The notes under the pieces are model-generated. The model was not told where the DNA came from and ran no database searches. It worked only from the letters and a program-made list of their open reading frames with translations. A stretch of DNA of 64,000 nt from Streptacidiphilus sp. 4-A2 (GTDB lineage Bacteria > Actinomycetota > Actinomycetes > Streptomycetales > Streptomycetaceae), in contig JAAFYY010000001.1 of assembly GCA_014284505.1 (NCBI GenBank), positions 7,489,845-7,553,844 on the forward strand, read 5' to 3'. Position 1 is the first letter of the stretch; each line of letters opens with the position of its first letter. Shown in pieces: positions 1 through 64,000 of this stretch. The translations under genes were made by a program, and so were the position numbers.

Positions 1-30
1 AGCGCGCGTCAGCAATGAGGAGACGGTGCA

Positions 31-1002
31 GTGACCGGGATCAAAACGTCCGGTGAGAAGAATTGATGCTCTCTCCGGCGCGCACACCCCGAGTTGGCCC
101 GGGAGGTCGCGGAACAGCTGGGTGTGGACCTGGTTCCGACCAAGGCCCTGGACTTCGCCAACGGTGAGATCTATGTGCGCTACGAGGAGTCGGTCCGCGG
201 AGCCGACGCCTTCGTGCTCCAGAGCCACACGGCTCCGATCAACCAGTGGATCATGGAGCAGCTGATCATGATCGACGCCCTGAAGCGGGCGTCGGTCAAG
301 AGCATCACCGTGATCATGCCGTTCTACGGCTACGCCCGGCAGGACAAGAAGCACCTGGGCCGCGAGCCCATCTCCGCGCGGCTGATAGCTGATCTGCTCA
401 AGCAGGCGGGCGCCGACCGGCTGATGTCGGTGGACCTGCACACAGCGCAGATCCAGGGCTTCTTCGACGGCCCGGTGGACCACCTGTTCGCGCTGCCGCT
501 GCTGGCGGACTACGTGGCCAGCCGGGTCGACCGCGACCGGCTGACCATCGTGTCGCCGGACGCCGGCCGGGTCCGGGTGGCTGACCAGTGGTCGGACCGG
601 CTGGACGCGCCGCTGGCGATCATCCACAAGCGCCGCGACCCCAATGTCGCCAACAAGGTCATGTCGGCCGAGGTCGTCGGTGACGTCAAGGACCGGGTGT
701 GTGTCCTGGTCGACGACATGATCGACACCGGCGGCACCATCTGCGCCGCCGCGGACGCGCTGTTCGAGCAGGGCGCCGCGGACGTCATCGTCGCCGCCAC
801 CCACGGCGTGCTCTCCGGTGCGGCCACCGACCGGCTGAAGAACTCGCGCGCCAGCGAGTTCGTCTTCACCAACACCCTGCCGACGCCGGGCGAGCTCCAG
901 CTGGACAAGGTCACCACGTTGTCGATCGCCCCGCTGATCGCCCGGGCGATCCGCGAGGTCTTCGACGACGGCTCGGTGACCAGCCTGTTCGAGGACGCGT
1001 GA
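31..1002 (+). CDS. prs: Ribose-phosphate pyrophosphokinase (PRPP synthase)
   Basis: Makes PRPP from ribose 5-phosphate and ATP for nucleotide, His and Trp synthesis; cytoplasmic. Seen: the flexible-loop HKRRDPNVA segment, SPDAGRVRVADQW, and the PRPP-binding loop VLVDDMIDTGGT near residue 220; about 320 aa, the usual length. GTG at 31 is chosen because GAGGAG lies 9 bases upstream and it encodes the expected VTGIKTSGEK. The frame then meets TGA at 64. From about 61 to 90 the expected family sequence KKLMLFSGRAHPE is recoverable only with three single-base insertions, after which the frame is normal from TTG 94. I read this as sequence error rather than a real truncation. glmU usually lies just upstream, outside the window. 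Confidence 0.95.
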
Positions 1003-1051
1003 CGGAGTTTTCCGGGCTGACCGTCCGGTCCGACCGTCCGGTCTGATCGTT

Positions 1052-1102
1052 TTGGTTCCCTCGCCGGGTCTGGGCTAGACTCCAGAAACGCCCGGCGAGG
1101 GA
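1052..1102 (+). promoter_or_regulatory. Candidate rplY promoter overlapping a stable inverted repeat
   Basis: TTGGTT (1052-1057), 18-base spacer, TAGACT (1076-1081) fits a housekeeping-sigma promoter for rplY. The same stretch forms a hairpin: TCCCTCGCCGGG (1057-1068) pairs with 1091-1102, with an inner TCTGG/CCAGA stem. It could instead terminate prs. Just upstream, GACCGTCCGGTC is directly repeated (about 1019-1044). Confidence 0.55.
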
Positions 1103-1281
1103 GTCAGTTGGTTCACGACTCCGTGATCGACGCGCCGCACCGCACCGGCTGCGAAAGCAGTCAGCGCGTCATGTTGTGCCAGATGCCGCCGAGCGACTCA
1201 TCCCTGAATTCTTTCGGGTGAGGTTCTGCCGGTGGCTTTTTCATTGTGCGGCGCCCGCCCCGTGGTAGTAGGAGTGCCGTC

Positions 1282-1873
1282 GTGTCTGAGATCCGCCTTG
1301 AGGCCCAGCCCCGCAACGAGTTCGGCAAGGGCGCCTCGCGTCGCGCCCGGGTGGCCGGTCTGGTCCCCGCCGTCGTCTACGGCCACGGCACCGACCCGGT
1401 CCACGTCAACCTCCCGGGCCACGCCCTGATGCTGGCGCTGAAGACCCCGAACGTCCTGTTCACCCTGGCCATCGACGGCAAGGACGAGTTCGTCCTGCCG
1501 AAGGCCGTGCAGCGCGACCCGATCAAGCGCTCGGTGAAGCACGTCGACCTGCTGCTGGTGAAGCGCGGCGAGAAGGTCACCGTCGAGATCCAGATCAACA
1601 CCGAGGGCGAGCTGGCCCCCGGCGGCAACCTGCTCGAGCACATCCTGAACACCCTCCCGCTCGAGGCCGAGGCCACCCACCTGCCGGAGTCGGTCACCAT
1701 CTCCGTCGCGGGCCTGGAGGCCGGCCACTCCATCCTGGCCAAGGACATCACCCTGCCGAAGGGCTCGACCCTGGCCGTCGACCCGGAGACCGTGGTCCTC
1801 CAGGTCGTCGCCGCCCAGGTCGAGGCCCCGAGAGACCACCGAGGAAGGCGCCGAGGCGTCCGCCGAGGCCTGA
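1282..1873 (+). CDS. rplY: 50S ribosomal protein L25 / general stress protein Ctc
   Basis: 5S rRNA-binding large-subunit protein, here of the long two-domain Ctc type. Seen: N-terminal [20 protein letters not shown], then [16 protein letters not shown], and the beta-rich C-terminal domain ending [16 protein letters not shown] 1282 follows AGGAG at 1270-1274. A one-base slip near 1830 destroys the end: another frame gives [13 protein letters not shown] and TGA at 1871-1873, the acidic tail typical of the family in Streptomyces. Read literally, the frame runs on to 1989 into pth. It sits between prs and pth, a common actinobacterial order. Confidence 0.93.
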
Positions 1874-1891
1874 TCCCCGCCGCGTTTCCCC

Positions 1892-1927
1892 CGCTGCCCC
1901 GGCCGTCACCCGACGGCCGGGGCAGCG
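1892..1927 (+). terminator. Hairpin terminator after rplY
   Basis: Perfect 16-bp stem CGCTGCCCCGGCCGTC (1892-1907) with 1912-1927 and a 4-base loop. No T run, as is common in Streptomyces. Its position 18 bases past the inferred rplY stop supports that stop rather than the read-through frame. Confidence 0.8.
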
Positions 1928-1985
1928 GTGCGCACGGCACCAGGCCTGCACCGAGACAGGCCCGCACGCAGGAAGGACGACGAGG

Positions 1986-2564
1986 GTGAGCGACGAGCAG
2001 AGCGGTCCGTGGCTGGTCGTGGGCCTGGGCAATCCCGGCCCCGAGTACGCGGGCAACCGCCACAACATCGGGTTCATGGTGGCCGACCTGCTGGCCGGCC
2101 GGATCGGCGGCAGGTTCAAGGCGCACCGCAGCCGCAACCAGGTGGTGGAGGGGCGGCTGGCCGGGCAGCGGGTGGTGCTGGCCAAGCCCACCTCGTTCAT
2201 GAACCTCTCCGGCGGCCCGGTCGCCGGGCTGCGGGACTTCTACAAGGCACCGCTGGAGCGGCTGCTGGTGGTCCACGACGAGCTGGACCTCGACTACGCG
2301 ACGCTGCGGCTGAAGCTCGGCGGTGGCGACAACGGCCACAACGGGCTGAAGTCGATCACCAAGTCCCAGGGCCCCGGCTACTACCGGGTGCGCGCCGGGG
2401 TCGGCCGCCCGCCGGGCCGGATGGAGGTGGCGGACTTCGTCCTGCGCGACTTCTCCTCCACCGAGCGCAAGGAGCTGGACTGGTTCGTGGACCGCGCCGC
2501 GGACGCGGTGGAGGCGCTGGTCTCCGAGGGCCTGGAACGCGCGCAGAGCACCTACAACTCCTGA
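1986..2564 (+). CDS. pth: Peptidyl-tRNA hydrolase
   Basis: Releases tRNA from peptidyl-tRNA that drops off the ribosome; essential and cytoplasmic. Intact 192 aa. Seen: [18 protein letters not shown] with the catalytic His, [11 protein letters not shown] with the conserved Asn, HDELDLDY with the catalytic-site Asp, and [15 protein letters not shown] 1986 follows GGAAGGACGACGAGG. It comes after rplY across a terminator and ends at a bidirectional hairpin facing ppc. Confidence 0.97.
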
Positions 2565-2575
2565 CCTGCGGAGCC

Positions 2576-2617
2576 GCGACGGCCCGCACCCCGGCCACGG
2601 GAGGTGCGGGCCGTCGC
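2576..2617. terminator. Bidirectional hairpin between pth and ppc
   Basis: Perfect 15-bp stem GCGACGGCCCGCACC (2576-2590) with 2603-2617 and a 12-base loop, placed between two convergent genes. Confidence 0.85.
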
Positions 2618-2635
2618 ATTCCAGCGGTCAGCCGG

Positions 2636-5425
<2,790 letters not shown>

Positions 5426-5663
5426 GCTGGTGCTCCCTTGCAGGTAGATGGGGCATCGGCTCTGCGGACCGCGCTGTCCGACGCGAACAGCATAGGTGTG
5501 GGTACTTGCGCCGCAGCGGTGGCGGCCGTATGCCGGACACGTGCCGCGCCGGGCCCGCTGCCGGTGCCCGCCCGGTCGCGGCTCCGGTCCTGGCTCCGGT
5601 CGCGGCTGCGGTCCCGGGGAAACCCTCGGGAGCCCGGGGAGGACCTTCCGTAGGCTGGAGCCC

Positions 5664-6965
5664 ATGAGCATGGCGAGGCCCGACAGGGGCACGGGGGGCG
5701 TGGCGGGGCTTTGGCCGCGTCGGCGAAGCATGTGGTTCGACCTGGTGGTGGCGGTCGTGGCGGCGGTGGAGTGCGCCGCCAGTGCCGCGAGCTTTGTGCA
5801 CAAGCAGGGGCTGGGCCAGTCCTGGGTGGTCGCGATGGGGGTGTTCGGCGGGCTCGCCAGCCTGACCCTGCTGGTGCGCCGCCGCTGGCCGCTGGTGCCG
5901 GTGGTGACGGCGCTGGCGACCATCCCGTTGCAGGCGGGCTATCTGCTGCTGATGGTGGGCCTGTACACCCTGGGCGCCTACCGTCCGGAGGGGGAGGCCT
6001 GGCGGTTCGCCGAGCGGCGGGCGATGACGCTGCTGTGCGCGGTGGCGATCGCGGAGACCACGCTGGTCTCCGCGCTGACCATCGGCACCCAGCAGGCGCA
6101 GGCGCTGCGCAGCGGTTGGCCGGAGTACGCGCTGCTGATCCTCTCGGTGCTGGTGGCGGTGGGGATAACGGTGGCCCCGACCATGCTGGGCCTGTATGTG
6201 GGGGCCCGGCGGCGGCTGCTGGAGGCCCTGCGGGAGCGGGCCGAGGGGCTGGAGACGGAGCTGGTGCTGCTCGCCGAGCAGGCCAGCGAGCGGGCGCAGC
6301 GCGCGCAGATGGAGGAGCGGGCGCGGATCGCCCGGGAGATGCACGACGTGGTGGCGCACCGGGTGAGCCTGATGGTGGTGCATGCCGGGGCGCTGGAGCG
6401 GGTGCGCAAGGATCCGGACCGGGCCGCGGAGAGCGCCAGGCTGATGGGCGACATCGGCCGGCAGGCGCTGGACGAGCTGCGGCAGATCCTGGGTGTGCTG
6501 CGGACGGTGGAGTCCACCCCGGTGAGCGGCCAGGAGGCGGCCGGGGTACTGGCCGTGCCGACCTCGGACACCCCGGGTCTCTCCGACATCCCGCGGCTGG
6601 TGGACGACTCCCGGGCGGCGGGCCTGGGGGTGCGGCTGACGGTGGGCGGCGCCCGCCGGGCGCTGAGCGCGGACACCGAGCAGACGGCCTACCGGGTGGT
6701 CCAGGAGGCGCTCACCAATGTGCTGAAGCACGCGCCGGGGGCGGACACCGAGGTGGTGGTCGCCTATGTGGTGGGCGGGGTGGCCCTGGCGGTCTCCAAC
6801 TCCTGCCCGCTGGACGCCGACCACGTCGGCCGGGCGCTGCCCAGCGGCGGGAACGGCCTGGTGGGCATGCGCGAGCGGGTGACCGCCCTGGGCGGCAGCT
6901 TCACCGCGGGGCCGACCGACAGCGGCGGGTTCCGGGTGGAGGCGAGACTCCAGGGGGCGCGTTAG
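5664..6965 (+). CDS. Membrane sensor histidine kinase, HisKA_3 (NarL) class
   Basis: Intact 433 aa. N-terminal half has five or six hydrophobic segments (about residues 20-180) with almost no extracellular loop. A short coiled coil ([20 protein letters not shown]) follows, then the phosphoacceptor region [16 protein letters not shown], and an HATPase_c domain with N-box [11 protein letters not shown] and the Gly-rich [12 protein letters not shown]. It should autophosphorylate and pass phosphate to a NarL-type regulator, but no response regulator is adjacent; the next gene is a GntR regulator. ATG 5664 has GGAG 3 bases upstream; ATG 5670 would be better spaced. 5426-5663 is the divergent promoter region with ppc and contains degenerate GGTCGCGGCTCCGGTCC-like repeats. 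Confidence 0.85.
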
Positions 6966-7127
6966 ACCGTCCGGCCCTGGCCGGTGCCGGCCGGTCCTGG
7001 CCGGTGCTGCGGCGGGGGTTCGTCGGACGGTACTACCGTGGGAACCGCACCCCGGCCTCCCGCCGGTGCCCGCCCGACCGGGGGCCCGCAACCGGGTGTC
7101 CCCGCCCCCTGCCCTGGAGAAGCTCTC

Positions 7128-7499
7128 TTGCTGATCACGCTTGATCCCGAGTCCCCGGTGCCGCCCTACGAGCAGATCCGGGCGCAGATCGCCGGGCTCG
7201 TCCGCAGCGGTGAGGCCCCGGTGGGCATGCGGCTGCCGACGGTGCGCGGACTGGCCGAGGAGCTGGGGCTGGCGGTGAACACCGTGGCCAAGGCGTACCG
7301 GGAGCTGGAGACGGCCGGGGTGGTGCAGACCCGGGGGCGGCACGGCACGGTGATCGCCGCCTCCGGCGACTCCGCGCGCCAGGCCGCCGCGCGGGCGGCG
7401 GCCGGCTACGCCCGGCTGGTGCACGGCCTGGGCCTGCCGGTGGCCGAGGCCCTGGCGGTGGCCGACGCGGCGCTGCGCGACGTCTACGGCGAGGCCTGA
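7128..7499 (+). CDS. GntR-family transcriptional regulator, YtrA type
   Basis: Intact 123 aa, TTG start with GGAGA 7 bases upstream. N-terminal winged helix: [58 protein letters not shown]. The short C-terminal helical tail (about 45 aa) is the YtrA arrangement, which usually represses adjacent ABC-transporter or membrane genes. None is adjacent here. The 162-base gap from the kinase holds imperfect GGCCGGTCCTGGCCGGTGC repeats (about 6971-7010). Confidence 0.88.
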
Positions 7500-7512
7500 G
7501 CCGCCCGGCGGG

Positions 7513-8001
7513 TCACATGGTGTCGGCGACGAACTGGAGCCGCTCCGGGGCGGTTCCGGTGATCAGGGTGGACAGCGCCCGGTCCATGGTCTGGCCGAGG
7601 AACCATTCGCCGGTGTGGTCCAGGCTGTAGACCCGGCCCAGGGCGTCGATGGCCAGCAGCGCCTGGCCGTCGCGCTCCTCGCCCAGCGGGGCCAGCGGCA
7701 GGTCCAGCGCGCGGCCGAGGTCGGCCAGGGTACGCGGGTGGTACAGGCCGACCAGCGGGTCGATGGTGAACGACGTGCGCGCCTGATCGCGGCCGGGCCC
7801 GTCCAGTTCGACCGTCAGGCCGCCGAACTCGGCCCAGGCCTCGACGGCGGCGGGGAAGACCGAGTGCCGGTGGCCCTCGGGGGAGGTGTGGCTGATCAGC
7901 GCGTCGGCCCACTGCTCCGCGCGGGGCAGCTGTCGGCGTCCGGGGAACCAGCCGGCCTTGGTGAGGACCGATGCTGCCTCGGCGGGGAATCTGACGTCCA
8001 C
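7513..8001 (-). CDS. SUKH-3 domain immunity-like protein
   Basis: Intact 162 aa. Seen: [19 protein letters not shown], the central [12 protein letters not shown], then a [25 protein letters not shown] core and ALSTLITG near the end. This is the pattern of the SUKH-3 (Smi1/Knr4-related) fold used as immunity proteins against secreted nuclease and deaminase toxins. It lies 45 bases downstream of the YwqJ-like deaminase on the same strand, so the two probably form a deaminase/protector pair. The function of this pair in the cell is inference. Confidence 0.85.
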
Positions 8002-8046
8002 AGAGTTCCGTTCTGGGTAGTGCGGGCGGTACGGGCGGTGCGGTCG

Positions 8047-8516
8047 TCAGGCGGGGGTGGTGGCTCCCAGAGCCACGGACTGCACACCGTAGTGCGCCAG
8101 CAGCGGGGTGCAGGACCGGCAGGGCGGCTGGTGGGTGCCGTGCGCCGGGTCCCCCTCCTCCCGGATCCGGACTGTGGTGATCCGCGCGCCGCGCAGCGAC
8201 TTGCGCGCCTCCCCTCGGTGAAGGGCTTGCGGGCGGCCCGCTTCGAGCGGGCCTCCTCGGCGGCGGCGAAGAACTGCGACAGCAGCACCGCCTCCGGGCA
8301 GCGGCCGGTGAAGCGCTCGCGCTGCGCGGTGGGCAGCGTCTCCAGGAATTCGGCGACCAAGCGGGTGCAGCGGGGGCGGCGCCCGGCCTTGTCGCTGACG
8401 CAGGTGTGGGTCCCTCCGCGTACGGACAGGGCGGCCGCGACGATCGGCATCAGGCTGTCCCGGCGCTGCCGCAGCAAGGGTGCCGCGGTCGCCGGGCGGT
8501 GTTCTCCGGTGTCCAC
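8047..8516 (-). CDS. YwqJ-like nucleic acid/nucleotide deaminase (frame broken)
   Basis: About 157 aa from a GTG at 8516-8514 with GGAGG about 10 bases upstream. Zinc-deaminase signature is visible: GRCPEA (Cys-x-Glu, metal ligand plus proton shuttle) and HQPPCRSC (Pro-Cys-x-x-Cys, the other two ligands). A slip near 8210 separates the two halves: FTEG continues in another frame as EARKSLRGARITTVRIREEGDP. The YwqJ clade was described as toxin tips of polymorphic toxin systems. This copy has no secretion signal or delivery domain, so it may be a cytosolic or stand-alone module. Confidence 0.82.
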
Positions 8517-8745
8517 TTTCGCTGGTCCTCCGTGTTCTCGCGCACGGCGGAGCAGGGATACTTGCCGCGCGGCAGCCCCCGTGGGTGAGGGTGCTCACCT
8601 CTGCTGCAGGCGCCAGCCTGCCAAATACCAAGGCCTGAGCGGTAGTCGGGGGCCTGCTGGAGGTTCTGCGGGAATCCGGAGATCCACCGGATCCGCGCAG
8701 CCCCTAGTCTTGGACCGGCAGCCAGTTCCAGCAGGGGCAATCTCG

Positions 8746-9790
8746 ATGACGACAGGTCGGCCCAACGCGGCCTACGCCGGGCAGGTCGTGCACTTCCCCG
8801 ATCCAGTCCGGTCCGCCCGCCATCCGGGCGGGGTGCGGATGGACGGCCAGGGGTTTCCGGATCTGAGCCCGTATGCGCGGGCGGCGGCGGAGGTCGCCGA
8901 TCCGCCCCAGGGCTTCGGAGTGGACGAGCTCCGGCTCACTGACTATGTGTCGGCCAATGCCGCGCTCAACGCGACAGGCCATGAGCTGTGGGCGGACATC
9001 GGCTCGCCGGTGGCCACCCCGGCCGGATGGACCTGGCACCACGCGGTGGGCGGGGCCGGCCGGGCAGCCGCCGACTGGAGCTGGTGCCGGTCGAGGTGAA
9101 GGCGCTGCTGCGGCACCACGCGGGTCTGGCGGTGTCCGCCGCCGACCACGGCAAGCGCGGCACCCGCCCGTTGCAGGAGCGGCGGCCGGTGCACTTCGCG
9201 CTGGACCGCTGGGCCGGCCGGACCCTGCCGCGGAGCCGAACGCGGCGCCGGAGCCGGCCGAGGGCTCCGCGCCGCCGAGCCCTCGGGCGTCAGCGAGCAG
9301 CGGATCCAGGCCGCCGAGGAGGGCCTCGGCTTCAGCCTGCCCGGCCCCTACCGGACGTTCCTGAAGGCCGCCGGGGGCCGCGCCCCGCTCGGCATGGCCC
9401 TGGACACCGAGCTCGGTGTGCTGGTCGACCAGCCGTTCTTCACGCTGCGCCAGGAACGGGGCACCGATGACCTGGTCTATGTGAACAAGTGCCTGCGTGA
9501 CCATCTGACGAAGGACTACCTCGGGATCGCCTATGTCCAGGGCGGTCTGGTCGCGCTCAAGGTCAGGGGCGCGGCGATCGGCACGGTGTGGTTCCTGCCG
9601 CACGACGACGCGCGGACGACGGCAGCCCGGCGCTGACGCCGCAGCAGCGCTGCGAGCGGCTGCTGCTGCCTGCGGCGACGACTTCGACGGGTTCCTGCTG
9701 CGGCTGGCGGGCAGCCCGCCCGAACTCCAGACCGTGGCACAGCTGATGGTGGACGGCGGCTTCGCCCGCGCCGTCCCGGTGGAGGGGTGA
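8746..9790 (+). CDS. WHH-type HNH/Endo VII nuclease domain fused to SUKH domain (frame broken)
   Basis: About 345 aa. Residues 1-150 show the WHH nuclease pattern: HFPDPV, GFPDLSPYARA, then PAGWTWHH followed by RRLELVPVEVKALLRHH. From about 180 a SUKH (SMI1/KNR4) domain follows: VSEQRIQAAEEGLGFSLPGP, YRTFLKAAGG, DDLVYVNKCLRDHLTKDYLG, and a tail GGFARAVPVEG. A low-complexity PAEPNAAPEPAEG linker joins them. At least four slips occur (about 9050, 9235, 9285, 9625). ATG 8746 follows AGGGGC. It is divergent from the deaminase/SUKH-3 pair across 229 bases that hold no gene. Nuclease and immunity-like folds in one chain suggest self-restraint or a substrate-handling role. Confidence 0.8.
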
Positions 9791-9797
9791 GCCGGGC

Positions 9798-12126
9798 GTG
9801 GTGACTTACGCGGAGGCGCAGCAGCGCGCCGAGGAGTGGATCAACGAGGGCGTGCCCTCCTACCAGCGCCGCGAGGTGCGGGTGCGGGAGTTCGACCTCG
9901 GCTTTGTCGCCTGGGCGGTGGACCGTGCGGACGGTCCCTCCTCGGACGGCGGCGCGGTACGGATGGTGATCTCCAGGGACGGCGGCGCGGTCACGCTGTG
10001 GCCGGCCCTGCCGATCAACGATGTGGTGCGCCGCTACGAGGAGGCCTACGGCCGCCCGGCGGGCGCCACCCCGACCCGTACCCCGTCCCCGCCGGACGAG
10101 GACGAGGCCGAGGCGACGTCGTTCCTGCTGAGCCCGCCGCAGTGGCTGCGGGAGGCAGGCGAGGCGGCGATCGCGGCGGAGTCCGCGCGGGCGCCGCTCG
10201 CACCGGTCGCGCCCCCGGTACCTCCCGCGCACCCGCGCCTCCGGCGCCGGTGGTTGTTCCGGAGCCGGTTGAAGAACCGTCACTGCTGGTGGCCCCGCCG
10301 GTCCCGGACGGCCCGCCGGGAGAGCTGCCGACCATGCTGGCGCCGCCGGAGGCCGACGGCCCGGTGAGCCTGCGTCACCAGCCCCCGGCCCGCCCGCGCA
10401 CACCCCGCCCATGTACACCCCGCCCGCGCCCGCCCCGTCGCAGCGCCCGGAGCCGTCGCGCCCCGAGCCGCAGCGCTTCGAGCAGCCGGAGCCCTACGGC
10501 CGGCCGCAGCAGCCGTCGCTCCCGGAGCCGCACGGCCAGCCGCTGCCGTTCGAACCGCAGCGCTCCGAACGCCAGCGCTTCGAGCCCCAGCGCTTCGAGC
10601 CGCAGCCGCCGGAGCACCCCAGGGTGCCGCGCCTGGGCGAGCAGGTCCCGCCCGACCGGCCGGCCCCGGTGGCACCGAGCACGCCGCCGCCCGCGCCGCA
10701 GGCGTCCACGGCCGGGCCCGGGGTGCCGCCCCGCCGCCCGGGATCGGGCCGGACCCGGACGCCGACCCGTCGCTGGAGTACATGCCGACGATGCTGGCCC
10801 AGCCGTCGCGTCCGATCGTCGCGCCGCCGTCCTCCGCCCCGGCCCCGGGCCGGGGGTGCCGCCGCCCCCGCCGCCGGGACTGCTGCACAGCTCCGGGCCC
10901 GCGCCCGCCCCCGCGCAGTCGGCCCCTCCCGGCCCAGCACGCCTCCGCCGCCGCCCCCGCCGGGCCTGCGTCCGCAGACGCCCGCGCCGGGCGTCCCGGC
11001 GCAGCCCGTCGCGGAGCCGGACGGGGACAGCTATGTGCCCACCCAGTTCGCCTCCGCCCTGGAGCTGGGCCACCCGGGCGCGGCCGCGGCCGCCCGGGCG
11101 CAGCCGCCGGTGACCCTGCCGCCGCCGCCCGCGGTGCCCACCGTCGGCCCCGGCTACATGGCGGTGTGCGCTACCGGGGCCCGGACGGCTCGGAGCAGCA
11201 GATCATCCAGCGCTCGATGCCGGGGATGCCGCACCCCGAGTGGCAGATCCTCCAGGAGGTGCGGCGGCTGAACGTCCCGCCGGAGCAGGTGCTGGAGCTG
11301 CACACCGAGCTGGAGAGCTGCGACCTGCCCGCCGCCTACTGCCGCCGGATGGTGCAGGAGGCCTGGCCGAGCGTCCGGGTGAGCAGCAACGCCCCGTACG
11401 GGCGGGACCGGGGGCGCGGCAGCGCGGCATCCAGAACCTGCTGGAGCACCACGCGGAGCTGCACACGCACGCCTCCGGGCCGGAGCCGCTGCGCTCGATG
11501 CGGGTGCCGCTGCCCGAGCCGGGAACGGTGCCGCCCGCGCCGCCGCTGCCGCCGCAGGCGCTGGCGGAGGAGCTCACGCAGGCCTTCGGCCAGCAGAACC
11601 TGTTCCGCTACGAGCCGCAGGCGGTCTCCCGGCAGGGCGTGCCCGAGGCCGTCTCCACCGCGCTGACCTGGGCCGGGGTGCCGATGGAGTTCGGCCGTTC
11701 TTCTGGGCGCAGGCCCAGCCGGGCCGTCCGATGCCGACCCTGGCCGAGCTGGCGGCCGAGCGCGGGATCACCGCGGGCCCGGACGCGGGCACCTACCTGG
11801 TGCTGGGCAACGACTACGGCCGACAGCTGTGCGTGCAGTACGGCACGGCGGCGATCGTGGCGGTGGACCTGGGCACCGCGACCCAGCCCGCCGGTCCGGA
11901 GGCGCAGCAGCCGCGCTTTGTGAACACCGGGCTGCCGGAGTTCCTGCGCTCGCTGGCGGTGCTGGGCCGGCTGTGGCGGTTCCGGTTCGGGCTCACGCCG
12001 GAGCAGGCGGCCCGCTGGACGGTGGACGTCCAGAACGAGCTGCTGGCGGTGGACCCGGCCGCGCTGGCCGATCCGGAGAGCTGGTGGTCGGTGGTGCTGG
12101 AGCAGTTCTGGGACGGCTTGTTCTGA
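9798..12126 (+). CDS. YrhB-like / Pro-rich linker / deaminase / SUKH-4 fusion protein (frame broken)
   Basis: About 775 aa, starting 8 bases after the previous gene, so co-transcribed. Residues 1-100 (TYAEAQQRAEEWINEGVPSY, AVRMVISRDGGAVTLWP) resemble the YrhB/immunity type. About residues 110-450 are Pro/Ala/Arg/Gln-rich. From about 11150 a deaminase-like region has HPEWQILQEV (His-x-Glu) and ELESCDLPAAYC (Cys-x6-Cys), matching the XOO2897-type deaminase pattern. The C-terminus (VSRQGVPEAVSTALTWAGVP to ESWWSVVLEQFWDGLF) is SUKH-4-like. At least five slips occur, most in the repetitive linker. Domain names are from pattern recall and need a profile search. Confidence 0.75.
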
Positions 12127-12251
12127 GCTGAGGGTGTCGGTCCTCTCGGGTGGACGATTGTTCTGTGCAAAATGGATCAGATACTGATCATTTGCGCAGC
12201 AGATCGACTCATCTGACAACTCTGGACGATCAGGCCGAGAGGACCAGCCCC

Positions 12252-13294
12252 ATGAGCGACGCCGTCTCCCCGCACGGCTTCACCGTCACCAGGCGCGGTT
12301 ATGACATCCGCCAGGTCGACCAGGCCGCCAGCGGGGTCACCGCCGCCCGGGACCGGGCCTGGCAGCAGCTGGCCGACCTCGGCGAGCTGTCCCGGCGGCT
12401 GGAGCAGGAGCTGGCCGACTCGCTGCGGGCCGCCGCCGAGGCCGAACCGCCGACCTTCGCCGAGCTGGGCGAGCGGTCGGTCCGGCTGCTGGCGCTGGCC
12501 GAGGAGGAGGCCGCGGCGGTGCGGGAGGCGGCCGCCGAGGCCGCCGGGCGGGCCGGGGCCCGCTCCCGCGCCGACGCCGCCCGGCTCTCCTCCGACATCC
12601 GGACCTACGCCACCCGGCTCACCGCCGACGCGGACGAGGCCGCCCGCCGGGAGCTGGCCTGGGCCCACGGCGAGGCGGAGGGCGAGCTGGCCGAGGCCGG
12701 CCGGGAGGCCCGCGCGCTGCTGGAGGCGGCCGACGCCGAGGCCGGGAGGTACGGGCGCGGGCCGCGGCGCTGCTGCGCGACTCCGAGGAGCGGATCGCGG
12801 CCCGGCAGCTGGCCGCCGACCAGGAGCAGCAGGCCCAGGAGGCGGCCGCCCGGTCGGTCCAGGAGCAGGCCGCCGACCAGGTCGAGCAACTGCTCGGCGA
12901 GGCCGAGCGGCAGCGCCGGGCGACCCTGGCGCTGGTCGCCGACATCGAGGCGGAGGCGGCGGCCGAGGCCGACCGGCTGCTCCGGGCCGCACACCGGGAG
13001 ACCGAGCGGATCGCCGCGGCCGGCGCCCGCGAGCAGGAGGACTTCGCCGAGCAGCGGGCCGCCCTGCGGGCGCACCTGGACCACAATCGGCAGACCGGTC
13101 CCACCCTGCTCGCGCGGCCGCGCCCGGCCGGGCCGGAACCCGCGGACGAGCCCGGCGGCCGACGCGCGGCGGGGCTCGGGAGCGGCCGCCGAAGCCGGGC
13201 CCGGGCCGTCCCGGAGCCCGGCGCGGGCCCGGCGGCGGAGGAGGCCGCGGCGGACCCCCGAACGGTGGACAGCGCGGTGCCGGAGGAGGCGTGA
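12252..13294 (+). CDS. DivIVA-like coiled-coil protein (frame broken)
   Basis: About 347 aa. The N-terminus SPHGFTVTRRGYDIRQVDQA is the DivIVA-type membrane/pole-targeting motif seen in streptomycete coiled-coil proteins. The rest is long Ala/Glu/Arg heptad sequence (EEEAAAVREAAAEAAGRAG, RDSEERIAARQLAADQEQQA). One slip near 12745 moves the frame; with it the protein ends at TGA 13292-13294 after an acidic tail. ATG 12252 follows GAGAGG. It lies 96 bases before mfd. Relatives (Scy, FilP, cellulose-binding-like proteins) organise the cytoskeleton at hyphal tips; which subtype this is cannot be told. Confidence 0.75.
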
Positions 13295-13391
13295 GCTCCC
13301 GGCGGTGCGACCGGCCGGAGGCGTACGCTGTAGTCACCCCGGCTGCCGCGCAGACGGGGTGCTTCGCGTTGCCCCCGGCTGAGAGAAGTCC

Positions 13392-16300
13392 ATGAGCCTG
13401 ACCGGCCTGCTTGACGTTGTCGCGTCCGACCCGGCCCTCGTCGAGGCGGCGCGGTCCGCGCTCGCCGGGGACCGCCGCCACCTGGACCTGGTCGGCCCGC
13501 CCGCCGCCCGGCCGTTCGCCGTGGCCGCGCTGGCCCGGGCCCTCGCCGACGCCTCCGAGGCGAACCGCGGCCGCCCGGTGCTGGCGGTCACCGCGACCGG
13601 CCGGGAGGCCGAGGACCTGGCCGCGGCGCTGGGCTCGCTGCTGCCGCCGGACAGCGTCGCCGAGTTCCCGGCCTGGGAGACCCTGCCGCACGAGCGGCTC
13701 TCGCCGCGCTCGGACACCGTGGGGCGCAGGCTCGCGGTGCTGCGCCGGATCCTGCACCCGCGCGCCGACGACCCGGCCGCCGGGCCGCTCCAGGTGATTG
13801 TCGCGCCGGTCCGCAGCGTGCTCCAGCCGCAGGTCAAGGGGCTGGCCGAGCTGGTGCCTGTGAGCCTTTCGGTGCGCGAAGAGGTGGATCTGGAGGACCT
13901 GGTCCGCCGGTTGTCCGCGGCCGCCTACCAGCGGGTGGAACTGGTCGAGAAGCGCGGCGAGTTCGCCGTGCGCGGCGCGCATCCTGGACGTCTTCCCGCC
14001 CACCGAGGAGCACCCGCTGCGGGTGGAGTTCTGGGGCGACGAGGTCGAGGAGATCCGCTACTTCAAGGTCGCCGACCAGCGTTCGCTGGAGATCGCCCAG
14101 CACGGTCTGTGGGCCCCGCCCTGCCGTGAGCTGCTGCTCACCGACGAGGTCAGGGCGCGCGCCGCCGAGCTCGCGGCCGAGCACCGGAGCTGGCGGACAT
14201 CCTGGACCGGATCGCCCAGGGCATCGCCGTCGAGGGCATGGAGTCGCTGGCCCCGGTGCTGGTCGACGACATGGAACTGCTGGTGGACGTGCTGCCGCAG
14301 GGCAGCGTGGCCGTGGTCTGCGACCGGAGCGGGTCCGCACCCGGGCCGCCGACCTGGTCGCCACCAGCGAGGAGTTCCTGCATGCCTCCTGGGTGGCCGC
14401 GGCCTCCGGCGGGGACCGCCCGCTGGACGTCGGCGCGGCCTCGCTGTGGTCGGTCGCCGCTGTGCGCGAGCACGCCGCCGGATCGGGCTGCCCTGGTGGT
14501 CGGTCCAGCCCGTTCGCGGCCGACGACGAGGTGCTGACCGGCCCCGACGTGCTGCACCTGGGGATGCACCCGGCGGAGGCCTACCGCGGCGACACCGCCC
14601 GGGCCATCGCCGACGCCAAGGGCCGGCTGGCCGACGGCTGGCGGGTGGTGCTGGTCACCGAGGGCCACGGCCCGGCGTCCCGGATCGCCGAGATGCTCTC
14701 CAACGAGGGCATCGGCGCCCGGCTGCTGCCCGACCTGACCGAACCGCCGGTCCCGGACGTGGTGCACGTCTCCTGCGGCTCGATCGAGCACGGCCTGGTC
14801 GCCGACGGGCTGCGGCTGATGGTGCTCACCGAGACCGACCTGGCCGGCAGAAGTCCTCCACCAAGGACATGCGGCGGATGCCCTCCCGCCGCCGCAACGC
14901 GGTCGACCCGCTGGCGCTCCAGCCCGGCGACTACGTGGTGCACGAGGCGCACGGGGTCGGCCGCTATGTGGAGATGGTGCAGCGCACCGTGCAGGGCGCG
15001 ACCAGGGAGTACCTGGTGCTGGAGTACGCCCCGGCCAAGAAGGGCCAGCCCGGCGACCGGCTGTTCGTGCCGACCGACCAGCTGGAGCAGGTCACCAAGT
15101 ACGTCGGCGGCGAGTCCCCCTCGCTGCACCGGCTCGGCGGCGCCGACTGGACCAAGACCAAGTCGCGGGCCAAGAAGGCGGTCAAGGAGATCGCCGGGGA
15201 CCTGATCCGGCTGTACTCGGCCCGGATGGCCGCCCCCGGCCACGCCTTCGGCCCGGACACGCCCTGGCAGCGGGAGCTGGAGGACGCCTTCCCCTACGCC
15301 GAGACCCCGGACCAGCTGACCACCATCGCCGAGGTCAAGGAGGACATGGAGAAGTCCGTCCCGATGGACCGGCTGATCTGCGGCGACGTGGGCTACGGCA
15401 AGACCGAGATCGCGGTGCGGGCCGCCTTCAAGGCGGTGCAGGACGGCAAGCAGGTGGCCGTGCTGGTGCCCACCACGCTGCTGGTCCAGCAGCACTTCTC
15501 CACCTTCTCCGAGCGCTACAGCAACTTCCCGGTGGTGGTCAGGGCGCTGTCCCGGTTCCAGACCGACACCGAGGCCAAGGCCGTGCTGGAGGGCCTGCGT
15601 GACGGCAGCGTGGACATCGTCATCGGCACCCACCGGCTGTTCTCGTCGGAGACCAGGTTCAAGGACCTCGGCCTGGTGATCGTGGACGAGGAGCAGCGCT
15701 TCGGCGTCGAGCACAAGGAGCAGCTGAAGAAGCTGCGGGCCAACGTCGACGTGCTGACCATGTCGGCGACCCCGATCCCGCGCACCCTGGAGATGGCGGT
15801 CACCGGCATCCGGGAGATGTCCACCATCACCACCCCGCCGGAGGAGCGGCACCCGGTGCTGACCTTCGTCGGCGCCTACGACGAGAAGCAGATCTCCGCC
15901 GCGATCCGCCGCGAGCTGCTGCGTGAGGGCCAGGTCTTCTACATCCACAACCGGGTGGAGTCGATCGACAAGGCGGCCGCGAAGCTCAAGGAGCTGGTGC
16001 CGGAGGCCCGGATCGCGACCGCGCACGGCCAGATGGGCGAGACCGTGCTGGAGAAGGTGGTGGTCGACTTCTGGGAGAAGGAGTTCGACGTGCTGGTCTC
16101 CACCACCATCGTGGAGTCCGGCATCGACATCTCCAACGCCAACACCCTGATCGTCGAGCGCGGCGACACCTTCGGCCTGTCCCAGCTGCACCAGCTGCGC
16201 GGACGCGTCGGCCGGGGCCGCGAGCGCGGCTACGCCTACATGCTCTACCCGCCGGAGAAGCCGCTGACCGAGACCGCGCACGAGCGGCTGGCGACCATCG

Positions 16301-16974
16301 CCCAGCACACCGAGATGGGCGCGGGCATGTATGTGGCGATGAAGGACCTGGAGATCCGCGGCGCGGGCAACCTGCTCGGCGGCGAGCAGTCCGGCCACAT
16401 CGCGGGCGTCGGCTTCGACCTGTACATCCGGATGGTCGGCGAGGCCGTCGCCGAGTACCGGGACAACCTGGAGGGCGGCGGCGAGCCGGAGGAGGAGCCG
16501 CTGGACGTCAAGATCGAGCTGCCGGTGGACGCCCACCTGCCGCACGAGTACGCGCCCGGCGAGCGGCTGCGGCTCCAGGCGTACCGGTCGATCGCGGCGG
16601 TGAACTCCGAGGAGGACATCGCGGCGGTGCGCTCCGAGCTCACCGACCGTTACGGCAAGCTGCCGGAGCCGGTGGAGAACCTGCTGCTGGTGGCCGGGCT
16701 GCGGCTGTTCGCGCGGCGCTGCGGCATCGCCGACATCACCCTCCAGGGCCAGAACATCCGCTTCGGCCCGGTGGAGCTGCGGGAGTCGCAGGAGCTGCGC
16801 CTGCAACGGCTCTACCCGCGCAGCCAGGTGAAGGCGTCGACCAGGCTGCTGCTGGTGCCCCGGCCCAGCACCGGCCGGATCGGCGGCAAGCCGGTGGTCG
16901 GCCGGGAGCTGCTGGCCTGGTGCGCGGAGTTCCTCAGCGCGATCTTCGACGAGATGGCGACCGCGAAGCGCTAG
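13392..16974 (+). CDS. mfd: Transcription-repair coupling factor Mfd (frame broken)
   Basis: ATP-dependent translocase that removes RNA polymerase stalled at lesions and recruits UvrA. About 1,194 aa by span, the family length. Order: UvrB-like N-terminal domains (FPAWETLPHERLSPRSDTVG), RNA-polymerase-interacting domain (LQPGDYVVHEAHGVGRYV), helicase motifs GDVGYGKTE (Walker A), VDEEQRFG (Walker B), MSATPIPRTL, then HGQMGE and RGRVGRGRERGYAY, and the C-terminal autoinhibitory domain. Slips lie near 13978, 14190, 14330 and 14850, with a compensating pair at 14475-14510. From 14870 to the stop the frame is clean. ATG 13392 follows GAGAG. Confidence 0.95.
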
Positions 16975-17069
16975 CGGGCGGCCGCGGAGCGTCGGCGGGT
17001 GACCGCGAAGCGCTGGCGGCGGCCCGCGGAGCGTCGGCTGGGGACGCCGGCGGCGCTGGACGTGGCGAT

Positions 17070-17102
17070 CCCCTCACCTGCCCGGTACCCGCAGGTGAGG
17101 GG
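17070..17102 (+). terminator. Hairpin terminator after mfd
   Basis: Perfect 11-bp stem CCCCTCACCTG (17070-17080) with 17092-17102, followed by TTTGGGGG. Upstream, CCGCGGAGCGTCGG occurs twice (16983-17037). Confidence 0.75.
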
Positions 17103-17121
17103 TTTGGGGGCATAGCCGGAT

Positions 17122-18009
17122 ATGGTCGAAGGCATGCTCTTTGGACTGGTCATGGCGCTCGCCGCCGCACTGTTCTTCGGCGTCGCCATGGTCCTGCAAG
17201 CTCTGGGTGCGCAACGGCACTCGCCCGCCGCCGAGGGCTCCGGCCTGCTGGGCACCGTCCGCGCCATGGTCAATCTGCCGTTCGCGGCCGGTCTGCTGCT
17301 CGACGGCCTGGGCTTCGTGGCCCAGCTGATCGCGCTGCGCTCGCTGCCGCTGTACGTGGTGCAGGCGGCGCTGGCGGGGCGCTGGCGGTGACGGCGGTCC
17401 TCGGCGCGGCCATGCTGAAGATCCGCCTGGGCCGCGCCGAGTGGCTGGGCGTGGCCGGGTGTGTCTGGGCCTGGCGGTGCTCGGTGCGACCGCCGGGAGG
17501 AGGGCCACCGGCATCCGTCCACGGGCTTCCACTGGGCGCTGCTGGGCGCGGTGGTGGTGATCGCCGTCGTCGGCGGCTTCGTCTGGAAGCTGCGGGAGCC
17601 ACTGCGGGCGGCGGTCATGGGCGCGCTGTGCGGGCTCGGCTTCGGCGTGGTCGGCCTGGCGGTGCGGGTGCTGCCGACGGTCCACGGTCTGCACCTCGGC
17701 CCGCTGTTCTCGGAGCCGGCCACCTACGCGCTGCTCGCGGGCGGGGCCGTGTCCTTTGTGTTCATGACCGAGGGGGTGCGCGGCGGCCGGGTCACCACGG
17801 CGACCGCGTCGATGGTGCTCGGCGAGACCGCGCTGCCCGCCCTGCTGGGCGTGGTGCTGCTGGGCGACCGGACCAGGCACGGGCTGACGCCGCTGGCGAT
17901 CGCCGGCTTCGCGGTGGCGGTCGCCGGCGCGCTGGCGCTGGCGCGCTTCGGCGAGGTCGCCCCGGAACCCGACCCGGCCGAGCACGATCAGCCCACCCAC
18001 GTGGGCTGA
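17122..18009 (+). CDS. DMT/EamA-like inner-membrane permease (frame broken)
   Basis: About 295 aa with eight or more hydrophobic stretches: LFGLVMALAAALFFGVAMVL, ALLGAVVVIAVVGGFVW, AVMGALCGLGFGVVGLAV, ALLGVVLLGDRTRHGLTPLA. The repeated half-layout and the ...GETALPALLGVVLLGDR... motif fit the drug/metabolite transporter superfamily. Substrate unknown. Slips near 17380 and 17480 split it into three frames; it ends at TGA 18007-18009. ATG 17122 or ATG 17134 could be the start. Follows the mfd terminator. Confidence 0.75.
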
Positions 18010-18130
18010 TCCGGCCGGACCCGGCGGGGGCGCGGAGCGGTACCGCGTGGGGCGGTGACGGCGGCAGCTCGCCGACGTATCGTCAGACGCGCACATGCCA
18101 GCATTCGCAGTGTCACCATCAGGAGGCCCC

Positions 18131-18736
18131 GTGAACCGCCGTCGTCGCCGTACTGCCGTTGTCGCCCTCGCCGCCTGTGCGGTCGCGGCCCTGTCGGGCT
18201 GCTCGGCGGCGAGCGAGCACCCGGGCGCCGCCGCCATCGTCGGCGACCAGCGGATCGCCGTGGCCACCCTCCAGTCCGACGTCACCGCTTACCAGACCGC
18301 GCTGGCGCGGGACGCCGGTGCCCAGCAGGGCTCGTCGGTGTCCGGTCAGACTCTGCAACTGCTGGTGCTCGCCCAGGTGGTGCAGCAGACGCTGGCCGCG
18401 CAGGGGCTGACGGTGTCCGAGGGCCAGGTGCAGCAGGCCGAGGCGTCCGACGCGGCGCAGGCGGGCGGTGCGCAGGCGCTGGCCCAGGATTTCGTGCAGC
18501 AGCTGGCGCTCGCGCCGTCATCGATGGACACCTACTACCGGATGCGGGCCGGGGAGCTGGCCCTGCTCCAGCGGGCCGGGATCGACCCGACCGCCGCCGA
18601 CGCGGGCCCGCGGTTGCAGCAGCTGCTCGCGGCGGCGGCGGACAAGCTGGGAGTGCAGGTCAACCCCAGGTACGGGGTCTGGAGCGACCAGAAGCTGGCC
18701 CTGGCCGCGCCGTCGGCGCCCTGGCTCAAGGCCTGA
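18131..18736 (+). CDS. SurA N-terminal-like lipoprotein
   Basis: Intact 201 aa. GTG 18131 has AGGAGG 4 bases upstream. Signal peptide NRRRRRTAVVALAACAVAALSGC with lipobox LSGC, so a membrane-anchored extracellular lipoprotein. The mature part (AAAIVGDQRIAVATLQSDV, QQGLTVSEGQVQQA pattern) matches the helical chaperone domain of the SurA/foldase group, without a recognisable PPIase domain. Probable role: folding of secreted proteins. From memory it normally follows mfd in Streptomyces. Confidence 0.8.
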   Translation: MNRRRRRTAVVALAACAVAALSGCSAASEHPGAAAIVGDQRIAVATLQSDVTAYQTALARDAGAQQGSSVSGQTLQLLVLAQVVQQTLAAQGLTVSEGQVQQAEASDAAQAGGAQALAQDFVQQLALAPSSMDTYYRMRAGELALLQRAGIDPTAADAGPRLQQLLAAAADKLGVQVNPRYGVWSDQKLALAAPSAPWLKA

Positions 18737-18761
18737 CCACCCCGGCCCGGGACGTGACCGG

Positions 18762-18834
18762 GCCCTGAGGCGCGACCGGGGCCTGAGCGCGACCGCAGGG
18801 CCTGAGCGCGATCGCAGGGCCTGAGCGCGATCGG
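18762..18834. repeat. 19-bp tandem repeats downstream of the SurA-like gene
   Basis: Unit GCCTGAGCGCGATCGCAGG at 18781, 18800 and 18819 (third partial), with a degenerate copy from 18762. Each unit contains a near-palindromic GCGCGATCGC. The rest of 18835-19015 is GC-rich with no gene; an AATTGG-containing stretch near 18928-18950 may be promoter for the protease gene. Confidence 0.8.
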
Positions 18835-19015
18835 GGGCGGGGCGTGACCCTGCCCGGGGCAGGGCGGCCGCGGGCGCGGCGGGGGAGTGCGGGCGGATTC
18901 CGCGCGCCTACGGGGGAAACGATGCGGCGAATTGGACAATCAGTTCAAATCGCCCGCAGGTGTCCCGAAGGTGTCGCGGGCTCCCGCTGGCATCCCTAGC
19001 CGGAAGGTCGCGCCC

Positions 19016-20105
19016 ATGGAGACTGGTTCCCGCCGTACGCTGCGCTCACCCGCGCTGCTGCTGCTCGCGGGCGGGCTGCTGGTCGGGCGACGGGGTGCAG
19101 CAGTGGTTCGTCGGGGGCCTCGGCCGCCTCGGCCAGCGACAGCGCCGTCGGCGCCGCGCCCGCGCCGAGCGTCGGCAACGACCTCCAGAGCCAGTACGAG
19201 CACACGGTGGCGGCGGTGCTGCCCTCGGTCGTGCAGATCACCGCGGGCGACAGTCTCGGCTCCGGCATCGTCTACGACGACAAGGGCGACATCGTCACCA
19301 ATGCCCATGTTGTCGGCAGTGCCACCAGCTTCCAGGTGACCCTGGCCGACAGCTCCTCCAGCTTCGCGGCGACCCTGGTCTACTCGTACCCCACCAACGA
19401 CCTCGCGGTGATCAGGCTGACCAGCCCGCCGAGCGGGCTGAAGCCGGCGGTCTTCGCGGACAGCAGCAAGGTCGCGGTCGGGCAGATCGTGCTGGCGATG
19501 GGCAATCCGCTGGGGCTGTCCAGCAGCGTCACCCAGGGCATTGTCTCCGCCGTCGGCCGGACCGTCTCCGAGCCGAGGAGCGAGGACTCCCCGGGGCGAC
19601 CATCCCCAACATGGTGCAGACCTCGGCCGCGATCAACCCCGGCAACAGCGGCGGCGCCCTGGTCAACCTGTCCGACCAGGTGGTCGGCGTCAACACGCTG
19701 GCGGCGACCGACTCCAACGACGGCGGCGGGCAGGCCCCGGGCATCGGCTTCGCCATCCCGGCCTCGACGGTGACCAATCTGGCCAACCAGATGATCAAGG
19801 ACGGCAAGGTCGTCGACTCCGGCCGCGCGGCCCTCGGCATCAGCACCCGCACCCTGGTCGCGGACAGCTCCGGCAGCGCCGCGGAGACCGGCGCGGGCGT
19901 GGTCGCAGTCACCGCCGGCGGCCCGGCGGCGAACGCCGGGATCCAGCCCGGCGACGTGATCACCAAGGTCGGCGACTCCACCGTGGCCAGCTCCTCCCAG
20001 CTCGGCCAGGTGCTGGCGACCATGCAGCCCGGCCAGAAGGTCCAGGTCAGCTACGTCCGCGACGGCGCGACCAGGACCACGACGGTGACCCTGGGCACCC
20101 TGTGA
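19016..20105 (+). CDS. HtrA/DegP-like secreted serine protease with PDZ domain (frame broken)
   Basis: About 363 aa. ATG 19016 has GAAGG 8 bases upstream. Signal peptide with RRTLRSPALLLLAGGLLVG then, after a slip near 19087, TGCSSGSSG, giving a probable lipobox cysteine. Catalytic triad: TNAHVVG (His), TNDLAVIRL (Asp), INPGNSGGALVN (Ser). Second slip near 19595. C-terminal PDZ: GVVAVTAGGPAANAGIQPGDVI. Probably an envelope quality-control protease. Adjacent to the SurA-like lipoprotein but separated by 280 bases, so not clearly one operon. Confidence 0.9.
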
Positions 20106-20259
20106 CCCGCTGCTCCCCGGGGTGCCCGCCGACGAGGTAGCCGCTGACCCGAGGACCCGCCGGCCCGAAGACCCACTGACCCGCTGACCCACTGGCCCGA
20201 AGGCCCTTCCCCGCCGCCGAGCGCCCGCACTGCCTGTCCGGCGTCCGGCCGGAGCGCCC

Positions 20260-20301
20260 CGCCCCGCCGCCGCGCACCCCGCGCGGCCGGGCGGCGGGGC
20301 G
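20260..20301 (+). terminator. Hairpin after the HtrA-like gene
   Basis: Perfect 12-bp stem CGCCCCGCCGCC (20260-20271) with 20290-20301. Before it, 20140-20210 holds degenerate GACCCGCTGACCCACTGGCC repeats. Confidence 0.6.
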
Positions 20302-20358
20302 CGTCCGTCGCCCCGGGGCCACCGGGCACTGTGGCCCGGGTTGTGGCCGCCCACACTC

Positions 20359-20373
20359 CTGACGGGCCGTCAG
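20359..20373. promoter_or_regulatory. 15-bp palindrome upstream of the amidohydrolase operon
   Basis: CTGACGGGCCGTCAG, a perfect 7-1-7 inverted repeat 20 bases before the ATG, so an operator is likely. Two degenerate copies occur at 23578-23592 and 23633-23647 before the third transcription unit of the same cluster. Confidence 0.6.
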
Positions 20374-20393
20374 ATCGGCGGTAGCCTGCCGTC

Positions 20394-21623
20394 ATGGAGA
20401 CCTTCCCCTGGATCATCTCGGTGGACGACCACACCGTCGAACCACCCGACGTCTGGCAGGACCGCCTGCCCAGGAAGCACCTCGCCACCGGCCCCCGGAT
20501 AGTCCGCGCCCCGCTCGCCGGGATGACCTTCACCGGCGGCCGGTTCGCCCGGTCATGGGGGAGCCCGGCACCCCGGGGCCGATCGCCGACTGGTGGCTGT
20601 ACGAGGACCTGCGCCGCCCGCTGACCCGGCTCGACACCGCTGTGGGCTATCCGCGCGAGGAGGTGCGGCTGGAGGCGATCACCTACCAGCAGATGCGCCC
20701 CGGGTCGTTCTCCGTGCCCGACCGGCTGGCCGACATGGACCTCAACCACGTCCAGTCCGCGCTGTGCTTCCCCACCTTCCCGCGGTTCTGCGGCCAGACC
20801 TTCACCGAGGCCGCCGACCACGAGCTCGGCCTGCTGTGCGTCCGCGCCTACAACGACTGGATGGTCGAGGAGTGGTGCGGCCCGGCCGCGCGGGCCGGAT
20901 GATCCCCCTGGCCATCGTGCCGCTGTGGGATGCCGAGCTGGCGGCGGCCGAGGTGCGGCGCAATGCCGCGCGGGGTGTGCCGGCCGTGTGCTTCAGCGAG
21001 ATACCCCCGCATCTGGGCCTGCCCAGCATCCACACCGACGCCTGGGACCCGTTCCTGCGCGCCTGCGAGGAGACCGGCACGGTCATCGCCATGCACATCG
21101 GCTCCTCCTCCCGGATGCCCTCCACCTCGGCCGACGCGCCCCCGGCCGTCGGCTCCACCATCACCTTCGCCAACTGCTGCTTCTCCATGGTCGACTGGTT
21201 GATGAGCGGTGTCTTCGACCGGTTCCCCGGGCTGCGGCTGATGTACGCCGAGGGGCAGATCGGCTGGATCCCCTACATCCTGGCCCGCGCCGACGTGGTG
21301 TGGGAGGAGAACGCGGCCTGGGGCGGCGTCGCCGACAAGGTGCTCACCCGCCCCAGCGAGCTGTTCGCCCGGCACATCTACGGCTGCTTCTTCGACGACC
21401 CGCACGGGATCCGCAATCTGGACGCCATCGGCGCCGGAAACGTCCTCTACGAGACCGACTACCCGCACTCCGACTCCACCTGGCCCCGGAGCCGCGAGGT
21501 GGCCGAGGCGCAGATGGGGCACCTGGAGCCGGAGGTGATCGAGCGGCTGGTGCGCGGCAACGCGATCGAGCTGCTCGGGCTGACCCCGAGGGGCTGTGGA
21601 AGGGCGGCGCGGCGCATGCCTGA
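20394..21623 (+). CDS. Amidohydrolase-2 family metal-dependent hydrolase/decarboxylase (frame broken)
   Basis: About 410 aa. Seen: ISVDDHTVEPPDVWQDRLP (first metal motif), GTVIAMHIGSSS (metal His), FPGLRLMYAEGQIGWIPY, and LYETDYPHSDSTWP with the catalytic Asp. This is the PF04909 group that includes aromatic-acid decarboxylases and 2-pyrone hydrolases; substrate unknown. Slips near 20550, 20895 and 21590. Using the last, the protein ends LTPEGLWKGGAAHA at TGA 21621-21623 and overlaps the next start by 8 bases; read literally it would fuse to the next gene. Confidence 0.85.
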
Positions 21624-22611
21624 GGACACACCGGTTCCGGCGGGAGCGCCGGACGTCGAGGGAGTACCGGTCTTCGAGGGGGCGCCGGCCCGTCTGCTCC
21701 AGTACGGGGTCCAGCTGCCGGTGCAGTCGCTGAGCACCATCTACCGGGAGCCCTGGGAGGAGCAGGCGGGACCGCCGGAGCTGGCCGAGGCCGCCGAGGC
21801 CGCCGACCGGCTGGGGTTCGCCTACATCGCCTGCTGCGACCATGTCGCCATCCCCGAGCGGCTGGCCGGGGCGATGGGCACCACCTGGTACGACCCGGTC
21901 TCGACGCTGGCCTGGCTGGCGGCGCGGACCAGCCGCACCCGGCTGCTGTCCCATGTCGCGGTGGCACCGCTGCGGCACCCGCTGCTCTCCGCCAAGCAGT
22001 ACGCGACGCTGGACCTGCTCAGCGGCGGGCGGCTGCTGCTGGGGGTGGGCGCCGGGCATGTGCCGGAGGAGTTCGCGGCGCTGGGGGTGGACTTCCACCG
22101 GCGCGGGGCGATCCTGGACGAGACGATCCAGGCGCTGTCGGCGGCGCTCACCGACGAGTACCCGGAGCACCCGGGGCCCCGGTTCCCGTTCGCCGGGCTC
22201 GCGGTCAGCCCGCGCCCGGTGCAGCGGCCCAGGCCGCCGATCTGGGTCGGCGGCTCCTCGCCGCGCGCGGTCCGCCGGGCGGCGCTGCTGGCGGAGGGGT
22301 GGCTTTCGAAGGGTGACAATATCGGTCAGCTGTCATCGCATATCGCGTCGATCGCGGCTTTTCGCGAGACGGCGGGGCGCAGCGGTCCGTTCGCCGTCAA
22401 TGCCATCCCCCCGGCGCTCTATGTCGGCGAGCCCGGCTGGGAGGTCGGCCACCGGACCCTCACCGGCAAGCCCGAGCAGCTCGCCGAGGCCCTGCGCGAA
22501 TACGGCGCCCTCGGCGTCACCCATCTCCAACTGCGGCCGCGCAGCCGGAGCCTGGCCGAGTACCTGGAGCAACTGGAGGCAGTCGCCACCGCAGTGCTGC
22601 CGCTGGTCTGA
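21616..22611 (+). CDS. LLM-class (F420/FMN-dependent) oxidoreductase
   Basis: Intact 331 aa from ATG 21616, overlapping the amidohydrolase end. Luciferase-like TIM barrel: ADRLGFAYIACCDHVAIP, RTRLLSHVAVAPLRHPLLSAKQYATLDLLSGGRL, GVGAGHVPEEFAALGVDF, PPIWVGGSSPRAVRRAALLAEGWL. The pattern is that of actinobacterial F420-dependent members. Likely acts in the same pathway as the amidohydrolase; substrate unknown. Confidence 0.88.
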   Translation: MPEDTPVPAGAPDVEGVPVFEGAPARLLQYGVQLPVQSLSTIYREPWEEQAGPPELAEAAEAADRLGFAYIACCDHVAIPERLAGAMGTTWYDPVSTLAWLAARTSRTRLLSHVAVAPLRHPLLSAKQYATLDLLSGGRLLLGVGAGHVPEEFAALGVDFHRRGAILDETIQALSAALTDEYPEHPGPRFPFAGLAVSPRPVQRPRPPIWVGGSSPRAVRRAALLAEGWLSKGDNIGQLSSHIASIAAFRETAGRSGPFAVNAIPPALYVGEPGWEVGHRTLTGKPEQLAEALREYGALGVTHLQLRPRSRSLAEYLEQLEAVATAVLPLV

Positions 22612-22634
22612 GGCGCCCACTCCTCCGCCCTTCC

Positions 22635-22666
22635 GCCCTTCCGCTCCTGCGCCCTTCCGCTCCTGC
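22635..22666. repeat. Two tandem 16-bp pyrimidine-rich repeats
   Basis: GCCCTTCCGCTCCTGC at 22635-22650 and 22651-22666, within a C/T-rich stretch (22617-22675) between the LLM and SDR genes. Confidence 0.75.
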
Positions 22667-22745
22667 GCTCTTCACGCGTATCCGTACGTCTGCCCGGTAC
22701 GTCTGCTCTGTTCATCTGCCGATCCGGACCCTGGGGAGCCCCCGC

Positions 22746-23636
22746 ATGCCGAAACTCGAAGGACGTACGATCCTGATCACCGGCGCCGCCCGGGGCCAGG
22801 GCGAGCAGGAGGCCCGGCTGTTCGCGGCCGAGGGCGCCCAGTTGCTGATCACCGATGTCCTGGACGACCAGGGGCAGGCGCTGGCGCAGGAATTGACGAA
22901 GCATCACGGCGAAGGCCAGGTGCGCTACCAGCACCTGGACGTCGGCGACGAGGACGACTGGGCGGCGGCGGTGGAGGTCGCGCTCTCCGCCTTCGGCAAG
23001 CTCGACGGGCTGGTGAACAACGCCGGGATCCTGCGCTTCAACGAGCTGGTGAGCACCCCGCTGGAGGAGTTCCTGCTGGTGGTGCGGGTGAACCAGGTGG
23101 GCTGCTTCCTGGGGATGCGGGCCGCCGCGCCCGCGATCGAGGCGGCCGGCGGCGGCACCGTGGTCAACACCGCCTCCTACACCGCGCAGACCGGGATGGC
23201 CCTGCTGACCTCGTATGCCGCCAGCAAGGGCGCGATCGTCAGCATGACCAGGGTGGCCGCACTGGAGCTGGCTGCCAGGGGGATCCGGGTGAACGCCATC
23301 TGCCCCGGCGCGGTGGACACCCCGATGTCGGACCCGCTGGGCGGTCCGGACGCGCCACGGGTGAGTGCCCGGGGTGCGGCCGCGCTGGCGGACTCGGCGG
23401 CCCGGCTCTACCGCAAGGCCGTGCCGCTGGGCCGGATCGGCCGCCCGCAGGAGATCGCCCGGCTGGCGCTCTTCCTGAGCAGCGACGACTCCTCCTATCT
23501 CACCGGCCAGCCGATCGTGGCGGACGGCGGCTGGTCGGCCGGGGTCTCCTCGGCTAGGAGGCGGGCCGGCACCATATCTGACGATGCATCAGGTATTGAC
23601 TGGCTGCCGTCCGCTGCGAGAGTCGGGCATATCTGA
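22746..23636 (+). CDS. Short-chain dehydrogenase/reductase
   Basis: NAD(P)-dependent classical SDR. Seen: TGAARGQG (cofactor loop, residues 12-19), DGLVNNAGILRF, NTASYTAQTG with the catalytic Ser, YAASKGA (Tyr-x3-Lys), and ICPGAVDTPMSDPLGGPD. ATG 22746 follows GGGGAG. The frame as given runs to 23636, but sequence after GGWSAGV looks non-homologous. A one-base slip there gives LLG and TAG 23555-23557, which would leave the operator-like repeats outside the gene. I therefore suspect the true end is 23557. Confidence 0.88.
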   Translation: MPKLEGRTILITGAARGQGEQEARLFAAEGAQLLITDVLDDQGQALAQELTKHHGEGQVRYQHLDVGDEDDWAAAVEVALSAFGKLDGLVNNAGILRFNELVSTPLEEFLLVVRVNQVGCFLGMRAAAPAIEAAGGGTVVNTASYTAQTGMALLTSYAASKGAIVSMTRVAALELAARGIRVNAICPGAVDTPMSDPLGGPDAPRVSARGAAALADSAARLYRKAVPLGRIGRPQEIARLALFLSSDDSSYLTGQPIVADGGWSAGVSSARRRAGTISDDASGIDWLPSAARVGHI

Positions 23637-23647
23637 TGGGTCGTCAG
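23578..23647. promoter_or_regulatory. Two imperfect 15-bp palindromes before the second LLM gene
   Basis: CTGACGATGCATCAG (23578-23592) and CTGATGGGTCGTCAG (23633-23647), centres 55 bases apart, both matching 20359-20373 in the outer CTGA/TCAG arms. Probable binding sites for one regulator (TetR-type by form). Confidence 0.5.
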
Positions 23648-23709
23648 ATCACGTCGAAGGCATCAGGTCGACGACGCAGCGGACGAGAAGACGACAGGAC
23701 GGTGAAACG

Positions 23710-24819
23710 ATGGAGTTCGGCATCTTCATTCAGGCATGTGCCCAAAAGTCGCTCCCAGGCCGACCTCAGGCCGAGCACCACGCCCTGATGGAGGAGATGG
23801 ACTACGTCGTCCAGGCCGACCGGGCGGGCTTCAAGTACGCCTGGGTCACTGAGCACCACTTCCTGGAGGAGTACTCCCACCTCTCCGCGAACGACGTGGT
23901 CATCGGCTATCTGACGCACGCCACCGAACGGATCCACCTCGGCTCGGGCATCTTCAACCCGCTGGCCAAGGTCAACCACCGTCAAGGTCGCCGAGCGGGT
24001 CGCCATGCTCGACCACTCTCCGGCGGACGCTTCGAGTTCGGCAGCGCCGTGGCGCGGGCAGCCACGAGATCCTCGGCTTCATGCCGAGCTGACCGACATG
24101 AACGGCACCAAGGAGATCTGGGAGGAGACCATCGCGGAGTTCCCCAAGATGTGGCTCCAGGACGAGTACCAGGGCTTCCAGGGCAAGCACTGGTCGCTGC
24201 CGCCCCGCAAGGTCCTGCCCAAGCCGTACGGCAAGGCCACCCGGCGATGTGGTACGCCGCAGGCAGCCCGGGCTCCTACGAGATGGCCGCCGCAAGGGCC
24301 TCGGGGCTCGGCTTCAGTGTGCAGAAGGTCTCCGACATGGAGTGGGTGGTCAACTCCTACAAGAACGCCGTCCGCGACGCCGAGCCGGTGGGTGCGTTCG
24401 TCAACGACAACGTCATGGTCACCTCGACCGCGATCTGTGCCGAGACCACCCGGAGGCCCGCCGCATCGCCGTCGCCGGCGGCTCAACTACCTCCAGTCGC
24501 TGCTCTTCCGCTACCACGACACCTTCCCCGCCCGGAGGGGATCCCGGTCTGGCCGGAGCTGCTGCCGGAGTACAGCGAGGAACTGATCGACCTGCTGATC
24601 CAGGAAGAGCTGATGATCTGCGGCGACCCGGACGAGGTGCTCCGGCAGTGCAAGCGCTGGGAGTCGGCCGGGGCGGACCAGCTGGTCTTCGGGCTGCCGA
24701 TCGGCATCCCGCCGCAGGCCACCGCCGACACCATCAGGCTGATCGGTGAACACGTCATCCCCAAGATCGACACCGACCCGGTGCACCGCACCACCCGGTT
24801 CCGCCGGACGGCCGGCTAG
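23710..24819 (+). CDS. LLM-class flavin-dependent oxidoreductase (frame broken)
   Basis: About 370 aa. Seen: [100 protein letters not shown]. Luciferase-like monooxygenase fold, different subgroup from the one at 21616. Several slips (near 23985, 24040, 24235, 24300, 24450, 24535), two of them compensating. ATG 23710. Separated from the SDR by the operator-like repeats, so possibly its own transcription unit. Confidence 0.85.
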
Positions 24820-24905
24820 CGCCCACGGGCCTGCCGGGGCCCAGCCGCCCGGCAGGCCGCCACCTGTGCAACCCCGGGCCCGGCCCGCAACCCTCCGGAG
24901 GAGCG

Positions 24906-26643
24906 ATGCTCGACCACCTCATCCAAGGCGCGACGCTGGTGGACGGCACCGGCGGCCCCTCCCGCCCGGCCGACGTCGGCCTGCTCGGCGGACGGGTCGC
25001 GGTGATCACCGGGGCCGGATGCTGCCAGGAACCCGCCCGCTCCACCGAGGACGCCGACGGCCTGGTGCTCACCCGGGCTTTGTCGACCCGCACACCCACT
25101 ACGACGCCCAGCTGTTCTGGGACCCTTACGCCACCCCGTCCCTGGGCCACGGCGTCACCACCGTCGCCGGCGGCAACTGCGGCTTCACCCTGGCGCCGCT
25201 CAACCCGGAGCGGCCCGAGGACGCCGACTACACCCGCCGGATGATGTGCCGGGTGGAGGGCATGTCCCTGGCCGCGCTGGAGCAGGGCGTGCCCTGGGGC
25301 TGGTCCACCTTCGGCGAGTACCTGGCGCGCTGGACGGGCACACCGCCGTCAACGCGGGCTTCATGGTCGGCCACTGCGCCCTGCGCCGCCATGTGATGGG
25401 GCCCGACGCCATCGGCGGTCAGGCCACCCCGGCCCAGGTCGAGGCCATGGTGGCGCTGCTGAAGCAGTCCATGGCCGAGGGCGGCTGGGGCCTGTCGACC
25501 ACCCGGTCCACCACCCACGCCGACGGCGACGGCCGCCCGGTCGCCTCCCGCCACGCCGACCGGCCGGAACTGCTGGCGCTGTGCCGCGCGGTCGGGGAGC
25601 ACCCCGGAACCCAGATCGAGGCCATCGTCGCCGGCTGCCTCGACCAGTTCGCGGACGACGAGATCGAGCTGCTGGCGGACATGTCCGCGACCGCCGGACG
25701 TGTCGTCAACTGGAACGTGCTCACCGTCGACGCCGCCGTGCCCGCCCGGGTCCCACGCCAACTGCTGGCCTCCGCCCGGGCCCGCGCCGCCGGGGCCGGG
25801 TGGTCGCGCTCACCATGCCGATCCTCACCCGATGAACATGAGCCTGGCAGCTTCTGCGCGCTCAACCTCATCCCCGGCTGGGGCGAGGTGCTCGGTCTGC
25901 CGGTGCCCGAGCGGATCGCCCGGCTCGCCGACCCGGCCGTCCGGGCGGAACTGCTGCGCCGCGCCAACAGTCCCGAGGCCGGGGTGTTCCGGCGGCTCGC
26001 CGACTTCGGCCGTTATGTCATCGGCGACACCTACGCGCCGCCAACGCGGGGCTGTCCGGGCGGGTGGTCCGAGACATCGCCGCCGAGCGCGACAGGACCC
26101 GTTCGGCACGCTGGTGGAGATCTGCTCGGCCGACGGCCTGCGCACCGTGCTCTGGCCGATGCCGACCGACAACGACCCGGCCAGCTGGGAGCTGCGCCGG
26201 GAGACCTGGGCCCACCCCGACGTGCTGCTCGGCGGCTCGGACGCCGGGGCGCACCTGGACCGGATGTGCGGGGCGCCGTACACCACCCGCTTCCTCGGCG
26301 ACTGCCTGCGCCGCCGCCGGCTGGTCCCGCTGGAGCAGGCGGTGCGGATGCTCACCGCCGACCCGGCCGGCCTCTTCGGCCTGCGCGAACGGGGCACCGT
26401 GGCCGTCGGCAACCATGCCGACCTGGTGCTGTTCGACCCGGAGCGGATCGACGCCGGACCGGCCACCCTGGTCCGCGACCTGCCCGGGACAGCCCCCGGC
26501 TGGACTCGCGGGCCGAGGGCGTGGTCAGCGTCCGGGTGAACGGGGTGGAGACGGTCCGGGAGGACAAGCTGACCGGGGCGGTGCCGGGGCGGGTACTGCG
26601 CTCCGGCCGGGACACCCGGACCGTGCCCACCCGCCGACCGTAG
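24906..26643 (+). CDS. N-acyl-D-amino-acid deacylase-like amidohydrolase (frame broken)
   Basis: About 579 aa. Seen: [20 protein letters not shown], the metal motif [44 protein letters not shown], and [14 protein letters not shown] with the catalytic Asp, then [18 protein letters not shown]. This is the D-aminoacylase-type amidohydrolase group. Slips near 25075, 25340, 25800, 26040, 26095 and 26495. ATG 24906 has GGAGGAG just upstream. Last gene of the catabolic cluster; substrate unknown. Confidence 0.85.
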
Positions 26644-26680
26644 GCGCTGCCCGGCGTCGCCCGGCCTGCCCGGGGGCTGC

Positions 26681-27410
26681 TCAGTGCTCAGCGGGCTCAG
26701 CGGAGAGCAGTCCGCGGATCATCGCCCGGTGCAGGTTCGCCAGCCCGCGCAGCACCTGCGGGGTGAGGAACAGCAGCAGTACGCCCAGCCCGCAGACCGC
26801 GGCGATGTCCGGGACGCTGCTCAGATAGTGCGTGTGTTGTTGTTCTCGTACAGCTCGATGCCGGGGTGGTGCACATACCTGGGGAACACCCACTGCCACA
26901 GCGGGTACGAGGCGCACGAGACGGCCACGCTCCACAGCACCACGGTCATGGTGAACGAGATGATCCCCAGCGGCAGCATCAGCAGGTTGTACAGCGCCGC
27001 GCGCCACCCCGCGCCGTTCCCGAGCGTCGCGCTGATCCGGCCGTACAGGCCCGGCCGGGTCTGGCGCACCGGCTCCGGTTCGGGCACGTGCAGGTCCAGC
27101 AGCGCGGCGGCGCGGGCCCGCTCCATCGCGCCGAACCCGCGGCAGGCGATCAGGGCGGCGGCCAGCAGCGGCAGCCCGACAAAGGTCGGGACGGTGGCCA
27201 CACCGGCGGAGACCATGACCACGGTGATGCCGAAGCCGGCCACCCCGACCGGCAGGTTCAGCAGCCCTGGAGGCTCTCCCGCCAGGTCCTGCCGGAGAAC
27301 GGCGAGGCCAGGAAGCCCGGCCGGGGCCCGCTGCCGCGCCGCTCGGCGACCCCGTGGCCGAGGCCGTCCTGCTCGTGCGGCCAGCCCGCGCTGTCCAGCG
27401 TGTCGCTCAT
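26681..27410 (-). CDS. Sensor-domain membrane protein (frame broken)
   Basis: About 243 aa, ATG at 27410-27408 with GAGGAG upstream. Hydrophobic segments GITVVMVSAGVATVPTFVGL, YNLLMLPLGIISFTMTVV, DIAAVCGLGVLLLFL. The arrangement ...GLPLLAAALIACRGFGAMERARAAALL... repeats that of the N-terminal half of the upstream kinase, the putative sensor domain of actinobacterial kinases. Slips near 27267 and 26830. It has no kinase domain, so may act as a co-sensor or decoy partner. Confidence 0.78.
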
Positions 27411-27517
27411 GGTGTCCGCTCTCCTCGTGCCCGACCGGCCCTGTGTCCCTGTCCGACTGACAGTCTGTCGTTCGTGCGCCCGGAAAACCCTGGTGCCGGT
27501 GGCCGTCCGGTAGGGGG

Positions 27518-28763
27518 TTATCCCCACCCGGCAGGCCGGACCGGCCCGGAGTTCCCGCTCCCCAGCCGCGCCCCCTCAGGGGCGGGCGGCCGCGCCCTGG
27601 TGCGCCAGGGCAGCTCCACGGTCACCACGGTCGGGCCGCCGAGCGGGCTTTCGACCACGAAGACGCCGTCCACCGCCCGGATCCGTTCGGCCAGTCCGGC
27701 CAGTCCGCCGCCGGGCCGCTCCTGCGCGCCGCCCTGGCCGTCGTCCCGGATCTGGAGCATCAGCCGGTCACCGGTCCGCCAGGCGTCGACATTGGCGGTA
27801 CGGGCACCGGAGTGCTTGGACACATTGGTGAGCAGCTCACTGACGGTGAAGTAGGCGATGCCCTCCACCGCCGGGTCCGGGCGGGAGGCCCGGTCCGCGC
27901 CGCCGGGCAGGTCCGCGTTGACCCGGACCCCGCCGGGGACGGTGCAGCGGCTCGCGACGGACGACAGTGCGGCGTCCAGCCCGCGGTCGGTGAGCACCGC
28001 CGGATGGATGCCCCGGGCGAGGTCGCGCAGTTCCTGGAGCGCCAGCTTCACCTCGCCGTGGGCGTCGGCGACCATCTTCGCCGCGGTCTCCGGGTCCTCC
28101 GTCATCTTCTCCTTGGCCAGGCCCAGATCCATGGCCAGGGCCACCAGCCGGGCCTGCGCCCCCGTCATGCAGATCGCGTTCGATCCGGCGCAGGTCCGCG
28201 GCGGCGGTGTCGACCACGGCGCCCCGGTCCTCCTCCAGCTCGCGCACCCGTTCGGCCAGCGGCGGCGGCGTCAGCAGTGCGACGGCCAGCAGCCGGTCCA
28301 CGGTGGACAGCCCCCGGGCGATCCAGGGCAGCGCCGGCCACAGCACGACCGTCCCGACCAGCGCGAACGTGAAGGTGAGGATCCCCCACGGCAGCTTGAT
28401 CACCAGATAGAGCGCGGTCCGCCAGGCCAGCCCGTCCGACAGCAGCGCCAGCCCCCGCCGGACGAAGGACTTTCTGCCGCGCCGGTCGCGCACCGGTGGC
28501 GGCTCGGGGATGTCCAGCCCCAGCAGCCCCCGGGCCAGCTTGCGCTCCACCGTCCCCAGGCCCCGGACCGCCAGCAGCGCCCCCGCCAGCACCCAGATCC
28601 CGACGATGGTCACCAGCATGCCCACCCCGAGCGACACCCCGGTGACCGTCAGGGTGAACCCGACGATGCCCAGCGGCAGGCCGAGCAGCAGGTAGCAGAC
28701 CTCCCGCCACATGTGCCGGTCGAATGCTGGACGCCCTTTGGGCAGCTCGTAGTCGTGCGGCAT
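27518..28763 (-). CDS. Sensor histidine kinase with N-terminal sensor domain (frame broken)
   Basis: About 415 aa. Start ATG at 28763-28761 (PHDYELPKG) with GAGG 9 bases upstream; ATG 28772 is possible. N-terminal membrane sensor domain (CYLLLGLPLGIVGFTLTVTG, LVIKLPWGILTFTFALVGTV). Phosphoacceptor region RRIERDLHDG then, after a slip near 28165, AQARLVALAMDLGLAKEKM. HATPase_c: VSELLTNVSKHSGA, QIRDDGQGG, GGGLAGLAERI. Stop TAA at 27520-27518, rare in this GC range. 107 bases upstream of the sensor-domain gene; no response regulator is adjacent. Confidence 0.88.
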
Positions 28764-28976
28764 GGGAACCATCCTCGGGTACGCCGGGGTGGGCCTGGAA
28801 GGGCCCTTCCGGTCCGGTGTGATCAAGCCTGCGCGGAGAACGCCGCTCCGGGCGATGGGCCGGTCGGCATCATGAACCGGGGGTTAACCCCACCCCGACG
28901 GCCCGCGGCACCCCCGTCACCTGGCCCGCTGCGGTGTCTCATGTCACGCGGCGCGGCGTCTCGGCTGATGGGTGCC

Positions 28977-29008
28977 GTGCGCATGAGCGCACGCTGTGGA
29001 CCTAGACT
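28977..29008 (+). promoter_or_regulatory. Candidate nuo promoter with inverted repeat
   Basis: TAGACT at 29003-29008 could be a -10 element 56 bases before nuoA. A perfect repeat GTGCGC-ATGA-GCGCAC (28977-28992) covers the -35 position, suggesting regulator binding there. No good -35 hexamer is visible. The rest of 28773-29063 shows nothing else. Confidence 0.35.
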
Positions 29009-29063
29009 CCCGTGCGTACAGAACGTCATGAACAAGCAAAGGAACAGACCGGAGGCAGCGCGC

Positions 29064-29466
29064 ATGGAGTACTGGGGGCGGCCACCGCGCCCGCACAGCC
29101 CGGGTACTTCCACGGGTACGCCGTGGTCGGACTGCTGGCTGTGGTCGGGGTGCTGTTCGTGTCCACAGCGTTCACCGCCAACCGGCTGCTGCTGCGCCCC
29201 TTCGCCCGACGCCGGAGAAGCTGCTGGCGTACGAGTGCGGGGTGGACCCGGTCGGGGAGGGCTGGGCGCACACCCAGATCCGCTACTACATCTATGCGTT
29301 CCTGTATGTGATCTTCGCGGTGGACGCCATCTCTCCTCTTCCCTGGGCACGGTCTTCGCCGCGCCGGGTTCGGGCGGGGACGCTGATCGAGATGTTCGTC
29401 TTCCTCGGCTTCCTCGCCGTCGGTCTGCTCTACGCCTGGAAGAAGGGCGTCCTGGAATGGACGTGA
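29064..29466 (+). CDS. nuoA: NADH-quinone oxidoreductase subunit A (frame broken)
   Basis: Membrane subunit of the complex I-like machine. Seen: [20 protein letters not shown] (TM1), [36 protein letters not shown] (TM2), [20 protein letters not shown] (TM3). About 134 aa. ATG 29064 has GGAGG 8 bases upstream. Slips near 29078 and 29208 and compensating ones at 29330-29375. Overlaps nuoB by 10 bases, opening the operon. Confidence 0.9.
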
Positions 29467-30133
29467 ACCCCGCCACTCCCATGCCGGCACCGCCGGGACC
29501 CCGGGGGACCCGGTCTCCCTGGGCATCCCGGACCCGGCCCGCCCCGGCACGGACGCCCTGGAGCCACGCCGGCTGGGGCCGCTGGCCCGGCTCGCCCCTG
29601 ACCCGATCAAGGTGGTCCTCAACTGGGGCCGCCGGTACAGCCTGTGGTGCTTCAACTTCGGCCTGGCCTGCTGCGCGATCGAGTTCATCGCCGCCTCGAT
29701 GGCGACCCACGACTTCATCCGGATGGGCGTCATCCCCTTCGCCCCCGGGCCGCGGCAGGCGGACCTGATGATCGTCTCCGGCACGGTCACCGACAAGATG
29801 GCGCCCGCTGTCCGGCGGCTCTACGAGCAGATGCCCGAGCCCAAGTACGTCATCTCCTTCGGTGCCTGCTCCAACTCCGGCGGCCCCTACTGGGACTCCT
29901 ACTCGGTCACCAAGGGCGTCGACCAGATCGTCCCGGTCGACGTCTATGTGCCCGGCTGCCCACCGCGGCCCGAGGCACTGCTCCAGGGCATCCTCAAGCT
30001 CCAGGAGAAGATCGCCCACGAGTCGGTTGCGGAGCAGTACCCGAGCGGCAGCGCCTCCGGCGCCCCGTCGGCCGGCGCGCTCAGGCGCCCGCTGGTGACC
30101 GGGCCCGCGGCGGTGGAGGACACCGAGAAGTGA
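29457..30133 (+). CDS. nuoB: NADH-quinone oxidoreductase subunit B (frame broken)
   Basis: Carries the terminal Fe-S cluster N2. Seen: [31 protein letters not shown] and [15 protein letters not shown] supply the four cysteines. About 225 aa with a Pro/Gly-rich N-terminal stretch and a C-terminal extension after [13 protein letters not shown] slip near 29500 moves the N-terminus into frame. ATG 29457 lies inside the nuoA end; its stop overlaps the nuoC GTG. Confidence 0.93.
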
Positions 30134-31255
30134 TCACCGAACACACACCGGCCGAGACCGCTGCGGCGATCGGTCCCTGGGCTGTCCCGGTCGAGGCGTT
30201 CGCGCTGCTCACTGTGGACGTCCCGGCCGAGCACTGGATCGAGGCGCTGACCGCGGCCCGGGACAGCCTGGGACTGCGCTTCTTCGACTGGCTCAGCGCC
30301 GTCGACGAGCTCGCCGAGGGCTTCTCCGTCGCCGTCCACCTGGCCTGCGTGGACACCCCGGGCGAGCTGCGCCGGGTGCTGCTGCGTACCCGGGTGCCCC
30401 GGGACGCCGCCGCGCTGCCGACCGCCACCGGGGTGTTCGCCGGGGCGGACTGGCACGAGCGCGAGACACACGAGATGTTCGGCATCGAGTTCACCGGGCA
30501 CCCCGGCCTGACCACGCTGCTGCTGCCCGAGGGCTTCGAGGGCTACCCGCTGCGCAAGGAGTTCGTGCTGGCGGCCCGGGTGGCCAAGGCCTGGCCGGGG
30601 GCCAAGGAGCCGGGGGAGAGCGACCACGCCCCGGGCGAGGGCGCGCCCGCCGCCCGCCGCCGGATGCTGCCGCCGGGCGTACCCGACCCCAACGAGTGGG
30701 GACCGCTCGCCGGGACGCTGCCGCCGGTGCCGGAACGCCCGGCCCGGGGCGCGGCCCGCGGCCCCGCGCGGCGGCCGCCGCCGAGGGCGGCGACCGGCCG
30801 GTCCGCGCCGACCGGCCGCGACGCACCCGCAGCGTCGACCAGGGCTCGGCCAGCCAGTCGGCCACCCCGGCCCCGGACGCTCCGGCCACGCCCGCCCCGC
30901 CCCGGACGCCGCGACCCCGGACGCGCCCTGGCAGCAGGCCCCGACTCCGGCCCCGGCCCCGACTCCGGCCCCGGCCCCGGCCAAGCCGACGGAGGCGGAA
31001 CCCGCCGCGCCGACCGAGCCCGCACCTGCGTCGACCGAGCCTGCCTCGGCCGAGCCAGCCTCGACCGAGCCTGGCATCGAGCCTTCGGCCGGGCCTGCCG
31101 CCGAGCCTGCCGCCGAGCCTGCCGCCGAGCCCGCCACCGAACCCTCGACCGGGCCCTCGGCTGAGCCTCCCGCCTCGCCGGGGGCAGGGTCGGAGCAGCC
31201 GTCGTCCGGCACCGACGGCGGGGCCGACCCGCAGCCGACAGGAGACGACGCATGA
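30130..31255 (+). CDS. nuoC: NADH-quinone oxidoreductase subunit C with long low-complexity tail (frame broken)
   Basis: About 375 aa. Residues 1-195 are Nuo[56 protein letters not shown]. The remaining about 180 aa are Pro/Ala/Glu repeats ([25 protein letters not shown]), absent from normal NuoC. Slips near 30755 and 30900; the corrected frame ends GDDA at TGA 31253-31255, overlapping nuoH ATG by 4 bases. GTG 30130 overlaps the nuoB stop. NuoD, its usual partner and neighbour, is missing. Confidence 0.88.
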
Positions 31256-32214
31256 TCACCGCGCTTGAAGCGCTGCTCCGCTGCGTCGTGATCCTGGTGG
31301 TCTTCCTGGTGCTCCCCCTGGTCATCGGCCAGACCGAGCACAAGGTCATGGCCCACATGCAGGGCCGCCTGGGCCCGATGTACGCCGGAGGGTTCCACGG
31401 CTGGGCGCAGCTGGTCGCGGACGGGGTGAAGTTCGCCCAGAAGGAGGACATCGTCCCCGCCGACGCGGACCGGCGGATCTTCCAGCTGGCCCCGGCCGTG
31501 GCACTGCTGCCGTACCTGCTGGTGCTGGTCGCGATCCCGGTCGGACCGGGCGGGTTCGTCGGGCAGGATCTCGACGCCGGACTGTTCTTCGTCCTGGCCG
31601 TGATGGGCATCGGTGTCCTGGGTTCGCTGATGGCCGGCTGGGCGTCCGCCAACAAGTTCTCGCTGCTCGGCGGTATCCGTACGGCCGCGCAGCTGCTGGC
31701 GTACGAGCTGCCGATGCTGCTGGCGGCCGCCTCGGTGGCGATGGCCGCCGGGACGGTGTCGCTGACCGGCATCATGGGCGCGTTCCACTGGTGGTGGGTG
31801 CCCTGGCAGATCGTCGGCGGGTTCGTCTTCTTCACGGCCGGGCTGGCCGAGCTGCAACGCCCGCCCTTCGACATGCCGGTGGCGGATTCCGAGATCATCT
31901 TCGGTGCCTACACGGAGTACACGGGTCTGCGTTTCGCGCTGTTCCTGCTGTCCGAGTACGCGGGCATCCTGGTGCTCTGCGCGCTGACCTCGGTGCTGTT
32001 CCTGGGTGGCTGGCACGGGCCGCTGGCCGGGGACCTCGGCTGGCTGTGGACCCTGCTGAAGACCTTCGCCCTCGCGTTCGTGGTGATCTGGCTGCGCGTC
32101 ACCTACCCCAGATTGCGTGAGGACCAGCTGATGCGCTTCGCCTGGACCGTGCTCATCCCGCTCGCCCTCGCCCAGCTCGCCCTCACCGGCATCGTCAAGG
32201 TGGTGATCTCCTGA
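31252..32214 (+). CDS. nuoH: NADH-quinone oxidoreductase subunit H
   Basis: Intact 320 aa, eight hydrophobic helices. Membrane subunit that connects the Fe-S arm to the antiporter subunits and lines the quinone channel. Seen: [71 protein letters not shown] (conserved loop). Start and stop overlap nuoC and nuoI. Confidence 0.97.
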
Positions 32215-32855
32215 TGTCCCCGCTTCCCAGCTCCTTCCCCGGCCGCGGCCTGGCCAAGGGCCTCGCGGTGACCCTGCGGACGATGACCCGGCGCAACGTC
32301 ACCCAGCAGTACCCGGAGGTCCAGCCCGCGCTGCCGCCGCGCTCGCGCGGGGTGATCGCGCTGCTGGAGGAGAACTGCACGGTGTGCATGCTCTGCGCGC
32401 GCGAATGCCCCGACTGGTGCATCTACATCGACTCGCACAAGGAGACGCTCCCGGCGGCCGACCCCAACGCCCGGGCCCGGACCCGGAACGTGCTGGACCG
32501 CTTCGCCATCGACTTCTCGCTGTGCATGTACTGCGGTATCTGCATCGAGGTGTGTCCTTTCGACGCGCTGTTCTGGTCGCCGGAGTTCGAGTACGCCGAG
32601 ACCGACATCCTCGACCTCACCCATGAGCGGGACCGGCTCCGCGAATGGATGTGGACCGTCCCGGCGCCGCCCGCGCAGGACCCCCGCGGTGAGGAGCCCA
32701 AGGAGGTCGCCGCCGCCCGCAAGGCCGCTGACAAGCTCGCCGCGGCCGAGGCGGTCGCCGCCGCACAGGCCGCCGAGGCGGCGGCCGGGACCGACTCCGG
32801 GACCGACTCCGGGCCGGCCGCGTCCGGACCCGCCGGAGAGGAGGCCGGGCAGTGA
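32214..32855 (+). CDS. nuoI: NADH-quinone oxidoreductase subunit I
   Basis: Intact 213 aa. Two 4Fe-4S motifs: [12 protein letters not shown] and [12 protein letters not shown], spaced as in NuoI (clusters N6a/N6b). The C-terminal about 70 aa are Ala/Lys/Glu-rich ([20 protein letters not shown]), an extension over minimal NuoI. ATG 32214 overlaps the nuoH stop; the GTG of nuoJ overlaps its own stop. Confidence 0.96.
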
Positions 32856-33400
32856 CCGGCACGCTCAGTTCCCAGGGGCACTCCTTCCTGACGCCGGGCG
32901 GCGTCGAGATCGTGTTCGTCCTCGTCGGCCTCGCCGTCCTCGGCGCGGCCCTGCTCACCGTGACCACCAGGCAGCTGGTGCATGCCGCCCTGTGGCTGGT
33001 CGTCGCCCTCGGCGGACTGGCCATCGAGTACCTCCTGCTCACAGCCGAGTTCATCGCCTGGGTCCAGGTGCTGATCTACCTCGGCTCGGTGGTCGTGCTG
33101 GTCCTGTTCGGTCTGATGCTCACCAAGGCCCCGATCGGGGCGTCACCCGACGCCGACTCCGGCAACCGCTGGGTCGCCCTCGGCGTCGCCGTCGTCGCGG
33201 CCGCGACCCTGGTCACCCTGGTGGTCGACGCCTTCCGCTGCACCTGGATCGACCTGACCGCCGGCGGCGGCAGCACCCGCGCCGACGGCACGATGCTGTT
33301 CCGCTACTGGGTCCTGCCGTTCGAGGCACTGTCCGTGCTGCTGCTCGCCGCGCTCGTCGGCGCCGTGGTCATCTCGCGCCGCCACCGAGAGGAGCGCTGA
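32852..33400 (+). CDS. nuoJ: NADH-quinone oxidoreductase subunit J
   Basis: Intact 182 aa, GTG start overlapping nuoI. Five hydrophobic segments, with the conserved pi-bulge helix region [38 protein letters not shown] and the C-terminal [19 protein letters not shown]. Proton-channel membrane subunit. Confidence 0.93.
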
Positions 33401-33405
33401 CCGGG

Positions 33406-33828
33406 ATGCACCTCGTCTACCCCGCGGTCCTGGCCGTCCTGCTGTTCTGCGTCGGTCTCTACGGCGTGCTCGCCCGCCGCAACGCCGTGCTTGTCCTCAT
33501 GTCCGTCGAGCTGATGCTCAACGCGGTCAACCTCAACCTGGTGGCCTTCGACGTCTGGCTCCGCGACACCCTGCACGCCGGCCAGGCCCTCACCCTGTTC
33601 ACCATCACCATCGCCGCCGCCGAGATCGGCCTGGGTCTGGCCATCGTCCTCATGGTGTTCCGCACCCACGGCACCGCCGACGTCGACCGGCTGCGGATGC
33701 TCTCCGACAGCGCGGAAGCCGCCGAGGGCGACGATCCCGACTCCGATCACAGCATGGCATCCGCCACTGACAATCCCGCGAAGACCGCCTCGGCGGACGT
33801 GCCCCAGGGGAAGGCCACCGTCGGATGA
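33406..33828 (+). CDS. nuoK: NADH-quinone oxidoreductase subunit K
   Basis: Intact 140 aa. Three TM helices with the charged residues of the proton path: [36 protein letters not shown]. After about residue 96 there is a 40-aa polar tail ([16 protein letters not shown]) beyond usual NuoK length. ATG 33406 follows GAGAGGAG; overlaps nuoL by 4 bases. Confidence 0.93.
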
Positions 33829-35900
33829 TCATCAGCATGGCGGTCCTGGTCCCGCTGCTCCCCTTCCTCGGTGCGCTGGCCGGCCTCGCGGCCGGGCACC
33901 GCGTACCCGGGCTGGTGCGGCCGCTGGCCGTGCTGCCGACCCTGGCCGCCGCCGGGCTCGCGGTCGCGGTCGCCGCCGACCTCGGCCGCGGACACCACCT
34001 CGACGCAGGCACCCGGCTCACCGTCACCGGCAGCGTCCCGATCGAGCTCTCGGTCCACCTGGACGGCTTCGCCACCCTGCTGGCCGTCCTGGTCGGCGTG
34101 GTCGCCACCTGCGTCCAGATCTACTCGACGGCCTACCTGCGCAACGACCCGCGCTACCCCTCCTACGCCGCGCTGGTGTCGCTGTTCACCGCCGCGATGC
34201 TGCTGGTGCTCTACTCCGGCGACCTGGTGGTGCTGCTCGTCGGCTGGGAGGTCATGGGCATCTGCTCGTACTTCCTGGTCGGCCACCACTGGGAGAACGA
34301 GGACGCCCGCTCCGCCTCGATCAAGGCGTTCCTGGTCACCAAGCTCGGCGACGTGCCCTTCCTGTTCGGCATCCTCGCCCTGGGCGACGCCTCCGGGACC
34401 TTCCGGATCAGCGGGATCCTCCAGGCCGCCGCCGACGGCCGGATCCACCACCCCACCGTGATCGCGCTGCTGCTGCTCTGCGGGGTCGCCGGGAAGTCCG
34501 CGCAGTTCCCGCTGCACACCTGGCTGCCCGACGCGATGGCCGGCCCGACCCCGGTCTCCGATCCACGCCGCCACCATGGTCGCCGCCGGCATCTACCTGG
34601 TGGCCCGGCTGCTCCCGGTCTTCCTGCTCTCCTCGGCGGCGCTGGTCGTCCTCGGGCGTCATGGCCGCCGTCACCATGGTCGGCTCCGCCCTGTGCGCCC
34701 TCGCCCAGGACGACATCAAGCGGGTGCTGGCCTACTCCACCGTCGGCCAGCTCGGCTACATGGCCGGTGCCCTGGCCGTCGGCGACCGCGACGCCGCCGT
34801 CTTCCACCTGCTCACCCACGGGGCCTTCAAGGCCCTGCTCTTCCTCGCGGCCGGGGTGGTCATCCACGCCGCCCACACCAACTCGCTGACCGCCATGTCC
34901 CGGATGAGCGACCTGCGCCGCCGGGTCCCGGACGCCTACTGGACGATGACCATCGGCCTGCTCGCCCTGGCCGGGATCCCGCCGTTCTCCGGCTTCTTCA
35001 GCAAGGACGCGATCCTCACCGCCGCCATGGACGCCGCCCACGGCACCGCCACACCGGCAACCTCGGCCCGGCCGGTGCCGTGCCCAGCGCGGTGGGCTGG
35101 CTCGTGCTGGTCGCCGGGCTGGTCGCCGGGCTGCTCACCGCCGTCTACGCGACCCGGCTGTGGCTGCTCACCTTCCGCGCCCCGGCCATGGACAGCACGG
35201 AGCACCAGCCCGCGCCGGGCACGGACGAACCGGTGCCATGCGCTGGCCGCTGTGGCTGCTCGCCGTCCTCGCCGTCGCCCTCGGCCTGGTCGGGCTGCGC
35301 GGCAGCTGGCTGCCCTCCTTCCTGGACGGGCTCGCTGGTGCCCTCCGGCACCACCGCGATCCTCGGCACCGCCGTTGCCCTCGCCGGGGTACTCATCGGC
35401 TGGGCCGCCTGGCGCCGCGCCACCGCCCTGGTCGCCGACGCCGCCACGGCCCCGGGGGCGCGCGCCGCCCACGAACTCGCCGAGGCCACCCGGCCCTCCG
35501 CCACCCTCGCCCACCCGGACCAGGCCGCGGCCGACCTCGCGGACATCCCGGGGTCAGCCTGGACCAGGCCCTGGCCGACGCCGCGGCCGCGGCCCGCGGC
35601 GCCCGACTGGCACCCGACCCGGCCGGCTGCTGCTCGGCCCGCTGCTCGGCCCCGCCAGCGCGGGCTTCGGCCTGGACCGCCTCTACTCCGCGCTCGTCGT
35701 CCGCCCCGTCCTCGCCGCCGCGGGACTGGTCCGCTTCCTCGACCGCGAGGTCATCGAGACCTATGTCGCCGGAGCGTCCGGGCTGCCCGACTGCTGGGCG
35801 CGGCTGTCCGCCGCGCGCAGACCGGCAACGCCCAGAGCTACCTGAGCGCACTGCTCGCCGGGGCCGTCGTCCTCGTCGTCCTCGTGGAGGCCACCGATGA
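33825..35900 (+). CDS. nuoL: NADH-quinone oxidoreductase subunit L (frame broken)
   Basis: Mrp-antiporter-like proton-pumping subunit, about 690 aa. Seen: [20 protein letters not shown] (catalytic Glu), [22 protein letters not shown] (Lys and His of the channel), [31 protein letters not shown]. At least eight slips (about 34562, 34650, 35052, 35240, 35335, 35552, 35625, 35810). The end LVEATR with TGA 35898-35900 requires one extra C and overlaps nuoM by 3 bases. Confidence 0.92.
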
Positions 35901-37465
35901 ACGCCGTGCTCGTCGCCCTGATCCTGCTGCCGCTGCTCGGGTCCGCGGCGACGCTGATCCCCGGCCTCTTCGGCGCGCCCGGCGAGACCGCCGACCGCCG
36001 CGCGCTGCGGTTCGGCGCGGTGGTCACCGGGCTCGCCCTGGCCCTGGCGGTGGCCCTGGCCGCCGGATTCGACCGCGGCCACTCGGGCCGGATGCAGGCC
36101 GTCACCGACCTGCCGTGGATCCCCGCCATCGGCGTCCGGCTGCACCTCGGCGTGGACGGGATCTCCCTCCCGCTGCTGCTGCTCACGGCACTGCTCACCT
36201 TCCTGTGCGCGATCTACTCGCTGAAGCGGCTCCCCGACGGGCCGGGCACCCGAGCCCGCGCGCCTACACCGGGCTGCTGCTGCTCCTGGAAACGGGCATG
36301 CTCGGCACCTTCGCGGTGCTCGACCTGATCCTGTTCTTCCTGGCCTTCGAGGTCGTGCTCCTCCCCATGTACTTCCTGATCGCCCGCTGGGCCGTGGCAG
36401 CGCGGCCGTCTCCGCCCAGGCCTCCGCGAACCGGTTCATCCTGTACCCTGCTCGGCTCCGCGATCATGCTGCTGGGCTTCCTGCTGCTCGGGCTGAAGTC
36501 CGGGACCTTCGACATGACCGTGCTCGCCCACCGCCACGGCGCCGGGCTCTCGCACAGCACGCAGGTCCTGGTCGTGCTCTCGGTCGGGCTCGGACTGGCC
36601 GTCAAGGCGCCCATGTGGCCCTTCCACAGCTGGCTGCCGGACGCCCACACCGCCGCGCCACCACCGGCTCGGTGCTGGCCGGGGTGCTGCTGAAGATGGG
36701 CACCTACGGGTTCGTCCGGGTGCTGCTGCCGGACACCCCTGAGGGCATGACGGTGTTCGCGCCCTACCTGGCCGCGTTCGCGGTGGTCGGCGTCATCTAC
36801 GGCTCACTCGCCTGCCTCGCCCTGGCCCGCCCGGCGCCAAGGGCGACCTCAAGCGGCTGATCGCCTACTCCTCGGTCGGCCACATGGGCTTTGTGCTGCT
36901 CGGTATCGCCACGCTCACCCCGACCGGGGTCAACGGCGCGCTGTTCGCCAATGTCGCCCACGGCCTGATCACCGGCCTGCTGTTCTTCCTCGTCGGCGCG
37001 GTCAAGGACCGCTGCGGCACCGCCGACCTGGACACCCTGGCCGGCGCCACCGCGACCGGCGCCGCGCTGTACGGGCGCGCGCCCCGGCTCGGCGGGCTGC
37101 TCGCCTTCGCCGCCGTAGCCAGCCTCGGACTGCCCGGCCTGGCCGGGTTCTGGGGGGAACTGCTGGCCATGTTCGGCTCCTTCCATCCCGCCGCGGGGCT
37201 CCCGCCCCGCGTTCCTGGTGTTCATGGCACTTGCCGGTATGGGCACCCTGCTCACCGCCGGCTACCTGCTGGTCGTGGTGCGCCGAGTCTGCATGGGCGA
37301 CCCGCGCAGTACGCACCTCTCCACCGCCGGGCATCGCGGACGTCCAGGGCTACGAATTCGCTGCCTGGACCCGCTGGTCGCCCTCACCGTCCTCGCCGGG
37401 CTCTGGCCTGCCGTCCTCCTCGGCCTCAGCAACCCGCAGTCACGGCACTTCTCGGAGGCAGCTGA
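35897..37465 (+). CDS. nuoM: NADH-quinone oxidoreductase subunit M (frame broken)
   Basis: Second antiporter-like subunit, about 520 aa. Seen: HLGVDGISLPLLLLTALLTF, LILFFLAFEVVLLPMYFLI (channel Glu), KAPMWPFHSWLPDAHT (Lys), KRLIAYSSVGHMGFVLLGIA, GLPGLAGFWGELLAMFGSF. Slips near 36260, 36405, 36660, 36835, 37205, with a compensating pair at 37325-37370. End ...ALLGGS at TGA 37463-37465. Confidence 0.92.
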
Positions 37466-37468
37466 GCC

Positions 37469-39024
37469 ATGGCCATGACCCCACTCGCCGTCGCCGCTGC
37501 CGGCTCGCTGATCCAGTCCGTCGACTGGGCCGCGATCGCCCCACCGCTGATCACGCCGCCACCGGCCTCGCCGTGCTGGTCGCGGACCTCTTCCTGCCCG
37601 CCAGGCGCAAGCCGCTGCTGGGCTGGGGCGCGGTGGCAGGCCTGGTCGTGGCGCTGCTCGCGCTGCTCCCGCTGCGCTCCGGCACCCACGTCACCTTCTG
37701 CCTCAGAACCGTAGCGGGCACCACTGACAACGGAGCCTGCTCCTATGTCGCCGACCACTTCGCGCTCTCCTTCCAGCTGCTGGTGCTCGGTGGCGCGCTG
37801 CTGGTCTCGCTGCTGTCCACCCATGTGATCAGCGAGCAGCGACTACCGACCGGCGAGTACTGGTTCCTGCTGCTCAGCTCCGCTGCGGGGGCGGCGCTGC
37901 TGCCCGCCGCCCGCGACCTGGCGACCCTGGTGGTGGCCCTGGAGGTGGCCTCGCTGCCGGCGTTCGCGCTGGTCGGGCTGCGCCGGGACGGCGCGGCGGC
38001 GAGGCCGCGCTGAAGTTCTTCCTGTCCTCGGTGGCCGCCACCGCGGTGACCCTGCTCGGCGTCGGCTTCGTCTATGCCGCCACCGGCAGCATGTACCTGG
38101 GCCGGATCGCCGCCGCGCTGCCGCACGTCCCCGCCCAGCTGAAGACGCTGGCGCTGGTCGGCGCACTGCTGACGCTGGTGGGCTTCGCCTTCAAGACCGC
38201 CGCGGTGCCCTTCCACTTCTGGCTCCCGGACACCTACGCCGGTGCTCCGGTGCCGGTGGCCGCGTATCTGTCGGTGGTCGGCAAGGCCGCGGGGATCTCC
38301 GGGCTGGCCCTGATCTCGGTCATCGCCTTTCACCCGTACGGGCGAATCTGGGGGCTGGGGCTGGCCGTGGTCGCCGCGCTGACCATGACCGTCGGCAATG
38401 TGGCGGCGCTGCGGCAGCGCCCGGACGCCCGGCACAGCGCGGTACGCCTGCTGGCCTGGTCCTCGATCGCGCAGGCCGGCTATCTGCTGGTGCCCATCGC
38501 CGCGGCCGGCTACCGGCCCGGCGGGCACGACCCGCTGGGTGCGACGGTCGCCTACGCGCTGATCTACGGCGTGGTCAACCTGGGCGCCTTCGCGGTGGTG
38601 TCACTGGTCGCCGGGCGGATCGACGACTACCGGGGGCTGTTCGCCGAGCGCCCGGCGACGGCGCTGGCCCTGGCCTTCTTCCTGCTCTGCCTGGCGGGGC
38701 TGCCGCCGGGGGTGATCGGACTGTTCGGCAAGGTCGTGGTCTTCCGGGCGGCGGTGGACTCCGGACTCGGCTGGCTCGCGGTGATCATGGCCGTCAATGT
38801 CGTGATCGCGCTCTACTACTACCTGATGTGGACCGCGAAGCTGTTCCAGCCGGCCGAGGGGACGGCTGGAGGGCCGGCCGGGGAGCCCGCTGCCGGGCGG
38901 CGGCCGCGGACCGCTGCCGCTTCCGCTCGCCGTCGGCCTGGGGCTGGCCGCCGCCGTCGGGGTGGTGCTCTCGGTCGCGCCGCAGCTGGTGCTTCAGGTC
39001 GCCGGCGGCTCACTGTTCGGCTGA
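37469..39024 (+). CDS. nuoN: NADH-quinone oxidoreductase subunit N (frame broken)
   Basis: Third antiporter-like subunit, about 517 aa. Seen: [77 protein letters not shown]. Slips near 37552, 38010 and 38885. With the last, the end is [20 protein letters not shown] then VAGGSLFG and TGA 39022-39024. ATG 37469 follows CGGAGG. Last gene of the operon. Confidence 0.92.
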
Positions 39025-39140
39025 CCTGCGGGAGCGGGCCCGCCGGGCCGGGGCCGGGGAACCAGGACATCGGCTCCGGCCGTTGGACTCTCCAGTGGGC
39101 GGTGACAGTCACCCCCAGCGTTCGTCCTGGGGGCCCACCC

Positions 39141-40006
39141 GTGCACCGCCGGCACAACGGTCTGAAGACCGCCGCACTTCTCGGCGGCTTCTCGGTGCTG
39201 ATCGTGGTCATCGGCGGCGTCTGGGGCCGCACCGGCCTGTTCCTGGCGGTGGGCGTGGCCCTGCTGACCAACGGGTTCGCCTTCTGGAACAGCGACAAGC
39301 TGGCCCTGCGGGCGATGCGGGCGCGCCCGGTGAGCGAGTTCGAGGCGCCCGGGCTGTACCGGATCGTGCGGGAGCTCTCGATCTCCGCCCGGCAGCCCAT
39401 GCCCCGGCTGTACATCTCGCCGACCTCGGCCCCCAACGCCTTCGCGACCGGCCGCAACCCGCGCAACGCGGCGGTCTGCTGCACCCAGGGCATCCTCGGT
39501 CTGCTGGACGAGCGGGAGCTGCGCGGAGTCCTCGGGCACGAGCTCTCGCACGTCTACAACCGGGACATCCTGATCTCCTCGGTGGCGGGGTCGCTGGCGT
39601 CGGTGGTGATGTTCCTGGCCAACTTCGCCTGGCTGATCCCTTACGGCCGCAGCGACGACGACGACGACGGCCCGGGCCTGGTCGGGATGCTGCTGCTGAT
39701 GCTGCTCGGCCCGCTCGCCGCCACCATGATCCAGCTGGCGGTCGGGCGGTCCGCGAGTACGCGGCCGACGCCTCCGCCGCCCGGCTCACCGGCGACCCGC
39801 GGGCCCTCGCCAGCGCCCTGCGCAAGCTGGACTCCGGCAGCCAGCGGCTGCCGCTGCCGCCGGAACCCCAGCTCCAGACGGCGAGCCATATGATGATCGT
39901 CAATCCGTTCCGGCAGGGCGAGGCCGGTGCCCGGCTGTTCTCCACCCACCCCCCGACGGACAAACGGATCGCCCGGCTGGAACAGATGGCCGACTACCGC
40001 CGCTAG
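39141..40006 (+). CDS. htpX: HtpX-like membrane zinc metalloprotease, M48 (frame broken)
   Basis: About 288 aa. Two N-terminal TM segments ([39 protein letters not shown]), zinc motif [14 protein letters not shown], a second hairpin pair ([20 protein letters not shown]), a Lys/Asp-rich break [11 protein letters not shown], then after a slip near 39752 [16 protein letters not shown] with the third ligand Glu region and [15 protein letters not shown]. Membrane protein quality control. GTG 39141; commonly follows this nuo set in Streptomyces. Confidence 0.9.
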
Positions 40007-40080
40007 CGCCGCCGCTTGCGGCCCTGGCTGCGGCCCCGCTCATGGCCTTGTTCATGGCCCCCATGGCCCCATGGCCCCGT

Positions 40081-40656
40081 TCATGGCCCGTTCATGGCCT
40101 TGCTCGTGGCCTTGCTCGCGGCCCTGGCTGCGCTGGTGCACCCGCTCCACGACCCGTCCCGCATCTGCGTGGTGATCGCCGAGGCCGCGGCGGTGAGGAA
40201 GACGAAGTTGTAGCCGATCTGGACGATCACGATGGCGCGGGCGGTCTGTCCCGACGGGGCGACATCGCCGTACCCACCGTGGACACCGTGATCACCGTGA
40301 AGTAGAGCGCGTCCAGCCGGGTGTGCAGCCCTTGAACTCACCCGGGCTGTGAGCCAGCGCCAGATAGGCGCTGGAGAAGATCACCAGCGACAGCACGACG
40401 AGCAGCATGATGCCCACGGCGGTGCGGTCGGCCTTGGGCCGCACCAGCATCCGCCGGATCTCGATGAGCGCAGCCAGGACAGTGCCGCCAGCGCGACGCC
40501 GAAGACGGACCAGCTCAGCCCCGGGTGATGGGGACCGAACTGGTCCTGCGGCAACAGGAAGTAGCCGGTCAGCAGCAGAGCGACGCAGAGCGGCGACAGC
40601 ACCCACAGCAGCCAGCGGGAGCGTTTGCCGGAAGTCGGTGGCGGCGGTGGCGGCAT
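40081..40656 (-). CDS. Two-TM potassium channel family protein (frame broken)
   Basis: About 192 aa, ATG at 40656-40654. Seen: WLLWVLSPLCVALLLTGYFL, a second helix pair VGIMLLVVLSLVIFSSAYLA, pore region LDALYFTVITVSTVGYGD (selectivity filter TVGYGD) and QTARAIVIVQIGYNFVFLTA. Slips near 40480, 40330 and 40275. The C-terminal codons lie in CATGGCC-type repeats shared with the htpX-proximal spacer (40040-40130), so the exact stop (40081) is uncertain. Confidence 0.8.
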
Positions 40657-41015
40657 GGTCTCCCATCGGGACGGTCCGGGTGGGGAGACGGGGCGGACCC
40701 GGGTTCCCCCGTCCGGTCCAGCGTCCCGCCTGGAGCCGGATCGGGCCCTTCGGGCTCCGCCGTCCGGCCGATCAGGCTGCCGCTCCAGCCGCAGGTGGGG
40801 CGGGCCGGAGGCGGGCCCGGGGCATGGTTCGGCCGCAGCTGGGCAAGGGACGTCTAGAGGGGAGCGCCGCCGGGGAGCGCGCTACCCGTCCGGGGCTCCG
40901 GGGGACCTCCAGTGGTCCGCCGGGGTGGCACACTCTCGCTCAGGGGCTCGAACACCGCCGGGACACCCGATCGGCGGCGACGGGACCCGCAGCGGCGTAC
41001 AGGAGGCGGTCGAAG
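40657..41015. other. Gene-free spacer between K+ channel and YccF genes
   Basis: 359 bases without a supportable gene. GGAGCC (40733-40738) can pair with GGCTCC near 40754, a weak hairpin. AGGAGG at 41001-41006 serves the next gene. No clear promoter hexamers. Confidence 0.6.
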
Positions 41016-41419
41016 ATGGGCGTGGTCAACTTCGTTCTCAATGTGATCTGGCTGATCCTCTGCGGGATCTGGATGGCACTGGCCTATGTGGTCGCCGGGA
41101 TCATCTGCTTCATCTTCATCGTCACCATCCCGTTCAGCATCGCCTCGTTCCGTATCGCCGGGTATGTCCTGTGGCCGTTCGGACGCACCACCCGCGAGCG
41201 GCCCGATGCCGGGACCGCGTCCTGTGTCGGCAATGTCATCTGGCTGGTCTTCGCGGGCTGGTGGCTGGCCTTGGGGCACCTGATGACCAGCATCGCGCTG
41301 GCCGTGACGATCGTCGGCATCCCCTTCGCCTGGGCGAACCTCAAGCTGATCCCGATCTCGCTGATGCCGCTGGGCCGCGAGATCGTCCCACCGACCAGCC
41401 CTTCGGCGCCCGTATCTGA
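41016..41419 (+). CDS. YccF-domain inner-membrane protein
   Basis: About 134 aa, four hydrophobic segments in two repeated halves: NFVLNVIWLILCGIWMALAY, IIFIVTIPFSIASFRIAGY-type (PFSIASFRIAGYVLWPFGR) and GNVIWLVFAGWWLALGHLM, VGIPFAWANLKLIPISLMPLG. This duplicated pattern is the YccF domain, function unknown. ATG 41016 has AGGAGG 9 bases upstream. A slip near 41388 restores the end DQPFGARI with TGA 41417-41419; read literally it would run through the dehydrogenase. Confidence 0.88.
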
Positions 41420-41438
41420 GCGCGGCCCGCGTGCCCGT

Positions 41439-42385
41439 TCAGCCCAGTCGCCGGACGGGTTCCCCCGCCAGGAAGCACTCGATGTCCTCGACCGTCTGCT
41501 CGAAGTAACCCCGGTAGTTGCGCCGGCTCACATAGCCGAGGTGCGGGGTGGCCAGCAGATTCGGCAGCGAGCGGTACTCGTCGCCCTCGGGCAGCGGCTC
41601 GGTCTCGAACACGTCCACCGCGGCCCCGGCGATCCAGCCCTCGCGCAGCGCCCGGGCCAGCGCCCGCTGGTCGACGATGGCCGCGCGGGAGGTGTTGACC
41701 AGGTACGCCGAGGGCCGCATCCGGCGCAGCTCGGCGGCGCCGATCAGCCCCCGGGTCCGCTCGCTCAGCACCAGGTGCACCGAGACGAAGTCGCCTCTGT
41801 TCCAGCAGCTCCTCCTTGCTCGCGGCGAGCCGGACGCCCAGGCCCGTCCGCTCGGCGGTGAGGTTCTGGCTCCAGGCCGTCACCTCCATGCCGAACGCCT
41901 GCCCGATCGGGGCCATCCGTGCCGATTTTCCCAGGCCGAGCAGGCCCAGCCGACTGCCGTGCAGGTCCACCGCCCGGTGCTCTGCCAGGGGCCGCCGTGG
42001 CGCAGCGCGGTTTCTCCGGGACCACCTGCCTGGCCAGGCGAGGAGCAGTGCCAGGTGAGCTCGGTCGGCGGCGCGGAGGAGCCGGCGGTGCCGCACACGG
42101 TGACCCCGTGCCGGGCGCGAGCCGAGGTCGATGGCGGCGTTGTGCATCCCGGAGGTGATCAGCAGCCGCAGCCGCGGCAGCCGGCCGAACAGCTCGTCGG
42201 TGAACCGGGTGCGCTCGCGCATGGCCACACGATGTCGCAGTCGCCGATGGCCGCCACCAGGTCGTCCTGTCGGCGTGGTGACGCCGGATCACCGTCACCT
42301 CCACCGACCCGGCCAGCCGGGACCAGTCGGCGCTCTCCAGCGCCACACCCTGGTAGTCGTCGAGCACTGCGCAGCGGAGTTTCAT
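41439..42385 (-). CDS. D-2-hydroxyacid dehydrogenase family protein (frame broken)
   Basis: About 315 aa, ATG at 42385-42383 (KLRCAVLDDYQGVALESADW). NAD-binding loop LGLLGLGKIGARMAPIGQAFG (needs one slip), then LSERTRGLIGAAELRRMRPS, NTSRAAIVDQRALARAL with the catalytic Arg region, VFETEPLPEGDEYRSLPN and TPHLGYVSRRNY with the catalytic His. Slips near 42275, 42220, 42100, 41990, 41930 and 41800. Likely reduces a 2-keto acid; substrate unknown. Confidence 0.85.
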
Positions 42386-42399
42386 CGGGCTCCCGTCGA

Positions 42400-42486
42400 T
42401 TTCCGGCGTCGTTCCGGCGGTCCTGGGCAATTCCGGCGGTTCTGGGCATCGGGTGGTCCGGGGCATTCGGGTGGTCCTGGCGCCGG
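42400..42486. repeat. Degenerate about 20-bp tandem repeats
   Basis: Four imperfect units of the form TTCCGGCGGTCCTGGGCA / TCGGGTGGTCCGGGGCA in the leader of the dehydrogenase gene. The remaining 42490-42630 shows nothing. Confidence 0.7.
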
Positions 42487-42630
42487 CCACGGCCGCCGAC
42501 GGTGCCAAGGCCCGGGGCGCCGGGGAGCCGCGGCGGAGCTGTGTCCGTGCGGTGCTCCCCGGGTCGCACGCCCGGGCCGTGTGGCTGGAGTTCCGCAGAC
42601 CGAGGCCTGCTTCAGCGGTGCTTCACCACG

Positions 42631-43117
42631 TCAGCGGTAGTTGACGAACTGCACCGCGAAGTCCAGGTCCTTGCCCTTCACCAGGGCCTGGACGGCCTGA
42701 GGTCGTCCGGCTTTGGAGCTGACCCGCCAGCTCGTCGCCCTGGACCTGGGCCTTGACGCCCTTGGGGCCCTCATCGCGGATGATCTTGGCGACCTTCTTG
42801 GCGTTCTCCTGGGAGATGCCCTCCTCGATGGTCGCGAAGATCTTGTACTCCTTGCCGGAGAGCATCGGCTCGTCGGCGTCCAGGGCCTTGAGCGAGATGC
42901 CCCGCTTGACCAGCTTCGTCTCGAAGACGTCGAGGATCGCCTTGACGCGCTCCTCGGAGCTGGCCTTCATTTCGATCTTCTCGCCGGACCACTCGATGGA
43001 GGCGCCGACGTTCTTGAAGTCGAAGCGGGTGGTCAGCTCGCGGGCGGCCTGCCTGAGCGCGTTGTCGACCTCCTGCCGCTCGACCTTCGAGACGATGTCG
43101 AAACTGGAGTCGGCCAT
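42631..43117 (-). CDS. yajQ: YajQ-family nucleotide/c-di-GMP-binding protein (frame broken)
   Basis: About 162 aa, ATG at 43117-43115 with AGGAG upstream. Seen: [99 protein letters not shown] slip near 42710 breaks the end, which otherwise is [11 protein letters not shown] with TGA 42633-42631. Members bind cyclic di-GMP or nucleotides; role here inferred. Confidence 0.93.
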
Positions 43118-43340
43118 GATCAGTGAATCTCCTTGACGGTGCTGCGACACGGAAGGCGCCGGACCCCCGTTGGTCAAGGGATGCCGTTGCCGCTCCAGCC
43201 TAGCCATCAAGGCCCGCTCGCGCCGTCCTGCGGCCCCACTGCCCGGCTGTCGCCACGCCGGATCAACCAGGTGGCAGAGCACCCCCCACGATCGGGTATT
43301 GTTTACGACGTCGAGCGGGAGACCGCGAGACAAAATCCCT

Positions 43341-43422
43341 GGCGGGTTGCCCGAGCGGCCAAAGGGAGCAGACTGTAAATCTGTCGGCATAGCCTACGAA
43401 GGTTCGAACCCTTCACCCGCCA
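43341..43422 (+). tRNA. tRNA-Tyr (GTA)
   Basis: Acceptor GGCGGGT pairs with ACCCGCC (43415-43421), anticodon GTA at 43375-43377 in ACTGTAAAT, long variable arm of a class II tRNA, GGTTCGAACC T-arm. CCA is not encoded. Confidence 0.97.
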
Positions 43423-43429
43423 CCGGAAC

Positions 43430-43484
43430 CCGAGAGGGCTCCTGATCTGCGAGAACGCAGATCGGGGGCCCTCTCGGCGTTTTT
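43430..43484 (+). terminator. Rho-independent terminator after tRNA-Tyr
   Basis: CCGAGAGGGC outer stem (43430-43439 with 43468-43477) plus inner GATCTGCG/CGCAGATC, then CGTTTTT. Strong, with a T run. Confidence 0.9.
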
Positions 43485-43671
43485 GGGCGGAGTCGCGGCG
43501 GGCGAGAGGGGCAGGGGCGCGCCCGGGGTGCGGACGGCCCCTGCCGTGGAAGAAATCCCGAACGAGGCGGAGCCGGTCCCGTTGGCGGGTTCAGTCCGGG
43601 TCTGCGCCGTGCGGGGGGTCTGTCGGCGAGCGCGCTCTCGCCGACGTGCACGCTCTTCCAGAGGTGCTCGA

Positions 43672-44103
43672 TCAGAGCTGGTAGTTGTCGTGAAGCCAGG
43701 TGTAGACATTGCCGAGGCAGCTTGTGGCCATGGAGAGCATGGCGGAGTAGGACTCGAAGTCGACGTGCAGGCCGGCCGGCAGGTACCACTCGCCGAATAT
43801 GGCGCTGCGCTCGGTGTCGTCGTTGTACTCGTACAGGTAGAGCTTGGGCACCCTGAACTGCGCGTTGAAGCCGTTGCAGGCCGTGACCGCGAGCGGGATC
43901 TGATCCTGCGTCAGGTACTTGTCGTCAAACATCTTCATGACGAACCACGGGTCGTCCGTGCTCAGTCGGATGCCGATGGTGCGCTTGCTGTCATCGTCGT
44001 TGAACCGGAACGTGATGGTGTCCCCGTCAACGTGGTAGCTCAACTTGCGCTCCCGCGCATAGTCCTGCGTGTGCTGCCACCACGACTCCCCGATCGTTTG
44101 CAT
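43672..44103 (-). CDS. YbjN-domain protein
   Basis: 143 aa from ATG 44103-44101 with AAAGGAG upstream. Seen: SWWQHTQDYARERKLSYHVD, TIGIRLSTDDPWFVMKMFDD, YLYEYNDDTERSAIFGEWYL, HVDFESYSAMLSMATSCLGN. This is the YbjN/T3SS-chaperone-like alpha-beta fold, role unknown. Note that the frame is open upstream into the acetyltransferase gene, with no stop between them in the sequence given. Confidence 0.8.
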   Translation of the reverse strand: MQTIGESWWQHTQDYARERKLSYHVDGDTITFRFNDDDSKRTIGIRLSTDDPWFVMKMFDDKYLTQDQIPLAVTACNGFNAQFRVPKLYLYEYNDDTERSAIFGEWYLPAGLHVDFESYSAMLSMATSCLGNVYTWLHDNYQL

Positions 44104-44254
44104 CTGGGGGGATCTCCTTTGCCGTTCGCCCCGTGAGGTGCGTGTTTCTGCTTGCGCTTGCCCGCGCAGGATATGTGCGACAGGGCTGTTCGGAACGAGG
44201 CCCTGGGCGGCCGCTGCGAGCGCGGGCCGGTTTCGTGGGCCCGGCGGGTGGGGG

Positions 44255-45041
44255 TCAGTGCTGGGCAGGGGGCTGGGGCGGGAGTTGGGGAGGGTGATGC
44301 CGAAGTGGGTGCGGTAGGCGTCGAGCAGGGCGTCGTCGGGGAGCCGGGATTCGTGGCGGCCGTCGGCGTCGGTGCTGACCAGGGTGTCGCCACTGAGGGT
44401 GATCCGGCCGCCGGGGGTGAGCAGCGAGCAGACCAGCGAGCGGGTGAAGTGGGACTTGGGAGAGGTGCGCTGCCACCAGCAGGCCATCTCGAAGTCCGAC
44501 AGGCTCCGGGGGCGGGTCTCCAGCCGGTACTGCGGCTTGCCGTCGCACAGGACGTCCAGGTCACCGTCGGGGTCTGCTCGATCCGGAACACGCCGCTCGG
44601 GTCCTGCTGGTCGCCGCGCTCGTCGAGGCGGAGCGGGAACTCGGCGAACCGGCCGAAGCCGACGTCCACCAGCCAGGGTTGCGGGGTGTCCACGCGCAGG
44701 GCGAGGTGGTCGAACAGCGGCCCGAAGCCGTCCTCCCCGTGGACGCGGGCGGAGAGCAGGGTCACCGGATAGCCGAGGACGGTCAGCAGTGCGGCAAAGG
44801 CCCCGTTCAACTCGTAGCAGAAGCCGCCTCGTTGACGCAGGGTCAGTTTATCGGCCAGCGCCCCTGGTTCGAGCACGATCTCCTCGCCGAGGTGGACGCT
44901 GAGGTTCTCGAACGGCACGGTGCGCAGATGCCGCTGCTGAAGTTCGCGCAGGGTGGCCAGATCCGGCCGGGTCGGACGTGGGCCGCCGAGGCGGTCGAGG
45001 TAGGCCCCGGTGCGGGCAGGGCTGAGCGTGAGCTGGTCCAT
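44255..45041 (-). CDS. nat: Arylamine N-acetyltransferase (frame broken)
   Basis: About 262 aa, ATG at 45041-45039. Catalytic triad: RQRGGFCYELNGAF (Cys), GPLFDHLALRV (His), WLVDVGFGRFAEFP (Asp). Also HLRTVPFENLSVHLGEEI. Transfers acetyl or acyl groups from CoA to arylamines; in some actinomycetes related enzymes close macrolactams. A slip near 44575 joins the C-terminal half (RSLSDFEMACWWQRTSPKSH). A second slip in the C-rich end near 44285 would give TGA at 44257-44255; otherwise the frame runs into the YbjN gene. Confidence 0.88.
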
Positions 45042-45209
45042 GGCTCCGTTATGCCAGTCGGCGGGCGCCGCTGCCATCGGGCCGCGGGAGGGCGGCAGGC
45101 CGGAGCCGGCGGCCCCCGGTCGGCCGTGGGGCGTACGGCCGGAGGCGGAGCGGGGCCCGGAGCGGCGCGCTGGGGCCCGGTCGGCGGCGCGGTGGGGCTG
45201 GGAGGCGGC

Positions 45210-45256
45210 TGTGGATAAAGCGATGCGGCTGTGGATAAAACATTGCCTGCGGCAAT
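45210..45256. promoter_or_regulatory. Two DnaA boxes and a 15-bp palindrome
   Basis: TGTGGATAA at 45210-45218 and 45230-45238: both are perfect TTATCCACA DnaA boxes on the minus strand, 20 bases apart, within a GGCTGTGGATAAA direct repeat. ATTGCCTGCGGCAAT (45242-45256) is a perfect 6-3-6 inverted repeat. The segment is markedly more AT-rich than its surroundings and separates the divergent nat and IHF-like genes. The rest of 45042-45346 shows only AGGAGG at 45335. Confidence 0.7.
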
Positions 45257-45346
45257 ATTTCTCCCGGGGTAGTGTTGTTGTATGTAGGGCCGCGGGCAGC
45301 GCGTGCCGACCGTTCGGCCCCTCCCTCTCCGATCAGGAGGCGCACG

Positions 45347-45748
45347 ATGACGTGGCACAGGAGCGCCCATCAGGCCGATGCCGAACGGGACCCGGGGACC
45401 GAAGCGCCGGTCGGCGGCGGCGGCGCGGCCCGGCCCGATCCGCACACGGCGGAGCTGATCCTCGCCGCGGTGGCCACCGAGGGCCTGCCCGCGCTGACCC
45501 GGGTCATGCTGGCGGCCAGGAACGGCGACCGGGACGCGGCCGGGATGCGGGTGGGCGCGCTGCTGCGAGCACTGTCGGGGACCAGCTGGTTCACCGCGCA
45601 CGACCTGCTCAGCAATGCGGGCGTCCAGGAGACCACCACCGTCGGCGAGCTCGACCAGACCCAGCGCAGCACGCTGAGCCGCAGTCTCAGCCGGATCCTG
45701 GAGTCCTCGGCGGAGCAGGCGCCGGGCCGGGCGGCGACCGCGCAGTAG
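45347..45748 (+). CDS. Small protein resembling actinobacterial integration host factor
   Basis: Intact 133 aa, ATG 45347 with AGGAGG 6 bases upstream. Residues 70-120 (MRVGALLRALSGTSWFTAHD, LLSNAGVQETTTVGELDQTQ) align by eye to the sIHF/mIHF helix-two-turn-helix core (pattern MKVSALLESLPGVGKVRAKQ, then IMERLGISESRRVRGL) with matching hydrophobic spacing, Gly and Gln positions. The basic residues of the GVGKVRAK turn are replaced by SGTSWFTA, so DNA contacts must differ. N-terminal 40 aa are polar and disordered. Probably a nucleoid protein paralogue or a derived fold; homology is my inference. Confidence 0.6.
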   Translation: MTWHRSAHQADAERDPGTEAPVGGGGAARPDPHTAELILAAVATEGLPALTRVMLAARNGDRDAAGMRVGALLRALSGTSWFTAHDLLSNAGVQETTTVGELDQTQRSTLSRSLSRILESSAEQAPGRAATAQ

Positions 45749-45913
45749 CGGCGGCGCGGGCCGGGAAACGGGAGCGGACCTGGTTCGGCGGCGTCCGCGG
45801 CTGGGCAGTCAGGGGAACAGCAGTTCCACCGCGCGTGCCAACGGCCCGTGGTACAAAGCGAATCTGTGATCGGGGGGCGCGTGGGCGCACGGCGGGGTGA
45901 GGGGGCGGTCTCA

Positions 45914-46546
45914 GTGGCCGAGGCGGACATCGAGGCGGCACTGGCCACCTGGACGCTGTCGCATGTGGTGCGCCGCAATGGCAGACCGCTGCCGGCGGCC
46001 CATATCGAACTGGCCCGGCGGCGGATGGCCGAGCCCGGCGCGCTGCTGCTGCTCGCCCGCGCCGAGAGCGGCGAAGGCGGCGGCGAGGACAGTGAGGGCG
46101 GCAGGGGCCGCGAGAGCGGCAAGGACAGCGGGGGCGGCGCCGATGGCAGCGGTGCCGCCGGGGCCAGGGTGACCGCCGCGGTCGTCCCGGCCGCCGAGGG
46201 CGGGGACCGCGCGGCGGCGGAGTCCGGCCCGGTGGTCGGCACCATCCTCGGGGTCCAGGGGCTGGACCAGGACGGCGCCGGGCCGCCCGTGCCGGGCCTG
46301 CTGCACATATCCCTGCTCAGCGTCGCGCCGGACCGCTGGGGCCAGCACATCGGACGGCTGCTGGTCGACCAAGTCCTGGACAGCGCCTCGGCCCGGGGCT
46401 TCGAGCAGGCCCAGCTCTGGACCCACGCCGACAACCTGCGGGCGAACCGGCTGTACAAGTCCATGGGCTTCCGCCGCAGCGGCCGGGTCCGGATCGACGA
46501 CTGGGGCGAGCTGCTGGTGCACTACCGGCGCGCGGTGCGCCACTGA
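45914..46546 (+). CDS. GNAT-family N-acetyltransferase
   Basis: Intact; 210 aa from GTG 45914 (GAGGGGGCGG 5 bases upstream) or 232 aa from GTG 45848. Acetyl-CoA-binding region: LLHISLLSVAPDRWGQHIGR, LLVDQVLDSASARGFEQAQL, HADNLRANRLYKSMGFRRSG. A Gly/Ser/Glu insertion (about 46065-46165) separates strands of the core and is not typical. Substrate unknown. Confidence 0.85.
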   Translation: MAEADIEAALATWTLSHVVRRNGRPLPAAHIELARRRMAEPGALLLLARAESGEGGGEDSEGGRGRESGKDSGGGADGSGAAGARVTAAVVPAAEGGDRAAAESGPVVGTILGVQGLDQDGAGPPVPGLLHISLLSVAPDRWGQHIGRLLVDQVLDSASARGFEQAQLWTHADNLRANRLYKSMGFRRSGRVRIDDWGELLVHYRRAVRH

Positions 46547-46579
46547 CCCGCCCCGCGGCCGGGCACCGGGGCGGGCCGC

Positions 46580-47857
46580 TCAGTGCGGGCTGCCGCCGCG
46601 GCCCTGGCGGGGCACGGCGGGGCCGTCCGCGTCGGCGTACTCGCGTACCGCGCTGGTACGGCTGACCACGCGCCCAGCGTGCAGCACCACCCGGCTGTGG
46701 CCGCCGGAGAGGACGCCGGGCAGGTCCGCGCCGCGCACCGCCAGCAGGTCGGCCGGACAGCCGACGTCCAGGGTGACCGGCGGCAGGCCCAGTGCGGCCC
46801 TGGCCGCGGCGCTCACCCGGAGGTAGGCCGAGGCCGGATCCAGGCCGTCGGTGGCGGCCAGCAGGAACGCGGCCTCCAGCGGGTCGGTGCGTCCCACCGG
46901 ATTGGTCCGGTCCCGCAGCGCGCCGCTCCCGGCGGCGATCCGGACCCGGCCGCCAGCAGCGGGCCGACCGGCAGCCGGGAGCGCGGGCCGGCCGGGGTGC
47001 CCGCGCAGCGGCCGCTCTGCGGCAGGCAGCTCAGCGTGATCCCGGCTCCGGCCAAGACGTGTGCGGTGCGCCCGAGTTCGGCGTCCGCGAGCAGACCGAG
47101 GCCGGTGCAGGGGCCGAGGGTGACCTGGCTGTGCAGCGGGGCCAGCGCGGCGGTCAGCCGGGCGAAGCGGACCGGGTCCGCGGCGTCGGTGTGCAGGTCG
47201 AGCGGCCGGCCGGCCTCGGCGGCCAGGACGGCCGCGGCCCGCGCGAAGCCGCCGGGATCGGGATCCGGATCGAGGTCGGGGCAGCCGCCGACGGCGTGCG
47301 CGCCCATGGCCAGCGCCTCCCGTAGCAGCGCGCCCCTGATGACCCCCGGCCCCCGTCAGCGGGCCGGGCAGGAAGGCCACCTGAAGTTCCATCAGGCCGC
47401 GCAGACTGCGGGCGACCTGGAGCGCCGCCTCCAGATGCGCCAGCGGATGGACGCCGCCGACCCGCACCTGGGTGCGCTGCGCCACCGCGCCGTAGCCGAG
47501 CCCGCTCAGCGCCGCCTCGGTGATCCGCCGCCGTACCGCCTCCACCGTCTCCGCCGCCGGGCGCGGAGCCGCTGCCGGGTGCGGAGCCGCCGGGGGCCGC
47601 GCCGATGGCCAGGAGGTGCCGAAGGCCTCGTCCAGGTGGGCGTGCGGCTCGGCCGGTGCGGGCAGCAGCAGATAGCCGGTGAGGTCCAGCCGCTCGGGCC
47701 CGTCCAGGCTGCCGGGCGGGCCGACCGCCTCGATCTGCCCGCCGCTGACCCGTACGTCCAGGCTCCGCCCGTCCGGCAGCCGGGCCCCGGTCAGCAGCTG
47801 CGACCGGGCCGGGCCGCCGGGGGAGCCGGCCGGCGGGGAGGGCGGACCGCTGGGCAT
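46580..47857 (-). CDS. Amidohydrolase of the cytosine-deaminase type (frame broken)
   Basis: About 425 aa, ATG at 47857-47855 with GGAAGGAG upstream. Seen: GGQIEAVGPPGSLDG, LPAPAEPHAHLDEAF (metal His-x-His), RPLDLHTDAADP (metal His), LLAAGSGSPP/GGRVRIAAGSGALRDR region, then ...GCPADLLAVRGADLPGVLSG and HAGRVVSRTSAVREY. Middle third (46950-47345) lies in another frame; slips near 47345 and 46940. A deaminase of cytosine, creatinine or related rings; no partner permease adjacent. Confidence 0.8.
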   Translation of the reverse strand: MPSGPPSPPAGSPGGPARSQLLTGARLPDGRSLDVRVSGGQIEAVGPPGSLDGPERLDLTGYLLLPAPAEPHAHLDEAFGTSWPSARPPAAPHPAAAPRPAAETVEAVRRRITEAALSGLGYGAVAQRTQVRVGGVHPLAHLEAALQVARSLRGLMELQVAFLPGPLTGAGGHQGRAATGGAGHGRARRRRLPRPRSGSRSRRLRAGRGRPGRRGRPAARPAHRRRGPGPLRPADRRAGPAAQPGHPRPLHRPRSARGRRTRAHRTRLGRSRDHAELPAAERPLRGHPGRPALPAAGRPAAGGRVRIAAGSGALRDRTNPVGRTDPLEAAFLLAATDGLDPASAYLRVSAAARAALGLPPVTLDVGCPADLLAVRGADLPGVLSGGHSRVVLHAGRVVSRTSAVREYADADGPAVPRQGRGGSPH

Positions 47858-48063
47858 CGCCGCTCCTTCCCCGTCCGCTGCCGGGCGGCCGCTGGGTGCG
47901 GAGGCCTCGCAGATGCCGGGTCGGGCCGCCGCTGGGGAGCCTAGGCCGCGGCGGAGGGCGGTGCGGGGAGGCGCGTGGGGATGATCGGGAGGAGTCCGGA
48001 AGTCGTACTGGTTGGGCGGTGACCCGGGGTGCCCTGAGCTGGGATGTGCCTTCCCGGAACGGA

Positions 48064-48093
48064 TTTCACGGATCGGCCGGGACCGTGTAATGT
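48064..48093 (+). promoter_or_regulatory. Candidate tRNA promoter
   Basis: TTTCAC (48064-48069; TTCACG at 48065) and TAATGT (48088-48093), 17-18 bases apart, 14 bases before tRNA-Thr. The rest of 47858-48060 holds no gene. Confidence 0.5.
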
Positions 48094-48106
48094 CTTCCTC
48101 GGTCAA

Positions 48107-48178
48107 GCCCCTATAGCTCAGTCGGTAGAGCGTCTCCATGGTAAGGAGAAGGTCTGCGGTTCGATTCCGCATGGGGCT
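48107..48178 (+). tRNA. tRNA-Thr (GGT), acceptor stem lacking one base
   Basis: D-arm GCTCAGTCGGTAGAGC, anticodon GGT in TCTCCATGGTAAGGAGA, T-arm TGCGGTTCGATTCCGCA. The 5' acceptor GCCCCTA needs TAGGGGC on the 3' side, but TGGGGC is present: one A is missing. Probably a sequence error like those in the genes. Confidence 0.93.
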
Positions 48179-48219
48179 CGGATGAGAGGGTCCCCCGCTT
48201 CGGGCGCGACGATCGTCGT

Positions 48220-48295
48220 GGCGGTGTAGCTCAGTTGGTAGAGCAAGCGGCTCATAATCGCTGTGTCACCGGTTCAAGTCCGGTCACCGCTACCA
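48220..48295 (+). tRNA. tRNA-Met (CAT), elongator
   Basis: Acceptor GGCGGTG with CACCGCT, anticodon CAT in GGCTCATAATCGC, T-arm CCGGTTCAAGTCCGG, encoded CCA at 48293-48295. A fully paired first position (G-U) argues for elongator rather than initiator. Confidence 0.95.
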
Positions 48296-48309
48296 CGCCC
48301 TGTAGCCGA

Positions 48310-48340
48310 TTGTCGGGTAACCGGCGGCGTCGGCTACTCT
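48310..48340 (+). promoter_or_regulatory. Candidate rpmG promoter
   Basis: TTGTCG (48310-48315), 19-base spacer, TACTCT (48335-48340), 43 bases before the rpmG start. Confidence 0.5.
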
Positions 48341-48382
48341 TGTCTGTGTTCATAACGTTGTCTGTCCGAGGAAGGCACTCCT

Positions 48383-48547
48383 GTGGCCGCCACTGATGTC
48401 CGCCCGAAGATCACGCTGGCCTGCGTGGAGTGCAAGGAGCGGAACTACATCACCAAGAAGAACCGGCGTAACGACCCGGACCGTCTTGAGATGAAGAAGC
48501 ACTGCCCCCGTTGCAACTCGCACACCGCGCACCGCGAGACCCGCTGA
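48383..48547 (+). CDS. rpmG: 50S ribosomal protein L33, zinc-binding form
   Basis: 54 aa, GTG 48383 with GAGGAAGG upstream. Zinc ribbon CVECKERNY ... [15 protein letters not shown] has all four cysteines, so this is the C+ paralogue used when zinc is sufficient. Lies downstream of the tRNA pair and upstream of the dehydratase genes, as in other Streptomyces. Confidence 0.96.
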
Positions 48548-48590
48548 GCACTGCGTTCTACGCAGGGCCGGTGCTCTCGACCAGCACAGG

Positions 48591-48624
48591 CGAAGGCCGT
48601 CCCCAGTCACGGGGGCGGCCTTCG
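48591..48624 (+). terminator. Hairpin after rpmG
   Basis: 14-bp stem CGAAGGCCGTCCCC (48591-48604) with 48611-48624, one G-U pair, 6-base loop. Confidence 0.8.
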
Positions 48625-48670
48625 CTGCGTTGCGTCCGTCCCCAACCCGAGGATCCCAGGGAGCTTGTCC

Positions 48671-49123
48671 ATGCCGCTCGACCCCTCCTTCATCGGGCGG
48701 ACATATCCGCCCACTGCTCCGTACGAAGTGGGACGCGAGAAGATCCGGGAGTTCGCCGAGGCCGTCGGTGACACCAACCCGGTGTACACGGACGCCGAGG
48801 CGGCCAAGGCGCTCGGTCACCCGGATGTGATTGCCCCGCCGACCTTCCCGTTCCTGATCACCTACCGGGCGGCGGGCCAGGTCGTCAACGACCCGGAGCT
48901 CGGGCTGGACTTCTCCCGGGTGGTCCACGGCGACCAGCGCTTCAGCTACACCCGTCCGGTGCGGGCCGGGGACCGGCTGACGGTCACCTGTTCCATCGAG
49001 TCGATCAAGACGCTGGCCGGCAACGACGTGCTGACCGTGCGCGGCGAGGTGCACGACGAGAGCGGTGAGCCGGTGGTCACCGCGCAGATGATGCTGGTGG
49101 CCCGCGCCGCCGAGGAGGGGTGA
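48671..49123 (+). CDS. MaoC/FAS1-like dehydratase, HadA/HadC-type subunit
   Basis: Intact 150 aa, ATG 48671 after AGGGAG. Hot-dog fold without the catalytic motif: DPSFIGRTYPPTAPYEVGRE, AEAVGDTNPVYTDAEAAKAL, APPTFPFLITY, VVHGDQRFSYTRPVRAGDRL. In mycobacteria such stabilising subunits pair with a catalytic HadB in fatty-acid/mycolic synthesis. Here the catalytic partner is the next gene, 2 bases downstream. Confidence 0.9.
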   Translation: MPLDPSFIGRTYPPTAPYEVGREKIREFAEAVGDTNPVYTDAEAAKALGHPDVIAPPTFPFLITYRAAGQVVNDPELGLDFSRVVHGDQRFSYTRPVRAGDRLTVTCSIESIKTLAGNDVLTVRGEVHDESGEPVVTAQMMLVARAAEEG

Positions 49124-49125
49124 GC

Positions 49126-49554
49126 ATGTCCGCGAACATCAGCTACGACCAGGTCGAGGTCGGCACCGAGCTCCCGGCCCAGGTGTTCCCGGTGAGCCGG
49201 GCCACACTGGTGCGCTACGCCGGGGCCTCGGGCGACTTCAACCCGATCCACTGGAACGAGAGCTTCGCCACATCCGTTGGCCTGCCCGATGTGATCGCGC
49301 ACGGCATGTTCACCATGGCCGAGGCGATCCGGGTGGTGACCGACTGGGTCGGCGACCCGGGCGCGGTGGTCGACTACGGCGTGCGCTTCACCAAGCCGGT
49401 GGTGGTCCCCAACGACGAGACCGGTGCGGAGATCCAGGTCTCGGCGAAGGTGGCGGCCAAGCTGGACGACCGCCGGGTGCGGGTGGACCTGCTGGCGACC
49501 AGCGCCAGGCAGAAAGTCCTCGGCATGTCCCGGGCCGTGGTCCAGCTCAGCTGA
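49126..49554 (+). CDS. MaoC-family (R)-hydratase, HadB-type catalytic subunit
   Basis: Intact; 142 aa from ATG 49126 (GAGGAGG upstream); GTG 49120 is possible. Hydratase-2 motif YAGASGDFNPIHWNESFATS with catalytic Asp and His, then GLPDVIAHGMFTMAEAIR and YGVRFTKPVVVPNDET. Should dehydrate 3-hydroxyacyl thioesters together with the upstream subunit. Confidence 0.92.
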   Translation: MSANISYDQVEVGTELPAQVFPVSRATLVRYAGASGDFNPIHWNESFATSVGLPDVIAHGMFTMAEAIRVVTDWVGDPGAVVDYGVRFTKPVVVPNDETGAEIQVSAKVAAKLDDRRVRVDLLATSARQKVLGMSRAVVQLS

Positions 49555-49562
49555 GACACTGT

Positions 49563-49596
49563 CGACGGAACGCCCTGCGACCAGGGCGTTCCGTCG
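49563..49596 (+). terminator. Hairpin after the dehydratase pair
   Basis: Perfect 14-bp stem CGACGGAACGCCCT (49563-49576) with 49583-49596, 6-base loop. Confidence 0.85.
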
Positions 49597-49612
49597 GCCG
49601 CGGGGTCGGTGC

Positions 49613-49641
49613 TTGACTTGTTAGTAATTGGCCACTAACTT
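49613..49641 (+). promoter_or_regulatory. tetR promoter with operator in the spacer
   Basis: TTGACT (49613-49618), 17 bases, TAACTT (49636-49641). GTTAGT (49620-49625) and ACTAAC (49634-49639) form an inverted repeat across the spacer and -10, the expected place for autorepression. The predicted transcript would start at or next to the ATG. Confidence 0.7.
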
Positions 49642-49648
49642 TGATGGC

Positions 49649-50212
49649 ATGGCAAAGACGAGCATCAGGATGACGGCGGAGGAGCGGCGCGAGAGCGTCA
49701 TCCGCGCCTCCATGATCGAGTTTGCCGAGCGCGGCTACAACGGCACCACCACCCAGTCGATCGCGGACCGGGTCGGCGTCTCCCAGCCGTACCTGTTCCG
49801 GCTCTTCCCCAGCAAGCGGGCGCTCTTCGAGGCCGCCGCGCGCCGCTGTATGGACGATGTCCGGGAAGCGTTCCTCTCCGCCTCCGAGGGGCTGGCGGGG
49901 GAGGAGGCCCGGGAGGCGATGGGCATCGCGTACATGGATCTGATCAACGACCGCAGCCGGCTGATGATGCAGATGCAGATGTATGTCTCCACGGCCGCCG
50001 CCGAGGCGGCGGGGGACTCCGAGGTGGGCCGGGCGGTCCGGGCCATGTGGGAGGAGCTGTGGGACGCGGTCACCGAGCGCGCCTCGATGACCCCCGAGCA
50101 GGCCAAGGACTTCTTCTCGCAGGGAATGCTGATCAACGCGCTGGTCGCCATGGGCTTTCCGATGGAGAGTCACCTCTGGCAGGGATTCGGCTTCGAGGGC
50201 AAGGGCTGCTGA
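49649..50212 (+). CDS. TetR-family regulator
   Basis: Intact 187 aa from ATG 49649. N-terminal HTH: ESVIRASMIEFAERGYNGTT, TQSIADRVGVSQPYLFRLFP, SKRALFEAAARRC. C-terminal ligand-binding helices (IAYMDLINDRSRLMMQMQMY). Lies just upstream of a DHA2 exporter in the same direction, which it probably represses. Confidence 0.93.
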   Translation: MAKTSIRMTAEERRESVIRASMIEFAERGYNGTTTQSIADRVGVSQPYLFRLFPSKRALFEAAARRCMDDVREAFLSASEGLAGEEAREAMGIAYMDLINDRSRLMMQMQMYVSTAAAEAAGDSEVGRAVRAMWEELWDAVTERASMTPEQAKDFFSQGMLINALVAMGFPMESHLWQGFGFEGKGC

Positions 50213-50213
50213 G

Positions 50214-50247
50214 ACCGTTCGGACCGATGGTCCGGACGGTTGCTTTT
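50214..50247 (+). terminator. Hairpin after tetR
   Basis: ACCGTTCGGACC (50214-50225) with GGTCCGGACGGT (50229-50240), one wobble pair, then TGCTTTT. Confidence 0.75.
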
Positions 50248-50257
50248 GGCCCTCGAA

Positions 50258-50275
50258 AGTTATTGATGGATAACT
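50258..50275. promoter_or_regulatory. Inverted repeat before the exporter gene
   Basis: AGTTAT-N6-ATAACT, AT-rich, sharing GTTA/TAAC half-sites with the tetR operator at 49620-49639. Likely TetR operator for the MFS gene. Confidence 0.55.
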
Positions 50276-50318
50276 AATAGGAGCCCCCGGTTCGGGGGCC
50301 GGCAGCAAGGGAAGCGAC

Positions 50319-51740
50319 ATGCGCAAGGGGAACCCAGCAGTCTGGGCCTTCGTCGTCACCAGTACCGCGGGCTTCATGGCCGCGCTCGACAACCTCGTTG
50401 TCACCACGGCGCTCCCGTCCATCCGGGCCCACCTCGGCGGCGGGATCAGCGACCTCGAATGGACCGTCAACGCCTACACCCTCACCTTCGCCGTGCTGCT
50501 GATGCTCGGCGCGGCCCTCGGCGACCGGTTCGGCCGCCGCCGGATCTTCACCCTCGGCCTGGCCCTGTTCACCCTCTCCTCGCTGGGCGCCGCGCTCGCC
50601 CCCGACATCGGCGTGCTGATCGGCGCCCGGGCCGCGCAGGGCGTCGGCGCGGCGCTGCTCACCCCGGTCAGCCTCACCCTGCTCACCAACGCGGTACCGC
50701 CGGCCAAGCGCGGCGCCGCCTTCGGGGCCTGGGGCGCGGTCAACGGCATGGCGGTCGCCCTCGGGCCGCTGATCGGCGGCACCGTCGTCGAACACCTCTC
50801 CTGGCAGTGGATCTTCGCGCTGAATGTGCCGATCGGGCTGGCACTGCTGCCGCTGGCCAGGCTGCGGCTGTCGGAGAGCCACGGCCCCAACGGGCGGCTG
50901 GACATCACCGGGACCGTGCTCGCCAGCACCGGGCTCTTCGGCATCGTCTACGCGCTGATCCGCGGCAACTCCGACGGCTGGACCAGCGCCACCGTGCTCA
51001 GCGGGCTGGTCGCGGGCGCCGCGCTGCTGATCGCCTTCGTGATCCACGAGATGCGCACCGACGCGCCGCTGCTGCCCATGCGGCTGTTCCGCAACCGCGC
51101 CTTCGCCGCCGTCAACACCGCCGCGCTGCTGATGTCCCTGGGCATGTTCGGGTCGATCTTCCTGCTCAGCCAGTGGCTCCAGAACGCCCAGGGCTACAGC
51201 CCGATGGAGGCCGGGGTCCGGATGCTGCCCTGGACCGCCATGCCGATGCTGGTCGCGCCGATCGCCGGACTGTTCATCAACCGGATCGGCGGCCGGATCA
51301 TCATCGTCACCGGCCTGGTGCTCCAGGCGGCCGGGCTCACCTGGTTCGCGGTGCTGGTGGCGGCCCATGTAGCTACGCCTCGCAGCTGCCCGGTCTGATC
51401 CTCTCCGGCGTCGGCATGGCGCTGTTCTTCTCCCGGTCGCCGCGGTGCTGATGGGCTCGGTGCGGCCGGAGGAGCAGGGGTGGCCTCCGGCGCCAACAGC
51501 GCGCTGCGGGAGGTCGGCGGGGCGCTCGGGATCGCGGTGCTGACCTCGGTCTTCACCGCCCGCGGCGGCTACGGCAGCCCGCAGACCTTCGCCGACGGGC
51601 TGACCCCGGCGCTGTGGGTGGGGGCCTCCGCGATCGCCGCCGGGGCGGTGGCCGCCGCGCTGATCCCGCGCCACCGGCGCTCGGCCGCGGCGGTACCGGT
51701 CGGCGGGGCGGCGGCCCAGGAGCCGACGCCGGTCGGCTGA
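50319..51740 (+). CDS. MFS exporter, DHA2 (EmrB/QacA) family, 14 TM (frame broken)
   Basis: About 473 aa. Seen: FMAALDNLVVTTALPSIRAH (TM1, acidic D), EWTVNAYTLTFAVLLMLGAA, GDRFGRRRIFTLGLALFTLS (motif A), GARAAQGVGAALLTPVSLTL (motif C-like), GPLIGGTVVEHLSWQWIFAL. Slips near 51372 and 51440. Terminal AVPVGGAAAQEPTPVG. Proton-driven drug or metabolite efflux, under the adjacent TetR. Confidence 0.92.
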
Positions 51741-51855
51741 CCGGCCCGGCCCGTCCGGGCCCGCGCTCCCCGAAACCGGGCAGCGGCGGGCCCGGACTGC
51801 CGCACCGGGCCGGGGGAGCGGTGGGCCGGGCCGGTTCCCCCTCTAAGCTGGCCGG

Positions 51856-52914
51856 GTGCAGGAACTCCAGGACGCCCCGCTCGCCCCGCTGACCACCTTC
51901 CGCCTCGGCGGTCCGGCCCGTCGGCTGGTCACCGCCACCACCGACGAGGAGGTCGTGGCCACCATCAGGGCCGCCGACGCCGCCGGTGAGCCGCTGCTGG
52001 TCATCGGCGGCGGCAGCAACCTGGTCATCGGCGACAAGGGCTTCGACGGCACCGCCCTGCGGATCGCCACCACCGGCCACACCCGGCAGGGCACCACCAT
52101 CGACGCCGCTGCCGGTGAGGTCTGGAACGACCTGGTCAGCACCACGGTGCTGGAGTACGGCCTGGCCGGGACCGAGTTCCTGGCCGGGATCCCCGGCTCG
52201 GTCGGCGCCACCCCGGTGCAGAACGTCGGGGCGTACGGCGCGGAGGTGGCGAACACGGTGACCGAGGTGGTCGCCTACGACCGTCTCCAGCGCGAGACGG
52301 TGACCCTGGCCAACGCCGAGTGCGCGTTCTCCTACCGGACCAGCGTTTTCAAGGCGCAGCCGGAGCGCTATGTGGTGCTGCGGGTCCGCTTCTCGCTGGA
52401 GGACGCGGGCGGCCGCTCCATGCCGGTCCGCTATGCCGAGGTGGCCCGTACGCTCGGCGTGGAACCGGGGGAGCGGACCGCTCTGCGGACCGCCCGGGAG
52501 ACCGTGCTCGCGCTGCGCGCCGGCAAGGGCATGGTGCTGGACCCGGAGGACCACGACACCTGGTCGGCCGGATCGTTCTTCACCAATCCGGTGCTGGACG
52601 CGGCCGAGTACCCGGCCTTCCTGGCCCGGGTGCGGGAACTGCTCGGCCCGCAGACCGAGCCCCCGGTCTACCCGGCGGCGGACGGCGGCGCCAAGACCTC
52701 GGCGGCCTGGCTGATCGACCGGGCCGGCTTCACCAAGGGCTACGGCAGCGGCCCGGCCCGGCTCTCCGGAAAGCACACCCTGGCGCTGACCAACCGGGGC
52801 CTGGCCACCACCGAGGACCTGCTGGCGCTGGCCCGCGAGGTGCGCGACGGGGTCCATGCGGCCTTCGGGGTCACCCTGGTCAACGAGCCGGTACTGGTCG
52901 GCGTCGAGCTCTAG
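51856..52914 (+). CDS. murB: UDP-N-acetylenolpyruvoylglucosamine reductase
   Basis: Intact 352 aa, GTG 51856 without a strong ribosome-binding site. FAD site PLLVIGGGSNLVIGDKGF, GIPGSVGATPVQNVGAYGAE, catalytic Ser in SAGSFFTNPVL, KTSAAWLIDRAGFTKGYG. Reduces UDP-GlcNAc enolpyruvate to UDP-MurNAc in peptidoglycan synthesis. Confidence 0.97.
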   Translation: MQELQDAPLAPLTTFRLGGPARRLVTATTDEEVVATIRAADAAGEPLLVIGGGSNLVIGDKGFDGTALRIATTGHTRQGTTIDAAAGEVWNDLVSTTVLEYGLAGTEFLAGIPGSVGATPVQNVGAYGAEVANTVTEVVAYDRLQRETVTLANAECAFSYRTSVFKAQPERYVVLRVRFSLEDAGGRSMPVRYAEVARTLGVEPGERTALRTARETVLALRAGKGMVLDPEDHDTWSAGSFFTNPVLDAAEYPAFLARVRELLGPQTEPPVYPAADGGAKTSAAWLIDRAGFTKGYGSGPARLSGKHTLALTNRGLATTEDLLALAREVRDGVHAAFGVTLVNEPVLVGVEL

Positions 52915-52983
52915 CCGCAGTACCGGCCGGGCCCGCAACCGGCCCGGCCCGGCGGTCCCGGCGGCCCTGGTGGCCCCGGCGGG

Positions 52984-54066
52984 TCAGGACGACAGCCAGC
53001 TGTCCACATCCGCCAGCAGCCCGCTGCGGACCTCCTCCGGCGCGCAGGAGGCGCGCACCGACTGCCGGGCCAGCTCGGCCAGTTCCGCGTCACTGAAGCC
53101 GTGCACCTCCCGCGCCAGCTCGTACTGGGCCACCAGCCGCGACCCGAACAGCAGCGGGTCGTCGGCGCCCAGCGCCAGCGGCACGCCCGCGTCGAAGAGC
53201 GTGCGCAGCGGGACGTCCTCCGCCTTCTCGTACACACCCAGGGCCACATTGGACGCCGGGCACACCTCGCAGGTGATCTGGCGGTCGGCCAGTCGCTGCA
53301 TCAGCCGTGGGTCCTCGGCGGCGCGCACACCGTGCCCGACCCGGTTGGCGCCCAGGTCGTCCACGCAGTCCCGGACGCTGGACGGTCCGGCCAGCTCGCC
53401 GCCGTGCGGCGCGGCCAGCAGCCCGCCCTCCCGGGCGATGGCGAAGGCCCGGTCGAAGTCCCGTGCCATGCCCCGGCGTTCGTCGTTGGACAGGCCGAAG
53501 CCGACCACACCCTGGTCGGTGTAGCGGACCGCCAGCCGGGCCAGGGTGCGGGCGTCCAGCGGGTGCTTCATCCCGGTTCGCCGCGACCAGGACCCTGATC
53601 TGCACCCCGGTGGCCCGGGAGGCGTCCTGCACCGCGCCCAGGATCAGCTCCAGGGCGGGAATCAGGCCGCCCAGCCGGGGGGCGTAGGAGGTCGGGTCGA
53701 CCTGTATCTCCAGCCAGCGCTGCCCTCGGAGCGTTCGTCCTGGGCGGTCTCCAGCACCAGCCGCCGGATGTCCTCTTCGTCGCGCAGCACGGATCGCGCC
53801 ATGTCGTACAGCCGTTGGAAGCGGAACCAGCCGCGTTCGTCGGTGGCCCGGAGCTTCGGGGGCTCACCCGAGCTCAGGGCCTGGGCGCCCAGCGCCTCGG
53901 GCAGGTGCACTCCGTGCTTGTCGGCGAGCTCCAACAGCGTGGCCGGACGCATGGAGCCGGTGAAGTGCAGGTGCAGATGCGCCTTGGGCAGGAGGCGGAC
54001 ATCGCGGACGACGGGGACAGCTGTGACCGCGGGAGGTGCGATTGTCGGGGCTGATACCTGTTCCAT
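52984..54066 (-). CDS. add: Adenosine deaminase (frame broken)
   Basis: About 361 aa, ATG at 54066-54064. Metal motif LLPKAHLHLHFTGSMRPATL, HGGELAG with catalytic Glu, ANRVGHGVRAAEDP, ITCEVCPASNVALGV, LGADDPLLFGS with the two Asp residues. Slips near 53722 and 53585. Deaminates adenosine to inosine (purine salvage). Confidence 0.93.
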
Positions 54067-54184
54067 CCACAGATCTTCGCTTATCCAGCGTGATCCCGGA
54101 ATACAACCAGGTCAAGACCCTCGATCGGGTGAGCGAACAGTGCGCGGCGTTGACGGGCGCCACATATGGGCGCCACACATGCGC

Positions 54185-54223
54185 GTCACGGAGGCCGGTC
54201 ACGGAGGCCGGTCACGGAGGCCG
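54185..54223. repeat. Three 13-bp tandem repeats
   Basis: GTCACGGAGGCCG at period 13. Just before, GGGCGCCACA(T/C)ATG occurs twice (54154-54180). No gene in 54067-54250. Confidence 0.75.
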
Positions 54224-54253
54224 CCCGAACCGGGCCTGCGGCGTCCGACGCGA

Positions 54254-54296
54254 AGGGCCCGCGGCGCCGACTGCGAGCAGTGGCGCCGCGGGCCCT
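54254..54296 (-). terminator. Hairpin terminator for the aminotransferase gene
   Basis: Perfect 15-bp stem AGGGCCCGCGGCGCC (54254-54268) with 54282-54296, and an inner ACTG/CAGT stem. Confidence 0.85.
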
Positions 54297-54350
54297 GGGG
54301 CACGGACCGCGGCAGGACCGGGCGGAATCCGGGCGGGGATCAGGCGGGGA

Positions 54351-55596
54351 TCAGGCCTGGGCCTCGCCCAGCAGCTTCTGCAGCCGGGTCGCGCCCTCCG
54401 CCAGGTCCTCGTCGCCCAGCGCGTAGGAGAGCCGCAGGTAGCCCTGGGTGCCGAAGGCCTCGCCCGGCACCACGGCGACCTCGGCCTCGTCCAGGATCAG
54501 CGACGCCAGCTCGGCGGAGTTCTGCGGGCGGCGGCCGCGGATCTCCTTGCCCAGCAGGCCCTTCACCGAGGGGTACACGTAGAACGCGCCCTCGGGCTCC
54601 GGGCAGACCACGCCGGGGATCTCGTTGAGCATCCGGACGATGGTCCTGCGGCGCCGGTCGAAGGCGGTCCGCATCTCGTCCACGGCCGACAGGTCGCCGC
54701 TCACCGCAGCCAGCGCCGCGACCTGGGCGACATTGCTGACGTTGGAAGTGGCGTGCGACTGGAGGTTGGTGGCCGCCTTGATGACGTCCTGCGGGCCGAT
54801 CACCCAGCCCACCCGCCAGCCGGTCATCGCGTAGGTCTTGGCGACCCCTTGACCACGACGCACTTGCCGGCCAGCTCCGGCACGGCCACCGGCAGCGAGA
54901 CGAACTCCGCGTCGCCGTAGACCAGGTGCTCGTAGATCTCGTCGGTGAGCACCCACAGCCCGTGCTCGACGGCCCAGCGGCCCACGGCCTCGACCTCGGC
55001 GCGGGTGTACACCGCGCCGGTCGGGTTGGACGGCGAGACGAACAGTAGGACCTTGGTCCGCTCGGTCCGGGCTGCCTCCAGCTGCTCCAGCGAGACCTTG
55101 TAGCCGGTGGTCTCGTCGGCCACGACCTCGACCGGCACGCCGTTCGCCAGCCGGATCGACTCCGGGTAGGTGGTCCAGTACGGCGCGGGCACGATCACCT
55201 CGTCACCCGGGTCCAGCAGGGTCGCGAACGCCTCGAAGATGGCCTGCTTGCCGCCGTTGGTCACCAGCACCTGCGAGGGCTCCACCGCCCAGCCGGAGTC
55301 CCGCAGGGTCTTGGCGGCGATGGCCGCCTTGAGCTCGGGCAGCCCGCCGGCCGGCGTGTAGCGGTGGTTCCTGGTGTCGTGGCAGGCGGCAGCGGCCGCG
55401 TCGACGATGTAGCCCGGGGTCGGGAAGTCGGGCTCACCGGCGCCGAAACCGATCACCGGGCGGCCGGCGGCCTTGAGGGCCTTGGCCTTGGCGTCGACGG
55501 CCAGGGTCGCGGACTCGGCGATGGCGCCGACGAGGGCGGAGACGCGGCGGTCGGCCGGACGGATGCTGGGGTCAGGGAGGGGGAAGCAGCGCTCAT
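54351..55596 (-). CDS. aspC: Pyridoxal-phosphate aminotransferase, AspC type (frame broken)
   Basis: About 415 aa, ATG at 55596-55594 ([16 protein letters not shown]). Seen: [72 protein letters not shown], and [14 protein letters not shown] with the PLP lysine. Slips near 55550 and 54850. Aspartate (possibly also prephenate) aminotransferase of class I. Confidence 0.93.
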
Positions 55597-55942
55597 ACCT
55601 GCATCGTCGCAGACACCGGCGCGGCGGGCACAGGCGTTTCGACATACGGCCCGGGAGTGGGACGGCCGGGTCGGACAGGTGTGCGCCGACCGGCCGGAAA
55701 CCGGAGCCCGGCCTGCTCTTTCGGTGACGGAGCAGGTGTCCGCGGGGCCTTCGGGAGCGGCGGGAAAGCGGGTGAGGGGCGCGGCGGCACGTTCGACGGC
55801 AGGGCATTCGACCAATCCCGCTTCCACCCCCTACACTCGACCTCCGATGGACCCGAGCTGCGGCTCACGGAAAAAGCACACCCCGTGCGGACGCTGTGAT
55901 GCGGTAGGTTGAGTCCTGCGAGTCCGGCCAGCCGGGCTCCGA
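55597..55942. other. Gene-free spacer before tRNA-Trp
   Basis: 346 bases. TTCGAC (55807-55812) and TACACT (55832-55837), 19 bases apart, could be a promoter for tRNA-Trp/secE about 105 bases on. Nothing else recognisable. Confidence 0.45.
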
Positions 55943-56015
55943 AGGGTCGTAGCTCAATTGGTAGAGCACCGGTCTCCAAAACCGGCGGTTGGGGGTTCAA
56001 GTCCCTCCGGCCCTG
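55943..56015 (+). tRNA. tRNA-Trp (CCA)
   Basis: Acceptor AGGGTCG with CGGCCCT (56008-56014), anticodon CCA in CGGTCTCCAAAACCG, TTCAAGT T-loop. CCA tail not encoded. Immediately upstream of secE, the usual actinobacterial order. Confidence 0.96.
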
Positions 56016-56127
56016 CTGTCCGCACTGTTGCGAACGTGCTTCAGGCGGTACCGTCCAGCAGTGCGTCATTACGAGATCGCAACACTGCGACCACTCGAAC
56101 AGGTACCGATCTTCAGGTGAGGAACGA

Positions 56128-56457
56128 GTGACGGAGACCGTGGGCTCCACCGCGACACCTGATCGTGGTAACCCTGAGGACGAGAGCGGCGAGGGCCTGT
56201 CCCGCCGCGACCGCAAGCGTGCCAACAAGGCCGCCGGCGGCAGGAAGCAGAAGGACCCGAACCGCAAGAACGTCTTTGCGCGTGGGGCTCTCTTCTACCG
56301 CCAGATCATCGCCGAACTGCGCAAGGTCGTCTGGCCCACCCGTAACGACCTCACCACCTACACGGCGACGGTCATCGTCTTCGTGCTGGTGATCATGGCC
56401 GTCGTGTACGGCATGGACAGCGGCTTCTCCGAGCTGGCGAAGGTCATCTTCGGCTGA
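56128..56457 (+). CDS. secE: Preprotein translocase subunit SecE
   Basis: Intact 109 aa, GTG 56128. Basic cytosolic stretch SRRDRKRANKAAGGRKQKDP, amphipathic YRQIIAELRKVVWPTRNDLT (conserved KVxWPTR) and one TM helix ATVIVFVLVIMAVVYGMDSG. Part of SecYEG. Confidence 0.97.
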   Translation: MTETVGSTATPDRGNPEDESGEGLSRRDRKRANKAAGGRKQKDPNRKNVFARGALFYRQIIAELRKVVWPTRNDLTTYTATVIVFVLVIMAVVYGMDSGFSELAKVIFG

Positions 56458-56700
56458 CAGCCCGTCGTGGGCTGACCGGCGCCTGTCGCGCCGCTGCCGG
56501 GCTCTCGTGGGATCATCCGGACCGTGGTGGTAATTCCGCCACGGGACCGGGAATCAACGCCGGACACCGCCGTGCGGACGCTCCGCTACCGTGGAGTCGG
56601 TATCGTTGAGTATCCGAGCCGCCCGCAGCCAAGCCCCTGCTTCTCCCTGTGGAAGGTCCGGTACCGTCCCACCCTTCATCTCCAGGAAGAAGCAGCCAAC

Positions 56701-57600
56701 GTGTCTGAGTCCCACCCGTCCGACGCCGCTGAGACCCCCGAGGCCGACGAGGCCCTGGAGTCGGTGGAAGCCGCGGAGCTGGACGCTTCCGCGTGGGCCG
56801 GTGCCGACGACTCCGCCGAGCAGATCATCGACAACGCCGATGGGGATGACGACGAGGTCGAGGCGGCCGATGACGCGGCCGGCGGTTCTGCCGAGGAGGC
56901 CGCGCTGACCGTGGTCACCGACGAGGAGTCCGAGGCCGTAGAAACGGACGAGGAAGCCGTCGCTGAGGTCAGCGAGGCCGATGGGGTCGAGATCGACCCG
57001 GTCGCCGCGTTCCGCGAGGAACTGCGGCTCGCTCCCGGCGAGTGGTACGTCATCCACACCTACGCCGGCTACGAGAACCGGGTGAAGTCGAACCTGGAGC
57101 AGCGCGCGGTCTCGCTGAACGTCGAGGACTACATCTACCAGGCCGAGGTGCCCCAGGAAGAGGTCGTCCAGATCAAGAACGGCGACCGCAAGACCATCCG
57201 TCAGAACAAGCTGCCCGGCTATGTGCTGGTGCGCATGGACCTGACGAACGAGTCCTGGGGCGTCGTCCGGAACACCCCCGGGGTCACCGGCTTCGTCGGC
57301 AACGCCTACGACCCGTACCCGCTCACCCTGGACGAGGTCGTGAAGATGCTCGCCCCGGACGTCGAGCGCGCCGCGGCCAAGGAGGCCGGCCGGCCCTCGC
57401 AGGTCCGCCCGTCCGAGATCCAGGTCCTCGACTTCGAGGTCGGCGACTCGGTCACGGTCACCGACGGCCCGTTCGCCACCCTCCAGGCGACCATCAACGA
57501 GATCAACCCGGACTCCAAGAAGGTCAAGGGCCTGGTCGAGATCTTCGGCCGGGAGACCCCGGTCGAGCTCTCCTTCGACCAGATCACCAAGAACGACTGA
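56701..57600 (+). CDS. nusG: Transcription termination/antitermination factor NusG
   Basis: Intact 299 aa, GTG 56701 after AGGAAGAAG. First about 105 aa are very acidic and disordered ([28 protein letters not shown]), typical of streptomycete NusG. Then NGN domain ([50 protein letters not shown]) and KOW domain ([19 protein letters not shown]). Binds RNA polymerase. Confidence 0.97.
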
Positions 57601-57657
57601 GCCAGGAACGACCGAGCCAGGAACGACCGCCCCGGAAGGGGCGCCGCCGCTGTCCGT

Positions 57658-57689
57658 GAGGGCCCCGCACCGAGGTGTGCGGGGCCCTC
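57658..57689 (+). terminator. Hairpin between nusG and rplK
   Basis: Perfect 13-bp stem GAGGGCCCCGCAC (57658-57670) with 57677-57689. Upstream, GAGCCAGGAACGACC is directly repeated (57599-57628). Confidence 0.8.
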
Positions 57690-57865
57690 GTGTCGGTGGC
57701 CCCGGACTGATCCATTTCGGGAACCAGGCCCTTTCGGGCTATCCTGATCCGATGTGTGCGTAGCGCCGGGCCGTTCGGCCGGGCGGCCACACAATCCCAA
57801 GGCCCCGCCGGTGCGCCTGAGCACGCCGGTCGGGAACACCTCTCGTAAGGACCCGGAGAGAGAAC

Positions 57866-58300
57866 ATGCCTCCCAAGAAGAAGAAGATCACAGGGCTGAT
57901 CAAGCTCCAGATCAAGGCTGGTGCGGCCAACCCCGCCCCGCCCGTCGGCCCCGCGCTGGGTCAGCACGGCGTCAACATCATGGAGTTCTGCAAGGCCTAC
58001 AACGCGCAGACCGAGTCGCAGCGCGGCATGGTCGTGCCGGTGGAGATCACGGTCTACGAAGACCGCAGCTTCACCTTCATCACCAAGACCCCGCCGGCCG
58101 CCCGCCTGATCCTCAAGGCCGCCGGGATCGACAAGGGCTCCAAGGAGCCCCACAAGACCAAGGTCGCCAAGCTCACGGCTGCCCAGGTCCGTGAGATCGC
58201 CTCGATCAAGCTGCCCGACCTGAACGCCAACTCCCTGGAGCAGGCCGACAAGATCATCGCTGGCACCGCCCGGTCGATGGGCATCACCGTCGAGGGCTGA
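57866..58300 (+). CDS. rplK: 50S ribosomal protein L11
   Basis: Intact 144 aa. [73 protein letters not shown]. Binds 23S rRNA at the GTPase centre; target region of thiostrepton. First gene of rplK-rplA. Confidence 0.98.
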
Positions 58301-58390
58301 AGTCCGCTTCGGCACCCCGATCGGCAGTGGTAGGACCGAGCGCGGTCCGCAGCCACCACAACTCCACGTCTTTCATCCACAGGAGCAGCA

Positions 58391-59113
58391 GTGAAGCGCA
58401 GCAAGGCTCTGAACGAGGCGGCGGCCAAGGTCGACCGCGACCGTCTCTACGCCCCGCTCGAGGCGATCCGCCTCGCCAAGGAGACGAGCACCACCAAGTT
58501 CGACGGCACCGTCGAGGTCGCCATGCGTCTGGGTGTCGACCCGCGCAAGGCCGACCAGATGGTCCGCAGCACCGTGAACCTTCCGCACGGTACCGGCAAG
58601 ACCGCCCGGGTCCTGGTCTTCGCGACCGGTGACCGTGCCGCGGCAGCGGAGGCTGCGGGCGCCGACATCGTCGGTGCCGACGAGCTGATCGACGAGGTCG
58701 CCAAGGGCCGCCTGGACTTCGACGCCGTCGTGTCCACCCCCGACCTGATGGGCAAGGTCGGTCGCCTGGGCCGCGTGCTCGGCCCCCGTGGCCTGATGCC
58801 GAACCCGAAGACCGGCACCGTGACCCCGGACGTGGCCAAGGCCGTGACCGAGATCAAGGGCGGAAAGATCGAGTTCCGGGTCGACAAGCACTCGAACCTG
58901 CACCTGATCATCGGCAAGGTGTCGTTCGACGACGAGAAGCTCGTCGAGAACTACGCCGCCGCGCTGGACGAGGTGCTCCGCGCCAAGCCGTCCGCGTCCA
59001 AGGGTCGCTACATCAAGAAGATCGCGATCAGCACCACGATCGGCCCCGGGATCCAGGTCGACCCGAGCCGTACCCGCAACCTTCTGACCGAGGAGGACCC
59101 GGCCGCCGTCTGA
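58391..59113 (+). CDS. rplA: 50S ribosomal protein L1
   Basis: Intact 240 aa, GTG 58391. Seen: [77 protein letters not shown]. Builds the L1 stalk and usually represses its own operon by binding mRNA. Confidence 0.98.
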
Positions 59114-59151
59114 TCGTTGATCGGACGCACCGGGTAGCAGCGAAACCTCGG

Positions 59152-59195
59152 AACGGGCCGGTTCCCCTCCCTCGCGGAGCGGGATCCGGCCCGTT
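59152..59195 (+). terminator. Hairpin after rplA
   Basis: AACGGGCCGG (59152-59161) with 59186-59195 and an inner TTCCC/GGGAT stem. 59196-59510 beyond it is GC-rich with GCGGCGAC and GCCGCCCAGGA tandem repeats and no gene. Confidence 0.75.
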
Positions 59196-59514
59196 CTGCT
59201 GTCCGGGCGGCCCCGTTCTCCCGGCACGGACCCGGCACGGCACCCGGCACAGACCGCCCAGGAGCCGCCCAGGAGCCGCCCGGGACCGTCCGGGCGGCGA
59301 CGCGGCGACGCGGCGACGGGCACGCCCGTTCGGCGGGTGGGGGGGAGAGGCCGTGGACGGGGCTCCGACGGCCCGCCGCGCCGGTACGGGGCCGTGGAGC
59401 GGGGCAGCGGCCGGGCCGGGGGCTCGCGCCCGCGCGGACGCCGGACCCCCGCCCCGGGGGGCCTCGCCGGGGCGATTTGCCCCCGGGCGGTTCGGTCCCG
59501 TACCTTGGGACACG

Positions 59515-59702
59515 CCACAGACCGCTGGTTGTCGCCGCCTGCCTTGTGAAGGCAAGCATGGTGACCGAAGGCTCCGCGAAGGATTGCGGACAACCCGCGC
59601 AGGATGGATGAGGAAGATCGCGCTCCGGAGGTATGCCGCAAGGCGGCCGCCGTTGAGCATGTTGAAGCCCCGTGCGCCTGCGCCGGGGCTGTTCTGTTTT
59701 TC
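59515..59702 (+). promoter_or_regulatory. L10 leader with attenuator ahead of rplJ
   Basis: 59515-59620 (ACAGACCGCTGGTTGTCGCC ... GACCGAAGGCTCCGCGAAGG) resembles the L10 leader, where L10-(L12)4 binds to repress rplJ-rplL. Then AGCCCCG (59666-59672) and CGGGGCT (59684-59690) form a stem followed by GTTCTGTTTTT, an intrinsic terminator that could act as attenuator. Confidence 0.7.
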
Positions 59703-59789
59703 CCGAACACTTTCTTCCGGCGGTAAGGGCGTAGCAGGTCGACTCAACGGTCGGCCACGCATCGACATCACGGAAGGAGGCGTAAGCCT

Positions 59790-60353
59790 ATGGCAAGGCC
59801 CGACAAGGCTGCCGCCGTCGCCGAGCTCACGGACAAGTTCCGTGGTTCCAACGCGGCCGTGCTGACCGAGTACCGCGGTCTGACCGTGGCGCAGCTGAAG
59901 ACGCTGCGTCGCTCGCTCGGCGACAACGCCAATTACGCCGTGGTGAAGAACACGCTGACCAAGATCGCCGCCAACCAGGCCGGCATCTCCGAGCTCGACG
60001 ACCTGTTCGCGGGTCCGACGGCTGTCGCCTTCGTCGCCGGTGACCCGGTGGAGTCGGCGAAGGCTCTGCGTGACTTCGCCAAGGAAAACCCCGCACTGAT
60101 CATCAAGGGCGGTGTCCTTGACGGTAAGGCGCTGTCCGCCGATGACATCAAGAAGCTCGCGGACCTCGAGTCCCGCGAGGTGCTGCTCGCCAAGCTGGCG
60201 GGTGGCCTGAAGGCGTCGATGGCCAAGGCCGCCGCCACCTTCCAGGCCCCCCTCACGGAGTTCGTCCGCACCGCGGAGGCGCTCCGGGCCAAGGTCGAGC
60301 AGGGCGGTGCCGGTACGCCGGCTCCCGCCGCCGAGGACGCGGTCTCCGAGTAA
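59790..60353 (+). CDS. rplJ: 50S ribosomal protein L10
   Basis: Intact 187 aa, ATG 59790 with GGAAGGAGG upstream. Seen: [76 protein letters not shown], and a Pro/Ala C-terminal tail. Base of the L12 stalk and autogenous repressor. Confidence 0.98.
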
Positions 60354-60439
60354 TTCGGAGGCCTCCTGCCTCGCAGCGGGCCCGTACGCCCGCCTATCCG
60401 TACATCCGGCACCTGCCGAAATAGTGGAAGGACGCCATC

Positions 60440-60823
60440 ATGGCGAAGCTGTCCCAGGAAGAGCTGCTCGAGCAGTTCGCCGAGCTCACCCTCATCGAGC
60501 TCTCCGAGTTCGTGAAGGCGTTCGAGGAGAAGTTCGACGTCAAGGCTGCCGCCCCGGTCGCCGTCGCCGCCGGTGGTGGCGCTGCCGCCGCCGCGGAAGA
60601 GGTCGAGGAGCAGGACGAGTTCGACGTCATCCTCACCGCCGCCGGTGACAAGAAGATCCAGGTCATCAAGGAGGTGCGCAGCCTCACCTCGCTCGGCCTG
60701 AAGGAGGCCAAGGACCTGGTCGACGGCACCCCCGCGACCGTCCTGGAGAAGGTTGCCAAGGACGCCGCCGAGAAGGCCAAGGCTGCCCTTGAGGGCGCCG
60801 GCGCCACCGTCACCGTCAAGTAA
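60440..60823 (+). CDS. rplL: 50S ribosomal protein L7/L12
   Basis: Intact 127 aa. N-terminal dimer domain [20 protein letters not shown], Ala-rich hinge [21 protein letters not shown]-terminal factor-binding domain [40 protein letters not shown]. Recruits translational GTPases. Confidence 0.98.
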
Positions 60824-60866
60824 TTTCGATTACTGGCTGACAGCGGCCCGCCAGCGGGCTGCCGGA

Positions 60867-60908
60867 CCGGGCCGTTCACCCTCACGGGTGAGCGGCCCGG
60901 TCTTTTCG
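60867..60908 (+). terminator. Intrinsic terminator after rplL
   Basis: 15-bp stem CCGGGCCGTTCACCC (60867-60881) with 60886-60900, one G-U pair, TCAC loop, then TCTTTTCG. It separates rplJL from rpoBC. Confidence 0.9.
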
Positions 60909-61428
60909 TATGTCCGGACCCGGCCGCGACCGGAGTGGTTCGACGTCCGGTCTATGACGATTCGCCACTTCTGTCGGCCAGTTGCCCCTCCCTGTCGTCC
61001 AGGGCGAGTATGGTGATCGTCGTCGCTGCGGGTACGACCTGCCCGCAGTGGGCGCCGTGGCGCGTCCGGGGTCACCCCCGGAGCCGTTCAGCGGTCGCCG
61101 GTCGGCCACCCCACCAGGGCAGTCGCCCGGCCAGGCCGCCGGCGTGCGACAGCGGGCGCGGAGCCCGCCGCAGGGGCTGCCGGGGGTTCTCCTCGGGGCT
61201 GTGCCCTTGACGAACCGCACCAGGCGCGCAATTCTCAGGACGCGAAGTTCCACACGGAGCGGTTCCAGGCAGCGCGTCGGCGAGACGATGAATCTTCGGC
61301 TCGCAGGCATGGAACCCCGGTGTGGTGGGGAATACACACCCCGTAGGCAGTGACCGCCCCAGGGGCGCCCTTGTCGGGGGCGTTTCCGCGAGGTAGGGAG
61401 TTCGACGATTCGGTCTCCGAATCCGGAC

Positions 61429-61457
61429 TGGACAGCAGTGTGCCGTTTGGCTACACT
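61429..61457 (+). promoter_or_regulatory. Candidate rpoB promoter in a long leader
   Basis: TGGACA (61429-61434), 17-base spacer, TACACT (61452-61457), giving a 5' leader of about 200 bases before the TTG at 61664. The rest of 60909-61663 holds no supportable gene; a CCGGGGTCACCCCCGG hairpin lies at about 61066-61081. Confidence 0.6.
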
Positions 61458-61663
61458 GTCCCTTTGCGCTGCCTTTTAGCTGCTCCGCGACTCGACCCAC
61501 GGAGTACGCACCACCCCGAACAGGGGTGGCACCCCGCCTGCACACCGGCTTCGACCTGGGGATTCATCCTCGGACGGGTTTGTGTGAAGGCGCGGATGCT
61601 ACCCGTGCGACGGGCGGGCCCGGTACGCGCGTAGTGAGTCCGAGCCCTCGGAAGGACCCCCTC

Positions 61664-64000
<2,337 letters not shown>

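Follow-up and report, generated by a model that had tools for sequence, protein, structure and literature searches.

A putative MarR-type operator and a lineage-specific duplicated DnaA box at a probable rearrangement junction upstream of an mIHF/sIHF-like gene in Streptacidiphilus

Introduction

In Escherichia coli, exact high-affinity DnaA boxes and titration clusters occur on the chromosome outside oriC. These boxes are over-represented and densest toward oriC, and their enrichment near the origin was reported in favor of titration (PMC12371093). The datA and DARS elements of E. coli are also groups of DnaA boxes outside oriC. In Streptomyces, the MarR regulator SAV4189 has a footprinted 13-bp palindrome consensus, TTGCCYKHRSCAA, and operators of this type lie in the promoter region of the regulator gene and a transmembrane efflux gene (PMC6036246). 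sIHF (SCO1480) and mIHF are nucleoid-associated proteins of a family with H2TH-type homology.

Here, we analyzed an intergenic region in a 64-kb stretch of Streptacidiphilus sp. 4-A2 DNA (64,000 nucleotides, as a whole called the window). As in the E. coli clusters, its DnaA boxes are exact, of the high-affinity class, over-represented in the genome and densest toward oriC. However, there are two boxes only, carried by a 20-bp duplication that is specific to the lineage and about 0.75 Mb away from oriC, and their binding by DnaA is predicted. A neighboring palindrome fits the SAV4189 consensus at every position and lies in a promoter region, but no MarR gene adjoins it, and it probably controls an H2TH gene rather than a regulator and a transmembrane efflux gene. 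The adjacent gene resembles sIHF and mIHF by H2TH-type homology; the similarity is, however, only distant, the gene occurs patchily in the relatives (in 18 of 61 genomes), and a function like that of sIHF and mIHF is putative. A datA/DARS-like element was considered and rejected, because the locus has two boxes only and no IHF-binding site was identified; the connection to IHF is in name only, the IHF-like item here being a gene. The locus contains no new kind of system.

Results

The two DnaA boxes are placed between nat and the mIHF/sIHF-like H2TH gene, as follows.

45210-45218, minus strand: exact DnaA box TTATCCACA (exact match)
45230-45238, minus strand: exact DnaA box TTATCCACA (exact match)
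45202-45241, minus strand: 20-bp unit repeated once head to tail, with one box in each copy (18/20 identity, spacing 20)

Both boxes match the definition of the high-affinity 9-mer, TTATCCACA being the E. coli type and TTGTCCACA the Streptomyces form; the latter is given as the S. coelicolor DnaA box in a consensus table (PMC4285127). Exact TTATCCACA occurs twice in the window, both times in this pair. With at most one mismatch, it occurs 7 times against 1.57 expected, a number that no shuffle reached. The 56 bp spanning the boxes and the palindrome have a GC content of 48%, as compared with 72% for the window, and equally AT-rich 56-bp windows make up 0.16% of all. The exact boxes, the 6-3-6 palindrome and the AT-rich patch in a GC-rich region described in the initial annotation are therefore present.

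The repeat copies at 45202-45221 and 45222-45241 are 90% identical. Since the boxes lie on one 20-bp tandem repeat, they do not represent two rare events that happened independently, and their spacing of two helical turns follows from the length of the repeat unit. The two boxes probably count as a single origin event.

Box statistics for the whole host genome (G000, 9.05 Mb) were obtained by pattern searches, in which the pattern read backwards served as the control. Exact TTATCCACA was found 16 times versus 1 for the control, and TTGTCCACA 36 times versus 17. Same-strand box pairs 1-25 bp apart were detected in 40 of the 41 genomes searched, with a single control match. oriC and dnaA are located at about 6.784-6.787 Mb, and about 50 exact boxes are scattered over the chromosome, densest around oriC. 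The part of the contig no farther than 1.45 Mb from oriC, 33% of its length, holds 12 of the 13 TTATCCACA site clusters (P=1.5e-5). This limit was picked after the positions had been seen; with a limit of 0.75 Mb, P is 0.003. Given this excess of boxes and their clustering near oriC, it is plausible that DnaA is bound or titrated at the pair; the distribution over the genome speaks for titration in a general way. The best reading is that these are genuine DnaA boxes, the pair being one of many. The initial annotation had judged the exact boxes unlikely by chance; the genome-wide enrichment agrees with this.

Searches for close boxes also revealed a recurring module, in which a tandem pair TGTGGAYAA-N7-9-TGTGGAYAAC is followed within 1-5 bp by CACCC. 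It was found at 18 sites in 14 of 61 genomes and in 0 controls, and a CACCC-N4-GGGTG palindrome is present at about half of the sites. In the host it occurs at G000:C4 positions 5135849, 7420782 and 8093829 (L252, L257 and L258); further sites are among loci L241-L256. The neighboring genes vary and include rpsB and degV.

On the nat side and the H2TH side of the boxes, the following features were assigned.

44281-45041, minus strand: nat, arylamine N-acetyltransferase, in two frames (Acetyltransf_2, E=2.7e-40 and 1e-10)
45007-45241, 235 bp, no strand: junction stretch without blastn homology to G009, containing the boxes (blastn blocks)
45242-45256, core 45243-45255, no strand: palindrome ATTGCC-TGC-GGCAAT, putative MarR-type operator (SAV4189 consensus match and conservation)
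45270-45275, plus strand: probable -10 element TAGTGT of the predicted H2TH promoter (TAGTGTTG conservation)
45347-45748, plus strand: H2TH-domain gene, mIHF/sIHF-like (profile matches to mIHF 6tob and SCO1480/sIHF 4itq)
45848-46546, plus strand: gene for a GNAT acetyltransferase, on the 3' side of the H2TH gene (Acetyltransf_1, E=6e-13; same order in G009)

The nat frame is split near 44490-44560, which may be a frameshift or an assembly or sequencing error. A solute-binding protein gene (G000:C4:765351-767192) also appears split between frames, and the two splits suggest small indel errors in the assembly.

In the blastn comparison with G009, the closest relative among the genomes compared, homology stops at 45006 on the nat side and restarts at 45242, precisely where the palindrome begins. 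A DNA search for the source of the stretch in between gave only weak GC-rich matches and no homologous source. The gene order in G009 is GNAT, H2TH, MarR, an oligopeptide permease operon and nat. In the host, the MarR and permease segment is absent between H2TH and nat, and the oligopeptide permease operon is located elsewhere, at 765 kb. The H2TH-linked MarR gene was not found in the host assembly, whose estimated completeness is 76.5%; its remaining MarR genes have better counterparts, in position or in similarity, among the other MarR genes in G009 and G013 and were thus taken as paralogues. Since MarR is kept beside H2TH in other relatives too, the simplest inference from the outgroup arrangement is that the MarR-permease segment was lost in the host lineage.

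A neutral origin was also considered, in which slippage during replication, perhaps at the time of the rearrangement, copied a chance or carried-in box, and the pair has no selected function. The 20-bp tandem duplication, its place in a non-homologous junction stretch and the lack of conservation speak for this reading. However, the 16-to-1 excess of exact boxes over the reversed control makes a chance origin of the first copy unlikely, and the box is perfect in both copies, even though these differ from each other at 2 of 20 positions. We regard a purely neutral pair as unlikely.

The identity of the H2TH gene is based on a profile of 14 H2TH homologues, which matched mIHF 6tob (E=3e-11) and SCO1480 (sIHF) 4itq (E=8e-10). 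The protein of the window alone gave a weak match to Pfam H2TH_5, below the cut-off, and a search of plasmids with it gave no match. No sigma-70-type promoter or terminator was found by a scan of 45000-45400. The probable -10 element was assigned from TAGTGTTG, whose distance to the palindrome is conserved in G009 and in several further H2TH homologues. The box nearer the H2TH gene ends about 31 bp upstream of this conserved TAGTGT block.

This distance is a usual one for an activator, and the initial annotation had suggested that the boxes may couple expression of the IHF-like or nat gene to DnaA or be a DnaA-titration site. As a DnaA-dependent control site, the pair would tie a nucleoid-associated protein to the replication state. 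Other boxes in the host or its relatives are near genes such as dnaB, rpsB and degV, and G009 has one box upstream of nat, both of which are in line with such control. However, no exact box was detected upstream of 27 other H2TH homologues, including the closest one, although its promoter can otherwise be aligned. In a survey of 80 named nat loci in other actinobacteria, the sole exact box in the 600 bp upstream is 599 bp away, and none is nearer. DnaA control of H2TH or nat is therefore possible from the geometry but finds no support in conservation, and we consider it rather unlikely.

The comparison with close relatives covered 13 congeneric genomes. No box was found at the H2TH promoter of G009, and the box upstream of its nat gene is a single exact TTGTCCACA, which differs from the pair in position, number and orientation. 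Against a background density of 25 boxes per 0.92 Mb, a single box over such a length of a few hundred bp is unusual, yet it does not decide the matter; a box near nat could predate the junction. Thus, the boxes are not kept in orthologous promoters, as those of a conserved DnaA-regulated promoter would be, and as far as the compared genomes go, the pair appears to be confined to the host lineage. Such a lack of conservation in close relatives is one of the two findings that the initial annotation had named as speaking against its proposal. A literature search on nat and DnaA in Streptomyces found nothing relevant.

It is also conceivable that the H2TH promoter, having lost its local MarR gene, gained the duplicated DnaA box and with it replication-linked DnaA control. 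If true, the promoter would have been rewired from ligand-sensing repression to a cell-cycle input. We consider this very unlikely.

The core of the palindrome, TTGCCTGCGGCAA at 45243-45255, shows 0 mismatches to TTGCCYKHRSCAA, and the palindrome is the only match in the window. Since 1.3 chance matches per 64 kb are expected with at most one mismatch, the fit to the consensus is weak evidence by itself; the argument for an operator is carried by positional conservation. A palindrome scoring at least 8/10 against ATTGC-N5-GCAAT was found upstream of 16 of the 28 H2TH genes; 7 of 300 shuffles scored as high. At the equivalent position, G009 has TATTGCATACGGCAATA, followed by the same GGGGTAGTGTTG block as in the window. 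In several genomes a MarR gene diverges from the H2TH gene, with the palindrome in the space that separates them; the H2TH-linked MarR gene of G009 matches MarR_2 at 4.6e-8. Genus-wide, many ATTGYN5RCAAT sites are beside MarR genes, including two MarR genes of the host, and both sites in G009 and both in G013 adjoin MarR genes. An association of the operator with MarR genes and divergent targets was thus observed across genomes, although no MarR gene is adjacent at 45242-45256. From these comparisons, the best interpretation of the palindrome is a MarR-type operator that belongs to the H2TH promoter and whose conservation does not depend on the boxes.

The initial annotation had taken the palindrome as a partner of the boxes. 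A composite element, on which DnaA and a second factor act jointly, is extremely unlikely: the gap between the second box (ending at 45238) and the palindrome is only 3 bp, and the tandem-pair/CACCC module also joins a DnaA-box pair to a palindrome, but the palindrome here differs in sequence from that of the module and occurs without boxes in all homologues that have it. For the latter reason, the palindrome was also rejected as a DnaA-associated element.

In G002, G005, G006, G007, G008, G010 and G012 (loci L017-L020, L022, L024, L025 and L030), a MarR gene and a small H2TH gene of the mIHF/sIHF-like kind form a divergent pair and share a TTGC-N5-GCAA-like operator. This conserved pair is likely to be a regulatory module. 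No description of it was found in a literature search.

Discussion

In our judgment, it is reasonably probable that two unrelated elements meet here at a rearrangement junction, namely a MarR operator and a lineage-specific DnaA-box duplication that likely serves in titration. Loss of the MarR-permease segment would have joined the intergenic regions of the nat side and the H2TH side. A MarR dimer on the palindrome, directly upstream of the TAGTGTTG block, is predicted to repress the H2TH gene. The local cognate MarR gene would no longer exist, and a paralogue with the same operator at another place in the host genome, a candidate being the one encoded at G000:C4:777756, may act in trans. The box pair would have arisen by 20-bp tandem duplication of one exact box. 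DnaA probably binds this pair, one among the numerous boxes that the chromosome carries. The likeliest effect of the pair would be a slight help in titrating DnaA, and any effect on nat or H2TH would be at most incidental. Against this explanation, an activator could act from where the boxes lie, immediately upstream of the H2TH promoter.

This reading clarifies that two motifs do not form one element just because they lie close together. The palindrome would give a testable regulatory link, in which a MarR regulator controls mIHF/sIHF nucleoid-protein paralogues in streptomycetes. With the boxes, the chromosomal DnaA boxes for which titration is a possible role would gain one lineage-specific site.

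Another close group of DnaA boxes, TGTGGATAACCATGTGGACAA, was observed at G000:C4:6766943-6766993 (L039), adjoining a crgA-like gene. Unlike the pair at 45210-45238, the sequence of this group is kept in the congeners G001, G003, G005, G009, G011 and G013.
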